Notes under the pieces: generated by a model
The model's input: only the letters and a program-made list of their open reading frames with translations
What the model was told of the DNA's origin: nothing
Databases searched by the model: none
Assembly: GCA_022848865.1 (NCBI GenBank)
Contig: JAJISE010000010.1
Coordinates: forward strand, 1-50,850
Direction: 5' to 3'
Length of the DNA stretch: 50,850 nt
Source: Candidatus Thermoplasmatota archaeon
GTDB lineage: Archaea; Thermoplasmatota; Thermoplasmata; RBG-16-68-12; JAGMCJ01
In this document: positions 1 through 50,850 of the stretch, one piece after another
How the letters are laid out: each line of letters begins with the position of its first letter
Numbering within the stretch: position 1 is the stretch's first letter
Made by a program: the position numbers and the translations under genes

Positions 1-307
1 TGTGTATATATGGTTTTATGTTTTACATACTGTCCATGTCTTCTATTGATACTATGTGTCTTCTCTTTGATTAAATGTACATACTTGGTTATTTCTTGTG
101 CATACTGTACTAGCTTCTTTTGTTAAGCATAACACTTAAGTCGGAGCTTTCCTTGGGCCTCATCTCTATAGTTCCATGACTCTACATGATGCACATGGTA
201 CGTATGGCAGCTACTGCACTATGTGTAGTATGGATAGTCTTTGAGGCACAGATTGATAGTCGGTCTACCGAGTATCAAATGGTTTTGCATGGGAAAACCG
301 ATTTCCG
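1..307. other. AT-rich gene-free flank of recombinase module
   Basis: No convincing gene. The sequence is visibly richer in A and T than most of the window and contains loose repeats of the word catact near 26, 79 and 100. The only structured part is at the right end, next to the HNH-recombinase stop: two inverted repeats at 253-278 and 281-299, listed separately. A 92-codon open frame from 186 on the plus strand runs antisense into the HNH gene, shows no family features, and is treated as a shadow. Confidence 0.5.
253..299. repeat. Tandem inverted repeats after HNH-recombinase gene
   Basis: Two adjacent inverted repeats. The first (253-278) has 12-base arms around a central CT at 265-266; 11 of 12 arm positions pair, the exception being 259/272. 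The second (281-299) has perfect six-base arms GGTTTT/AAAACC around a seven-base spacer. Both lie within 55 bases of the stop codon of the HNH protein on the minus strand. Serine recombinases act on imperfect palindromes with a central dinucleotide, so the first is a candidate crossover site. A transcription terminator is the simpler alternative, although no T-run follows. Confidence 0.5.
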
Positions 308-1087
308 TCACTTTTCGGGTAATAGGCGCGGCTCGTATTTTTGCCTCGGCCTCCTGATTCTTCTCACAATCTCCTGTTGCACCTTGTTGAATGTCGCGAT
401 GTCAATAAGCGGTTCATGCGTACTCTTGTTCAGAATCCCATCCCACTCCACGAACCCGCAATAGAGTGAGTTCTTGAGGATCTTAGCTATTGTCTCTTTG
501 GCCCAGTTCCTTCCATGTTTTGTGGGGATGCCCTCAGCGTTCAGTTCTTTTACAATAGAACCAGTACCAGATCCCTCCAGATATTCCGCAAAGATGAATC
601 CGACTATACGCGCCTCATCGGTGTTCACTTCCAGTTCGCCATCTGCGTAATTGTAGCCATACGGGATGTTGAGGCCGACGAGTTTCCCATCCATTGCTCT
701 TTTTGCCATACCTTCATATATCAACTTCTTGTGCGATGGGTAGTCCTGCTCGAGTTCCTCATGGATCTTCTTTGTGTCAAGGCCGTACTCCTCACACAGG
801 CAATCTATGGCTTGGTCCTCATTCTCGACCCCGTAGTGCTGAATCATCTCCTTGGGAGAGGCGAATCTCAGGAACATGCTCTCGAACAGTGTCATGTCAC
901 TGGGGGAGAGTCTGTGGCAGTGCGAGCATAAGACGGTGCAATTGTCTTGATCAGATCTCCCGCCACGAACGACCGGTATCCTGTGATGGAATTCCAAGTC
1001 TCTGTAACCCCAACATCTCTGGCATCTGAATCCTGCACGATTCAGCGCCTTCTGTTTCACGTCATCTGGAAAATCCTCATCCCTCAT
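308..1087 (-). CDS. HNH nuclease domain fused to serine-recombinase DNA-binding domain
   Basis: The N-terminal 60-75 residues carry an HNH/zinc motif: a CxxC pair (CQRC), a double His (EFHHR), Asn in a QDNCTVLC context, and a closing CxxCH (CSHCH). From about residue 125 the protein matches the Recombinase domain (PF07508 type) of large serine recombinases, with PYGY, GFVEWDGI and DIATFNKVQ, and it is clearly homologous to the same region of the gene just upstream. The serine catalytic domain is absent. ATG at 1087 is chosen because it falls three bases past the upstream stop; a GTG at 1126 with an AGGA box is an alternative and would give 272 residues. Translational coupling with the upstream recombinase is likely. 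It may act as a partner subunit that binds the same DNA site, or as a nuclease directed to that site. Function is inferred from domains only. Confidence 0.8.
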   Translation of the reverse strand: MRDEDFPDDVKQKALNRAGFRCQRCWGYRDLEFHHRIPVVRGGRSDQDNCTVLCSHCHRLSPSDMTLFESMFLRFASPKEMIQHYGVENEDQAIDCLCEEYGLDTKKIHEELEQDYPSHKKLIYEGMAKRAMDGKLVGLNIPYGYNYADGELEVNTDEARIVGFIFAEYLEGSGTGSIVKELNAEGIPTKHGRNWAKETIAKILKNSLYCGFVEWDGILNKSTHEPLIDIATFNKVQQEIVRRIRRPRQKYEPRLLPEK

Positions 1088-1089
1088 TC

Positions 1090-1914
1090 TCACACTTCTG
1101 CAAGACTGGTTATGTTCTCCTTCCACTCGGGATTCCTTATCCTCCTCCTAAAGGCTTCTTGAACTCCGTTGAAAGTGTTCATGTCTATGATCCCCTCGTG
1201 GTGCCCCTTTCTGACTATTCCATCCCACCTCACGAAACCCGCATAGATTGGATTATGGAGGATGTGTCTGACGGACCATACAGTCCATTTCTCGTTCTTC
1301 TTCGTGAGCACATTCTTTGTGTTGAGCGATTCAACCACTCTCCCCAGCGTGTAGCCGTCCGCATACTGTTTGAACATCTCTCTCACAACAACAGCTTCCT
1401 TGCAGTTCACGACGAGTTCCCCGTTCTGGAAGTCGTAACCGTAGGGCGCGTTGAAGCCGAGAATGCCGCCAACGGTTGAGGCCTTCTGCCTCATCCCCGT
1501 GTAAACTCTCTCACCGATTTGCTCGCTTTCAAGTTGGGCAATCCTCTGAATGATATCAACAACGAATCTTCCCATCGCCGTACTCGTGTCGAGCGATTCC
1601 TGAACGCTGCTGAACTCCTTCTCCCATATGCGGAGGTTGTCCATCATCTCCATGAAGTTCCTGCTGTTCCTATGTATGCGATCCATTTTCACGACCAGGA
1701 TGGTGTCCCATTGATCCCTCTCCTCCAGCATTCTCTGATAGGCCGGCCTCTTGATGTCTCTGCCGCTTTGACCGTCATCCATATACTCACTAGCGATGTC
1801 CCATCCACGAGCTTTGCAGTAGGACCGCAGCCTATCCTTCTGCGCATCTAATGAGAAGCCTTCCTTTGCTTGGTCCTCTGTGGAAACCCGAACGTAAACG
1901 GCAACACGAGTCAT
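1090..1914 (-). CDS. Serine recombinase (resolvase catalytic + Recombinase domain)
   Basis: Starts as MTRVAVYVRVSTEDQ, the resolvase/invertase signature with the nucleophilic serine at residue 11 in RVST. The catalytic core continues through KMDRIHRNSRNF and a long helix (QRIAQLESEQIGER). A Recombinase domain follows, with NAPYGY and GFVRWDGIVRK. At about 274 residues it stops soon after that domain and lacks the zinc ribbon and coiled coil usual in large serine integrases. A longer frame to 2004 exists, but ATG 1914 has a GGGGTG purine box just before it, and a TATA-like element sits about 40 bases upstream. It should catalyse site-specific strand exchange through a phosphoserine intermediate. 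The next gene encodes a paralogous DNA-binding half linked to HNH. Confidence 0.88.
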   Translation of the reverse strand: MTRVAVYVRVSTEDQAKEGFSLDAQKDRLRSYCKARGWDIASEYMDDGQSGRDIKRPAYQRMLEERDQWDTILVVKMDRIHRNSRNFMEMMDNLRIWEKEFSSVQESLDTSTAMGRFVVDIIQRIAQLESEQIGERVYTGMRQKASTVGGILGFNAPYGYDFQNGELVVNCKEAVVVREMFKQYADGYTLGRVVESLNTKNVLTKKNEKWTVWSVRHILHNPIYAGFVRWDGIVRKGHHEGIIDMNTFNGVQEAFRRRIRNPEWKENITSLAEV

Positions 1915-1953
1915 TTGCACCCCATCCCGCGCTCGAATAGTTATGCATCTTGC

Positions 1954-1963
1954 GATATAATAA
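1954..1963 (-). promoter_or_regulatory. TATA-like box for recombinase gene
   Basis: TTATTATATC on the minus strand, about 40-50 bases before the ATG at 1914. This spacing fits archaeal transcription starting some 25 bases downstream with a short leader. Confidence 0.4.
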
Positions 1964-2202
1964 GCTTGCACCAGCGAACCTCGAAACAGTCGCCGATTCC
2001 TCAACTTCTCACGGAGCCGGGAAATGCATGCTCTCTCCCTTCCCTTTTGCTATGCAAGAAGGGTCTTCCAGGAAGACATTATTATCTGACGACAGTGATA
2101 GAATTAGAAGACGACCTACGTCATCGCTTTCGAACTGTCGAAGAGCCTCAGTATATGCCCAACATAAACTTCTTCATCTGCTATCGTTATTCGATTCACT
2201 TA

Positions 2203-2235
2203 TTTAGCGTAGAGCTAAACTCGTGGTTCGACGAG
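2203..2235. repeat. Two back-to-back hairpins 3' of HMG-CoA reductase
   Basis: Perfect six-base arms TTTAGC/GCTAAA (2203-2208, 2214-2219) are followed directly by perfect five-base arms CTCGT/ACGAG (2220-2224, 2231-2235). They lie about 12 bases past the HMG-CoA reductase stop in its direction of transcription, so a terminator role is possible. No T-run follows. Confidence 0.4.
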
Positions 2236-2246
2236 ACATCGGGTCG

Positions 2247-3512
2247 CTAGTCGCCTCGGATTTCTCTGAGAATCTCCTCCGCCCGGTCCATCCGAACATT
2301 CCTCTCTCGAACGAGAATCTCGACGATCTTGTCAATCTCATCCTCCCTCGCTCCGACGCTTGTCGCGATGTTCCTCGCATGAAGGGACATGTGCCCCCGC
2401 TGTATCCCCTCGGTCGCTAGAGCGCGGAGGGCGGCGAAGTTCTGTGCAAGTCCGAGGGCCGCGAATACCTCCCCCAATTCGCTAGCCGTCTTGACTCCGA
2501 GTATTCTAACGTTGACGCGTGCTGTCGGGTGGACCTTGGTCGCACCGCCGACAAGGCCGACCGCCATGGGGACCTCGATCCCGCCGACCAGGTTGCCGTC
2601 CGCGTCCTCTCTGTACGTCGTCAGCGGTCGGTACTGCCCGGTCATCGACGCGTAGGAGTGGCATCCCGACTCGATCGCTCTGGAATCGTTCCCAGTGGCT
2701 ATCACCGCAGCGCTTATCCCGTTCATCACTCCCTTGTTGTGCGTCGCAGCCCTGAAGGGGTCCGCCTTCGCGAACTCATATGCCTCGAGGATGCCATCGA
2801 CGACCTCTTCCCCGCCAATCAAATCCCTATCGAAGACGGCCTCTGCGCGGGCGAGCCGGTGCTCTGCGAGATTCGAGATGATCCTCAGGTACACCTTTCC
2901 TCCCGTGGCTCTCTCGATGAGGGGGGCGACGGCCTCCGCCATAGTGTTCACCGCGTTGGCTCCCATCGCGTCCCGGCAATCGACGAGGATGTGGGTGATG
3001 ACCATCGGACCTCTGTCCGTCGATATCACGCGCACCTCAACGTCCCGGGCTCCTCCTCCGTACTTCACGAGCATGGGGTCCTTCGAATTGCAGAGGTCCA
3101 TTATCTCGTCCTTCTTCTCCAATATCGCCGACTTCGCCTCTTCCGGGTCAGCAACCCCGGTCAACTGAATCTGTCCAATCATCACTGGGTCCGTGCTGGA
3201 TGTCGTGAACCCTCCCCTTTGGCGGGCGATCTTCGCGGCATTCGACGCCGCCGCCACGACGGAGGGCTCCTCTATGGCCATCGGAATGAGATAGTCTGTT
3301 CCGTTGATGAGGAAGTTCACCGCGATTCCGAGTGTCACGGGCATCGTTCCGATAACGTTCTCTATCATCCTGTCCGCTTGATCGACGGACAAGGCTCCGG
3401 TGTTGGAGATGATCGAGACCTCCTCATCCGTGAGATCCGCGAAGTCCCTGACGATCTTGAGCCGTTCCTCGGGGGTCTTCTTGTAGAATCCTTCGAGCCT
3501 AGAGTCCTTCAT
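2247..3512 (-). CDS. mvaA: Hydroxymethylglutaryl-CoA reductase, class II
   Basis: Catalyses reduction of HMG-CoA to mevalonate, the committing step for archaeal isoprenoid lipids. The class II (Pseudomonas mevalonii-like) family motifs are visible in order: ENVIG near residue 51, the catalytic Glu in [11 protein letters not shown] near 80, DCRDAMGAN near 178, the catalytic Lys in [10 protein letters not shown] near 258, the Asp in ATGNDSRA near 274, and the catalytic His in GHMSLHARN near 375. At 421 residues it has the usual class II length and no membrane anchor. A CCATAAAC TATA-like element lies about 45 bases before the start, suggesting a short leader. It is transcribed alone; a separate transcript encoding a small zinc-ribbon protein lies upstream. 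Confidence 0.97.
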
Positions 3513-3552
3513 TCGCTCAACCGATCGAGAGAAGATAGACTAAACTGAAATA

Positions 3553-3560
3553 GTTTATGG
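3553..3560 (-). promoter_or_regulatory. TATA-like box for HMG-CoA reductase
   Basis: CCATAAAC on the minus strand, about 41-48 bases before the mvaA start codon. The gap between mvaA and the next gene is only about 70 bases, so this is the likely promoter region. Confidence 0.4.
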
Positions 3561-3584
3561 AACCGAAGCTTCCGGAACTGCCTA

Positions 3585-4019
3585 CTAGACCTTTGTCCCA
3601 CAGTTCGGACAGTGGCCCGCTCCGGCGGGAAGGCTCGCACCACAGTTTGAGCAGAACCTCACATCCGGCTGAGGTTGCGCGGGCGGAGGTGCAGCGGCTG
3701 GCGGAGGTGCAGCTCCCGGTGGAGGCTGCGCCGGTGGAGGTTGCTGCGGGTACTGCTGGTAGGGTTGTTGCTGTGGATAGTAGCCGTACTGAGGTTTGTC
3801 AGTTCTGACAACCAAGTACACTATCAGCCCAATGAGGCCAATCAGTATGACGATTATCAGCCACATAGCTCCGCTCATCCCTCGCTCCTCTGCGTCTCTG
3901 TACACCCAAACGGCGATGGCGATCCAGATTACAAACCAGATCACGACACAGATGATATACCCAAAGACGAGGAACTCCATCTGTAGTGTGATGTTCCCTA
4001 ATAGCGCGTTAATATCCAT
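3585..4019 (-). CDS. Small membrane protein with Pro/Gln linker and zinc ribbon
   Basis: 144 residues. Two hydrophobic segments at about 15-40 and 50-70 flank a charged turn (YRDAEERGMSG) that resembles the short N-terminal membrane domain found in many two-TM bacterial and archaeal proteins. A proline/glutamine-rich low-complexity linker of about 45 residues follows. The C-terminus is a single zinc ribbon with two CxxC pairs (FCSNCG and HCPNCG). The layout suggests a membrane-tethered adaptor with a flexible cytosolic or surface zinc finger. It lies 74 bases after the giant subtilase-like gene in the same direction, with no clear promoter between, so co-transcription is possible. Function unknown; the zinc ribbon resembles those of the SPFH protein at 25.1 kb. 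Confidence 0.8.
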   Translation of the reverse strand: MDINALLGNITLQMEFLVFGYIICVVIWFVIWIAIAVWVYRDAEERGMSGAMWLIIVILIGLIGLIVYLVVRTDKPQYGYYPQQQPYQQYPQQPPPAQPPPGAAPPPAAAPPPAQPQPDVRFCSNCGASLPAGAGHCPNCGTKV

Positions 4020-4093
4020 GGGAAGTCCTCAGGGGCGTATCATGCTCGCCGTACAAAACTCTTTCGAGTCGAGTTCCGGATCGCCTGAAACGG

Positions 4094-7000
4094 CTATTCG
4101 CCCGTGATCTTCCTGAGGTTCTCCTCGTACACTTCCTTGGAGATCTTGCCTTCGTCGTACGCCTTCCTCAGCCTCTCCAGTCTGGGGTCCTCCTCGGGCG
4201 GTGTTTCAGGCGGTTCTTCCTCGGCGGGCGGCTCTTCGACAGGTTCGGGCTCCTCCGGTTCCAGCTCCTCGAGGGGCTCCTCCTCGCGGACCTCGATCTT
4301 CTCCGCTTCCTCGATATCCTCCTCTGGCGGTTCCTCCAGCTCTTCGGGCTCTTCCCCCATCTCTTCCAGCTCCTGGAGCTCCTCCTCGAGTTCCTCATCC
4401 AGGTCCTCGAGCTCTTCTTTCTCCTCGGGACGCATCCTCGTGCTGAACAGGTATCCGATGACGAGTCCGACGACGAGAAGGAGGACAGCGACCATCCACG
4501 GGATGAGCGAGGGCGCGGGTCCGTAGCTCACGACCCTCATCGCCGTCTGCACGTTGCCCGCCTCGTCCGTGGACTCCACTATGATGATGTTGGGTCCCCA
4601 GCTCAGTGTCACGTCCTCGGAGAAGCTTCCATCGAGTTCCGTCTGAAGGAAGCGACCGTTTATGGTCACGGTGCTTCCCGCCTCGGCAGTGCCCCTTACC
4701 CTTACCGTGTTGGACGTCGTCGTCTCGGGGACGGACTCCAGCGTGAGGGCGGGAGGCGTGGTGTCCCTGGTGACCAATCTGCTGTCGGACGCTGTGTTCC
4801 CCGCGGGGTCGGAGAGGAGGAACGTGATGTTGTTCTCTCCCTCGAGCGGGAGCGGAATGACGGCGTAGAAGGAGCCGTCGCTCTGGACGGGGACGTCGAT
4901 GCCCGCGATCCTCAATGACAGCATGTCCAGGTCCAGATGCTCCTCCGGCAACTGGGAGACGAGATCATCGACCAGTCCGCTGAACACTGCGAACTCACTG
5001 TTCGTCACCGCAGGATAGTCTATCCGCCCGATTGTCGGAGAGACGGAATCCGAGACGATCTCGATCGTTGCAGAGTTGTCGTTTGCCGAGACGAGATCAC
5101 CCGAGGCGGTCAAGCCGAACCAATCAACAACTCGGACCTGAATGAAATTCGTTCCATTGACGAGTGTGATCGTCGTCTTGAACCTCCCATCTGGACCCGC
5201 CGTCAGCATTTCCGATCTGACGAAGACAGTGGCAAGGGCCTCCGTCGTCCCGCTGACCGTCACCTCGCTCACCTGAGTGTGCATCGTTGTCGGTTGGTCG
5301 AGCACGAGCGGCGGGGACTGCGTATCAACGACTATTATGAAGTCCCTTATGATCAAGTTCCCGGCAGCATCACCAGTGACGAATGTGATGTTGTGCACGC
5401 CCTCGGAAAGCGGAGCGACGGGGCTATACAGGATTCCCCCTGCCCAGTATCCATATGCGTCTTCGGCGTTCCTCACGAACTTGATGTCGATCGTGCTCCA
5501 GGATGTGGAATCCTCGCCATCGAAGTACACGGCGCACAGCCCGGGATCTATCTCTCCTCTCTCAAGATCCAACACAGCGACGGAGAACTGAGGCTGGATC
5601 TGGTTCGTCGTTCTGTTGTCCAGGTAGTTCACCTGCTTCTCACCGGTGCTCATGACAAGATCCCCCATCGACGGCGGCGTTCTGTCAAGCGTGATAGTCA
5701 CTGGGATGAGCACGGCCTCGCTCGCTCCAGGCGGACCGAGCGTGAGCACGCCACCGTAGTCCCGGTCCTCAGTGTCGCCCATGAACTCCCAGGACATCCC
5801 GAAGTTGAGCGGCGTGTTCGCCGTGATGGGGCCTTCTGGGGCATCGACCATCTTGTAGCCCTCTATGCCAGCTATCGTGACGCTTATCTCGATGTCGAAG
5901 TGACCCGGGTCCCTAGTGTCAAAACCGAGGACCTTGATGATATACTGGCCATCCTTCGGGGCCTTCAGCTTGACCTGCTCGTCCGCGTCCGCATCAGCAC
6001 CGTATTCGACGAACTCGCCCGGTTCCGCTTCCCCGTTCCCGTTGGCGTCCAGGAAGATCCCGAGGTCCAGGTCTGGCGCATCAGCCTTTCCCCATATGTG
6101 AACGTCGAAGATGAGGGCGTCCTTGACCCTGACAACGTAGGTGTAGTTCCCGTCGGCAAGACCCTCCACGAACGTTCTCTCGCCCGCGTAGAGCTCTTCG
6201 ACGATCTTCTTGTCGAAGAATATCTCCACGTCATCGAACCTCTCCATCTGGGCCGGACCTACAGCGCTCGTCTCCATCCCCATCGGCCAATCGAAGTTCG
6301 ACGTGAAGGTCATCCGCGCCTCTCCGGAGAGTTGATTCGTGACCTTCCTGAGCTCCACTGGAGTGATCTCCACCCAGCCGACCTGGCCCGAGACGTTCTC
6401 CTCGGGCTCTTGTGTTCCATTGAACATCACGCAGTGGAGGGCGATGACGTTCAGCCCCGGTCTCAGTGGAGGGGTTATGATCTCCTGGCTCGTGTTCGTG
6501 ACGGTGTTGAATTCATCGTCGTCCTCGCTGGCTCCGGTCTCGCTCAGCGTGTAGCCTCCGTACCTGCTGCTGTCCGAGAAGTAGTCCGCATAGGCGGGGG
6601 CCGGATCCTTACCAAACGCGTGAATGTCAATGTCGGAGGGCTTGAGATTCCAGGAGACATCGATATAGAACTTGTAGTTGTAGGGATCTATGAACTTGCC
6701 CTGTCTCGGGACATCGATGTAGAAGTACCTCCAGTCACCGGATCTCTCAAGGTCGCCCTCGAACCCGCCTCCCATGCCCCCTCCTATCTTCGTGTTGTTG
6801 AAGAGGTCCTGGGATATCGAGGAGAACCCGCCGAACGTGAAACGTGTCTCCCTCGAAGCGACGTTGACGAGCACGGGGATCACCGATACAAGACCGTTCG
6901 CGTCAAGGTAGATTCCTCCCTCGTAGGAGCCGATGCCAACATCCGGAGGCAGGGTCATCGTTGCAGTGAGGTCCTGCGTGCCGCCAACCGGTATCGTGAA

Positions 7001-10000
7001 CGAAGTGCTGTCCAAGGAGAGCCAGTCCCAATCGAACCTCTCGAAGAACTCGATCTTGAGTTTCCAGTACTGGCCTTCGTCCAGCTTTGTCGGCGTTGGC
7101 TTGAGGTTGATTATGAGCGCGTCATGGATCCTGGAAGCCGGGTCGTGAACCGTCGTCTCAAGGACATTGGCCACGTTGTTGCATCGCGTGAATGTGTTCG
7201 TCTCGGTCTGCTGCATAATCGTGTCCGGATAGTTCCAGTTTGGCCAGACGTCAATGTTCTCCCAGTCGCGAAGCTCCAGAATCATCACCGGATCCTGCGA
7301 CTCGCGTTTGATCATGCCATTGTCGTCCGTATCGATGTCTGTGAAGTTGGACCATGCCGTGACCTTCATCAGGTCCGCAGAATTCCACAGACCGGCGTCG
7401 ATTGGGGTCTGAACAAGCGTGTAGGTGTTCCACTGGAAAGGATCTGGCAGTATCTTTGTCAGTCCCGTGTCATTGATCCAGTATGTCAGCCTTCCGTCTG
7501 TGGAGTACCAGCTGTCGGTCCTCGTGACTCCATCGGTGTAGTACGTGGCGGTCTTCTTGAAGACCTCATCGCTAGCCTGAACGGAAACGGACGATGTCAA
7601 GTCCGTGTTCTCAACGGTGAAGTCGATCGAATCGCTCTCACCAGGGAACATCAGCTTTGCGAACGCCTCGGGTTTTCCGCCCGCGTAGAATCCTGGCACC
7701 CAGTACGTGGGATCAACAACTATCCCGCCAACATTCGCGGCCAGATCCACCGCCCTGCTCGCATTGACGAATCCAGCACCTTGCGACAGAACGTCATGGT
7801 TGATGTTGTCAGCCGATGACTTCAGTATCGCCTTCGCTTCCTGGACCGTCGGGAATCTCAGGTGGGTCGAGTAGAATGCCTCGTATATGAGCGCAACGAC
7901 GCCTCCCGTGATCGCCGCCGATACGTGAGAGCCTTCGAAGAGCCCCAACTTAAGAGCCGTCATATTGCTCCCGTCAGGCCCTCTCCACAGCGGATCATCG
8001 ACGTTTGCGACTCCGATCGTGACAACATCTGGCTTTGGGATTCCCATGGGCGTCGGACCCTTCGAGGAGTATGGCATGACATCTCCCCATTTCGGATTGG
8101 ATCCTTCCTTCGCGCCATAGGATGCATACGCGGACGAGTCTCTTGTGTAGTCGGTTGCGACGCCAGCCGTTATGACCGCTGTCGCAGAGGACGGCGAGTT
8201 GATGGTCCCATATCCGAATCCGTCGTTGCCCGCTGCGGTGACGAACACGGTACTCGCCCCCGACCGCTTGACGGACGCCCAGTCGGCGAACCGACTGAAC
8301 ACATCCCATCCGCTGTTGAGCAAGCGTGCGTAGTTGAAGCCGTTGATCACTATGTCCGCCTCATCCCCTGAGTCCGGAACTCCGTCGTATCCCTCCACCG
8401 CAAAGGACCAGGCAGCGAAGATATTGTCAAAGGCGTTGGGGATCATGATGATCGTCGCGTTCGGGGCGATTCCCAGGACCCTTCCTATGTCCGGGTCGCC
8501 CAGGTCCGTGTCCAGCCTGCCCTGGCCCACAATCGCTGATGCCATCCTAGTTCCATGGTACTTCTGGAACCCCAGTTCTCCCGCGAACGCTACAAGCTCC
8601 CCGTTCTTCGGAACGATGCAGTCCTCGATCAGATTGTCCTCGCAGTAGACATCCGAGTAGGGGATGTACGTCTCCCCGTCCGAAATGAAGTACACCATTC
8701 CCGCTGACAGGTCAGGGATTCCATCAGGTGTTGTGAGGTTCTGATTATCGCCTCTGAACGCAGCGGTTGCATTGAAGTCATCCAAGTATCCAACCTCGTT
8801 CCCGCGATAGAGAACCACGTCAGTGTCGTCGAAGACCTTGTCATTGTTGAGATCCACGTACACTCTCTCATAGGTGCCGTTGGTCCGGTTGTCCGCGACG
8901 AGTACGCCTATCGTCCCGAACGTCTTCACGAGATTCTCGCCGGGATGGTTTCCGAAGTGATAGACAGACCTAGTAGCGTTTTGCGGTGAGATATTCACTT
9001 TGTATATCTGGATCCTCCGGTACGCGAAGTTGGAGAGCGACCTGAAGCTGCTGTCCCATGTGACATCTCCCTGTATGTTGAAGTCCGTTGGGGCAGAGTC
9101 GTGAGGATGGGATCCGTTCTTGCCCACACTGAAAAGCTCAATGGCGAATCCTGGCGGGTCGCCCAGCGAACTTCTTGGTATTGCCATCTCGAAGAACCCG
9201 CTGTCAACATAATCACCATCCTTCAGGCTCTTGTATTTCTGGGATCCGCCTATGTCGATCAGTCTGGAGCCATTCCAGCGGGAACCTTCCCATTCGTAAA
9301 GGGTGGCATTCATGAACGTGTCGTTCTGGCTCCACGGGAATCCATCCTCGTCATAGCCCCAAAGGACACTTGTGTAATTGGCGTAGATGGCGAAGTCGGG
9401 GAGCTTGTGCTTGAATATGCCCTCTAGCTGCCCGGTGCCTATGTCCCACAGCTTGAGCTGTGTGTCCTCAGCGACAGTTGCTAGCTTGTCATCCGTGGGT
9501 GAAATGGAAACGCCGTTTATCTGGGCCTGGCTTGCCTGTTGGGAGAAGATCTCCACGAACTGGGGACCAGATTCCTGCCAGACTTTCGCTGTTCCCAGGA
9601 GGTCGCCAGCGGCAATCATGTCACCCGTCCATTCCAGATTCCTTACGTCACCGAAGAGCAATGTGAGATTCTCAACGGGATTCGCTCCCCAGACATCCCA
9701 TACCTTCACGTTGTAGGTTGTCTCTGCGGCGGATGATGCTAGCCTTGTCCCGTCGGGTGACCAGCAGATGCTCTGGATCTTCTGGGAATGTCCTTCAGGA
9801 TTTATCGGGGATCTCTGGAGGATAGTGCGTGGAATCCCCCCAGCGGGGTCATTCAGGTTCGTGGCGTTCACATTGTAGATGTAGACCTGCCTATCTCCCG
9901 AACCTATGGCAATGACATCGTTGTAGGCAAATGATGGATTGAAGGCTACCGAGTTCGGAGTGAACCCGTTCACCGGCTTCAGATAGCCTATTACGCTTCC

Positions 10001-11593
10001 ATCGTTGACATCGAGAACGTAGACCCTGTCCAGAAGGCCGCCCCCCACCGCGATCCAGGTCCCATTCTCGTTGAAACTCAGGAGGGCTCTTCCGTCAAAG
10101 ACGGTTCCATCAGGGATGGGTATCTCTCTAATCTGGCTCCCAGTTGTTGGATCCCAAATCCGCACGTAGCTTATCTCGGCCGTTGCCAGCAGACTCCCGT
10201 CCGGTGACCAAGCGACCGAGTGCGGTGCGGATAGATGCCCAGAGAGATCGAAGAGCAGGTCACCGTCCTTGCTCCATATCTTCACCATTCGGTCCTTTGA
10301 TGCAGTCGCGATGAGGCTTCCGTTCGGGTTGAATTGCACATCCGTGATAGAGTCGGAGTGGGAAGCATTCGTGTCTACGAGATTCCCTACGGGATCGTAC
10401 TCTGCACCAGACGTGGCATTGTCGATATCGATGTAGATGCCGTACGTCTTGTTCAGGGTGCCCATGCTCGTGTGGAATCCGAAGTACCAGAAGTCCTGGT
10501 CCCGTGTCACGAAGAGGTCTATCAGATCGAAGTCAGTCGTCTTCGCCCCCACAGGAGGCTGGTACTTCACCTCACCCGAATCGTCACTTCCCCACTGTTC
10601 ACGCTCGGCGAAGTCGTTCTTGCCATCGATCCTGATTCTGTGACTGACCGGGAAGTTGTCAGTACCGTTCTGAGTGGCGTTCACGAACCAGGTCTCGTCA
10701 GGATACTTGTTCTTCATGTACGTCGCGACGGACATCGGGTCGAAGACAATAGGCCACCCATAGTAAGGGGAGTAGTAGTCATAGGAAGCAGTCACCACGT
10801 CGGCAACGTTCAAGGGCGGTGTGAAGATGACTTGCCCCGTATCGTAGTCGATGGTGTAGCCTCCTGGCATGAGCGTCCCATTGACGTAAAGGGCCTCTGT
10901 GCTCGGAATCACCTTCTTGTGAACGAGTGTCGCATTGTCCTGCCCAGCAACCGCAGATTGCACGACGATTTCTCCGGTCGTGGAGTATGTCGTGGCGTCC
11001 CGCGCCTGAGTGCCAATCAGATCGAGATTCGCGAAGTCGACACCAGTGTCCGGTATGGCGATCTTAATGTCTTGGCCGGAGAAACCCTTGTCCCGGGCGG
11101 AATCGATTCCATGTCTCTCGTTGATCACATCCAGCGATGGGGCTGGGCCGTCTCCTCCGCTGTCCATCGGCAGGTTGGGTTCGGAGTACTCCGAGACACC
11201 CACAACGCCCTCGAGGCTCCCGATATCTGGGACGAGGGAGGCAGGGACCTCGAGGATCCTGACCGTCATCTCATACGATTCCTGCGTCAAGCCTGGCCCT
11301 TCCGAAGCGACCTTGTTCCCCGCCAGGAAGTCGTGTAGGATGTCTGGTCTGAACGTCATCACTGCAATCTTCTCGATTCCCGTGTTTTCGGGCTCTGTGG
11401 CCTCCTTCTCTCTCAGGGTTCCCAGACCGTCGTCCACACCGAACGTCCCATACGTTTCCCGATGCTCGATCATCGCGATTTGCCCGTCACTGTCCCCTAG
11501 CATCCCAAGCCCTGCCTGTGCTGCAGATGCCAACATGAGTATGCCAAGAAAGACAGCTTTGGCGAAAAGCCAAACTCGAGGTGATTCTGCCAT
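4094..11593 (-). CDS. Giant secreted S8 subtilase-like protein with nested WD40 propeller; nucleophile lost
   Basis: 2499 residues with an N-terminal signal sequence (hydrophobic 9-30). Subtilase landmarks are Asp182 (AIPDTGVDF), His1013 (YHGTRMAS) and oxyanion Asn1123 (AAGNDG). Where family members have GTS, this protein has GSH at 1221-1223, so the ungapped alignment puts His at the nucleophile position. Between Asp and His lies a very long insert: a CBM9/DOMON-like beta domain (about 300-400, resuming 733-850) that is itself interrupted by WD40 repeats (about 408-722, with KIWSKDG, RIWDPTTG, KVWDVWG, KLWDIGTG). C-terminal parts include jelly-roll and Ig-like domains, a TM helix near 2340, a long Glu-rich stretch and a final SHOCT-like helix pair (LERLRKAYDEGKISKEVYEE). 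It is probably a surface-anchored binding or scaffold protein. Start ATG 11593 has GAGGAGGA just upstream. Confidence 0.9.
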   Translation of the reverse strand: MAESPRVWLFAKAVFLGILMLASAAQAGLGMLGDSDGQIAMIEHRETYGTFGVDDGLGTLREKEATEPENTGIEKIAVMTFRPDILHDFLAGNKVASEGPGLTQESYEMTVRILEVPASLVPDIGSLEGVVGVSEYSEPNLPMDSGGDGPAPSLDVINERHGIDSARDKGFSGQDIKIAIPDTGVDFANLDLIGTQARDATTYSTTGEIVVQSAVAGQDNATLVHKKVIPSTEALYVNGTLMPGGYTIDYDTGQVIFTPPLNVADVVTASYDYYSPYYGWPIVFDPMSVATYMKNKYPDETWFVNATQNGTDNFPVSHRIRIDGKNDFAEREQWGSDDSGEVKYQPPVGAKTTDFDLIDLFVTRDQDFWYFGFHTSMGTLNKTYGIYIDIDNATSGAEYDPVGNLVDTNASHSDSITDVQFNPNGSLIATASKDRMVKIWSKDGDLLFDLSGHLSAPHSVAWSPDGSLLATAEISYVRIWDPTTGSQIREIPIPDGTVFDGRALLSFNENGTWIAVGGGLLDRVYVLDVNDGSVIGYLKPVNGFTPNSVAFNPSFAYNDVIAIGSGDRQVYIYNVNATNLNDPAGGIPRTILQRSPINPEGHSQKIQSICWSPDGTRLASSAAETTYNVKVWDVWGANPVENLTLLFGDVRNLEWTGDMIAAGDLLGTAKVWQESGPQFVEIFSQQASQAQINGVSISPTDDKLATVAEDTQLKLWDIGTGQLEGIFKHKLPDFAIYANYTSVLWGYDEDGFPWSQNDTFMNATLYEWEGSRWNGSRLIDIGGSQKYKSLKDGDYVDSGFFEMAIPRSSLGDPPGFAIELFSVGKNGSHPHDSAPTDFNIQGDVTWDSSFRSLSNFAYRRIQIYKVNISPQNATRSVYHFGNHPGENLVKTFGTIGVLVADNRTNGTYERVYVDLNNDKVFDDTDVVLYRGNEVGYLDDFNATAAFRGDNQNLTTPDGIPDLSAGMVYFISDGETYIPYSDVYCEDNLIEDCIVPKNGELVAFAGELGFQKYHGTRMASAIVGQGRLDTDLGDPDIGRVLGIAPNATIIMIPNAFDNIFAAWSFAVEGYDGVPDSGDEADIVINGFNYARLLNSGWDVFSRFADWASVKRSGASTVFVTAAGNDGFGYGTINSPSSATAVITAGVATDYTRDSSAYASYGAKEGSNPKWGDVMPYSSKGPTPMGIPKPDVVTIGVANVDDPLWRGPDGSNMTALKLGLFEGSHVSAAITGGVVALIYEAFYSTHLRFPTVQEAKAILKSSADNINHDVLSQGAGFVNASRAVDLAANVGGIVVDPTYWVPGFYAGGKPEAFAKLMFPGESDSIDFTVENTDLTSSVSVQASDEVFKKTATYYTDGVTRTDSWYSTDGRLTYWINDTGLTKILPDPFQWNTYTLVQTPIDAGLWNSADLMKVTAWSNFTDIDTDDNGMIKRESQDPVMILELRDWENIDVWPNWNYPDTIMQQTETNTFTRCNNVANVLETTVHDPASRIHDALIINLKPTPTKLDEGQYWKLKIEFFERFDWDWLSLDSTSFTIPVGGTQDLTATMTLPPDVGIGSYEGGIYLDANGLVSVIPVLVNVASRETRFTFGGFSSISQDLFNNTKIGGGMGGGFEGDLERSGDWRYFYIDVPRQGKFIDPYNYKFYIDVSWNLKPSDIDIHAFGKDPAPAYADYFSDSSRYGGYTLSETGASEDDDEFNTVTNTSQEIITPPLRPGLNVIALHCVMFNGTQEPEENVSGQVGWVEITPVELRKVTNQLSGEARMTFTSNFDWPMGMETSAVGPAQMERFDDVEIFFDKKIVEELYAGERTFVEGLADGNYTYVVRVKDALIFDVHIWGKADAPDLDLGIFLDANGNGEAEPGEFVEYGADADADEQVKLKAPKDGQYIIKVLGFDTRDPGHFDIEISVTIAGIEGYKMVDAPEGPITANTPLNFGMSWEFMGDTEDRDYGGVLTLGPPGASEAVLIPVTITLDRTPPSMGDLVMSTGEKQVNYLDNRTTNQIQPQFSVAVLDLERGEIDPGLCAVYFDGEDSTSWSTIDIKFVRNAEDAYGYWAGGILYSPVAPLSEGVHNITFVTGDAAGNLIIRDFIIVVDTQSPPLVLDQPTTMHTQVSEVTVSGTTEALATVFVRSEMLTAGPDGRFKTTITLVNGTNFIQVRVVDWFGLTASGDLVSANDNSATIEIVSDSVSPTIGRIDYPAVTNSEFAVFSGLVDDLVSQLPEEHLDLDMLSLRIAGIDVPVQSDGSFYAVIPLPLEGENNITFLLSDPAGNTASDSRLVTRDTTPPALTLESVPETTTSNTVRVRGTAEAGSTVTINGRFLQTELDGSFSEDVTLSWGPNIIIVESTDEAGNVQTAMRVVSYGPAPSLIPWMVAVLLLVVGLVIGYLFSTRMRPEEKEELEDLDEELEEELQELEEMGEEPEELEEPPEEDIEEAEKIEVREEEPLEELEPEEPEPVEEPPAEEEPPETPPEEDPRLERLRKAYDEGKISKEVYEENLRKITGE
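9428..10372 (-). other. WD40 beta-propeller nested in subtilase-like protein
   Basis: Residues about 408-722 of the 2499-residue protein. Repeating blades end in WD-type signatures: MVKIWSKDG, VRIWDPTTG, VYVLDVNDG, VYIYNVNAT, VKVWDVWGA, AKVWQESG and LKLWDIGTG. Many start with SPDG/NPNG turns followed by LIATAS or LLATAE. Seven blades fit. The flanking halves (YGIYIDIDNATSG before; LYEWEGSRWNG and FFEMAIPRSSLG after) look like one CBM9-like domain split in the middle. Confidence 0.75.
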
Positions 11594-11637
11594 GTCCTCC
11601 TCCTCGTAGAAGTTCTGTTGAAGTCATGTTGCCTGAA

Positions 11638-11647
11638 CTATAAGTAT
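11638..11647 (-). promoter_or_regulatory. TATA-like box for the 2499-residue protein
   Basis: ATACTTATAG on the minus strand, 45-54 bases before the ATG at 11593. It forms one half of a divergent promoter region with the plus-strand box at 11706. Confidence 0.45.
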
Positions 11648-11705
11648 TTTGTCGGAATGCATTCGTTGCTGGTCATATGTCAACTGCCCAGACCGCTGAA
11701 GGAAC

Positions 11706-11714
11706 ATTTAAATA
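11706..11714 (+). promoter_or_regulatory. TATA-like box for secreted subtilase
   Basis: ATTTAAATA on the plus strand about 75 bases before the ATG at 11787, predicting a leader of some 45-50 bases. The two giant secreted S8 genes are divergently transcribed from this shared region of about 190 bases. Confidence 0.45.
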
Positions 11715-11786
11715 CAAACTGGAATATAGCAACTTCTACCGAGATTGTGGGCAGAAAATGATTGTCACTCGGAATGGAGGAGTAGC

Positions 11787-14700
11787 ATGAAAGCAGGAAA
11801 TAATCGCAGAGTGCTAGTCGGACTTATGGTCGGACTCGTCGTGATCGGAATGGTTCTCCCGGCAAGCGCCACTAGCATTTCCACTGAAGAAGAACGCCAG
11901 TCTCCCGTAGAACCTTCCTTTCTTTGGTTCTACTACTCTGGATTGGAGGTAGACACGAGCGATTCCCAAGCCGTGATGGAGACATACGCCAACGTGGAAA
12001 CGGGAGACTATTACGTCATCCAGTATTCGGGCTATTTGACCGCTGACAGGGTGGAGAGGCTCGAGGACCTGGGCGTCGGATTGTATGAATACCTTCCGTA
12101 CAACGGCTACGTTGTGAGAATGGATGAACCGACTGTCTCAAAGGTGAGAAGCCTCGACTACATCAGGTTTCTAATGCCATACTACCCAGCCTTCAAGGTC
12201 TCCCCGGACCTGTTCGGATACGAGGTCGTGAAGGTGAAGGTGCATCTGTACCCAGATGTGGATTACGATCGGAACCTGAAGGAAATCGAAGACCTTGGAG
12301 TGGTCTATGGAACATCCACTCGTCATGGGACTGTGAATGTGATTGTCGCTGGGATCCAGATGGATGAACTCGTCGCCATCCCTGACGTAAGATATGTGGT
12401 GGAAGACTCTCCAATCGTCGTATACAACAACCGAGCAGCTACGCTGGAGGGTAACTACGACGCCCAGCAAAGCTCAATCAGCGGGTTGTACGATCCACTG
12501 TTGGGAGACCCGATAGCGTTGACTGGTGAAGGGGAAGTCATAGGATTCGCCGACACGGGATTCGACACGGGTTTCGTTACTAGCGGTCATTACGACTTCT
12601 TCTTGGGTCCTGGCCCTGGCTGCAACAGAGACAGGGTTTTGTCGATAAGGGCGCATACGGGACATACAGACGATCCTGACGGTCACGGAACCCACGTAGC
12701 GGGGGACGCCCTCGGCAATGGGTACATCAAGGAGTTTGTGGACGGAGTCTTCGACCCGTGCGATGCTGACTACACGGGTGGATACGCGGGCGTGGCCCCA
12801 GAAGCAGAGCTTACTTTCGATTCCTGCGGGTCTGGGGGCGGCCTGCTTGTTCCTACACCGGATGTGTGGGAATTCCAGTACGCGGATGGCGCAAGACAGC
12901 ACTCCAACAGCTGGGGACCGCAGTCCGTGCAGAACACCTACGGGCCCACCGCAATCGCCGTTGACGGCTTCATGTGGGACAATCCAGATGCCCTCGTTCT
13001 GTTTGCGGCTGGGAATGACGGACCCGCGTGGAACACTGCCAGCGGCGGGGGAAACGCTCACAACACTCTCAGTGTAGGAGCCGGAGAAAACGACCGCCCC
13101 TCCGAGGGCGCAGGGTCGGACGACCCCTCACAGCTTTCCTCCTACAGTAGCCGAGGACCTGTGGAAAACAGGCTCAAACCCGATATCGTCGGCACGTCGG
13201 AGCTTGCAGGTCCGCATTCGAGTCAAGCCGCGTACAATGAGTACTCTGACATCACGGACTACCAGTACTACAATCTGCCTGGCTCGTATGCGAACGCGGA
13301 TTACTGGTATATGGGTGGCACATCAGCATCGACGCCGCGAGTCGCGGGACAATCTGCGCTGGCAAGGGAGTTCTACAGGGAGTACCACGGTCTCACGGTC
13401 AGCGAAATCACATCTCCCCTCGTGAAAGCGACACTCATCAATGGTGCAACCGACATGGGATACGGCTATCCCAGTTATGACCAGGGTTGGGGAAAGGTGA
13501 ACATCAAGAACTCCTTGTTCCCGACGGCGCCTAGAACCAACCAGTGGAGCACCGGCAACCTCGGTGCAGGAGAGCTTTGGGACGCCGCCACACACGGCGG
13601 CATGAACCTCAACATCCGCTCTTCGAGAGTCCCGCTAAAGATAACGATGGCTCACATGGCCCCGATGGGCTCCTTCCTTCAGGACGACCTTGACCTCGAG
13701 GCAATCTCCCCGAGCGGTGTGGTCTACAAGGGCAACCTCTTCGCAACCGAGAACAACTATCCCGAGTACGATGATTGGTCCTATCCTGATCCGGGCAACC
13801 TTGACTGGGACGGCGACTACTACTTCACACTCGACATGGACACAGATGATGACTACAACTCAGTGGAGAACATCTTCGTCGAGGAGCCCGAGCTGGGGAT
13901 TTGGACAGTGAAAATCGTGGGTGACGGAAATGCCATCCACAATCCTCCGTTCGGGATAATCTTCTCTGCAGATGTAGGACCGATCAGGGACTACCACGTT
14001 GCTCTGACGACGGTGAACCCGCTCAGATACACGGTTCATCCTGGCGGGTCAGCCGCTTTCTCCTTCAACGTCCTGAACTTCGGATTGTTTCAGGACACCA
14101 TCGCAATGGGTGAGACGGCAGTTTCCCCACCCACTCCACTGATAACGGTCGCATACAAGAACAACACCGGCGCCACTGTCACGGATCTTGCGCTGGAATC
14201 CAACGAGGGCAGGGACCTGACGGCCATAATCTCCGCGGATCCACTGCTTGCCACAGGCGCATACACGTTCTGCATCAAGGGGACGTCCCAGAACGACATC
14301 ACCGATCCAATCGCGTCAGATAGGCTCTGCCTCGTGGTGGATGTCATTCAGCAGAGGCTCCCTAGGGTGATACAGGTCACCAATGAGACCTACAGCCAGA
14401 CGGAGCCACACATCGTCGCCTTCAACGACGGCTTCACGGATCACGTCTTCATCGCGTACAAGGCGGAAGCGACTGAAGGAACGCGAGTGGAGGTCAAGCA
14501 TTCGACAGACGGGGGGCTCACGTTCGGAGCCCCGAACAGGATAACGTGGGTGCCAGATGGCCCGACCGATATCCGCATGACATACTTCAATGACAGCTCC
14601 ACGAACTGGTCGCATCGTGTGTTCATAACATGGCACGGCAACGACCCCGCCATCTCCGCCGTCGATGATAGAAGCGACTGGGTGTATGTGGCATACTCGG

Positions 14701-16826
14701 ACGCGCCATACGCCTCTTGGACCCTGAGTCACGTTGACACGAACTCCGGACCGCGCTGGCACAATGTGAAGAGAATGACGTTCCTGCTGCCACTTCCAAG
14801 TCCGCCTTCAGGACCTTCGGACCAGCTCCTGTTGATCAATGAGGTCCTCGAATATTCCTTTAGCGGACAGCCGGATCCCACTCAGGTTTCCGTGCTCGCG
14901 TTCTTCTCGTACGATGGAGGCGACACATGGACGAACAAAACACCCAACGCGGTGATATCACCGCAGGACGGGAACTACCACTTCTTCCCGAACGGATTCG
15001 TGGATCAGAACGGCGTAGCTTGGATCATCTACTACTGGAGACTTGCCGGTTCCGGTCAGAACAAGAGAGACCTTTGCTTCCAGTACTTCGACGGGGCCAG
15101 TTTCCATCCAAACCTCGGTATGAAACAGGACATCACGAATACACCTGGTAGCCTGATGTTCCCTGCGGGAGTCAGCACAGGTGAAGGGCCCAGTGGAAAC
15201 AGAGTCTATGATGTCTTCACTCAGAGCGTGACTTCAGATGAGGACAAGCAGATGTTTGTGGTCTATTCGGACGATATGGGCGCCACTTGGGAACCATGGG
15301 ACCATAACCCCCCCTGGACACCAGACTCGACACAGCTCAACGTGCCATACGGAGGCATTGTGAGTCAGACATACTACGTCACCAGACCGGTCCTGGACAT
15401 CGATGACGCCTCGAACACGCTCGTGGTCACATTCTACGAGGAAGACACGATCCCATTACTCGGATCTCCGAATATCCACGTGGTTTTCTCACAGGATGGT
15501 TATGCCTCCGGAGTGACGTCGGAGCTGACGGCTGATGCGTACGGAAAGGGCCAGCCCATAACCGATACGATTGACACGACCATCTTCACGACATACCATG
15601 CAAGGAGCCAGAAGGGTGACACGGACATCTATCTCAGGATATACAACTGGGATTGGTGGAACGACGCTGACAACCTGGGTCCAGTGACAACTGTTGTTGC
15701 ATCCAATCCGAACCCGTTCAACCTAACTGCGTACAGCCAGTTCCTGCTGACCGGGAACGTTGATGACGTGAGCACTGGCTATAACAACATCGCCGCAGCG
15801 GAGTACTTCCTTCAGGATTTCAGACCTACGCCCGCGCAGGACGGTACTGGAACCTCCATGAGCGCAACGGACGCGGGATTCGACAGCCCGATAGAGGGCG
15901 TCTCTGCCGTCGTCGACGTCCCTGGCAATTGGCTCCTCGGGCAGTGCAAGAAAGCATGGGTACACGGCCAGGACATCTTGGGCTATTGGGGAGATCACGA
16001 ATATGTGGAGATCTGCCTGACGGCTGTTGGCGCCCAGAAGCCGGCCATGCCGGTGATGACCGACGCCCTACTCTCACCTGCTATCGCCGACGTGACACTC
16101 AACTGGGACGCTTCGCCCGACGATGGGTCGGGAGAGATGGACATTGTCCACTACGGGATTCACAGAGCGACGAGCTATCTCGGACCTTATCAGAACGTGG
16201 GCAATGTCACAGCAACGCAGAGCCCATCGTACACGTGGACCGACCTCGGAACGGGCCATGGAGATCCCCTGAACTACTTCTACTGTGTCAGGGCGTTTGA
16301 CGGCGTCCTCGAGTCGGAATGTCCGGACATCGGGGCCAAGTTCACGATGCCGCTCACGGCGGGAATCCACTTGATATCCATTCCTGTCAGGGCATCGGAT
16401 CCCAGCGTAGAGAGCATCTTCCAGACAATCAGCGTCGCCAGGGTGTGGACGTATGTCGCATCTGACACTGCCGATCCCTGGAAGACCTGGAGTTCGGTGA
16501 AGAAATACACGGACCTCCCAGCGATAGATATCACGATGGGTCTTTGGGTCGATGTCTCAGTAGGTGGGGATCTGACCGTGGCTGGTCTGGTTCCGAGATC
16601 TGTCTCAGTGACCATGGAAAAGGGCTGGAATCTCATCGGTGTTCCAACATTCCTGGATTACATCGTGAGTGACACTGGTGCGACCGAGGCAGAGGGCTAT
16701 GACGGAGCCGCGCCACCGTACTATCTCAGGAAGATCAACCTGTTCGATCCGTTGGTCACTGGAGAGGCCTACTGGGTCCACAAGAGCGCAGCTATAGCTT
16801 GGCCAGTAGACAACGCGATTCCATAG
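11787..16826 (+). CDS. Secreted subtilisin-like serine protease (S8) with Asp-box repeats
   Basis: 1679 residues from ATG 11787, which follows GGAGG at the right distance; an upstream in-frame start at 11745 is less likely because the signal peptide begins at MKAGNNRRVLVGL. A propeptide-like region (to about 240) precedes the S8 domain. The catalytic set is intact: Asp256 (FADTGFD), His300 (DGHGTHVAG), Asn410 (AAGNDGP) and Ser513 (GGTSASTPRVAG). After the protease come a P-domain-like beta region, sialidase-type Asp-box repeats (STDGGLTF, SYDGGDTW, SDDMGATW), a fibronectin type III-like segment, and a C-terminal module of two GIHLISIP/GWNLIGVP halves. No C-terminal membrane helix is seen, so it is probably released or held by the surface layer. 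It should digest extracellular protein, consistent with the amino-acid catabolism elsewhere in the window. Confidence 0.93.
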   Translation: MKAGNNRRVLVGLMVGLVVIGMVLPASATSISTEEERQSPVEPSFLWFYYSGLEVDTSDSQAVMETYANVETGDYYVIQYSGYLTADRVERLEDLGVGLYEYLPYNGYVVRMDEPTVSKVRSLDYIRFLMPYYPAFKVSPDLFGYEVVKVKVHLYPDVDYDRNLKEIEDLGVVYGTSTRHGTVNVIVAGIQMDELVAIPDVRYVVEDSPIVVYNNRAATLEGNYDAQQSSISGLYDPLLGDPIALTGEGEVIGFADTGFDTGFVTSGHYDFFLGPGPGCNRDRVLSIRAHTGHTDDPDGHGTHVAGDALGNGYIKEFVDGVFDPCDADYTGGYAGVAPEAELTFDSCGSGGGLLVPTPDVWEFQYADGARQHSNSWGPQSVQNTYGPTAIAVDGFMWDNPDALVLFAAGNDGPAWNTASGGGNAHNTLSVGAGENDRPSEGAGSDDPSQLSSYSSRGPVENRLKPDIVGTSELAGPHSSQAAYNEYSDITDYQYYNLPGSYANADYWYMGGTSASTPRVAGQSALAREFYREYHGLTVSEITSPLVKATLINGATDMGYGYPSYDQGWGKVNIKNSLFPTAPRTNQWSTGNLGAGELWDAATHGGMNLNIRSSRVPLKITMAHMAPMGSFLQDDLDLEAISPSGVVYKGNLFATENNYPEYDDWSYPDPGNLDWDGDYYFTLDMDTDDDYNSVENIFVEEPELGIWTVKIVGDGNAIHNPPFGIIFSADVGPIRDYHVALTTVNPLRYTVHPGGSAAFSFNVLNFGLFQDTIAMGETAVSPPTPLITVAYKNNTGATVTDLALESNEGRDLTAIISADPLLATGAYTFCIKGTSQNDITDPIASDRLCLVVDVIQQRLPRVIQVTNETYSQTEPHIVAFNDGFTDHVFIAYKAEATEGTRVEVKHSTDGGLTFGAPNRITWVPDGPTDIRMTYFNDSSTNWSHRVFITWHGNDPAISAVDDRSDWVYVAYSDAPYASWTLSHVDTNSGPRWHNVKRMTFLLPLPSPPSGPSDQLLLINEVLEYSFSGQPDPTQVSVLAFFSYDGGDTWTNKTPNAVISPQDGNYHFFPNGFVDQNGVAWIIYYWRLAGSGQNKRDLCFQYFDGASFHPNLGMKQDITNTPGSLMFPAGVSTGEGPSGNRVYDVFTQSVTSDEDKQMFVVYSDDMGATWEPWDHNPPWTPDSTQLNVPYGGIVSQTYYVTRPVLDIDDASNTLVVTFYEEDTIPLLGSPNIHVVFSQDGYASGVTSELTADAYGKGQPITDTIDTTIFTTYHARSQKGDTDIYLRIYNWDWWNDADNLGPVTTVVASNPNPFNLTAYSQFLLTGNVDDVSTGYNNIAAAEYFLQDFRPTPAQDGTGTSMSATDAGFDSPIEGVSAVVDVPGNWLLGQCKKAWVHGQDILGYWGDHEYVEICLTAVGAQKPAMPVMTDALLSPAIADVTLNWDASPDDGSGEMDIVHYGIHRATSYLGPYQNVGNVTATQSPSYTWTDLGTGHGDPLNYFYCVRAFDGVLESECPDIGAKFTMPLTAGIHLISIPVRASDPSVESIFQTISVARVWTYVASDTADPWKTWSSVKKYTDLPAIDITMGLWVDVSVGGDLTVAGLVPRSVSVTMEKGWNLIGVPTFLDYIVSDTGATEAEGYDGAAPPYYLRKINLFDPLVTGEAYWVHKSAAIAWPVDNAIP

Positions 16827-16855
16827 GCTTAAAGCCGAGTCCCCGATTCAGAATC

Positions 16856-17632
16856 GTGAAGCAGATAGTGCTTGTCGATTCGAAAGGAAGGAAGAGAATC
16901 GTCTCTCTCACCGGCGGTACGGTGAGGGTTGGCCAGCTGGGTGTTCTCGACACGTCCGGAATCGATGAAAGCAGTCTGGGGAATGTAATCAACATCGGTG
17001 ACGCCGAGTTCCTCGTTCTGGAGCCAAGCCTCCTCGACAGGGTCGAATCGATCAGGCGCAAGGCGCAGATAGTGTTGCCGAAGGATGCGGCGGCAATAGT
17101 CGTGAACTGTGACATACGGTCAGGGTGCACGGTCGTCGAGGGAGGCACTGGCTCGGGCGCACTGACGATAGTTCTGGCCAACTTCGTCCGCCCCCACGGC
17201 AAGGTCATATCGTACGAGACCCGTGATGATTTCAGAAGGATTGCGGAGGAGAACGTGAAGAGGGCAGGAATGCTCGACGCTTGCTCTCTGGTGGAAGGAG
17301 ACATCATCCACGGTGTAGAGGAAGAGAACGTTGATGCGTTTGTGCTGGACGTGCCGAACCCTTGGGAGGCCATCGAATCGGCGTTTCGAGCGCTCAGAGC
17401 CGGGGGACACCTAGCCTCCTACGTTCCGACGATGAACCAGGTGGAGAAGACAGTCCGAGAGCTGAGAGACCGACCCTTTGTCGAGATCAGGACAATTGAG
17501 ACTCTCGAAAGGGAGATGGTTGTCGGAGAGATGGGAACGAGGCCCAGCTTCAAGATGCTGGGTCATACGGGCTATCTGACGTTCGCGAGGAAAGTCGAGA
17601 CACCCTTCCGGTACCGTCGAGCGCAGCCGTGA
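16856..17632 (+). CDS. trmI: tRNA (adenine-N1)-methyltransferase, TrmI family
   Basis: S-adenosylmethionine-dependent methylation of A57/A58 in the tRNA T-loop. An N-terminal small beta domain (KQIVLVDSKGRKRIV) precedes a Rossmann-type methyltransferase: SAM motif I EGGTGSGALT, an acidic ribose-binding strand ending in YETRDDF, and catalytic motif IV DVPNPW in place of the usual DxPxPW. GTG 16856 is chosen because the family begins with a short segment like this and because a frame extended to 16799 would overlap the protease gene. The resulting 258 residues match family length. TTAAAG about 25 bases upstream suggests a leaderless transcript. Confidence 0.93.
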   Translation: MKQIVLVDSKGRKRIVSLTGGTVRVGQLGVLDTSGIDESSLGNVINIGDAEFLVLEPSLLDRVESIRRKAQIVLPKDAAAIVVNCDIRSGCTVVEGGTGSGALTIVLANFVRPHGKVISYETRDDFRRIAEENVKRAGMLDACSLVEGDIIHGVEEENVDAFVLDVPNPWEAIESAFRALRAGGHLASYVPTMNQVEKTVRELRDRPFVEIRTIETLEREMVVGEMGTRPSFKMLGHTGYLTFARKVETPFRYRRAQP

Positions 17633-17651
17633 GCAACTCTGTCGCGTGGAG

Positions 17652-17762
17652 ATGATGAACGCGATCATAGACTCATATGAGTTCGGCAGGATAGTCATCC
17701 GTGGGAAGGAGTTCAGAAGCGATGTCATAGTGGACGAAGAGGGCGTCGAGGCCAACTGGTAG
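17652..17762 (+). pseudogene. Truncated Mth938/AAMDC-like gene
   Basis: ATGATG preceded by GGAG opens a 36-residue frame whose sequence (IDSYEFGRIVIRGKEFRSD) matches the start of the Mth938/AAMDC family, small proteins of roughly 110-125 residues. The frame ends in TAG directly after EANW, where family members usually continue with a second Trp and Arg. Downstream a different frame stays open to about 17910 (ending ILRKVRPHETEALGSL...), but it has no start and does not look like the rest of the family. The remnant therefore looks broken by a nonsense change and further decay. A genuine short protein or a sequencing error is possible. Confidence 0.5.
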
Positions 17763-18071
17763 AGGAATTCGTTGCCGTGTTCCCCTTCGCGATGGAGGGA
17801 GAACTCCCCGGCGAGAAGCTCGCTGAAGGGGCGGCTATCCTGCGGAAGGTCAGACCTCACGAGACCGAGGCCTTGGGTTCCCTGAGGAGGGCGGCCGAAG
17901 TCTGGGAATGATTCGGGACAATGACCTGCACACACGCGTGAGACGGCATCTCTGCGGCGAATATCTTACTGTCTCCACAGGCATTTCCTCGATTCTCCCC
18001 ATTTGGAAGTAGCTTGCTTGTCGTCACAAGCTTGATTGTCCCGCGGTCCGTACTCGGTGGGGAGGGATATC
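17763..18071. other. Gene-free stretch between AAMDC remnant and methyltransferase
   Basis: About 310 bases without a supported gene. An open frame without its own upstream start runs from about 17762 to 17910 on the plus strand and ends VRPHETEALGSLRRAAEVWE; I do not recognise it and take it for a decayed gene end. The rest, from about 17911 to the GGGGAGG box at 18059-18065, shows no structure I can support. Confidence 0.4.
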
Positions 18072-18794
18072 GTGCCTGATTCGGGTGCTCAAGAGGAAAG
18101 GATCGATGAGAATCATGGGCGAGATTTCACTCCCGAGACGACGACGCTCTGGGACTACCCTTATCAGAGCTACGGGGAGAAGAAGAAGGGCGACAATAGG
18201 TTCTCAGGCGTGACTCCAGCCTTCGTCGTAAGACACCTGATCTGGAGACACACTGAGCCCGGCGATCTGGTGGTCGACTGCATGGCGGGAAGTGGGACCA
18301 CGATCGATGTCGCCAGAGAGGAGAACAGGAGGGTCATCGGGTACGACATCGCCGCCATACGGAGCGACATCATACAGAACGATGCACGAAGCCTCCCGTT
18401 GGAGGACGAATGCGTGGACCTCCACTTCGTGGACTCACCTTACAGCGACAACATCCACTACTCAAACCACCCCGACTGCGTCGGCAAGATTCCATGCGAG
18501 GATGAGCGCTTTTTCGTGGAGCTGGAGAAGGTTGTCAAGGAGATTCACCGTACGCTCAAGGAAGGTGGGATCCTGGGCTGGCTCATCGCTGACCAATACC
18601 GGAAGAGGAAGTTCACACCGGTGGGTTTCAAGCTGTTCGAAGTGCTCGCACGTCATTTCGAGCCCGTCGACATAGTATCTGTTAGGATTCACAATCAGCG
18701 CACGAACAACGAGCTCTGGCAGAGGCGGGCGTTGAAGTACAACTTCTATCTCAGGGGCTTCAAGTACCTCCTCATCATGCGGAAGGTGGAATAG
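18072..18794 (+). CDS. Solitary DNA methyltransferase-like protein
   Basis: About 240 residues from GTG 18072, chosen because GGGGAGG ends six bases before it; a TTG at 18036 would add 12 residues with no ribosome site. SAM motif I is VDCMAGSGTTIDVA and the catalytic motif IV is DSPYSDNIHYS, a variant of the DPPY/SPPY signature of N6-adenine and N4-cytosine methyltransferases. Motif I precedes motif IV with little between, so there is no long target-recognition domain. An RNA target cannot be excluded. The next gene overlaps it by one base and encodes a small unknown protein; no recognisable restriction endonuclease lies nearby, so this is an orphan enzyme or half of an unusual pair. Confidence 0.75.
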   Translation: MPDSGAQEERIDENHGRDFTPETTTLWDYPYQSYGEKKKGDNRFSGVTPAFVVRHLIWRHTEPGDLVVDCMAGSGTTIDVAREENRRVIGYDIAAIRSDIIQNDARSLPLEDECVDLHFVDSPYSDNIHYSNHPDCVGKIPCEDERFFVELEKVVKEIHRTLKEGGILGWLIADQYRKRKFTPVGFKLFEVLARHFEPVDIVSVRIHNQRTNNELWQRRALKYNFYLRGFKYLLIMRKVE

Positions 18795-19153
18795 TGGATG
18801 CTATCAGCCGGGGCGGATACAAGGCAAGGGAGCTCTACCTGATGCTCAGGGAGAGGATCGAGGTCTGCGAGAGGTCCAACGGTGACAGGTTCGAAGAGAG
18901 AGTGATGAAGTACTGGATCTCGGTGAGAAGCATCAAGAAGGGAAAGGTCTTCGTCGAGATCAGGTTGCAGAAGAGCGACATCGACGTCTTCATCCTGCCA
19001 TCCTTCGATCAGCTGAAAGACCCAGAAGGCCTCGCACAACCCGTCCCGCTCAACCAGGGCTGGGGCTGGTTCCGTACAAGGTTCTGGCTGAGGGAAGAGG
19101 AACAGGTGGACTCCGCTTGGCGGCTCATTCAGCAGTCCTATCTTGTCGCATGA
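18794..19153 (+). CDS. Small DUF5655-like protein paired with methyltransferase
   Basis: 119 residues from GTG 18794, overlapping the methyltransferase stop by one base, so the two are translationally coupled. Conserved-looking features are an N-terminal helix with a CERSNGD turn, then RVMKYWISVRSIKKGKVFVEI and IDVFILPSF, which resembles the DUF5655 family of small alpha/beta domains. No catalytic motif can be named. The tight pairing suggests it acts with the methyltransferase, for example in target recognition or as a subunit. The family assignment is by eye and tentative. Confidence 0.65.
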   Translation: MDAISRGGYKARELYLMLRERIEVCERSNGDRFEERVMKYWISVRSIKKGKVFVEIRLQKSDIDVFILPSFDQLKDPEGLAQPVPLNQGWGWFRTRFWLREEEQVDSAWRLIQQSYLVA

Positions 19154-19156
19154 GGA

Positions 19157-19166
19157 AACAATATTA
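19157..19166 (+). promoter_or_regulatory. TATA-like box for purS
   Basis: AACAATATTA on the plus strand, 32-41 bases before the purS ATG. The expected transcript start would give a very short leader. Confidence 0.35.
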
Positions 19167-19197
19167 GGCAGCCGCGCTATCTCGCCAGAGTGATTCC

Positions 19198-19440
19198 ATG
19201 GTGAAGGCCTTCGTTGAGATACATCTGAAGAAAGGGATCGCGGATCCTGAGGGATCGAACACCCTCAAGGCGCTGAAGCTTCTGGGCTTCGAGACCGCAA
19301 CTGACGTTAAGTCCGCGAGACTCTTCGAGATCGACCTGGAGGAGGAGGACAGGGTCCAGGCCGAGAACCTTCTGGAGGAGATGTGCCATCGCCTCTTGGC
19401 GAACCCCGTCATCCATGATTACCAGATCCGATTCGAGTAG
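19198..19440 (+). CDS. purS: Phosphoribosylformylglycinamidine synthase subunit PurS
   Basis: 80 residues, the normal PurS length. The protein begins VKAFVEIHLKKGIADPEG and contains the family pattern of a conserved Gly-Phe (LLGFETATDVKSAR) followed by an acidic helix and a short C-terminal strand (VIHDYQIRFE). PurS bridges PurL and PurQ in the three-part FGAM synthase that turns FGAR, glutamine and ATP into FGAM, the fourth step of purine synthesis. purL and purQ follow in the same direction. A gap of about 70 bases with its own hairpin and TATA-like box separates purS from purL. Confidence 0.95.
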   Translation: MVKAFVEIHLKKGIADPEGSNTLKALKLLGFETATDVKSARLFEIDLEEEDRVQAENLLEEMCHRLLANPVIHDYQIRFE

Positions 19441-19498
19441 GTCACCCCTCCGGCTCGGTGACTGTGGAATCCTTAAGTAAGTGCCCTGCGTTACAGGG
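19441..19498 (+). promoter_or_regulatory. purS-purL gap: two hairpins and TATA-like box
   Basis: Immediately after the purS stop, GTCACC/GGTGAC (19441-19446 and 19457-19462) form a perfect six-base stem. CCTTAAGTAA (19471-19480) is a TATA-like element, and CCCTG/CAGGG (19484-19488, 19494-19498) a second stem just before the purL ribosome site. The arrangement suggests that purL-purQ can be transcribed independently of purS, or that the hairpins tune the subunit ratio. Confidence 0.4.
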
Positions 19499-19518
19499 GA
19501 CATCAGGAGGATGGGGAA

Positions 19519-21843
19519 TTGGAGGAGTTCTCTTCCGAAATCCGTTTTGTCAGCCTATTGGACGCTTCGGACGATGATATGGTCCTGCTCAGCGATGAAG
19601 GCGGCTTGGCCCTTGACCTCGCTGAGATGAAGCGGGTTCAGGAATACTATCGCGGCAAGGGGAGGGAGCCCACGGATGTGGAGCTCCAGTCAATCGGACA
19701 GGCATGGTCGGAGCACTGCTGCTACAAGTCGTCCAAGGTGTTTCTCAAGGAGTACCTGCTGTCCATCGACACGCCGTCCGTGATCCTCAGAGGAGATGCG
19801 GGCGTCGTGGATTTCGATGAAGACCACGCCTACGCCCTGAGGATCGAGAGCCACAATCATCCGAGTGCGGTTGAGCCCTACGGCGGGGCGGCCACCGGGA
19901 TCGGGGGAATCATACGCGATGTCCTGTGCATGGGTGCCCAGCCAGTTGCCCTCATCGACCCACTGCACTTCGGCCCTCTGGATTTTCCTCATGACAAGCT
20001 CCCGAAGGGTGTCAAGCATCCTCGATATCTGTTCGAAGGAGTCGTCGCGGGCATCAGGGACTACGGCAACAGGATCGGCATACCAACGGTCTCCGGCAGC
20101 GTCCATTTCCATGACGGCTATCTCGGTAATTGCATCATCAACGTTGGCTGTGTGGGGATTGCGAAGAAGAAGAACATCCTCAAGAACGCCGTGAAGACCG
20201 ACTCGGATGTCTTCATCCTCGTCGGCGGACGCACCGGGCGGGACGGCATCCACGGGGTGACGTACGCGTCCGTTGAGCTGACCGAGGACATGGAAGAGGA
20301 ATGGATGGGCGGGGCGGTGCAATTGGGCGACCCGATAACGAAGGAACCCCTCATCCACACGTGCCTGGAGGCGGCGGAAAGGGGACTCCTCAACGGAATG
20401 AAGGACCTTGGCGGGGGAGGACTATCTTGCGTCGTCGGGGAAATGGCTCTCGCGGGCGGCTTTGGAGCCGAAGTGAACCTGGAGAAGGTTCCGCTGAAGG
20501 AGGAGGGACTTCAACCCTGGGAGATGTGGATCAGCGAATCCCAGGAGCGAATGATGCTGGCGGTTGCACCGGAGAAGGTGGACGATGTCCTCCACCTCTT
20601 CAAGCTGTACGATGTCCTCGCAACCCCCATTGGCCGTGTCATCAAGGACAGGATCGTCCGTGTGCTCTACGAGGGAAAGAAGATCCTAGAGCTTGACCTG
20701 GACTTCTACACGGCGGGCCCAGAGTACTGCCGGGAATACACCCATGACACCCGGTATCTGGAAGAGCCAGAAGCGATCCCCGACGAGCCAGAGGACTACA
20801 GCAAGACCATTCTCAAGCTCATATCCTCGCCCAACATAGCCTCGAAGGCTTGGGTGATTCATCAGTACGATCACGAGGTCAGAGGGGCCACGGTCGTGAA
20901 GCCCCTCCAGGGCAAGATGGGATACGCTTGCCACGGAGACGCCGCGGTGATCAAACCCCTGGAGCACACGTTTCGGGGACTCGCCGTTGCGACCGCTACG
21001 AATCCGACCTTCTCGGAAATCGATCCTTTCAGAGGTGGCATGTCGGCGGTTGACGAGGTGTGCAGGAATATCGCGGCCGTTGGAGGTTTCCCCGACTCAC
21101 TCACGAATTGCCTGAATTTCGGCAATCCAGAGAAACCAGACAGACTCGGACTCTTCAGGGAGACCGTCCGCGGAATCGGCCACGTGGCCTCTCATCTGGG
21201 TCTCCCTCTCCCCTCGGGAAACGTGAGTTTCTACAACGAGACCGAGCACGGCCATGTTCCGCCAACACCCGTCGTCCTGGGAGTGGGGAAGGTTCCTGAT
21301 GTGAGACGATGCATCACGTCAGACCTCAAGGAGCAGGACAACCCCATCTTCTTGATCGGAGATACGAAGAATGAGATGGGCGGCTCCGAGTACCTTCGGG
21401 TCTTCGGAGGACATTCGGGCACGGTTCCCAACGTGAATGTGGGGATGTTGAAGAAGAGCCTACACGCGGTGTTTCGGGCAGTGAACGAGCAGACAATAGC
21501 ATCCTGCCATGACGTCTCCCACGGCGGCATCGCCATCGCGATATCGGAGATGGCTCTGGGCGGAGACGTGGGTGCCTTCATAGATCTGTCCAAGACAGAG
21601 CGAGTCCCCACAAGCGTCAAGATGTTCTCTGAGAGCAATACGAGGTGGCTTGCCGAGGTCTGGCCCGGAAAGGAAGACAGGTTCCTCGATATCATGTCGG
21701 ATGTCCCGGTCCGCAAACTGGGCATGGTGAAGGGAAGCAGCGTCATCATTGCGGACTCGAACGTCAAGGCGGGCATCTTCTTGGAGGACCTGAGCGAAGC
21801 GTGGAAGCGGACCATCTATGACTACATGGGGGGAACACCTTGA
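19519..21843 (+). CDS. purL: Phosphoribosylformylglycinamidine synthase subunit PurL
   Basis: 774 residues, the small archaeal/Gram-positive PurL type that lacks a glutaminase domain. Family features are GQAWSEHCCYKSSK near residue 60, the ATP/Mg signature ESHNHPSAVEPYGGAATG near 115, two AIR-synthase-related halves, and FGNPEKPD in the second half. TTG 19519 is the start because GGAGG lies eight bases before it and no other start fits. The enzyme uses ammonia channelled from PurQ to amidate FGAR. The stop overlaps the purQ start (CCTTGA), so the two are translationally coupled. Confidence 0.97.
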   Translation: MEEFSSEIRFVSLLDASDDDMVLLSDEGGLALDLAEMKRVQEYYRGKGREPTDVELQSIGQAWSEHCCYKSSKVFLKEYLLSIDTPSVILRGDAGVVDFDEDHAYALRIESHNHPSAVEPYGGAATGIGGIIRDVLCMGAQPVALIDPLHFGPLDFPHDKLPKGVKHPRYLFEGVVAGIRDYGNRIGIPTVSGSVHFHDGYLGNCIINVGCVGIAKKKNILKNAVKTDSDVFILVGGRTGRDGIHGVTYASVELTEDMEEEWMGGAVQLGDPITKEPLIHTCLEAAERGLLNGMKDLGGGGLSCVVGEMALAGGFGAEVNLEKVPLKEEGLQPWEMWISESQERMMLAVAPEKVDDVLHLFKLYDVLATPIGRVIKDRIVRVLYEGKKILELDLDFYTAGPEYCREYTHDTRYLEEPEAIPDEPEDYSKTILKLISSPNIASKAWVIHQYDHEVRGATVVKPLQGKMGYACHGDAAVIKPLEHTFRGLAVATATNPTFSEIDPFRGGMSAVDEVCRNIAAVGGFPDSLTNCLNFGNPEKPDRLGLFRETVRGIGHVASHLGLPLPSGNVSFYNETEHGHVPPTPVVLGVGKVPDVRRCITSDLKEQDNPIFLIGDTKNEMGGSEYLRVFGGHSGTVPNVNVGMLKKSLHAVFRAVNEQTIASCHDVSHGGIAIAISEMALGGDVGAFIDLSKTERVPTSVKMFSESNTRWLAEVWPGKEDRFLDIMSDVPVRKLGMVKGSSVIIADSNVKAGIFLEDLSEAWKRTIYDYMGGTP

Positions 21844-22670
21844 AGGTCGAGGATGTGAAGGTCTGCATCCTCATCATCGAAGGGACGAACTGTGAAGCGG
21901 AGACCTCTCAGGCCTTTCGAAGGTCGGGCGCTTCCGCTGAGATTGTCCATCTCAAACAGTTGCTGGGACAGGACACCAAGCCCGAGGAGACCAGGAAGCT
22001 AGAGGACTACGAGATCCTCGTCATTCCCGGGGGCTTCTCGTCCGGGGACTACGTTAGAGCAGGCGCCATACTGGCGGCGCGGATGAAGAGTCGAATGGAG
22101 GATGAGCTCGTGCAGTTCATCGATGAAGGAAAGCCAGTTCTGGGAATCTGCAATGGCTTCCAGATCCTCGTAGAGCTCGGAGTGCTCCCCGGAATCGAGG
22201 CGACAATGAGCAGGTATCCCACGGCCTCCCTCGGATGGAACGATTCCGGGCGGTTCGAATGCCGCCCAACTCTGCTGGAGAACTGGAACAAAGGCAAGTG
22301 CATCTTCACGACCAAGCTCGAGCGGGGCCAGATAATCCAGGCTCCAACGGCCCATGCAGAGGGGAAGTTCATGTTACCCAAGCACCGCGAGAAGGAGCTG
22401 CTGGATACGTTGAAGGACAATGACCAGATCGTGTTCCGATATGTTGATGCCGATGGTCAGATCGCCGGATATCCCTGGAACCCCAACGGTTCGCTTTTCG
22501 GCATAGCCGGGATCTGCAATTCGGAGGGCAACGTCTTCGGAATGATGCCTCATCCAGAGAGGACGTACCTCGGGATTCAGCAGGCCGATTGGACACGGAA
22601 TGTTCCAGACAATGGAGACGGCAAGGCTGTTTTCGAGTCTGTCCTGGACCACGTCACGAAGAAGTTCTGA
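21840..22670 (+). CDS. purQ: Phosphoribosylformylglycinamidine synthase subunit PurQ (glutaminase)
   Basis: 276 residues. Class I glutamine amidotransferase fold with nucleophile Cys in LGICNGFQIL, a glycine-rich oxyanion stretch in VIPGGFSSGDYVRAG, and catalytic His in MMPHPER. It is slightly longer than bacterial PurQ, as is common when the C-terminal part runs on to a FESVL helix. TTG 21840 overlaps the purL stop by four bases. It hydrolyses glutamine and passes ammonia to PurL. The gene converges on rbkR, with about 180 bases between them. Confidence 0.96.
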   Translation: MKVEDVKVCILIIEGTNCEAETSQAFRRSGASAEIVHLKQLLGQDTKPEETRKLEDYEILVIPGGFSSGDYVRAGAILAARMKSRMEDELVQFIDEGKPVLGICNGFQILVELGVLPGIEATMSRYPTASLGWNDSGRFECRPTLLENWNKGKCIFTTKLERGQIIQAPTAHAEGKFMLPKHREKELLDTLKDNDQIVFRYVDADGQIAGYPWNPNGSLFGIAGICNSEGNVFGMMPHPERTYLGIQQADWTRNVPDNGDGKAVFESVLDHVTKKF

Positions 22671-22852
22671 ATCGGATGATGACATCTAGGATCAGCGTGG
22701 CAAGTCCACCATCTTCCGAGACCTCCAGCGCGATCGTGCAGTTCCCGATCGACACAAACGCGTGGTCCATGGCGTCGGTCACCACAACGGGGTTCAGGTC
22801 AAAGCTCGGAAAGGGATCAGGGCTCACACGGTTGCTGCTCTGGATCTCGGAA

Positions 22853-23524
22853 TCACGGGGCTTTCGAGCTCACGTCGACGTCGATTGCAACCAAATCACC
22901 ATCATCCAGATTGAAAACGTCCCTGAGCCTCTGGGTCGAAATGACCTCCACAATCCCTCGGTGATGCGATCTGAGGGGGATGATGACGGCACACTTCTTG
23001 TCTCGGATCGCTGCAAGGAAGCACTTCACGTCCCCAAAGGTTCGGCCTCCTGACTTGAAGCCATCCACGAGAATACCGTCCATAGATTCCAGCAGCGTCA
23101 GTTTCCCCGTCTCTCGACCCTTCACGCGCAGGTTGAGCGTGCCCTCGAAGGGGGTTGAACCCAGTATCCTCTCGAACTGCTTCCTATACTCGTCCTGCTG
23201 CAGGTAGTACCTCCCTTCCCCGCTTCCCGTGGCGACCTCCCCCGTGATCGTTAGCCTGTCGTAGGCCTCGAACAGCCGCCTGAAATCCATATACTCCTTT
23301 CTCAGGACTGCCAGCCCTTTTTCCGTGATCCGAATCCTCTGCCTTCGGTACACCGTCTCCCTCGTGAGCATGCCGAGCTCGACAAGCTCCAGTATGCGAT
23401 TGGAGGCCGTCTGTTGACTCACTCCCATCGATCTGCCGAGTTCAGAAGAAGTGATGTCCGTGTGCCCTTTCGCGGCGCCAGCCAAGGCCAGTTGCTTCAG
23501 TGCCTCGATTTGACCGTGCTTCAC
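22853..23524 (-). CDS. rbkR: CTP-dependent riboflavin kinase with N-terminal winged helix (RbkR type)
   Basis: 223 residues. Residues 1-85 are a MarR/winged-helix DNA-binding domain (SSELGRSMGVSQQTASNRIL). From about 90 the archaeal riboflavin kinase domain follows: SGEGRYYLQQDEYRKQF, PFEGTLNLRV, and a C-terminal LRDVFNLDDGDLVAI. Archaeal members phosphorylate riboflavin to FMN using CTP rather than ATP. The two-domain form is known as a bifunctional regulator of riboflavin genes that also senses the pathway. GTG 23524 is the start. It lies 34 bases after a PIN-domain gene in the same direction. No other riboflavin gene is in the window, so regulation of distant targets, or of its own promoter, is expected. 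Confidence 0.95.
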   Translation of the reverse strand: MKHGQIEALKQLALAGAAKGHTDITSSELGRSMGVSQQTASNRILELVELGMLTRETVYRRQRIRITEKGLAVLRKEYMDFRRLFEAYDRLTITGEVATGSGEGRYYLQQDEYRKQFERILGSTPFEGTLNLRVKGRETGKLTLLESMDGILVDGFKSGGRTFGDVKCFLAAIRDKKCAVIIPLRSHHRGIVEVISTQRLRDVFNLDDGDLVAIDVDVSSKAP

Positions 23525-23558
23525 GGCTCCACATCGCGCAGGGAAAACAAATAGATTG

Positions 23559-23921
23559 CTACAGTGAACCTTCGAGGATCAGATGAGAGCGGGACCTGAG
23601 CCGTACGTAGGGCAAGCCTTCCCTTTCCAGGGAGCGTATCACAAGCTTGTCATTTGACACGACAACCGCATGCAGGTCTTTGGCGAGATCGACGAGGACC
23701 TTGTCCGTCTCACCTTCCGATTCCACGGTCTTGTACTTCTTGGCCAGTCTTAGCGCGCTTCGCGCGGTGCCGTTCGTGGGAGCAAGCGACCTCAACTCCC
23801 GGACCACAGGTGAAGGCACGAGAATCTCAAATGAACCGAACAGCCTTTCGAGCTCAAGGTCGAGGTTGACCCCGAACTGAAATGGCATCATCAGGGCATT
23901 CGTGTCGAGAATCACCGTTAT
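23559..23921 (-). CDS. PIN-domain ribonuclease, Fcf1/VapC9-like
   Basis: About 120 residues from ATG 23921 (MITVILDTNALMMPF); a start at 23936 adds five residues. PIN hallmarks are the first Asp in ILDTNALM, a conserved Glu in VVRELRSL, an Asp in DKVLVDLA and the last acidic group in VVSNDKLV. The C-terminal VRLRSRSHLILEG is typical of the archaeal Fcf1-like group, relatives of the eukaryotic rRNA-processing nuclease, rather than of VapC toxins. No antitoxin-like partner precedes it. Metal-dependent RNA cleavage in rRNA or tRNA processing is the likely role. It precedes rbkR closely enough to share a transcript. Confidence 0.85.
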   Translation of the reverse strand: MTVILDTNALMMPFQFGVNLDLELERLFGSFEILVPSPVVRELRSLAPTNGTARSALRLAKKYKTVESEGETDKVLVDLAKDLHAVVVSNDKLVIRSLEREGLPYVRLRSRSHLILEGSL

Positions 23922-24155
23922 CATCAGGCCCACCATGTTCGAAGTGCTATTTTCACTTATTCATACGGACTTCGTCCCGGAACATGCGATTATGATTCGT
24001 CCTCCGAGGGAGAATCCGACCGAAACTCCATTCTGAAGGTGAACAAACACCCCTGCAAATGGGATATTGTGCGACTCCTCGCGGTTCTCCGGGCAATCCG
24101 TTAGATAGTCAGTGGGATGGAGGCGAATCAATCGATATTCCTGGCCATTCGAAAA

Positions 24156-24166
24156 ATGATATATAG
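24156..24166 (+). promoter_or_regulatory. TATA-like box ahead of short hairpin RNA candidate
   Basis: ATGATATATAG on the plus strand, about 25 bases before a region that runs into the hairpin and T-tract at 24208-24241. No protein start follows at the expected distance. Confidence 0.35.
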
Positions 24167-24207
24167 GGATTGTGTTCATTGTTCATACAAGCATCCCTCC
24201 ACAACAA

Positions 24208-24241
24208 GGCCGTTCGGATTCTTCTGAGCGGCCCTTTTTTT
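24208..24241 (+). terminator. Hairpin followed by seven T residues
   Basis: GGCCGTTC (24208-24215) pairs with GAGCGGCC (24226-24233), eight pairs including one G-T, with a ten-base loop, followed by a run of seven T (24235-24241). It resembles an intrinsic terminator. No protein gene on the plus strand ends just before it, but a TATA-like box (ATGATATATAG, 24156-24166) lies about 50 bases upstream. It could therefore end a short RNA of roughly 50 nucleotides. Confidence 0.5.
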
Positions 24242-24273
24242 CTGTTGTCTCTTCGATTCGTCCCCTCCACAAA

Positions 24274-24282
24274 GGATTTATG
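24274..24282 (+). promoter_or_regulatory. TATA-like box for SPFH locus
   Basis: GGATTTATG on the plus strand, 24-32 bases before the ATG at 24306, as expected for a leaderless transcript starting the small-TM/helical/SPFH/zinc-ribbon gene series. Confidence 0.4.
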
Positions 24283-24305
24283 CGGGCAGCACGTTCTATT
24301 CGTCG

Positions 24306-24512
24306 ATGACGGAGTGGAAGCGCGACGAGAGGCATAGCACCGAGGTATTGACGAAGGGGCCCGGCATCTTCTGGGGTCTCGTGCTGATGATCCTTGGCGT
24401 GTTCATGTTTGTCGTCTACATGGAGTGGATCGACTTCAGACTGGAGCTGGTCTTCTCCCTTCTGATTGTCGTGGCTGGTCTCTGGTTGGTCGTGTCCAAG
24501 CTCGTGCGATGA
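24306..24512 (+). CDS. Small two-TM membrane protein
   Basis: 68 residues: a short charged N-terminus (TEWKRDERHST) followed by two hydrophobic helices at about 20-40 and 47-65 and a terminal KLVR. The ATG lies some 25 bases after a TATA-like GGATTTATG, fitting a nearly leaderless transcript. I recognise no family. It is the first of five plus-strand genes leading into the SPFH/zinc-ribbon group, 70 bases ahead of the next, and may be a membrane component of that module. Confidence 0.7.
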   Translation: MTEWKRDERHSTEVLTKGPGIFWGLVLMILGVFMFVVYMEWIDFRLELVFSLLIVVAGLWLVVSKLVR

Positions 24513-24582
24513 TCCTCTCAGCTGGAGACACCCACCCAAAACCTTCATAAGTTACAGTTTCGTTCTTGTCCCAGGTGAGATA

Positions 24583-25119
24583 ATGCCCGATTTGAGGGAA
24601 AGAGTTGAGGAAGACAGGGGCCTCTTGAAGAGGATCCAGCTTCTCGTGCCAGGTTTCGCGGGGTACCGAAGAAAGGAGGACATCAGGGCCGCCGACAACA
24701 TGCTCAGAATTCAGATTGCCGACAGGCTGCGCGGTCTGAGGTCCAAGGCTGAGAAGTGCCGAGCCTCGCTGGTCGAGACCTATGAGACCAAGAATCTTGA
24801 GAAACTCGGTAATCTCCTGAGCTCCTTCCAGGCGGTCGAGGGCAAGCTCCGGCACACCGAGCAGGGGTACTCCGGGATATCACCCGCGATCAGGGTGGAT
24901 GTTCGGGAGCTCAACATGCTCTACGAGTATGACCTGTCTCTCCTGGAAGGCGTGGAGAGAATGGACGCGGACCTGGGCCGACTCAGGAGCGAGACCGAGT
25001 CCAAGGAATGGGAAGCCATGTCGACCATGATATCGGGCCTCAGAACCGGACTCGAGGAGTTTGAGACCGTCATGGACAAGAGGATGAGGGTCATAACCGG
25101 AACGGGGGTGACTGAATGA
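24583..25119 (+). CDS. Helical coiled-coil protein of SPFH locus
   Basis: 178 residues from ATG 24583, which follows GGTGA; longer frames would start inside the preceding intergenic region. The protein is almost entirely helical and highly charged. Its N-terminal motif LVPGFAGYRRKEDIRAADNMLR resembles a PGYxGYKxKExRRxADxxLR signature that I associate with small helical proteins found next to SPFH/zinc-ribbon genes in bacteria. It is not a clear PspA by sequence, though size and helical character are similar. The stop codon overlaps the SPFH start (ATGA), so the two are translationally coupled and probably interact. Function unknown. Confidence 0.75.
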   Translation: MPDLRERVEEDRGLLKRIQLLVPGFAGYRRKEDIRAADNMLRIQIADRLRGLRSKAEKCRASLVETYETKNLEKLGNLLSSFQAVEGKLRHTEQGYSGISPAIRVDVRELNMLYEYDLSLLEGVERMDADLGRLRSETESKEWEAMSTMISGLRTGLEEFETVMDKRMRVITGTGVTE

Positions 25120-26219
25120 GCGTGTTTGGATCTGTAACACTGAAGTGGGAGGATGCACAGAAGTCTGGTAACATCATGTGGCGTGTTCCCAGGAACATAA
25201 GGCTGAATGACAACATCGTTGTGCGCGAGGACGAGATAGCGGTCTTCTACAGGGACGGCAAGGCTCTTGCATACATCGATCGACCGGACAGGTACGCACT
25301 GACGTCGATCAACGCACCGATTGTCGGGGCCATCGTGAAGTTCCTTTCGGGCGTCGAGCAGCAGGCAGAGATCTACTACTTGCAGAGGAGGCCCTTCGAC
25401 GGGAAGTTCGGGAGCAAGCAACCCTACCAGTTCAAGGACAAGGAGTTCGGGATGGTCAACCTCAGGCTCTTCGGCGAGATGAGGTTCCGCGTCAAGGACC
25501 CAGAGAACTTCATCAATGAGTTCGTTGGGACGCGCGGGTTCCAGTCGAGCGATGAGGTGGAGGACAGGATCCAGGAGCAGGTCGTACTGCTCATCTACGA
25601 TGCCATCGGTCACATGAAGGAGAATGGTCTGGGAGTGACGGACCTGGCGTCCAATCTGATGAACATAGAGCAGATAGTCCTGGAGAAATCGAAGCCCCAT
25701 TTCGATCAGTACGGAGTCCTAATCGACAAGATATCGGGGCTATACATATCGTTGCCCGAGGAGGTCCAGAAGGCGGTGGACACGAGGGCTTCGATGCAGG
25801 TCCTCGGCACCGACTACGTGGGCTACCAGACCGGTCAGGCGATGAGGGAAGCGGCGAGCTCCGAGAGTGGAGGAGGCGCGGCCGGTGCAGGTGTCGGCGT
25901 TGGAGCGGGCATCGGCATGGGATATATGATGATGGATGCAACCAAGAGAAGGCAGGAGGGCGCTCCGGCACCCGGGATGACCTGCCCGAAGTGCGGGAAG
26001 ATGGTTCCCGGGGGAATGAAGTTCTGCGGCAGCTGCGGGGCTCGGATGGAGCCAGGAGGAGACTGCCCGGGCTGCGGTAAGTTCGTCCCCGAGGGTTCCA
26101 AGTTCTGTCCCGAGTGCGGGAAGCCCATGCAAAGCATGGCGAAGTGCGAGAAATGCGGCAAGGACGTTCCCGCTGGGTCCAATTTCTGTCCTGAGTGCGG
26201 TGCGAAGGCTGGCGAATAG
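25116..26219 (+). CDS. SPFH-domain protein with three C-terminal zinc ribbons
   Basis: 367 residues. Residues 1-230 form an SPFH/band-7-like domain of the virion-core/YdjI type: NIVVREDEIAVFYRDGKAL near the start, then GMVNLRLFGEMRFRVKDPENF. A Gly/Ala-rich link of about 25 residues (GVGVGAGIGMGYMMM) follows. Three zinc ribbons fill the last 80 residues, each with paired CxxC motifs (CPKCG/CGSCG, CPGCG/CPECG, CEKCG/CPECG). SPFH proteins make oligomeric platforms on membranes, and in bacteria this subtype sits in PspA-type membrane-stress operons. The gene overlaps the helical gene upstream and is followed two bases later by a zinc-ribbon membrane protein. Confidence 0.9.
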   Translation: MSVFGSVTLKWEDAQKSGNIMWRVPRNIRLNDNIVVREDEIAVFYRDGKALAYIDRPDRYALTSINAPIVGAIVKFLSGVEQQAEIYYLQRRPFDGKFGSKQPYQFKDKEFGMVNLRLFGEMRFRVKDPENFINEFVGTRGFQSSDEVEDRIQEQVVLLIYDAIGHMKENGLGVTDLASNLMNIEQIVLEKSKPHFDQYGVLIDKISGLYISLPEEVQKAVDTRASMQVLGTDYVGYQTGQAMREAASSESGGGAAGAGVGVGAGIGMGYMMMDATKRRQEGAPAPGMTCPKCGKMVPGGMKFCGSCGARMEPGGDCPGCGKFVPEGSKFCPECGKPMQSMAKCEKCGKDVPAGSNFCPECGAKAGE

Positions 26220-26221
26220 GG

Positions 26222-26965
26222 ATGGCAGAGACCGACTGCCCGAAATGCGGCGCACCTTTGGAGTACGACGTTGGCACACTGATCGCGGAGTGTTCCTATT
26301 GCGACTCACGGATATTCATTGACAAGAGCGGGGCGCACTTCTACCACATTCTCCCTTTCTACAGCGATGGACAGCAGGCCATTGGGATTTTCAGAAGATG
26401 GGCAGCGGGGCCCAAGAAAGCGAAGAACCTCGACAGCCTGGCGTCTGTCCAGCGGCTGTCCCGCCAGTACTTCCCCATCTACATGTTCAAGAGGCGGGTC
26501 GGGAACGCGGAGTCCGTGCTCGTCGAACCCGCCAAGCTCACGAACCTACCCGGTTTCCGCTCGCTCAAGGTCCCCCCGGGAGACATCAAGATCTTCGGCA
26601 AGGAGTTCGAAACAGGGGATGCAGAAGTCCTCGAGCCAGATCTCGACATGTCTGCCTATCTTCCATCCATGCCGGGCGAGCCGATCGAGCAGGCGCTCGT
26701 GTACTTCCCCGTCTGGCAGGTGGAGTACTCCTTCAAGGGAAGATCATACACCTGCGTGATAGACGGCTCCTCCGGTGAGGTCTTCACGGATCTGTTCCCA
26801 GTCCGGGGATCCGGACCGTACCTGGCCGTCTCGCTGATAGGCTTCGGGGCCTTCTTCGGCGAAGGCTTCCTCCTCCTGTACAATGCATATCTCGCAGCCA
26901 TCCTGATCGGCATTACCTTGGTGGGGGTGCTCCTGAGCAGTGTGTATGTAGCCAAGAAGTTCTAG
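26222..26965 (+). CDS. Zinc-ribbon membrane protein, SPFH locus
   Basis: 247 residues from ATG 26222, two bases after the SPFH stop. An N-terminal zinc ribbon (DCPKCGAPLEYD ... CSYCDSRIFID) opens the protein. A beta-rich middle contains YFPIYMFKR and later VYFPVWQVEYSFKGRSYTCVIDG, a pattern shared with the next gene. Two C-terminal hydrophobic helices lie at about 200-245. It looks like a membrane-attached sensor or adaptor whose zinc finger faces the cytosol. The central YxPxW...Y repeat recurs in three proteins of this region, so these genes are paralogues. Function unknown. Confidence 0.8.
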   Translation: MAETDCPKCGAPLEYDVGTLIAECSYCDSRIFIDKSGAHFYHILPFYSDGQQAIGIFRRWAAGPKKAKNLDSLASVQRLSRQYFPIYMFKRRVGNAESVLVEPAKLTNLPGFRSLKVPPGDIKIFGKEFETGDAEVLEPDLDMSAYLPSMPGEPIEQALVYFPVWQVEYSFKGRSYTCVIDGSSGEVFTDLFPVRGSGPYLAVSLIGFGAFFGEGFLLLYNAYLAAILIGITLVGVLLSSVYVAKKF

Positions 26966-26979
26966 CTGAGAGGTGTTGA

Positions 26980-27999
26980 ATGGGAATCACCGTCGCGATG
27001 AGCTGTCCCTCCTGCGGAGGACCTGTCGGTGTCGCTGATGCGTCCAGGACCACTTCCTGCCCCTACTGCGACTCACTACTGTACGTCGAGGATTCGGAAG
27101 GCGTCCGCAGCGTTGTCTACAAGAACCTGTTGGACAGACACAGGGTCTTCAGAACAGTATCCAAATGGTTCGATGAGGGATTCAAGGCAAGGGACCTTGA
27201 CAAAGTGGGAACGGTCAAGGAGATCTACCCTCTCTATGTCCCCTTCTGGAAACTGAACGCGCGAGCCGCAGGATGGATTTGCGGCTACGTTGTGCACAGG
27301 CATAGGACGGGCAAGGGGCACTACACGGAGACCAAGGAATACAAGGAGAGGATGGTCCTCCAGGACTACACGTGGACGAACATCGCTTGTGATGCCGGCG
27401 ACATCGGCATAGAATCCCTCAGGAACCTGAGCGGCGAGGTCATATCAAAGCAGGACGAGATACCGACCTTCGAGGTTACGACATCCAAGACGGACGCCGA
27501 GAGTGAAGGTGAAGAGGCCATCCGCGATATGGCTAGGGGGACTGTCGATCTCACCAGGGTGACCTTCGAGAAGATTCATGTCATTCCGAACAGCTTCCTC
27601 TTGGTATTCTATCCAATATGGATGGTCAGATACGATTATCGAGAGAGGTCCTATTTCGTCACCGTGGACGGCGTCAGTGGGAGGACACTGTCCGGGCGAG
27701 CGCCCGGTGATCCGGTGTTCCAGGGCCTCGTGGCTACTGGCGGGGCAGCGGCGGGAGGTCTTCTGAGCAGCATCGGCCTGTACGTCGGGCTCGTCCTTGA
27801 ATCCGAGCTGGCCATACTCGCCCTGATCGCTGGTGGCGGACTCATGTATCTTTCCTACAGGTTCTTCCGTCACGGTTCAGAGATCGTCCAGGGAGACATC
27901 GAATCCCCTTACAAGAAACGGAAGAAGAAAGGGAGAAGGAAACTCAGATACAGCAGCTCGGCAGAGGACCTGATGGAGACCTTCTTCGATAACTGGTAG
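26980..27999 (+). CDS. Zinc-ribbon membrane protein, paralogue of preceding gene
   Basis: 339 residues. The N-terminal zinc ribbon is SCPSCGGPV ... SCPYCDSLLYVED. Two copies of the YxPxW signature follow, EIYPLYVPFWKLNAR and FYPIWMVRYDYRERSYFVTVDG. Two hydrophobic helices lie at about 248-290, and the tail is strongly basic (KKRKKKGRRK). It lies 14 bases after its paralogue, preceded by GAGAGGTG. The topology suggests a cytosolic zinc finger and basic tail on either side of a membrane hairpin. It is the last gene before the giant anchored subtilase, which has its own promoter. Confidence 0.8.
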   Translation: MGITVAMSCPSCGGPVGVADASRTTSCPYCDSLLYVEDSEGVRSVVYKNLLDRHRVFRTVSKWFDEGFKARDLDKVGTVKEIYPLYVPFWKLNARAAGWICGYVVHRHRTGKGHYTETKEYKERMVLQDYTWTNIACDAGDIGIESLRNLSGEVISKQDEIPTFEVTTSKTDAESEGEEAIRDMARGTVDLTRVTFEKIHVIPNSFLLVFYPIWMVRYDYRERSYFVTVDGVSGRTLSGRAPGDPVFQGLVATGGAAAGGLLSSIGLYVGLVLESELAILALIAGGGLMYLSYRFFRHGSEIVQGDIESPYKKRKKKGRRKLRYSSSAEDLMETFFDNW

Positions 28000-28009
28000 C
28001 CGCCAAAGC

Positions 28010-28018
28010 TTTTATAAA
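28010..28018 (+). promoter_or_regulatory. TATA box for membrane-anchored subtilase
   Basis: TTTTATAAA, the clearest archaeal TATA box in the window, 38-46 bases before the ATG at 28056. GGAGG near 28043-28047 serves as ribosome site, so the leader should be roughly 15-20 bases. Confidence 0.6.
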
Positions 28019-28055
28019 CGGAAGTCCCTACTCAGAAATACCTGGAGGAGGTCAA

Positions 28056-31000
28056 ATGAAGTGGGCAAGAGCTCTCGTCTCGGTTGTGATCCTAGCGCTA
28101 ATCATCTCGTCATCAGGTGCCGCTCTTGGGACCGGGGAATCTGGTCCTGTTGATTCTGAGGGCGAGATGGGAGAAAGAACTGGTTCAGGACACCCCGGCT
28201 TTTCCGGAGCGACTCCTTCGAGTCCGTCCGACGCTCCCGTCGGAATCGACGGCGCCCTTCGCGACATATTGAAGACGAATCCATTTGACACGATCGAGGT
28301 CAGCATCGTCACCGACCGGCCGAGTCTCGTCTGGGAGTATCTGGGCGAGGTCAAGAGCACGACTCCTTCCGCCCCGAGAACAAGACCCGGCAGCCTGATC
28401 GTGGAAATCCCCGCTTATCTCGCCAGCAAGATCTCCTACTTGGATGGCGTGCACTCTGTGTCAGAATACGTCCTGCCGACTCCCATCGAAGTGTATGAGC
28501 CAACCTCCGCGGGAACTGGGCTACCGCCTGTCACTCCGCAAATGAAGCGAGTTGTCGAGATTCAAGGATCCATAGAGGCGTGGAGCAATGGCTTTGACGG
28601 GAACGGTGTAAACGTTGCCGTTCTCGACTCCGGCGTGGACTTTGGCCATCCTGACCTCTATGGGACCCAGGCGAGGGTCGCTAATGTCTCATCCCCTTAC
28701 TACGGGTGGCCAATCGCGTTCGATTCGCGATCCATGAGGAACTTCCTCAACAGCGGAGTCGGTTATCCCTCAAGCAACAACTGGTATTCCGACACGTCCT
28801 CTGTCGACGTCGACGGCAACATGGATAGCATCCTTGACGGTACTGGCTACGACGTCACCGGGATAGTGAGCGCGTCCGGAACATACCACCATGGTCTCCA
28901 TCCCGACGACAATCTGAGACTCTCCCAGGGCTATGGCGGCAGCCCGCCCGTGCTCGTTGTCGACTCCACAACACCCGGGGTCTATGATACAGTGTATGTG
29001 GACCTCAACTACGATGGCAGCTTCTCCGACGAGAAGGCCGTCACGAAGGGCGACGAGATCTCCGTCAGGGACGTTACGGGCGATGGAATGCCCGACCTCT
29101 CCGGAGGATTGGTCTACTTCATCGCTGATGGTGTGCTGTCGATCCCGTATGCCGACATCCTCTCGAGCTCCATTGGCGTTCCGAACATAATCCCAGGCAA
29201 CGGTGACATTGTGGCTTTCATGATAAACGACGCCACCGAGGCTGCAGGATCCCACGGAACCCTATGCGCTTCCGCGATCGCCGGGCAGGGCGTCGCGTCT
29301 GCAGGCCTCGTCACTGGCACCGCCCGAGGTGCTAAGATTGTCGCTGTGGGGAATGCCTATCAGGGCGGGAGCATGGACGACGGGTTCTATTTCGCCGTGG
29401 AGGGGTATGACGGCATACCCGAGACCGGCGATGAGGCCCAGATCCTGAGCAACAGCTTCGGGTACTCCAACATCATAAACCAAGGTTGGTCCTACGACGC
29501 CCGTCTGGTCGACTGGATCTCCAACTACTACGCACCCAAAGCGACCTTCGTCGTCGCCTCTGGTAACGGTGGCTTCGGCTACGGAACGGTCGTCTCACCC
29601 GGATCCAGTCCTGGCGTCATCACGGCTGGCGCTGCTACGAGCTATTGGTGGGGGTCGAGCTTCTCCACATTCGGAAACGTGATATCGTGGTCTGACCGCG
29701 GACCCAATGCCCTGGGACAGCTGGATCCAGACGTCCTGTCCGTGGGCGCCTGGGCATACGGCAGCAGCCCTGTGAACTCGTACAATCCGCCAAACGGCAA
29801 CAATGCGGTCCGGCTTTGGGGTGGTACGAGCCTGGCAACGCCAGTCACTGCAGGGATAGTGGCTGTGCTCTACGACGCCTACAAGCAGGGTCACGGCGAC
29901 TTCCCGGGCTCTCAGCTCGCGAAGAACATCCTCATGTCCACTGCCGATAACCTCGACTACGATCCATTCGTGCAGGGAACTGGGCTGGCGAACGCGAGCA
30001 GAGCATCCCTCGTGGCAAGCGAGCGTCAGGGGATTTACATATCCCCGCCTCACTGGTCTGCCGGGGACTTCGACGGGGTGCGATACGAATCGTTCGCAAA
30101 CCTCATGCATCCTGGCGAGACCGACACGTTCAAGTTCACTATCGAGAACGTTGACCCGCTCAACTCCACGACGGTTCTTCTCGACGACCTCGTTCACAAG
30201 AAGACGTTCGGATACTCCCAGTCCATCTTCCGCAGCCTGTCTGACGACAGCGCAAATGGATGGACGGTAGATGAATTCATCCCGATAATCGACAGAAAGA
30301 ACGGGATCTATGAAGTTCCGAACGGCACGTCCCTCCTCGTCGTCAAGCTCAACTGGGACTACCTCGATTTCGACCGGGACTGGAACTACGGCCAGAACAA
30401 CGTCTTCTCCATCAACGCTTACGACTGGAACGACCTCGATGACGACGATCTGTACTGGGATGATGTCAACATGGACGGGATAATCGATTCCAGCGAGATC
30501 GAGAGCAGCCCCGCATCCGAGATCGAGATAATGAACACCGCATACCAGACCGGGGACATACTGGAGCTCAGGGTCCAGAATCCCTCGCAGATGATTCACG
30601 ACGGTCTCATCCTGGGGATTGGGCGCAGCGTTAGCGGGGCGACGCAGAACGATGTTACTCTCAACCTCACGATCGCGGCGTACGAGTACCAGGATTGCGA
30701 TTGGCTCTCGCTCGATCAGAGCCAAGCCATCCTCGGACCAGGGGAGAGCGCCGAGTTCAACGCCACTGCGAGCATAGTCGATGTTTTCCCGATCGGCACA
30801 CATCAGGCGTCCATCATCGCGAGCTACAATGGATTCGAGACCGTTGTTCCCGTCACAGTGAATGTCGCCCCGAATACGAAGACCTTCAGCTTTGGAGGCG
30901 TTCCCCAGGACGATGACCTGTACCAGAACGACCGGGTAGGAGGCGGTTTCAACTGGCGGTGGAGGTACGAGTCAGGTGATTGGCGGTACTACTTCATAGA

Positions 31001-34000
31001 AGGCGTTGACCCCTTCGTTGCCAACCCAGGCGAGAAGATGTTCGTCAACGTCAGCTGGGAGAGCGCCCCGACGGACATCGACGTGTTCCTTCTCGGAAAT
31101 GCTAGCGATTGGTTCTCCGCGTCCAATCCAGAGCGGTTCGGACCGAACACGATGACGGTGAAGGAGACAGGATCTTCTATCTATGCTGGCGGTGGGAAGT
31201 TCCAGTACTCAACGAAGACGGGAGACCCGTACGAGCTCATCGCGATTGATCTGGAGCGGGGATTGAACGAGATAATCCTCCACAATGTGCTGAACGATGG
31301 CAGCGGCCCGTGGAACAAGATCAGAGGAGACGTTGGGATACTCTCCGTGGCCCCGTACCCTTGGGACCTGGGAACGGTCACTGATTTCTCTGCCCTCAAC
31401 GGCAGTCAGGAATTCACCATCGGTTCCACGATCAACTTCACCGAAGTGACGATAAGCGCATACGGCGTCGTGGAGCCCTGGGACTACCCCTCGCAACAGA
31501 TCCTCCAGGACACCCCCTCCAATCCCACGACTTCGAGCTGGCAGCAGGAGTTCCTCGTCACGGATGGTGGATACATCAAGGGCATTGTCGATAGCTCAGT
31601 GTCGGGGCTGGACATCGACCTGTACCTCTTCTTCGATTCGAATGGCAATGGCATCCCCAACTTCCCTGGGGAGATCGTAGCTTCCTCGTACACATCTACC
31701 GCTCATGAGGAGATAATGTACACTTTCCCCGCCGACGGGAGGTACTGGCTGATGGTCCACGGTTGGAGCGTCCCGGGCGGTTCCTCTTCCTTCGACGGCT
31801 ACTTCGAGGTCGTGCAGGGGACCGACCTTGCGGTGAGCGACGTTCCGACGGGACCGATCGCCCCGGGCGATACGAAGCACTTCAACGGCACGTATTCCCT
31901 CCCCTCAGTGGAGGGGGACTACATCGGGGTCGTCTTCCTCGGTCCTCCTGACAATCCAGATGCCATCATGATACCATTCCACGCAGAGGTTCTCGACGCC
32001 CCTCCAGCGTTCCTGAACCACAGGCCACCCGTCGACTCGATCATATCGGACAACAGCCCGACCATTGGCGTCGACTTCATGGACACAGGTTCCGGTGTGA
32101 ACATCTCCTCTCTGAAGATGACCGTGGACGGGATTGACGTGACGGATTGGTCCATCGTGACGAACAGCTCGATAGACTGGCCCATGCCGTTCCTTCTTGC
32201 CGAGGGCTCTCACACTGTGTCCGCGGCCATCGCCGATCTTTCCGGGGACCAGAACACTACGGTTTGGAGCTTCGTCGTGGATACGATACCGCCGTTTCTC
32301 GATGTCTACTCTCCAGCGGAGGGGATGATTACGAACAATCCTTCCTTGCAGGTCGTGGGAAGGACGGAACCCGACGCATCTCTCTTCGTTCAGGGGGTTC
32401 CCACCACGGTCCAGCCGTCCGGGGACTTCGACACTCCGGTCTCCCTTGCGGAAGGCCCGAATCTCATCACGGTCCAGGCGTTCGACTTGGCCTCCAACAC
32501 AAGGATGGTTGTGAGGAACGTTACGCTGGACACAGTTCCGCCGCCACTCGCGATCAACACCCCCGCGAACAACTCGATCACCAGCACGGTCACACAGCTT
32601 TTCCAAGGCTCCACCGAGCCGGGAGCTTCCGTCGAGATCGCGGGCACGATACTCTCCGTTCAGCCGGACGGCTCGTTCTCAACCAACATCGCCCTGGTGG
32701 AAGGACAGAATCTGATCCCCGCAAAGGCAATCGACGCGGCTGGGAATGAAAGAACAGAGATCATCAACATCACTCTCGACACGAACGCTCCCTATCTCTC
32801 GGTCACTGAACCGTATGACGGCCTCGTCACGAACATCCCCTCGGTTGTCGTGAGTGGAGATGTGGAGATCGGCAGCAGTCTTAGGATAAACGGTGCTCCA
32901 TCCTCCGTGAACCCAGATGGCTCGTTCAGCGAGGTCGTTTCACTCTCGATCGGTGACAATGCCGTCACGGTGGATGCCACGGACCTGGCGGGCAACATGG
33001 CTGTCGTCCCGCTGAACGTCCGATTCGATCCTTTCCCGCCAGCCCTGCAAGTGCTGTCTCCGCAGAACGGCTCGATTGTGGGCATCCCCACGGTCGCCGT
33101 CTCCGGGACGACGGAACCGGGGGCCACGCTCTCGGTGAACGGGATCCTGGCCTTGGTGTCGGTGGCGGGGGATTTCTCCATTGACATATCTCTGTCAGAG
33201 GGTGCGAATTGGATCGACGTGTCCTCCTGGGACGAAGCCGGGAATGAGAACAGCACGTCACTCTTGGTCCACCTCGACACCGTCGCCCCTCCGCTGGCTC
33301 TGTTCTCGCCCGAAGACAACCTTCACACCAAGACCATCCAGATCTCGGTCGAGGGTCAAACGGAACCGGGAGCCATCGTGGAGGTAAACGGGTTCTCCGT
33401 CTCTCTCCAACCAGATGGGACCTTCCAGAGGTATGTGAGCCTCGCGGCGGGCGAGAACACGATTGCCGTCATCGCGAAGGATGCGGCCGGGAATGAAGCC
33501 CGCGAGGAGAGAACGGTCATCTACGACACGATTGCGCCGGAACTCAACCTAACGTCACCCTCGAACGGCACGATTACTCCCCATCCATCCATACTCGTCC
33601 AGGGCAGGACGGAGCCTGACGCGGTCGTCTTCATCGGCGACCTGAGCACGAATCCCAGGCCCAACGGGAGTTTCGAGGCCCTTGTCGGTCTTTCCGAGGG
33701 CGAGAACACGATCACCGTCGAGTCCTTCGATCTGGCGGGGAACTCCGCGACAGTCACTGTCCATGTGATTGCTGACACCCAGGACCCACATGCCGAGGCG
33801 GGCGGTGACATACTGAAGGAGCAGTTCGAAGCGGTCGCGTTCACTGCGAGCGCGTCCTCCGACAATCTCGGGATTCAATCATTCAGTTGGAGATTCGTTG
33901 ACGGGGACGAGGAAATCCTTCTATCCGGCGAAACGGCCCAGTACACGTTCGATGTTGTCGGAACCTACGAGGTTGTCCTGGAAGTGGTGGACACGGCCGG

Positions 34001-34391
34001 TAATTCCGACGAGGACGTCCTTCTCGTCAGGATATCCCCGGAGGGCGACCTGGACAACGACGGCCTGCAGGACGACTGGGAGGAAGATAACTTCGGGGAT
34101 CTCAGTGAGAGCGGCGTCGATGATCCAGACGAGGACCGGTTCCTCAACATCCAGGAGGAGGATGCGGGGACGGACCCCACGGACAGCGACACCGACGGCG
34201 ATGGCCTTGTCGATGGCCTTGACCCGGACCCGCTAATCCCTCAAGTCGAAAAAGGAGAGGAGCTGTGGGACTACTGGTGGGTCCTAGTGCTGATGGCCGC
34301 CGTCGTGATCGCACTCCTGGCTTTCCTGATGCTGAGGAGGCCGCCGGAGCAGATTGAGGAGAGTGAGGAAGCTGAAGCTGACGAGAGTTGA
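28056..34391 (+). CDS. Membrane-anchored giant subtilase (S8) with six Ig-like repeats
   Basis: 2111 residues. A signal sequence (8-24) is followed by a propeptide-like region and an S8 domain with a complete catalytic set: Asp191 (VLDSGVDFGHPD), His400 (AGSHGTLCAS), Asn504 (ASGNGGFGYG) and Ser592 (GGTSLATPVTAG). An insert of about 190 residues separates Asp from His. Beta-rich domains follow. From residue 1409 to 1906 there are six consecutive 83-residue glucodextranase-B-like Ig repeats, each opening with a Dxx(P/A)P block and ending in an (A/S)xNxx turn. Then come a PKD-like domain, Asp-rich calcium-binding repeats (DNDGLQDDWEE, DTDGDGLVDG), a TM helix near 2075-2097 and a short acidic cytosolic tail. 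It is the active paralogue of the 2499-residue protein. Confidence 0.93.
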   Translation: MKWARALVSVVILALIISSSGAALGTGESGPVDSEGEMGERTGSGHPGFSGATPSSPSDAPVGIDGALRDILKTNPFDTIEVSIVTDRPSLVWEYLGEVKSTTPSAPRTRPGSLIVEIPAYLASKISYLDGVHSVSEYVLPTPIEVYEPTSAGTGLPPVTPQMKRVVEIQGSIEAWSNGFDGNGVNVAVLDSGVDFGHPDLYGTQARVANVSSPYYGWPIAFDSRSMRNFLNSGVGYPSSNNWYSDTSSVDVDGNMDSILDGTGYDVTGIVSASGTYHHGLHPDDNLRLSQGYGGSPPVLVVDSTTPGVYDTVYVDLNYDGSFSDEKAVTKGDEISVRDVTGDGMPDLSGGLVYFIADGVLSIPYADILSSSIGVPNIIPGNGDIVAFMINDATEAAGSHGTLCASAIAGQGVASAGLVTGTARGAKIVAVGNAYQGGSMDDGFYFAVEGYDGIPETGDEAQILSNSFGYSNIINQGWSYDARLVDWISNYYAPKATFVVASGNGGFGYGTVVSPGSSPGVITAGAATSYWWGSSFSTFGNVISWSDRGPNALGQLDPDVLSVGAWAYGSSPVNSYNPPNGNNAVRLWGGTSLATPVTAGIVAVLYDAYKQGHGDFPGSQLAKNILMSTADNLDYDPFVQGTGLANASRASLVASERQGIYISPPHWSAGDFDGVRYESFANLMHPGETDTFKFTIENVDPLNSTTVLLDDLVHKKTFGYSQSIFRSLSDDSANGWTVDEFIPIIDRKNGIYEVPNGTSLLVVKLNWDYLDFDRDWNYGQNNVFSINAYDWNDLDDDDLYWDDVNMDGIIDSSEIESSPASEIEIMNTAYQTGDILELRVQNPSQMIHDGLILGIGRSVSGATQNDVTLNLTIAAYEYQDCDWLSLDQSQAILGPGESAEFNATASIVDVFPIGTHQASIIASYNGFETVVPVTVNVAPNTKTFSFGGVPQDDDLYQNDRVGGGFNWRWRYESGDWRYYFIEGVDPFVANPGEKMFVNVSWESAPTDIDVFLLGNASDWFSASNPERFGPNTMTVKETGSSIYAGGGKFQYSTKTGDPYELIAIDLERGLNEIILHNVLNDGSGPWNKIRGDVGILSVAPYPWDLGTVTDFSALNGSQEFTIGSTINFTEVTISAYGVVEPWDYPSQQILQDTPSNPTTSSWQQEFLVTDGGYIKGIVDSSVSGLDIDLYLFFDSNGNGIPNFPGEIVASSYTSTAHEEIMYTFPADGRYWLMVHGWSVPGGSSSFDGYFEVVQGTDLAVSDVPTGPIAPGDTKHFNGTYSLPSVEGDYIGVVFLGPPDNPDAIMIPFHAEVLDAPPAFLNHRPPVDSIISDNSPTIGVDFMDTGSGVNISSLKMTVDGIDVTDWSIVTNSSIDWPMPFLLAEGSHTVSAAIADLSGDQNTTVWSFVVDTIPPFLDVYSPAEGMITNNPSLQVVGRTEPDASLFVQGVPTTVQPSGDFDTPVSLAEGPNLITVQAFDLASNTRMVVRNVTLDTVPPPLAINTPANNSITSTVTQLFQGSTEPGASVEIAGTILSVQPDGSFSTNIALVEGQNLIPAKAIDAAGNERTEIINITLDTNAPYLSVTEPYDGLVTNIPSVVVSGDVEIGSSLRINGAPSSVNPDGSFSEVVSLSIGDNAVTVDATDLAGNMAVVPLNVRFDPFPPALQVLSPQNGSIVGIPTVAVSGTTEPGATLSVNGILALVSVAGDFSIDISLSEGANWIDVSSWDEAGNENSTSLLVHLDTVAPPLALFSPEDNLHTKTIQISVEGQTEPGAIVEVNGFSVSLQPDGTFQRYVSLAAGENTIAVIAKDAAGNEAREERTVIYDTIAPELNLTSPSNGTITPHPSILVQGRTEPDAVVFIGDLSTNPRPNGSFEALVGLSEGENTITVESFDLAGNSATVTVHVIADTQDPHAEAGGDILKEQFEAVAFTASASSDNLGIQSFSWRFVDGDEEILLSGETAQYTFDVVGTYEVVLEVVDTAGNSDEDVLLVRISPEGDLDNDGLQDDWEEDNFGDLSESGVDDPDEDRFLNIQEEDAGTDPTDSDTDGDGLVDGLDPDPLIPQVEKGEELWDYWWVLVLMAAVVIALLAFLMLRRPPEQIEESEEAEADES
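32280..33773 (+). repeat. Six tandem 83-codon Ig-like repeats
   Basis: Repeat units start at 32280, 32529, 32778, 33027, 33276 and 33525, each exactly 249 bases, with the next domain starting at 33774. Each begins Asp-x-x-(Pro/Ala)-Pro, has a TEPGA-type turn, a PDGSF-type turn and a final AGNE-like turn. The units are diverged at DNA level but hold the same length without a single indel. Confidence 0.85.
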
Positions 34392-34968
34392 GTGCCCGAG
34401 CTGCGGGCATCCGCTGGTCTCCAAACAGAGGGAGGAGGACCTGCTCTTCGCGTGCGACTGCGGCACGATCCACATGAGGGACCCGAAGCCGAAGGAAGTC
34501 GAGTTTCAGATCGCTCGTCCCCGAGATGCCAGTCGCCCGGACAACGTCTACGTGCCTTTCTGGCGGGTCTCGGCTCACGTCTCCATGCTGGGTTCCGACG
34601 TCGTTGGGGGTTACATCCACAAACTGGCCACGCTCATCGAAGGTGGAGACGGCAGGTCGGGAGACCTTGACATCTACATCCCCGCCACGAAGCTCCCCGC
34701 CGAGGAATTCAGGAAGTGGGCCGTGGCCTTCACGAACAACCCTCCCCGCTACGCCGAATACAAGGACTTCGGCGGGATCTCAAGAATGCCCTGCAACATC
34801 TCCAAGAACGAGGCGGAAAAGCTGGCGGACTTCGTGATCCTCACGAACGAGGCGGAGAAACCGGGAACACTGCAGTACATCGAGTACACGATGACAGTCA
34901 ACAACATGTCGTTGGTCTTCCTTCCCTTCATCAGGGACTCTACAGCGAGGCTCTACATCAATCTGTGA
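34354..34968 (+). CDS. Zinc-ribbon protein overlapping the subtilase gene
   Basis: 204 residues from TTG 34354 (GGAG seven bases upstream); a GTG at 34363 is an alternative. The start lies inside the end of the subtilase gene, overlapping by 38 bases. The N-terminal zinc ribbon (ECPSCGHPL ... ACDCGTI) uses a CDC second pair. DNVYVPFWRVSAHV matches the YxPFW motif of the two zinc-ribbon membrane proteins at 26.2 and 27.0 kb, but no membrane helix is present here. It is probably a soluble cytosolic member of the same family, produced together with the anchored protease. Function unknown. Confidence 0.75.
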   Translation: MRRVRKLKLTRVECPSCGHPLVSKQREEDLLFACDCGTIHMRDPKPKEVEFQIARPRDASRPDNVYVPFWRVSAHVSMLGSDVVGGYIHKLATLIEGGDGRSGDLDIYIPATKLPAEEFRKWAVAFTNNPPRYAEYKDFGGISRMPCNISKNEAEKLADFVILTNEAEKPGTLQYIEYTMTVNNMSLVFLPFIRDSTARLYINL

Positions 34969-35665
34969 GGCTCAGGTAGTCCCCTATGATTTCCGGATGA
35001 TCGAAGGCCATCTCTCCGGCCCGCTCAGGGTCCACGAGTTCAATGCTCTCCGCATCGCTCCCCGACCTGAGCTTCCCTCCCTTCCTTTTCAGAATGAAGA
35101 CGACGGAGATGACCTGGCCTCTGGGATCTCTGTCGGGGGCCGAATAGACCCCGAGCATCCGATGGACGCTCGTCTTGAGGCCCGTTTCCTCCTCGAACTC
35201 CCTGAGCACCGCATCCTCCACCTTCTCGCCGTACTCAACGAAACCTCCTGGGAGGGCCAGCTTCCCCTTGAAGGGCGGGTACTTCCGTCTGATGGCGACG
35301 AGCTTCCCTCTCGTGACCAAGATGCCGTCGACAGCGACCCGCGGGTGTCTGGGCCCGCCCTCGAGGAAGGTCTGAACCGCGCTGTTCCCCTCCTCGTACG
35401 CGCTCAGGATCTCCCTCCCCATCTCCGTGAGCGTCGTGCGGCCTCCTCCCGTCCCGCCTCTTTTCGACTGCACGATTCGCTCCCCAGCGGACTCGCTGAT
35501 TCCCTTGATCGTCCCCCACGCGTGCCTGTAGGACATGCCCATCCTCTTCGCCGCCTCGGAAATCGAACCTGTCTCCTCAACGAGATTCAACAGTCTGGCT
35601 CTGCCTTCGCCAACTACAAAAGCACCGTCTTTTTCCAGCCAGGACTTGGCTTTCAATTTGAGCAT
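34958..35665 (-). CDS. ModE-type winged helix fused to Nudix hydrolase
   Basis: 235 residues. Residues 1-95 match the N-terminal DNA-binding domain of ModE: ARLLNLVEETGSISEAAKRMG, SYRHAW, and the GGTGGG...LTEMG wing. The molybdate-binding domains of ModE are missing. From about 108 a Nudix hydrolase follows with a complete box at 141-163, ending REFEEETGL, in the ADP-ribose pyrophosphatase style (ALPGGFVEYGE). The Nudix half may hydrolyse a nucleoside diphosphate derivative or act as a ligand sensor for the DNA-binding half, as in the unrelated NrtR regulators where the order is reversed. It ends convergent with the zinc-ribbon gene, overlapping it by 11 bases. Target genes unknown. Confidence 0.9.
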   Translation of the reverse strand: MLKLKAKSWLEKDGAFVVGEGRARLLNLVEETGSISEAAKRMGMSYRHAWGTIKGISESAGERIVQSKRGGTGGGRTTLTEMGREILSAYEEGNSAVQTFLEGGPRHPRVAVDGILVTRGKLVAIRRKYPPFKGKLALPGGFVEYGEKVEDAVLREFEEETGLKTSVHRMLGVYSAPDRDPRGQVISVVFILKRKGGKLRSGSDAESIELVDPERAGEMAFDHPEIIGDYLSLTD

Positions 35666-35732
35666 TCAATCTGTAATGCGGTTCTGCAATAAAAACTTCG
35701 GACCGCCGCGCTCGGCTCGATTCACCGGGCTC

Positions 35733-37361
35733 TCAAGGGATCCTTATCGAGTGCTGTCTTGCGAAGTCCACGGCCTTCTGGTATCCCGCATCCGCGTGCC
35801 TGATGATGCCCATGCCCGGGTCTGTCGTCAGCACACGCTCGATCCTCTTCTCGGCACTCTCCGTGCCGTCAGCTACCACCGTCATCCCGGCGTGCGTCGA
35901 GTAGCCGATTCCCACTCCACCGCCATTGTGGACCGCTATGAGGTCGGCTCCCGCCGCGGCGTTCAGAAGCGCGTTGAGGATAGGCCAATCGGCGACCGCG
36001 TCGCTGCCGTCCCGCATGCCCTCGGTCTCCCTGTTCGGGGAGGCGACGGAACCGCAGTCAAGGTGGTCCCTCGTGATCACAATGGGGCCCGAGAGGTCGC
36101 CATCCCTGACCATCTGGTTGATTCTCTTTCCGAACTTCGCCCTCTCTCCGTATCCCAACCAGCACACTCTCGCGGGCAGCCCTTCCCAGGGGAGATGCTC
36201 CTCCGCCAGCCCTATCCAGTTGGCAAGTTGTCTGTCCTTGGGAAAGAGCTCCGTCACGACCTTGTCCGTCGTCAGTATGTCCTCAGGTTCCCCCGACACG
36301 GCAACCCATCTGAAGGGGCCCCTGCCCTCGCAGAACATCGGTCTGATGTACAACGGGACGAAGCCCTGGAAATCGAAGGCGTTCTTCACTCCCGCCTGCA
36401 GGGCCTGCCCCCTGATGTTGTTCCCGTAGTCGAAGACGACCGAGCCTGCCTTCTGGAGGGACAGCATGGCGCGCACGTGGTCCGCGATGGATGAATACGA
36501 TCTCTCGAGATACCTCTCCGAGTCACTGGCCCTCAGGTCGAAGGCTTCCTGAAGCGTCAGCCCGCCGGGCACGTAACCGTTCAGTGCGTCGTGGGCGGAT
36601 GTCTGGTCGGTGACCGCGTCGAAGGAGGCTCCAGTCTCGGCGAGATGAGGATGCGTCTCCGAGCAGTTGGCGAGGACGCCCACCGACTTCGCCTCTCCCT
36701 CTTCCTTCGCGCTCTTGATGATCTCCAGCCCTTCGTCGAGGGAGGTCACCATCTCGTCGCAGAATCCCGCTTCCAGCCTCCTCTTGATGCGCGATTCATC
36801 CACCTCGACCGCAAGGCACGCTCCTCCGTTCATCTTGACCGCCAGAGGCTGCGCACCGCCCATGCCTCCCAGTCCACCGGTGAGCACGGACCTCCGTGAT
36901 AGCGAACCGCCGAAGTTGTCCCGTGCACAGGCCGCGAAGGTCTCGTAGGTGCCCTGTATGATGCCCTGGGTGCCTATGTAGGCCCACCCTCCAGCCGTCA
37001 TCTGGCCGTACATCATGAGCCCGATGTCCTCGAGCTCGTAGAACTTCTCCCAGTTCGACCATCTCGGGACGAGGTTGGCATTCGCGATGAGGACGCGCGG
37101 GGAGTCCTCGGCCGTCCTGAAAACGCCCACGGCCTTGCCAGACTGGACGAGCAGCGTTTCGTCGCCCTCCAGCTCCTTCAGCGCTTCCACGATTCTGTTG
37201 TAGCAGTCCCAGTTCCTCGCGGCCTTCCCCGTGCCACCGTATATGATCAGTTCCTCGGGTTTCTCGGCGTTCTCGAGATTGTTCTGGAGCATTCTCAGAA
37301 TGGCTTCCTGTCGCCAACCCTTGCATTCCAGCTTGTCCCCTCGATTGGCCTTCACTCTCAT
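35733..37361 (-). CDS. hutU: Urocanate hydratase
   Basis: 542 residues, full family length. It adds water to urocanate using tightly bound NAD+ to give imidazolonepropionate in histidine breakdown. Visible family features: [11 protein letters not shown] near the start, the NAD-binding [15 protein letters not shown], the substrate-region [32 protein letters not shown], and a C-terminal [20 protein letters not shown] 37361 begins about 40 bases after the cyclodeaminase gene, so it is third in the operon. Histidase and imidazolonepropionase, needed to complete the route, are not in the window. Confidence 0.97.
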
Positions 37362-37400
37362 CCTATCACGTCATCATAATCAGGCTACAGGAATAAGTCA

Positions 37401-38024
37401 TTATTGGAGCGAGAGCCTTGAGTTGACGATGGCCAGTATGGACTCGAGCAGCTCTGAGCCCTTCTCGAAGGCCGACCGGGCCTCGTTCTCCATGTTCTCC
37501 ACTATGTCCTTGTTCCTGACGTACGCCAAGTTGATCCTCACGTTCAAGTACCCTCCGTGAAGCCCGGCTTGTGCCATGAGAGCGGCGACACCGGCGTCGG
37601 TGCAGGCGTTCTTCGATCCGCTCTCGGCGAGGAACTTGGCCATGTCAAGCACCTCGAGCGAGGCTCTCATTATCCGGAGAGGGGGCTCCGCGGCTCCGAC
37701 GAGAGCGTCCTGGATGGCCGTCGTCCTCTTCTCCCTCTCTTCCTCCGTCCCTTTGGGCAACGAGTACGAGTCCATGACCGCCTGGTATGCCTGAGCATCT
37801 TCGTCGACCAGGCTGGCCAGCCTCGTTCTGAGCTCCCCTGACCCGTTGAGGGCTGTCTGCAGTTCCCCGGTAACCCCTTGATCGGACTCCTTCTTCAGGG
37901 AAATCCTCGAGACCATCTCGTTCAGCGCGCAACCCAGCGAGGAAGCGAGCGCGGATACGCTCCCCCCTCCCGGCGTGGGCGAATCGGAGGCCACCTTCTC
38001 GATGAACTCATCCATGTGCGACAT
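37401..38024 (-). CDS. Formimidoyltetrahydrofolate cyclodeaminase
   Basis: 207 residues, matching the cyclodeaminase half of bifunctional FTCD. The N-terminal SDSPTPGGGSVSALASSLG is the family signature, with a long helical body after it and SKNACTDAGVAALMAQAG near 145. It removes ammonia from 5-formimidoyl-THF to give 5,10-methenyl-THF. It starts two bases after the transferase gene, so the separately encoded halves are surely co-translated. It implies that the organism uses a folate-type carrier, or an archaeal equivalent, for one-carbon units from histidine. Confidence 0.95.
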   Translation of the reverse strand: MSHMDEFIEKVASDSPTPGGGSVSALASSLGCALNEMVSRISLKKESDQGVTGELQTALNGSGELRTRLASLVDEDAQAYQAVMDSYSLPKGTEEEREKRTTAIQDALVGAAEPPLRIMRASLEVLDMAKFLAESGSKNACTDAGVAALMAQAGLHGGYLNVRINLAYVRNKDIVENMENEARSAFEKGSELLESILAIVNSRLSLQ

Positions 38025-38026
38025 CT

Positions 38027-38926
38027 CTACTCACGCAACCTGTTCTCGATGATCTGGTCCATCTCGAACTCCTTCAGCTTCAGATAGAGGATGGCGGAAT
38101 CCGTGAGCGCCTCCTGCGGTATCAGTCCGACAACCTCGCTCGAGACCACCTCGACGCCGAGCTTCGTGCATTCTTCCTCGATCGCTTCCATCACCTTCTG
38201 AACGGGAGTGGCATGGAAGTTGACCAGGTTCATCGAGACCTGGGCCATGTCCTTCTCCTCGATGTAGAAGCCGAGGGCCCTCACGTGCTTCAACCCGCCG
38301 CTGCTCTCCCGTATGGTCTTCGCGATCCTCTGGGCGATACCTTTGTCGCTCGTGCTGAGATTGACATTGTAGGCGATGAGGAATTCCCTCGCGCCCACGA
38401 CAGTGGCGCCGGCCGTGGGATGGAGCTCAGAGGGCCCGTAGTCGGGCTTTCGCTCGGGGTCCGAGCGGATATCTTCCTTCAGCCCCTCGTACTGTCCCCT
38501 CCTTATGTGGGGCAGGCTCTTCCTTTCCGGGGACGTTGCGGCATGCTCGTACAGGTAGACAGGGATTCCCAGCTCCTCTCCCACTCTGCTTCCGAGCCTT
38601 CGTGCGAGGCTGACGCAATCATCCATCGTCACGCCAGAGACAGGAATGAAGGGGACCACATCGGTCGCGCCTATCCTCGGATGCTCGCCCTCGTGTTTGT
38701 TCATGTCTATGAGCTCAGAGGCCTTCTTCACGGCCTCGAACGCGGCGTCCGCGCACTCCTCAGGACCGCCGACGAACGTGATCACTGACCTGTTGTGACT
38801 GGCGTCCATCTCCACGTCAAGGACCTTGACCCCCTCACACCTTCCGGCGGCGTCGGCGATGGCCTTGACAACATCCTCTCTCCTACCCTCGCTGAAATTG
38901 GGGACGCATTCTACAATCCGTTCCAT
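38027..38926 (-). CDS. Glutamate formimidoyltransferase
   Basis: 299 residues, equivalent to the transferase half of FTCD. Family motifs: IVECVPNFSEGR at the N-terminus, DMNKHEGEHPRIGATDVVPF near 75 with the catalytic His region, and VGAREFLIAYNVNLST near 185. It transfers the formimino group of N-formimidoylglutamate to tetrahydrofolate, releasing glutamate. It is the first gene of the operon; CTTAAATAAAG lies 28 bases before the ATG and should give an almost leaderless transcript. Confidence 0.96.
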   Translation of the reverse strand: MERIVECVPNFSEGRREDVVKAIADAAGRCEGVKVLDVEMDASHNRSVITFVGGPEECADAAFEAVKKASELIDMNKHEGEHPRIGATDVVPFIPVSGVTMDDCVSLARRLGSRVGEELGIPVYLYEHAATSPERKSLPHIRRGQYEGLKEDIRSDPERKPDYGPSELHPTAGATVVGAREFLIAYNVNLSTSDKGIAQRIAKTIRESSGGLKHVRALGFYIEEKDMAQVSMNLVNFHATPVQKVMEAIEEECTKLGVEVVSSEVVGLIPQEALTDSAILYLKLKEFEMDQIIENRLRE

Positions 38927-39114
38927 GGGAAGTCCTGGAGAAAAAGCCCTCGTCTTTATTTAAGGGTTTGTCGCTGTGGATTAATGACCTAGGATGACTG
39001 GCTATTCTCAGGTGCATAAGAGGCCTAGCAAATGAGCGGGTCTCTCAGCACTCATAGGGTCACTATGAGGACTGTTCAGCACTAGGCGAAATGGTCCAAG
39101 AGATTCTAGGATAC
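38927..39114. other. Intergenic: hut promoter and inverted repeat
   Basis: Contains the minus-strand TATA-like box of the hut operon (38954-38964). Further right is a perfect inverted repeat CTCATAG/CTATGAG (39051-39057 and 39063-39069), flanked by two direct copies of TCAGCACT (39045-39052 and 39076-39083). The inverted repeat lies about 50 bases past the stop of the DUF3467-like gene and may be its terminator. Confidence 0.4.
38954..38964 (-). promoter_or_regulatory. TATA box for histidine-degradation operon
   Basis: CTTAAATAAAG on the minus strand, 28-38 bases before the ATG of the glutamate formimidoyltransferase gene, consistent with a leaderless or nearly leaderless transcript. Confidence 0.5.
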
Positions 39115-39369
39115 CTATTTTCGTTTCCGCTTTCTAAGGGTGTGAGTGAGTAGGTCTCGCAGAATCCTGAGGTGTTCGATGTCAATAAGTATCTGGACAT
39201 CGGACACATGGATTGTCTTTCCGTCTGGAAGACCAACGTTCTCATTCCCGAAGTCGATTCTCACGAGGTCCTTGGTTTGATTCACGCCAAAAACAGTTGC
39301 ATAGTGTTTCACGAAGCCCGGTGACCTCGTCCACGCCTCTCCTTTTCTGATCTCTGTTTTCTTGGCCAT
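39115..39369 (-). CDS. DUF3467-like small protein
   Basis: 84 residues from ATG 39369; longer frames run back through the preceding gene and are out of phase with it. The pattern KHYATVFGVNQTKDLVRIDFG, followed by VSDVQILIDIEHLRILRDLL and a basic tail, matches the DUF3467 layout of a short beta sheet and a terminal helix. Function unknown in the family. The start lies within two bases of the stop of the winged-helix gene upstream, so the two form a coupled pair. Confidence 0.65.
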   Translation of the reverse strand: MAKKTEIRKGEAWTRSPGFVKHYATVFGVNQTKDLVRIDFGNENVGLPDGKTIHVSDVQILIDIEHLRILRDLLTHTLRKRKRK

Positions 39370-39370
39370 A

Positions 39371-39874
39371 CTAAGCCTCCGTAAAGACCTCCCTTTCCGC
39401 GCGTTTTCGAATGTAGAAAACCTCCTTCTTCTCTGCAACAAGCCCTGGGGAAAGGGCCGTGAATTCCGGACTCGTTGGCAGAATCTCAAGAGAGACAACC
39501 TCCTCTCCAATCAACTCCTCACGGGTGTAGGTTTCGAGGACTTCCAGTTCCTCTATTCCAAGTTCTTTCTCCATGATGGTGGAGATCAGGACCTTGTTGA
39601 ACTGATACATAGTCTGAACAAGTTGGGAATCAGTGTTCAGTCTATATTGCTTGATGTTGCCGACCTGGCCAACCTTTGTGAGGATCTCCCACTTCAGGAA
39701 TCGTTTGACGATCTCGCCGCATGTCCTTCTGGAGGGGACCTCGCTAATCCTCGCCAGTTCTGAGATGTTGAAACTGAAGTCTGGACAGGACATGAGATAT
39801 TCGAGCAGTTCAACCTCTGAAGATGTGCCGAGAATGCCCTCAAAGGGCTTCTCAGTGTCTTTGATTTCCTTCAT
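39371..39874 (-). CDS. Winged-helix transcriptional regulator
   Basis: 167 residues. Residues 15-85 form an archaeal winged helix (EVELLEYLMSCPDFSFNISELARISEVPSR in pattern, with the wing near VGQVGNIKQYRLN). The C-terminal half is helical and then beta, with no recognisable ligand domain. It is preceded by a strong AGTATATATATTG element about 80 bases upstream, giving a leader of around 50 bases. It is coupled with the DUF3467-like gene. Likely a local transcription factor; targets unknown. Confidence 0.8.
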   Translation of the reverse strand: MKEIKDTEKPFEGILGTSSEVELLEYLMSCPDFSFNISELARISEVPSRRTCGEIVKRFLKWEILTKVGQVGNIKQYRLNTDSQLVQTMYQFNKVLISTIMEKELGIEELEVLETYTREELIGEEVVSLEILPTSPEFTALSPGLVAEKKEVFYIRKRAEREVFTEA

Positions 39875-39951
39875 TGCCCCACACCGTGGTCTTGTCCTCT
39901 ACAAAAGTGTTTCGAGAACAATAGGACGTGTCAGCGGAACAATCGCCAGGT

Positions 39952-39964
39952 CAATATATATACT
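39952..39964 (-). promoter_or_regulatory. TATA box for winged-helix regulator
   Basis: AGTATATATATTG on the minus strand, 78-90 bases before the ATG at 39874. Confidence 0.5.
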
Positions 39965-39991
39965 TTGTGCAGAAAATATCACAAGCCTGTT

Positions 39992-40237
39992 CTAAATCCT
40001 GCCAAGGTCCATCAATATCCCCTTCGTTTCACCAGCGTTGACCCAATAGCGTCTTGAACCTCTCTTCTTCGTCATTCCAAGGAGTCTCTTGTCTATCAGA
40101 CTCTTGATGACCCCCTCAACATTCCCAACCTTGTGCCCTAAATGCTTGATGATCCCCTCCTCCGGCATGGATCTGTCGACCTTGAAGCGTCTTTTGTGCC
40201 ACATATAGAGCAGGAATCTGATTTCATCCTCAGACAA
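39992..40237 (-). CDS. Small HTH protein
   Basis: 81 residues from TTG 40237; no other start lies between it and the upstream in-frame stop, and no clear ribosome site is seen, so the true start is uncertain. The sequence reads as a compact winged helix: SEDEIRFLLYMWHKRRF, then IIKHLGHKVGNVEGVIKSLIDKRLLG and a wing RGSRRYWVN. It sits between two other small DNA-binding proteins in an AT-richer patch. Function unknown, probably regulatory. Confidence 0.55.
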   Translation of the reverse strand: MSEDEIRFLLYMWHKRRFKVDRSMPEEGIIKHLGHKVGNVEGVIKSLIDKRLLGMTKKRGSRRYWVNAGETKGILMDLGRI

Positions 40238-40353
40238 GTCTGACGGTTCATTCTCTCTATTGGGGGGAGTTCTATTCGTAGTAAGTCTCCTCCTGCTGGT
40301 TGGTCTTTCCCTTTCCTGTCATCTCCCGTCACATCATGATCGACTGGTCTCAA

Positions 40354-40644
40354 TTAGTCTTCTTCAGGTGTAGGCTCAAGGAAGTCAAAGAACTCCTCAA
40401 GTTCTTCGTCGAGTCTCATCTTTGTGAGGTTCCTTTCCAGTTGCTCCAGGAACTCCTCTTGATATGCGTCTGCAAGCATCTTCCTATACTTCGGGTTGGA
40501 GAATGCTTTGAGTCCAAGCACCAGGATGTTGTTCACCGCGTCTCTGTAACTGACTTCTATACCCACGTCCAAGAGGGCCTTGGCCATTACCACATTCACC
40601 AATCTATTGACCCAGTCGTCTATGTTTATCGTCTTCCTTACCAT
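40354..40644 (-). CDS. Ribbon-helix-helix-like DNA-binding protein
   Basis: 96 residues. The N-terminus (VRKTINIDDWVNRLVN) has the short strand and first helix of ribbon-helix-helix proteins, followed by VSYRDAVNNILVLGLKAF for the second helix. The C-terminal third is acidic and helical (ELEEFFDFLEPTPEED). No toxin-like partner is adjacent. Its promoter is unusually rich in palindromes (40669-40720), which fits autoregulation, the common habit of such proteins. Confidence 0.7.
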   Translation of the reverse strand: MVRKTINIDDWVNRLVNVVMAKALLDVGIEVSYRDAVNNILVLGLKAFSNPKYRKMLADAYQEEFLEQLERNLTKMRLDEELEEFFDFLEPTPEED

Positions 40645-40668
40645 TCAATCACCTATGCATCCGTGTTT

Positions 40669-40718
40669 GGGTGCAAGAGCACCTGCACATAGGATAATGC
40701 ACCCGGGTGTATATATAC
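40669..40718 (-). promoter_or_regulatory. Palindrome-rich promoter of RHH gene
   Basis: GTATATATAC (40709-40718), itself a perfect palindrome, is the TATA-like box. It abuts CACCCGGGTG (40700-40709), a perfect ten-base palindrome. Seven-base arms GGGTGCA (40669-40675) and TGCACCC (40698-40704) form a wider inverted repeat, with a further TGCAC near 40684 between them. Together they look like multiple half-sites for a dimeric DNA-binding protein over the promoter. Confidence 0.55.
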
Positions 40719-40797
40719 CTTTCGCGGAGGGAACTCGCATGAGGCAGATGACCGTGCTTTGTGCATTACAAAACACCCCATCCCAGACAGCGGGCTA

Positions 40798-41133
40798 CTA
40801 CCGTCCCCCGTCCTTGATGCCGAGCCTCTTGAGAATGAGCCTAGTCCTGAATCTCCGGACAGCGAACGGTACAAAGATAAGAAGCATCAACGCGACCATG
40901 AATGCCCCACGCCCGAAGTTATCCAGGACCACGTAGAGAACGCTAAGTGACACGGATAGCACAAACCAGGACATGAGAAACCATTCAACTCCATCCCATT
41001 CTCTCGGCCCTTTGAGGAGCATCTCATCTCCTTCGAGCGTGTGGCGGAACTTGCCGAAGTAGGCTACTGACCACAACAAGATCAGACCGCTCAACATGAG
41101 ACTGGTCATCAATAGGACGTCGAAAGGGCCCAC
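40798..41133 (-). CDS. Small membrane protein, unknown
   Basis: 111 residues from GTG 41133; ATG 41109 is an alternative. Three hydrophobic stretches, at about 7-25, 51-68 and 74-93, are followed by a basic tail (RRFRTRLILKRLGIKDGGR). The positive-inside rule puts the tail in the cytosol. I recognise no family. A TTTCTATAG element about 15-25 bases upstream may be its promoter. It stands between the RHH gene and an unknown basic protein, all on the minus strand. Confidence 0.6.
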   Translation of the reverse strand: MGPFDVLLMTSLMLSGLILLWSVAYFGKFRHTLEGDEMLLKGPREWDGVEWFLMSWFVLSVSLSVLYVVLDNFGRGAFMVALMLLIFVPFAVRRFRTRLILKRLGIKDGGR

Positions 41134-41210
41134 GGTAGAGACAAGGAGTCATGGCTATAGAAATCATTCGTCTGAAAAGAAGAGAGAAGAGTCAAGAGAG
41201 AAGAAAAGGT

Positions 41211-41642
41211 TTAGCGCAGAAGCCACTCGATCTCCTTCAAGAAATACTCGAACTCGTGGTCGCTCTTCGCTTTGCTGTTCGCCAGGTGGACGAGCTTCTC
41301 AAGTCCCTTCGTCGGGTGCTTCGTCTTCTTCAATCTCGCGTTGAGTGTCACGACCCTCTTCTTGTGCTTGGGGAACCTCCTGTACGAGACGAGCGGCACG
41401 GACTCGCCGTCACCGGACCCCTTCTGCTTCCCCCTCACGACCTTGTGCAAGTTGGCAGCGGCCTCGAGATACCCCTTCGAGTCCTTTGGCTCGATTCCCT
41501 GCTCGATCGCCCTTCTCCCCGCGTAGAGCATCTTGCGAAGCGCGACGTTGATATCCTCGTCCACGAGAACGCCCTTCCTCTCGATATCCTTCCTCACGTT
41601 CTTGACGTGGGCTCGGAGCTTCGAAACGCTGCTTCTCGCCAT
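41211..41642 (-). CDS. Basic helical protein, unknown
   Basis: 143 residues from ATG 41642. Strongly basic and mostly helical: KLRAHVKNVRKDIERKG, VALRKMLYAGRRAIEQG, and a lysine-rich middle (KHKKRVVTLNARLKKTKH). The charge suggests nucleic-acid binding, but I know no family for it. GCTTATATAGC lies about 33-43 bases before the ATG, a good archaeal promoter, and gives a short leader. Its promoter region is shared with the divergent RAM-like gene. Confidence 0.65.
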   Translation of the reverse strand: MARSSVSKLRAHVKNVRKDIERKGVLVDEDINVALRKMLYAGRRAIEQGIEPKDSKGYLEAAANLHKVVRGKQKGSGDGESVPLVSYRRFPKHKKRVVTLNARLKKTKHPTKGLEKLVHLANSKAKSDHEFEYFLKEIEWLLR

Positions 41643-41674
41643 CACAGTGCCTTCGTCATATGATTGTGGTTTGG

Positions 41675-41739
41675 GCTATATAAGCCATACGATTCCACCG
41701 TTATCAAGAGTGATAATGGCGCTGATAGATTCTTAAAGC
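41675..41739. promoter_or_regulatory. Divergent promoter region with two TATA-like boxes
   Basis: GCTTATATAGC on the minus strand (41675-41685) serves the basic protein. TTCTTAAAGC on the plus strand (41730-41739) lies about 30 bases before the ATG of the RAM-like gene. Both predict short leaders. Confidence 0.45.
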
Positions 41740-41767
41740 ATCCCAGAGTGGTTCGAATGGGAGATCC

Positions 41768-42262
41768 ATGAGCCAACTGAAGGGTGAAAGCATTCTGCTT
41801 CTCAAGGTGAAGCCAGGTGAGATGCACAAGGCCATCAATGACCTCGAGAGGAGCGAAGAGATCAATGAGGTCGATCCGGTCCTGGGATTCTACGACATCG
41901 TTGCGAGCGGAGCGTTCGATGACAGCCGAGACTTGACCGATTTCATCGAACGGGTGGAGTCGAAGCCCTTCTTCCAGAGCTGCTATGCCCGACCGTCCTA
42001 CGAGTCCTGGAAACGGAGAACGAAGAGTGATTCTCGGGACCAGGGTTGGGTCCTCATAAGGTCCAGCATGCCATCGGCTACTCTCAGAGAGCTGAAGAAG
42101 CTGCCAAACATCCAGAAGCTGGTCTTCACGTCAGGAGACTTCAACATCGTGGCGAACTTCGGGGTTCGAGGTCGAGGTGACTGGAAGAGGACCGTCTTCA
42201 AGGATATCCATGGTGCGGCAGGTGTTAAAGAGGCGATCACCCTGCTAGGGATGTCTGACTGA
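41768..42262 (+). CDS. Tandem Lrp/AsnC-type RAM-like domain protein without HTH
   Basis: 164 residues. Two halves each have a beta-alpha-beta-beta-alpha-beta look: SILLLKVKPGEMHKAINDL ... GFYDIVASGAFDD, then WVLIRSSMPSATLRELKKL ... TSGDFNIVANFGV. These resemble the small-molecule-binding RAM domains of Lrp/AsnC regulators, but the DNA-binding helix-turn-helix is absent. Stand-alone RAM proteins bind amino acids and may modulate partner regulators. That would suit a locus between amino-acid catabolism and acyl-CoA activation. Assignment by pattern, moderate certainty. Confidence 0.65.
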   Translation: MSQLKGESILLLKVKPGEMHKAINDLERSEEINEVDPVLGFYDIVASGAFDDSRDLTDFIERVESKPFFQSCYARPSYESWKRRTKSDSRDQGWVLIRSSMPSATLRELKKLPNIQKLVFTSGDFNIVANFGVRGRGDWKRTVFKDIHGAAGVKEAITLLGMSD

Positions 42263-42306
42263 GGCCACGAGCCCTATCGCGAGGCCCGGGTGACCCTCAC
42301 GAAAAT

Positions 42307-42316
42307 CCTTTAATAC
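42307..42316 (+). promoter_or_regulatory. TATA-like box for acyl-CoA synthetase
   Basis: CCTTTAATAC on the plus strand about 80 bases before the ATG, giving a leader of around 55 bases. A second AT-rich element (CCTTTTATC) lies about 15 bases downstream and could serve instead. Confidence 0.35.
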
Positions 42317-42396
42317 GTTCCCCCTTTTATCGCTCAGGAGTTGCTTGCCAGTATTCGGTAGATTACTGGACGCATTCGGATCGGGGAGGAAAGGCT

Positions 42397-44328
42397 ATGA
42401 GTGACGTGGTTTGGAGGCCTACGGGCGAATATGTGGAAGGTTCCAACATCAAGAGGTTCATGGACAAGCACGGGATCAGGGATTACGACGATCTGGTCAA
42501 ACGGAGTTGCTCCGACATTTCCTGGTTCTGGGACGCCGTCGTGAAGGACCTAAACATCGAATGGTTCGAGCCCTACACAAAGGTCGTGGACCAGAGCAAA
42601 GGCATCGAATGGGCGGAGTGGTTCGTCGGAGGGAAGACGAACATCGCGCACAACTGCCTTGACAGGCATGCGGCCGCCCGGAAGGACAAGCTCGCCCTGA
42701 TCTGGGAGGGCGAGGACGGTCAGATCAGGAAGATGACCTACGGCGACCTTTATTCCCATGCCAACAGACTGGCGAACGCTTTGAAGGGCGCCGGAATAGG
42801 GAAGGGCGATACCGTCGGCATCTACATGCCCTTCGTGCCCGAGATCCTGGTCGTGATATACGCAGCCATGAAGATAGGGGCGATCTGCATTCCAATATTC
42901 TCGGGTTACGGGTCCTCCGCCTTGGCATCGAGACTTCGGCATGCCGGGTCGAAGGTGCTCTTCACAGCGGACGGTTCCTACAGGAGAGGCAAGCACGTTC
43001 ACATCAAGAAGGAGGCGGACGGAGCGGCGAAGCAGGTTCCGAGCCTGGAGAAGGTCGTCGTGCTCAAGAGGCTCGGGATCGACGTGGACTGGAACGATGA
43101 TCTTGACGTCTACTGGGATGACTTCGTCAAGGGGCAATCGGACGAGTGCGAGACGGAGAAGCTGGACGCCGAGGATTATTCCTTCATCATCTACACGTCT
43201 GGGACGACGGGAACGCCCAAGGGCTCCGTTCACACGCACGCGGGTTGCCTCGCACAGATGTCCAAGGAGATCGCGTACTACTTCGACCTGAAGGACGACG
43301 ACCTCTTCTTCTGGCTGACGGACATCGGCTGGATGATGGGCCCGTGGATGATCGTCGGCGTCATGAACTTCGGCGGGACGATATTCATGTTCGAGGGCGC
43401 GCCGAACTATCCAGAACCGGACCGGCTCTGGGACATGATCGAGCGCCACAAGGTCACGACGTTCGGGATATCGCCGACGGCCATCAGGATGTTCATGAGG
43501 TTCGGCGATGAGTGGGTGGACAAGCACGACCTGAGCAGTCTGAGGATCCTCGGGTCAACTGGCGAGCCCTGGGACCCCGACTCGTGGACGTGGTTCTTCG
43601 AGAAGGTCGGAAAGCGGAAGCTCCCGATAATCAACATCTCCGGCGGGACGGAGATAGTGGGTTGCTTCCTCTCTCCCCTGCCCATTAACGAGCTGAAACC
43701 ATGCACCCTCCGCGGTCCTGGTCTCGGCATGGGAACGGACGTGTTCGACGATGACGGAAAGCCCGTGAGGGGGAAGATGGGACATCTCGTCGCGAAAAAC
43801 CCTGCACCCTCCATGACCAAGGGGTTCTGGAACGACCCCGACAGATACGTCCGAACGTACTGGGATACGTGGGACGACATCTGGTACCATGGGGACTGGG
43901 CGAGCATCGACGAGGACGGGTTCTGGTTCCTGCATGGGCGCTCGGACGATGTGATCAAGGTCGCTGGGAGGAGAGTGGGACCCTCCGAGATCGAGTCCAC
44001 TCTCATGGAGCATGAGGCGGTATCCGAAGCGGCCGCGATCGGCGCACCTCACGAGATTAAGGGAGAGAAGGTCGTCACGTTCGTCGTGCTTCAGCCCGCG
44101 TACGAGCCTGGTGACGAGCTCAGGGAGGAGCTTCGCAATCACGTTGCTGGCATCCTCGGAAAGGTCCTTCGACCGGATGAGCTGTACTTCGTGAAGGACC
44201 TGCCAAAGACGAGGTCCGCAAAGATAGTCCGGCGGATCATAAGGGCGAAGTTCCTGGAGGAGGACCTCGGTGACCTGTCGTCCATTGAGAATCCGGACGC
44301 CATCGATGAGATATCCAAGATCCTCTAG
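42397..44328 (+). CDS. Acyl-CoA synthetase, acetyl-CoA synthetase-like (AMP-forming)
   Basis: 643 residues. ANL-superfamily motifs: the P-loop-like IYTSGTTGTPKGSVHTH near 265, the GEPWDPDSW region near 390, A5 ISGGTEIVGC near 410, the hinge GRSDDVIKVAGRRVGPSEIE near 525, and a C-terminal lysine in TRSAKIVRR near 605. It aligns with Acs over its whole length. Where acetate-specific enzymes have a tryptophan-rich WWQTE, this one has SGGTE, which suggests a wider pocket for propionate, branched or longer acids. It activates a carboxylate with ATP and CoA. Start ATG 42397 follows GGGGAGG; CTTTAATAC (42308) is the promoter candidate. It converges on the propionyl-CoA operon. Confidence 0.93.
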   Translation: MSDVVWRPTGEYVEGSNIKRFMDKHGIRDYDDLVKRSCSDISWFWDAVVKDLNIEWFEPYTKVVDQSKGIEWAEWFVGGKTNIAHNCLDRHAAARKDKLALIWEGEDGQIRKMTYGDLYSHANRLANALKGAGIGKGDTVGIYMPFVPEILVVIYAAMKIGAICIPIFSGYGSSALASRLRHAGSKVLFTADGSYRRGKHVHIKKEADGAAKQVPSLEKVVVLKRLGIDVDWNDDLDVYWDDFVKGQSDECETEKLDAEDYSFIIYTSGTTGTPKGSVHTHAGCLAQMSKEIAYYFDLKDDDLFFWLTDIGWMMGPWMIVGVMNFGGTIFMFEGAPNYPEPDRLWDMIERHKVTTFGISPTAIRMFMRFGDEWVDKHDLSSLRILGSTGEPWDPDSWTWFFEKVGKRKLPIINISGGTEIVGCFLSPLPINELKPCTLRGPGLGMGTDVFDDDGKPVRGKMGHLVAKNPAPSMTKGFWNDPDRYVRTYWDTWDDIWYHGDWASIDEDGFWFLHGRSDDVIKVAGRRVGPSEIESTLMEHEAVSEAAAIGAPHEIKGEKVVTFVVLQPAYEPGDELREELRNHVAGILGKVLRPDELYFVKDLPKTRSAKIVRRIIRAKFLEEDLGDLSSIENPDAIDEISKIL

Positions 44329-44837
44329 GTCTGCTCTATCACGATCAGGATGTCGTCGACATCGACGAGATCTCCAGGCTTGACCCTGATCTCTCTCACG
44401 GTCCCACCGAACGGGGAGGAGATCTCGTTCTGCATCTTCATCGCCTCGAGTATGAGGAGCGGACTGCCCGCGTGCAGTTTCGCACCCTTCTTCGCGGATA
44501 TCGAGACGACCCTTCCGGGCATTGGCGGGTGTATCGCACCTCCTATCGCCTCTGGTGCCCTGGATGGTGTCTCGTGGGATTCCTCTGGCGAAGGAACCGC
44601 GTCGGATGCGAAATCGATGCTCCGAACCGCAACCTCCCTGGGTTCGGCGTTCACCTTGAGAACGTCTCCCTCTCTGAGGACTGTGAATCTCTTCCGGCCG
44701 ATTCGGATCTGAAGGCCCTTCTTCGTCTTCCTGACTCTGGCGGTGAGCTTCTCCCCGTCCAGGGTAACCGTCAGCTCTGGCAAATCGGCGACGATCGCCT
44801 CGTGCGACTTCCCATCGAGCTCAAAACTGAATCTCAT
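44325..44837 (-). CDS. Biotin carboxyl carrier protein of acyl-CoA carboxylase
   Basis: 170 residues. The C-terminal 70 residues form a biotinyl domain with the biotinylated lysine at 134 in ILEAMKMQNEI and the usual PMPGRVVSI opening. The N-terminal 70 residues form a small beta domain of the kind found before the biotinyl domain in propionyl-CoA and oxaloacetate carboxylases, joined by a Ser/Pro/Glu linker. Its start overlaps the end of the biotin carboxylase gene by 17 bases. It carries carboxybiotin between the biotin carboxylase and the carboxyltransferase. It is the last gene of the operon and overlaps the convergent acyl-CoA synthetase stop by four bases. Confidence 0.95.
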   Translation of the reverse strand: MRFSFELDGKSHEAIVADLPELTVTLDGEKLTARVRKTKKGLQIRIGRKRFTVLREGDVLKVNAEPREVAVRSIDFASDAVPSPEESHETPSRAPEAIGGAIHPPMPGRVVSISAKKGAKLHAGSPLLILEAMKMQNEISSPFGGTVREIRVKPGDLVDVDDILIVIEQT

Positions 44838-46374
44838 CGGCGTTCATCCTCTTCTTCAGTTGTTCCCGTCTGCCAGCTCTGGTCCACGGTGAGAGCGTGT
44901 CGAATCCAGTGATATCCAACTTCCTCCGCGAGAAGCGCCTCATCTCCTCGGGCATCTGGAACAAGAATGCCGCCACGGCGGCGGCCGCCAGCCTCTCCTC
45001 GTGCGTTCTCTTTTCACCCTCCTTTCTGAGACGCTCTATGATACCGCTATCCTCGACGAGCCCGGTGTCGATGTCCCCTCTCCTGAATCTCTCGTTTCCG
45101 AGCAGCTCGAGATGGAACGGGATGTTCGTTTCGATGCCGCCTATCATCATCTTGGCCAGGGCGTGTTGCATCATCTTGATCGCTTCATCCCTCGAGCCGG
45201 CCCAGACGATGACCTTCGCGAACAAGGGGTCGTAGTACGTCGGCACCTCGGAGCCAGCTTCCACGCCTGAGTCCACCCTGACCTCTGGGGAGCTCGGCAT
45301 GTTGTAGGATTCGATCCTTCCCGGAGAGGGCAGGAAGTTCTCGTACGGGTTCTCCGCGTTTATCCTGCACTCCATTGACCATCCCTTGAGCTTGATGTCC
45401 TTCTGCTTGAGCGTGAGCGGCTCTCCCGCCGCAATGTGCATCTGCTGCTGGACGAGGTCGATGCCAGTCACGAATTCCGTGACAGGGTGCTCGACCTGCA
45501 GGCGGGCGTTGATCTCGTTGAAGTAGAACTTCCCCTCGTGGTGGAGGAACTCCATCGTTCCGGCGTTCAGGTATCCCGTCGCCTTTGCCGCCCGCACCGC
45601 TAGCCCACCGACCTTCTTCCTCATCTTCTTGTCCACGATCGGGGACGGGGATTCCTCGATCAGCTTCTGGAAGCGCCTCTGGATGGAGCATTCCCTCTCG
45701 CCTAGGTGTATCACTCTTCCGTCCGAGTCCGCCAGGATTTGGAACTCTATGTGCCTCGCCGGCTTCAGGTACTTCTCGATGAACATCTCATCGCTTCCGA
45801 ACGAGGAGAGGGAGGAGGACTTCGCCACCTTCAGGGATGAGGGGAGCTCCTCCAGGCTTCTAACGATGGCCATACTTATCCCGCCGCCGCCCGCCGAGGC
45901 CTTCAGTATTATCGGGAAACCGATCTCTTCTGCGACCCTGATGGCCTCGGTCTCGCTCCTCACCGAGCCGTCCGAGCCCGGGGTGACCGGAATCCTAGCC
46001 TTCTTCGCGATCCTTCTGGACTCGACCTTGTCCCCGGACTTCGCCAGGGCCTTTGACGTGGGGCCTATGAAGACGATCCCCGCCCGCTCGCATTTCTCTG
46101 CGAACATCGGGTTCTCCGCCAGGAATCCGTACCCTGGGTGTATCGCCTCCGCGCCCGCCTTCTGCGCGATATCCACGATCTTGTCCTGGTCCAGGTAGCT
46201 CTGAATGGCAGGCGGGGGACCTATGTTGTGTGATGAATCCGCCAACCGCGTGTGAAGGGCGTTCCTGTCAGCGTCGGAGTACACGGCAACGGACTCGATC
46301 CCCATCTCCCTGCAGGTCCTTATTACGCGTATGGCGATTTCTCCCCTGTTGGCGATGAGAATCCTCTTGAACAT
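44821..46374 (-). CDS. pccA: Biotin carboxylase subunit of propionyl/acyl-CoA carboxylase
   Basis: About 517 residues from ATG 46374; a GTG three codons upstream would overlap the pccB stop. N-terminal MFKRILIANRGEIAIRVIR is diagnostic. The ATP-grasp domain shows KASAGGGGISMAI, ECSIQRRFQKLIEESPSP and FYFNEINARLQVEHPVTE, which holds the catalytic Glu/Asn/Arg set. It carboxylates biotin with bicarbonate and ATP. The C-terminal region past 450 is short, and the biotinyl domain is a separate gene, the usual archaeal arrangement. The symbol follows from the pathway context; acetyl-CoA could also be a substrate of the complex. Confidence 0.95.
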   Translation of the reverse strand: MFKRILIANRGEIAIRVIRTCREMGIESVAVYSDADRNALHTRLADSSHNIGPPPAIQSYLDQDKIVDIAQKAGAEAIHPGYGFLAENPMFAEKCERAGIVFIGPTSKALAKSGDKVESRRIAKKARIPVTPGSDGSVRSETEAIRVAEEIGFPIILKASAGGGGISMAIVRSLEELPSSLKVAKSSSLSSFGSDEMFIEKYLKPARHIEFQILADSDGRVIHLGERECSIQRRFQKLIEESPSPIVDKKMRKKVGGLAVRAAKATGYLNAGTMEFLHHEGKFYFNEINARLQVEHPVTEFVTGIDLVQQQMHIAAGEPLTLKQKDIKLKGWSMECRINAENPYENFLPSPGRIESYNMPSSPEVRVDSGVEAGSEVPTYYDPLFAKVIVWAGSRDEAIKMMQHALAKMMIGGIETNIPFHLELLGNERFRRGDIDTGLVEDSGIIERLRKEGEKRTHEERLAAAAVAAFLFQMPEEMRRFSRRKLDITGFDTLSPWTRAGRREQLKKRMNADEIQF

Positions 46375-46379
46375 CGCTA

Positions 46380-48083
46380 TCACAATGGTATGTTCCCGTG
46401 CTTCTTGGCGGGCCTCGTCTCCCTCTTGCTGAGTAGCGTCTCGAGCGCACCTATCAGCCTCGGCCTCGTAAGCTCCGCCTCTATGATCTCATCGATGTAG
46501 CCCATCTGGGCCGCGATGTACGGATGGGAGAACTTGTCCTTGTAGTCCCTGACCAGATCCTTTCGGGCCTTCTCGACTCTCAGGTCGCCAAGGATCTTGA
46601 CGGCCTCCGCGTCGGCCTTTATCGCCCTGACTATGTCGCTCTTCTTCTTGATCGCTTTCAGCTCGATCTTCATCTTCTTGGCGATCTTCTTGAGCTCGGC
46701 GATCGTCTGTTCCTCGAGATACTGGTCGATGCTCCGCGCCCGCTCAATCTCCTTCCTGAAGATGATGTTCACCGCACCAGCGGGCCCCATCACCGCCAGC
46801 TCGGCAGAGGGCCACGCATAGTTGACATCGCTGCGGATGTGCTTGGAACACATGACGTCGTACGCACCGCCGTAGGCCTTCCTCGTTATCACGGTCATCT
46901 TCGGGACGGTCGCCTCGCAATACGCGTAGAGCAGCTTGGAGCCGCTCCTTATGATGCCCCCGTACTCCTGCTTGGTCCCCGGGAGAAATCCCGGGACGTC
47001 GACGAACGTCAGCAAAGGGATGTTGAAGCAGTCACAGAACCTCACGAACCTCGCGCCTTTCGTCGAGGAATCGATGTCCAGCGTTCCCGCCAGGACCTTC
47101 GGCTGGTTCCCGATTACGCCTACTGGATATCCGTTCAATCGTCCGAAACCCGTGACGATGTTCCCCGCCCAGTGCTCATGAACCTCGAAGAAATCGCCGT
47201 CGTCGACGATCCTCGTGATGATGTCCCTCATGTCGTATGGCTTGTCCGGCTCGTCCGGGACGATGTCCCCAAGCTCCTTGTCCATCCTGTTCGGGTCATC
47301 ATCGGTCTTCATCCTCGGCGGGTCGTCGAGATTGTTCGACGGGATGAAGCTCAGGAGCTTCCTGACCATGTGGAGGCAGTGCTCCTCGTTCTCCGCGGCG
47401 AAGTGAGCCACGCCGCTCTTTGCGTTGTGGGTCATGGCACCGCCGAGCTCCTCGAACGTAACCTCCTCGCCTGTGACCTCCTTAATCACCTCTGGTCCGG
47501 TGATGAACATGTGGCTGCTGCCCTTCACCATCAGTATGAAGTCGGTCATTGCGGGCGAATAGACCGCGCCCCCCGCGCACGGTCCCATTATCGCGGATAT
47601 CTGCGGGATCACGCCCGAGGCGAGCACGTTCCTGAAGAAGATTTCAGCATAGCCCCCAAGAGAGATGACGCCCTCCTGGATCCTCGCCCCCGCGCCGTCG
47701 TTGAGCCCTATCAGCGGGGCGCCGTTCTTCACGGCCATGTCCATTATCTTCGTGATCTTCTGTGCGAACATCTCTCCCAGTGAGCCGCCGAACACCGTGA
47801 AATCCTGGGAGAAGATGTAGACGATCCTGCCGTCGATCTTGCCATAGCCGGTGACCACGCCATCGCCGTAGATCTTCTTCTTGTCCATGTCGAAGTCCGT
47901 CGTTCTGTGGGTCACGAACATGTCCGTCTCGACGAACGTTCCCGGGTCGAGGAGGGCGTCGACCCTCTCCCTCGCGGTCAGCCTCCCCTTCTTGTGCTGC
48001 TTCTGAATCCTCTCCTTCCCTCCCGCTAGCAGTGCCTGCTTCCTTCTCTTCTGAAGCTCCCTTAGCTTCTTGGCGGATGTCAT
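46380..48083 (-). CDS. pccB: Propionyl-CoA carboxylase carboxyltransferase (beta) subunit
   Basis: 567 residues, longer than the usual 510-520. Two crotonase-like halves: N-terminal with [35 protein letters not shown] and [13 protein letters not shown]-terminal with [18 protein letters not shown] and [12 protein letters not shown]. The extra length sits at about 449-508, between [10 protein letters not shown] and [13 protein letters not shown], where homologues have a short acidic loop. It contains [16 protein letters not shown] followed by [10 protein letters not shown], a helix-loop-helix resembling Rho-N/SAP-type domains. The enzyme transfers carboxyl from biotin to propionyl-CoA, giving (S)-methylmalonyl-CoA. 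The gene is third from last in the operon. Confidence 0.95.
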
Positions 48084-48118
48084 GGTCTCTCCCAGCCCTA
48101 GGAATAAGCGGATTCTCT

Positions 48119-48865
48119 TTAACCCTTTCGCAGTGCTCGGCCGCCAGCATATCGGAGGTTTCCGGACACTATCCTATTCTCCTCCCCGCTCTCGTCCTCG
48201 ACCATCAGGAATCCCTCCTCATCGAGGCGGACAGCTCTTCCCGCCAGGTTCCCATCGACCTCTATCATCTGCCCGATAGTGTCCGAGCTCTCCAGCCATT
48301 CATCGAGGATCCGACCGTACTCTCCGCTCAGCTCCGGGGACATCTCGACTAGCAGGGCGACTATCGCGATTATGATGGCCTCGTTGTTCACATCCCTCCC
48401 GAGGATGTCAAGCGTGGTCGTCGCTTCGTTCCTGAGCTCTTCCGGAAGAGCGCTGACGCTGAAGTTCGTGTTCACGCCCACGCCCACGATCGAGTAGAAT
48501 GTGTCATCTGCCTGTAGGGCCTCGCCAAGAACGCCCGCCAGTTTCCTCCCGCCAAAGAGGATGTCGTTCGGCCAGCGGATGATCGTGTCCAGGTCACAGA
48601 GCTCTCTGAGCACGGTGCACGCGCAGAGGCCGGCAAGGAAGACCGCTCTGTGCGACCTCTCGGCCTCGATCGGAGGCCTCAGGAGCACCGAGAACCATGC
48701 TCCGCCCCTCGGGGAGAACCATTCCGAATCTGACCTGCCTCTTCCCCTGGTCTGGGTCCCCGCCACGACCACGGTGCCCTCCTCGCGACCTTGGCGGGCG
48801 AGCTTGCGGGCGATGTCCATCGTTGACGTCACAGTGTCGTGCGCCTCGACCGATATCCCGCTCAT
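48119..48865 (-). CDS. birA: Biotin--protein ligase (no DNA-binding domain)
   Basis: About 248 residues from ATG 48865, overlapping the epimerase stop; GTG 48868 is an alternative. Biotin ligase motifs: [18 protein letters not shown] for biotinyl-AMP binding, [21 protein letters not shown], and [10 protein letters not shown]. The C-terminal SH3-like cap ends in [10 protein letters not shown]. The N-terminal HTH of bacterial BirA repressors is absent, so it is enzyme only. It biotinylates Lys134 of the carrier protein encoded two genes downstream, which explains its place in this operon. Confidence 0.95.
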
Positions 48866-49269
48866 CACTCACCCTTCGGGGTCTCGACGAGCTCCAGGAG
48901 AACGCCAGGAGTCGACTTCGGGTGTACGAACATGACCTTGCGCCCCATCGCCCCCACCCTCGGGGCCTCGCCGACGAGCGTGACCTGCTTGGACCTCAGC
49001 CGCTCCACCTCTTCGTCCATGTCGTCGACCGCCAGGGCTATGTGGTGGAGACCCTCGCCCCTCTTCCTCAGGAACTTGGCCACGACGCTGTCCTCGGAGA
49101 GCGGGCACACGAGCTCGATCTTTGTTGTCCCGACCTTGAAGATCACCGCCTCGATGCCCTCGGACTCGACCTTCTCTCTTACGATCGCCTTCGAGCCGAG
49201 GATGTTCTCCATGCGCTTGCTCCCCTCGTCCAGGTTGAAAACCGCTATCGCAATGTGGTCTATCTTCAT
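48865..49269 (-). CDS. mce: Methylmalonyl-CoA epimerase
   Basis: 134 residues. A vicinal-oxygen-chelate fold with two beta-alpha-beta-beta halves: [15 protein letters not shown] opens it, metal ligands include His in DHIAIAV and in LHHIALAV and the Glu of VLLELVE, and [14 protein letters not shown] is the family ending. ATG 49269 overlaps the mutase stop (ATGA). A longer open frame continuing upstream is only an antisense-like extension through the mutase gene in another phase. It converts (S)- to (R)-methylmalonyl-CoA, between the carboxylase and the mutase. Confidence 0.96.
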
Positions 49270-50850
49270 CTCATCACCTGACCGAAATCCGGGGCCCTGT
49301 ACTCCGAGAAGACGCCTCTCAGCACGTCCGATATCTCGCCCAGGGTCGCGTACGCCTTGACGCAGTCGAGGATGGGCGCCATCGTGTTGGAGCCGTCCTC
49401 CGCGTGCTTCTCGAGCCTGTCCAGGGCTTCCTGCACGCCTGTCTGGTCCCTGCTCCTCCTCAGGTCCGCCAGGGACTTCTCCTGGAGCTCCTCTATGCCG
49501 GGGTCCATCCTCAACCTCTCGATGGTCCTCTCCTCGGACCTGTGGATGTTCACCCCGACGATCAGCCTCTTCTTCTCCTCGACCTCTCTCTGGAACTGGT
49601 ACGCGCTGTCGGCTATCTCGTTCTGCATGTACCCTTTCCTTATCGCCTTCACCGCCCCGCCCATCTCGTCGATCTTGCTCAGGTAGTCCTTTACGCGCTC
49701 CTCGATCTCGGATGTGAGCCACTCCACGCTGTACGCGCCCGCCAGCGGGTCGATGGTGTTGGCAGCGCCGCTCTCGTGGGCTATCAGCTGCTGGGTGCGC
49801 AGCGCGACCTTCACTGCCTTCTCCGAGGGCAGGGCCAGCGCCTCGTCCATGGAGTTCGTGTGCAGCGACTGCGTCCCGCCGAGGACTGCTGCCAGGGCCT
49901 GAAGGGCGACGCGGACGGCGTTGTTCTCCGGTTCCTGGGCGGTGAGGGACACCCCGGATGTCTGGGTGTGGAACCTCAGGAGCATGGACCGCTCGTCCTG
50001 CGCGCCGAACCTGTCCCTCATCAGGTGCGCCCAGAGCCTCCTCGCAGCCCTGAACTTGGCAACCTCCTCGAGGAAGTCGATCTGCGCGCAGAAGAAGAAC
50101 GAGAGCCGCCGGGCGAAGTCGTCCACCTTGAGCCCGCGCTCCAGAGCGCTCTCGATGTACGCTATCGCGTTGGCGAACGTGAAGGCGACCTCCTGAACGG
50201 CCGTCGCTCCCGCCTCGCGCATGTGGTACCCGCTTATGCTTATGGGGTTCCACGTTGGCATCTCCTTCGAGCAGTACTCTATGAGGTCGATCGTGAGCCT
50301 CAGGCTGGCCTCAGGCGGGAAGATGTACGTCCCCCGTGCCACGTATTCCTTCAGCACGTCGTTCTGGACAGTCCCCCGCAGTGCGGCGGGCTGCGATCCC
50401 TGCTGCTGCGCAACCGCCATGTACTCCGCGAGCAGTATCGGGGCGGTCGAGTTGATCGTCATGCTCGTGCTCACCTTGTCCAGCGAGATGCCGCTGAAGA
50501 GCACCTCCATGTCCTTCAGGGAGCTTGTGGCCACGCCGACCTTGCCCACCTCGCCTCGCGCCATGGTGTGATCGCTGTCGTACCCCATCTGCGTCGGAAG
50601 GTCGAACGCGACGCTCAGGCCCGTCTGTCCTTGGCCTATGAGGAACTTGTATCTCGTGTTGGACTCCTTGGCGGTCCCGAAGCCCGCGTACTGCCTCATG
50701 GTCCACAGGCGGCTCCTGTACATGGTCGGATAGACGCCTCTCGTGAACGGGAACTCTCCCGGGAAGCCTATGTCCCTGGCGAAGTCTGTGTCGGCAACGT
50801 CCTCGGGGGTGTATATCCTCTTGGCGGGGATCGAAGATAGAGTCCTGAAC
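49266..50850 (-). CDS. mcmA: Methylmalonyl-CoA mutase large (catalytic) subunit, 5' end cut by window
   Basis: At least 527 residues; the frame stays open through the right edge with no start, so about 20-40 N-terminal residues lie outside. Family motifs: [25 protein letters not shown] near the visible start, [37 protein letters not shown], and [19 protein letters not shown]. The protein ends without the B12-binding domain, so the cobalamin subunit must be encoded separately, outside the window. With its B12 subunit it isomerises (R)-methylmalonyl-CoA to succinyl-CoA. It is the first visible gene of the operon. Confidence 0.96.

Follow-up and report, generated by a model that had tools for sequence, protein, structure and literature searches.

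The window analysed here, the whole 50,850-nucleotide stretch of a contig from a Candidatus Thermoplasmatota archaeon, carries a long open reading frame, P0001, that had been singled out in a reading made from the sequence alone. Its placement at 4094-11593 in that reading was correct, and the gene runs on the minus strand. The parts of P0001 and the two subtilase genes that bear on its interpretation are as follows.

4094..11593, minus: P0001, the nested, putative pseudosubtilase ORF (2499 aa; ATG at 11593, GGAGG upstream)
11513..11593, minus: apparent signal peptide, residues 1-27, ending in ASAAQA (read from the sequence)
11144..11416, minus: propeptide-like region, residues 60-150, aligning with the N-terminal region of P0002 (28.1 kb)
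10994..11143, minus: S8 fold, first piece: residues 151-200, Asp182 at 11048-11050 (alignment)
10766..10987, minus: small inserted beta module, residues 203-276, motif YTxDYxTGxVxFxxxL (alignment)
10379..10765, minus: interrupted host domain, first half, residues 277-405 (positions 1-139 of the intact-paralogue profile)
9413..10378, minus: WD40 seven-blade propeller, residues 406-727 (Pfam, blade profile, model and Foldseek)
8999..9412, minus: interrupted host domain, second half, residues 728-865 (positions 133-258 of the intact-paralogue profile)
8666..8998, minus: module VYVDLNNDxVFDxTD...DGIPDLSAG, residues 866-976, also present in paralogues
7724..8665, minus: main S8 core, residues 977-1290 (Pfam PF00082, E = 3.1e-16)
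4754..7723, minus: string of beta domains, residues 1291-2280 (paralogue alignment)
4526..4753, minus: Glucodextran_B/Ig-like domain, residues 2281-2356 (Pfam PF09136, E = 6.3e-30)
4442..4513, minus: membrane anchor, residues 2361-2384, followed by TRMRPEEK (read from the sequence)
4097..4441, minus: acidic tail on the cytoplasmic side; its end, residues 2470-2494, weakly resembles SHOCT (PF09851, E = 0.019, below the cut-off)
11787..16826, plus: P0003, an apparently secreted S8 subtilase with intact Asp256, His300 and Ser513, head to head with P0001
28056..34391, plus: P0002, a subtilase paralogue that lacks a propeller and whose triad motifs are intact, used for comparison only

The apparent signal peptide and the C-terminal membrane anchor suggest that P0001 resides at the cell surface. 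Its closest named relatives come from metagenome-assembled genomes (MAGs) labelled Thermoplasmata or Candidatus Thermoplasmatota archaeon. The subtilase fold is identified by the PF00082 match, which reaches 60 bits against a cut-off of 21.8 over residues 1012-1274, and the key codons of the core lie at 8555-8557 (His1013), 8225-8227 (Asn1123) and 7925-7927 (His1223). Asp182 and His1013 are found where the sequence-only reading had put them, with 830 residues in between; for the paralogue at 28.1 kb that reading had given an insert of about 190 residues at this point, and the count comes to 208. Two small modules of P0001 can be mentioned here. The module at residues 866-976 possibly binds Ca, to judge from its motif. 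The beta module at residues 203-276 is missing in several orthologues in the alignment, and its YTxDYxTGxVxFxxxL motif is also seen in L009, L010, L012, L055, L110 and L111, at many different sites. It looks like a mobile module of these surface proteins and bears a weak likeness to a phage tail DUF2460 end.

P0001 has a well-supported three-level architecture, in which a WD40 propeller is nested in a host domain that is itself nested in the S8 fold. The innermost level is matched by Pfam PF00400 (E = 2e-27), and a blade profile places seven blades at residues 412-718. An AlphaFold2 model of residues 150-1290, computed with 28 orthologues as input, has a mean pLDDT of 81.2 and a pTM of 0.74, and a Foldseek search aligns the modelled propeller with 7bie, a seven-blade protein (TM 0.92, rmsd 2.2). 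With repeats above the cut-off and a predicted fold that closes with seven blades, the assignment of a WD40 propeller, including the seven blades of the earlier reading, is confirmed. That reading had also taken the sequences on either side of the propeller for one interrupted domain. The related subtilase L009, encoded on contig C61 of the same genome, carries this flanking domain unbroken, and 12 relatives with the domain intact supplied a host-domain profile. Put together, the two halves in P0001 align with this profile contiguously (positions 1-259, 186.5 bits), as expected for a single interrupted domain, and the full protein gives complementary matches, profile positions 1-139 at residues 279-416 and 133-258 at residues 728-855; in a shuffle control, 0 of 200 shuffles were listed above 5 bits. 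Among 200 genomes searched within the class, the proteins that share this arrangement, here called type A, are interrupted at about the same position of the host profile. Across the split, DP-AGKYINAV-AEHAPEFAVY in an intact relative corresponds to DP-VGNLVDTN-[about 320 aa]-KHKLPDFAIY in P0001. Profile matches, split point and loop alignment together indicate that a single short loop of a single domain received the propeller.

Since the genome itself encodes an uninterrupted version of the domain, homology is a stronger argument for the nesting than the model. In the full model both halves of the host domain are mostly confident except for a few loops. The Russian-doll anatomy proposed earlier, with the whole insert between Asp182 and His1013 of the S8 fold, is therefore supported by homology. 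The nested order is found in a single open frame in independent MAGs from families f1, f2, f3, f4, f9, f17, f18, f21 and f25; at least nine Thermoplasmata families thus share the design. That the nesting is an artefact of an assembly join or a frameshift fusion is untenable, because independent MAGs of nine families agree in both the order and the split loop; no evidence in favour of such an artefact was found, and it can be given practically no credence.

The host domain is beta-rich, and the CBM9/DOMON label that it had been given is tentative. For the two P0001 halves put together, Pfam returns no match even at an E of 10, and for the domains of the 12 intact relatives only stray sub-threshold matches to other families, so that neither set is recognised by Pfam as CBM9 (PF06452/PF16011). 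Likewise, no CBM9_2 (PF16011) was found in 145 genomes. Profile comparison of the host domain with CBM9 members by hhalign reaches at most 14% probability, with controls at 0.1-0.3%, a weak signal that is suggestive only. A search of solved structures in the PDB with the host-domain profile returned nothing significant. An isolated-domain model from the relative L055 gave no Foldseek match at E<=0.001; this result is uninformative because the model is poor (pLDDT 54).

The S8 core of P0001 retains D182, H1013 and N1123 and has His1223 in place of the catalytic Ser, so that the Asp-His-Ser triad and oxyanion Asn of an active S8 peptidase are not complete. In the alignment, the Ser is absent from all 25 type-A S8 cores. 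The GTS of active relatives becomes GSH in the genus of P0001 and GSD, GGD, SSD, GSE, GTD, GTE, STE, GSV or DTA in the other type-A orthologues, with Asp, Glu, His, Val or Ala replacing the Ser. Most paralogues retain GTS. The Ser is kept in P0002, in 7/7 rows first grouped as type C and in 15 of the 16 rows first classed as type B, the sole exception, L115, having later been assigned to type D. P0001 is thus probably a pseudosubtilase. In the first tree, L105, L113 and L111, further S8 homologues that lack the Ser, belong to neither clade A nor clade D, so catalysis was lost more than once. Although dead, the S8 core is under strong purifying selection and is not decaying: comparisons between species of the genus give it a dN/dS of 0.048-0.096, which is the lowest value among the domains or close to it. 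The propeller (0.15-0.20) belongs to the more rapidly evolving structured domains, a pattern consistent with a variable ligand but also with looser constraint.

Comparison with relatives, which were found with a seven-row alignment, can be used to place these changes in order. Type A forms one clade (support 99-100/96-97), and A and D group together (98/96), separated from relatives whose catalytic residues are intact, Thermococcus and Chloroflexi proteins among them. The type-D proteins (L211, L212, L213, L214, L215 and L115), some of them over 3000 aa long, have an unbroken host domain in which no propeller was detected; the active-site His is lost in all six and the Ser in four. The order of events is readable because intact relatives without the inner propeller exist. 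If the root is assumed to lie among the catalytically intact proteins, the events are most economically read as follows: the host domain came first, catalysis was lost in the ancestor of A and D or soon after, and the propeller was then inserted in A.

Propellers are also found elsewhere in related subtilases. In type B (L009, C61), a seven-blade propeller at residues about 630-962 lies in the module after the host domain, the counterpart of P0001 residues 866-976; no WD40 blades were seen in the type-B relatives L055 and L110. In type C (L010, L057-L059), WD40 repeats lie downstream of the protease core, at residues about 1306-1735 in the case of L010 (contig C14). L009 and L010 belong to the same genome as P0001 and have intact catalytic motifs, and since the WD40 repeats of the three proteins are at different sites, propellers occupy three places in one scaffold. 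Above the cut-off, WD40 repeats occur in this genome only in these three subtilases and in one stand-alone protein. Between the propellers of types A and B the similarity is clear (hhalign E 4.8e-36), but the stand-alone protein matches both as well. The three propellers may be copies of one element or separate captures; either would fit. A different downstream module is seen in the orthologue L106, where a NosD-type right-handed beta-helix follows the S8 core at residues about 2085-2255.

The genomic neighbourhood provides a possible partner. A P0003 homologue lies divergently upstream of the type-A gene at 14 of 16 loci examined, the contig ending just upstream at the remaining two, and the HGT and GTS motifs of these homologues are intact where readable. 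The head-to-head arrangement is thus conserved throughout the class. More distant P0003-like genes lie upstream of type-D and propeller-free type-B genes, so the pairing seems to be older than the propeller. Care must be taken in reading this arrangement, as a shared promoter may be the only connection between the head-to-head genes. In family f2, a lipocalin/CrtC-like gene (L122:4121-5554, minus) lies between the pseudosubtilase and the divergent protease. Downstream of P0001 are an HMG-CoA reductase gene (window 2247-3512, minus) and split resolvase/recombinase genes (308-2004, minus), and their homologues take the same position in f2 (L122, L123, L126 and L127).

Because the cutting residue has been lost and the nested design is both recurrent and selected, P0001 is probably a binding scaffold and not a protease. 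The fuller explanation that we favour, a membrane-anchored pseudosubtilase that serves as a binding scaffold and works with the neighbouring active protease, has in our judgement an even chance of being right. The dead S8 core, folded and rigid, would be the platform on which the propeller and the host domain are presented outside the cell, and these two would bind a protein or glycan ligand. P0001 could then dock the P0003-type protease or feed captured substrate to it, and the acidic cytoplasmic tail could report occupancy or tether the protein. It is the ligand binding, the partnership with P0003 and the tail signalling that we infer here. The sequence-only reading had already seen in P0001 a protease fold turned into a scaffold that displays binding modules at the cell surface. 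The scaffold part of that proposal gains from the clade-wide loss of Ser, the selected core and the apparent signal peptide and anchor; the CBM9-like identity of the displayed module is tentative. The missing Ser, the WD40 repeats of two paralogues and the head-to-head subtilase had all escaped that reading.

Alternatively, P0001 could be an adhesin or S-layer-like protein, in which the S8 fold is a leftover, the beta domains and propeller attach cells to particles or to one another, and there is no link to proteolysis. The apparent signal peptide, the membrane anchor and about 1000 residues of beta domains with Glucodextran_B/Ca_tandemer-type repeats would suit such a role, which we consider a tentative possibility. 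Against it, the dead core is more constrained than the beta domains and propeller, and the neighbouring S8 protease is conserved. P0001 might also still be a peptidase or hydrolase, with Asp182, His1013 and an acidic substitute for Ser forming a metal or acid-based centre. The replacement of Ser is non-random, with Asp or Glu in 19 of 25 type-A cores, and the oxyanion position is Asp or Glu in 15 of 25, many with Asp; all type-A proteins that have the region retain Asp182, 21 of 25 retain His1013, and the dN/dS of the core is very low. However, the genus of P0001 itself has His at the Ser position and retains the Asn, four type-A orthologues have lost the His, and the related clade D has the losses of His and Ser described above. 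These substitutions leave no constant catalytic residue set, and a rebuilt hydrolase is unlikely. There is a slim chance that the rebuilt site (Asp182, His1013 and the acidic substitute) is instead conserved and holds a metal or ligand. The protease core would then have become the central part of a surface receptor that senses or binds, and the nested propellers, having entered the scaffold separately at three sites, would serve as its recognition heads. Finally, a pseudosubtilase inhibitor or chaperone, regulating the folding or activity of active paralogues through its propeptide-like region or dead core, is very unlikely. P0001 and an active paralogue do have the N-terminal propeptide-like region in common, and several S8 paralogues with intact motifs are present in the same genome, but this region is the least conserved part of P0001 (7-27% identity to distant orthologues) and the propeller would be left unexplained.

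As a binding scaffold or otherwise, P0001 is a clean natural case of three-level domain nesting, and an example of a protease fold kept under strong selection after loss of its nucleophile, in archaea with many surface subtilases. It also carries a warning for annotation. On the strength of its Pfam S8 match, P0001 would be added to the extracellular peptidases from which protein degradation by sediment archaea is deduced.

In the open-access literature, we found no paper that describes a WD40 propeller within a subtilase, these archaeal proteins or such nested insertion. P0001 shares the S8 fold, a long insert and a multi-domain build with the S8 subtilases (PF00082) that have large Asp-His inserts, has archaeal relatives among them in Thermococcus, and presumably sits near the pyrolysin/TPPII group. 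It differs from them in lacking the catalytic Ser and in having as its insert a complete domain interrupted by a propeller. Among WD40 seven-blade propellers (PF00400), the closest solved folds are 7bie, 5yzv and WDR5, and both sequence and predicted fold match; those propellers are free-standing or terminal, whereas that of P0001 is predicted to be extracellular and is inserted by both ends in a loop of another domain. The host domain resembles CBM9/DOMON-like beta-sandwiches (PF06452) in the order of its motifs (IDGxxDF..., WYFGF, YIDxDN...). Use of the subtilase fold beyond cutting has precedents in PCSK9, an S8-fold pseudoprotease in which the fold serves a non-cutting role (PMC8551645), and in the plant SBT5.2(b), whose action does not depend on protease activity (PMC5074803). 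PCSK9 cleaves itself, however, whereas the clade of P0001 has lost the Ser, and P0001 differs from both in being archaeal, membrane-anchored and equipped with nested modules of binding type. Insertion of a whole domain into a loop of another is known from the integrin alpha-I domain, which is inserted in a beta-propeller and changes the ligand-binding head (PMC12422189). There a domain lies in a propeller, whereas in P0001 a propeller lies in a domain that lies in a third. P0001 thus combines known kinds, an S8 pseudoprotease, a WD40 propeller and domain insertion, and is not a new category.
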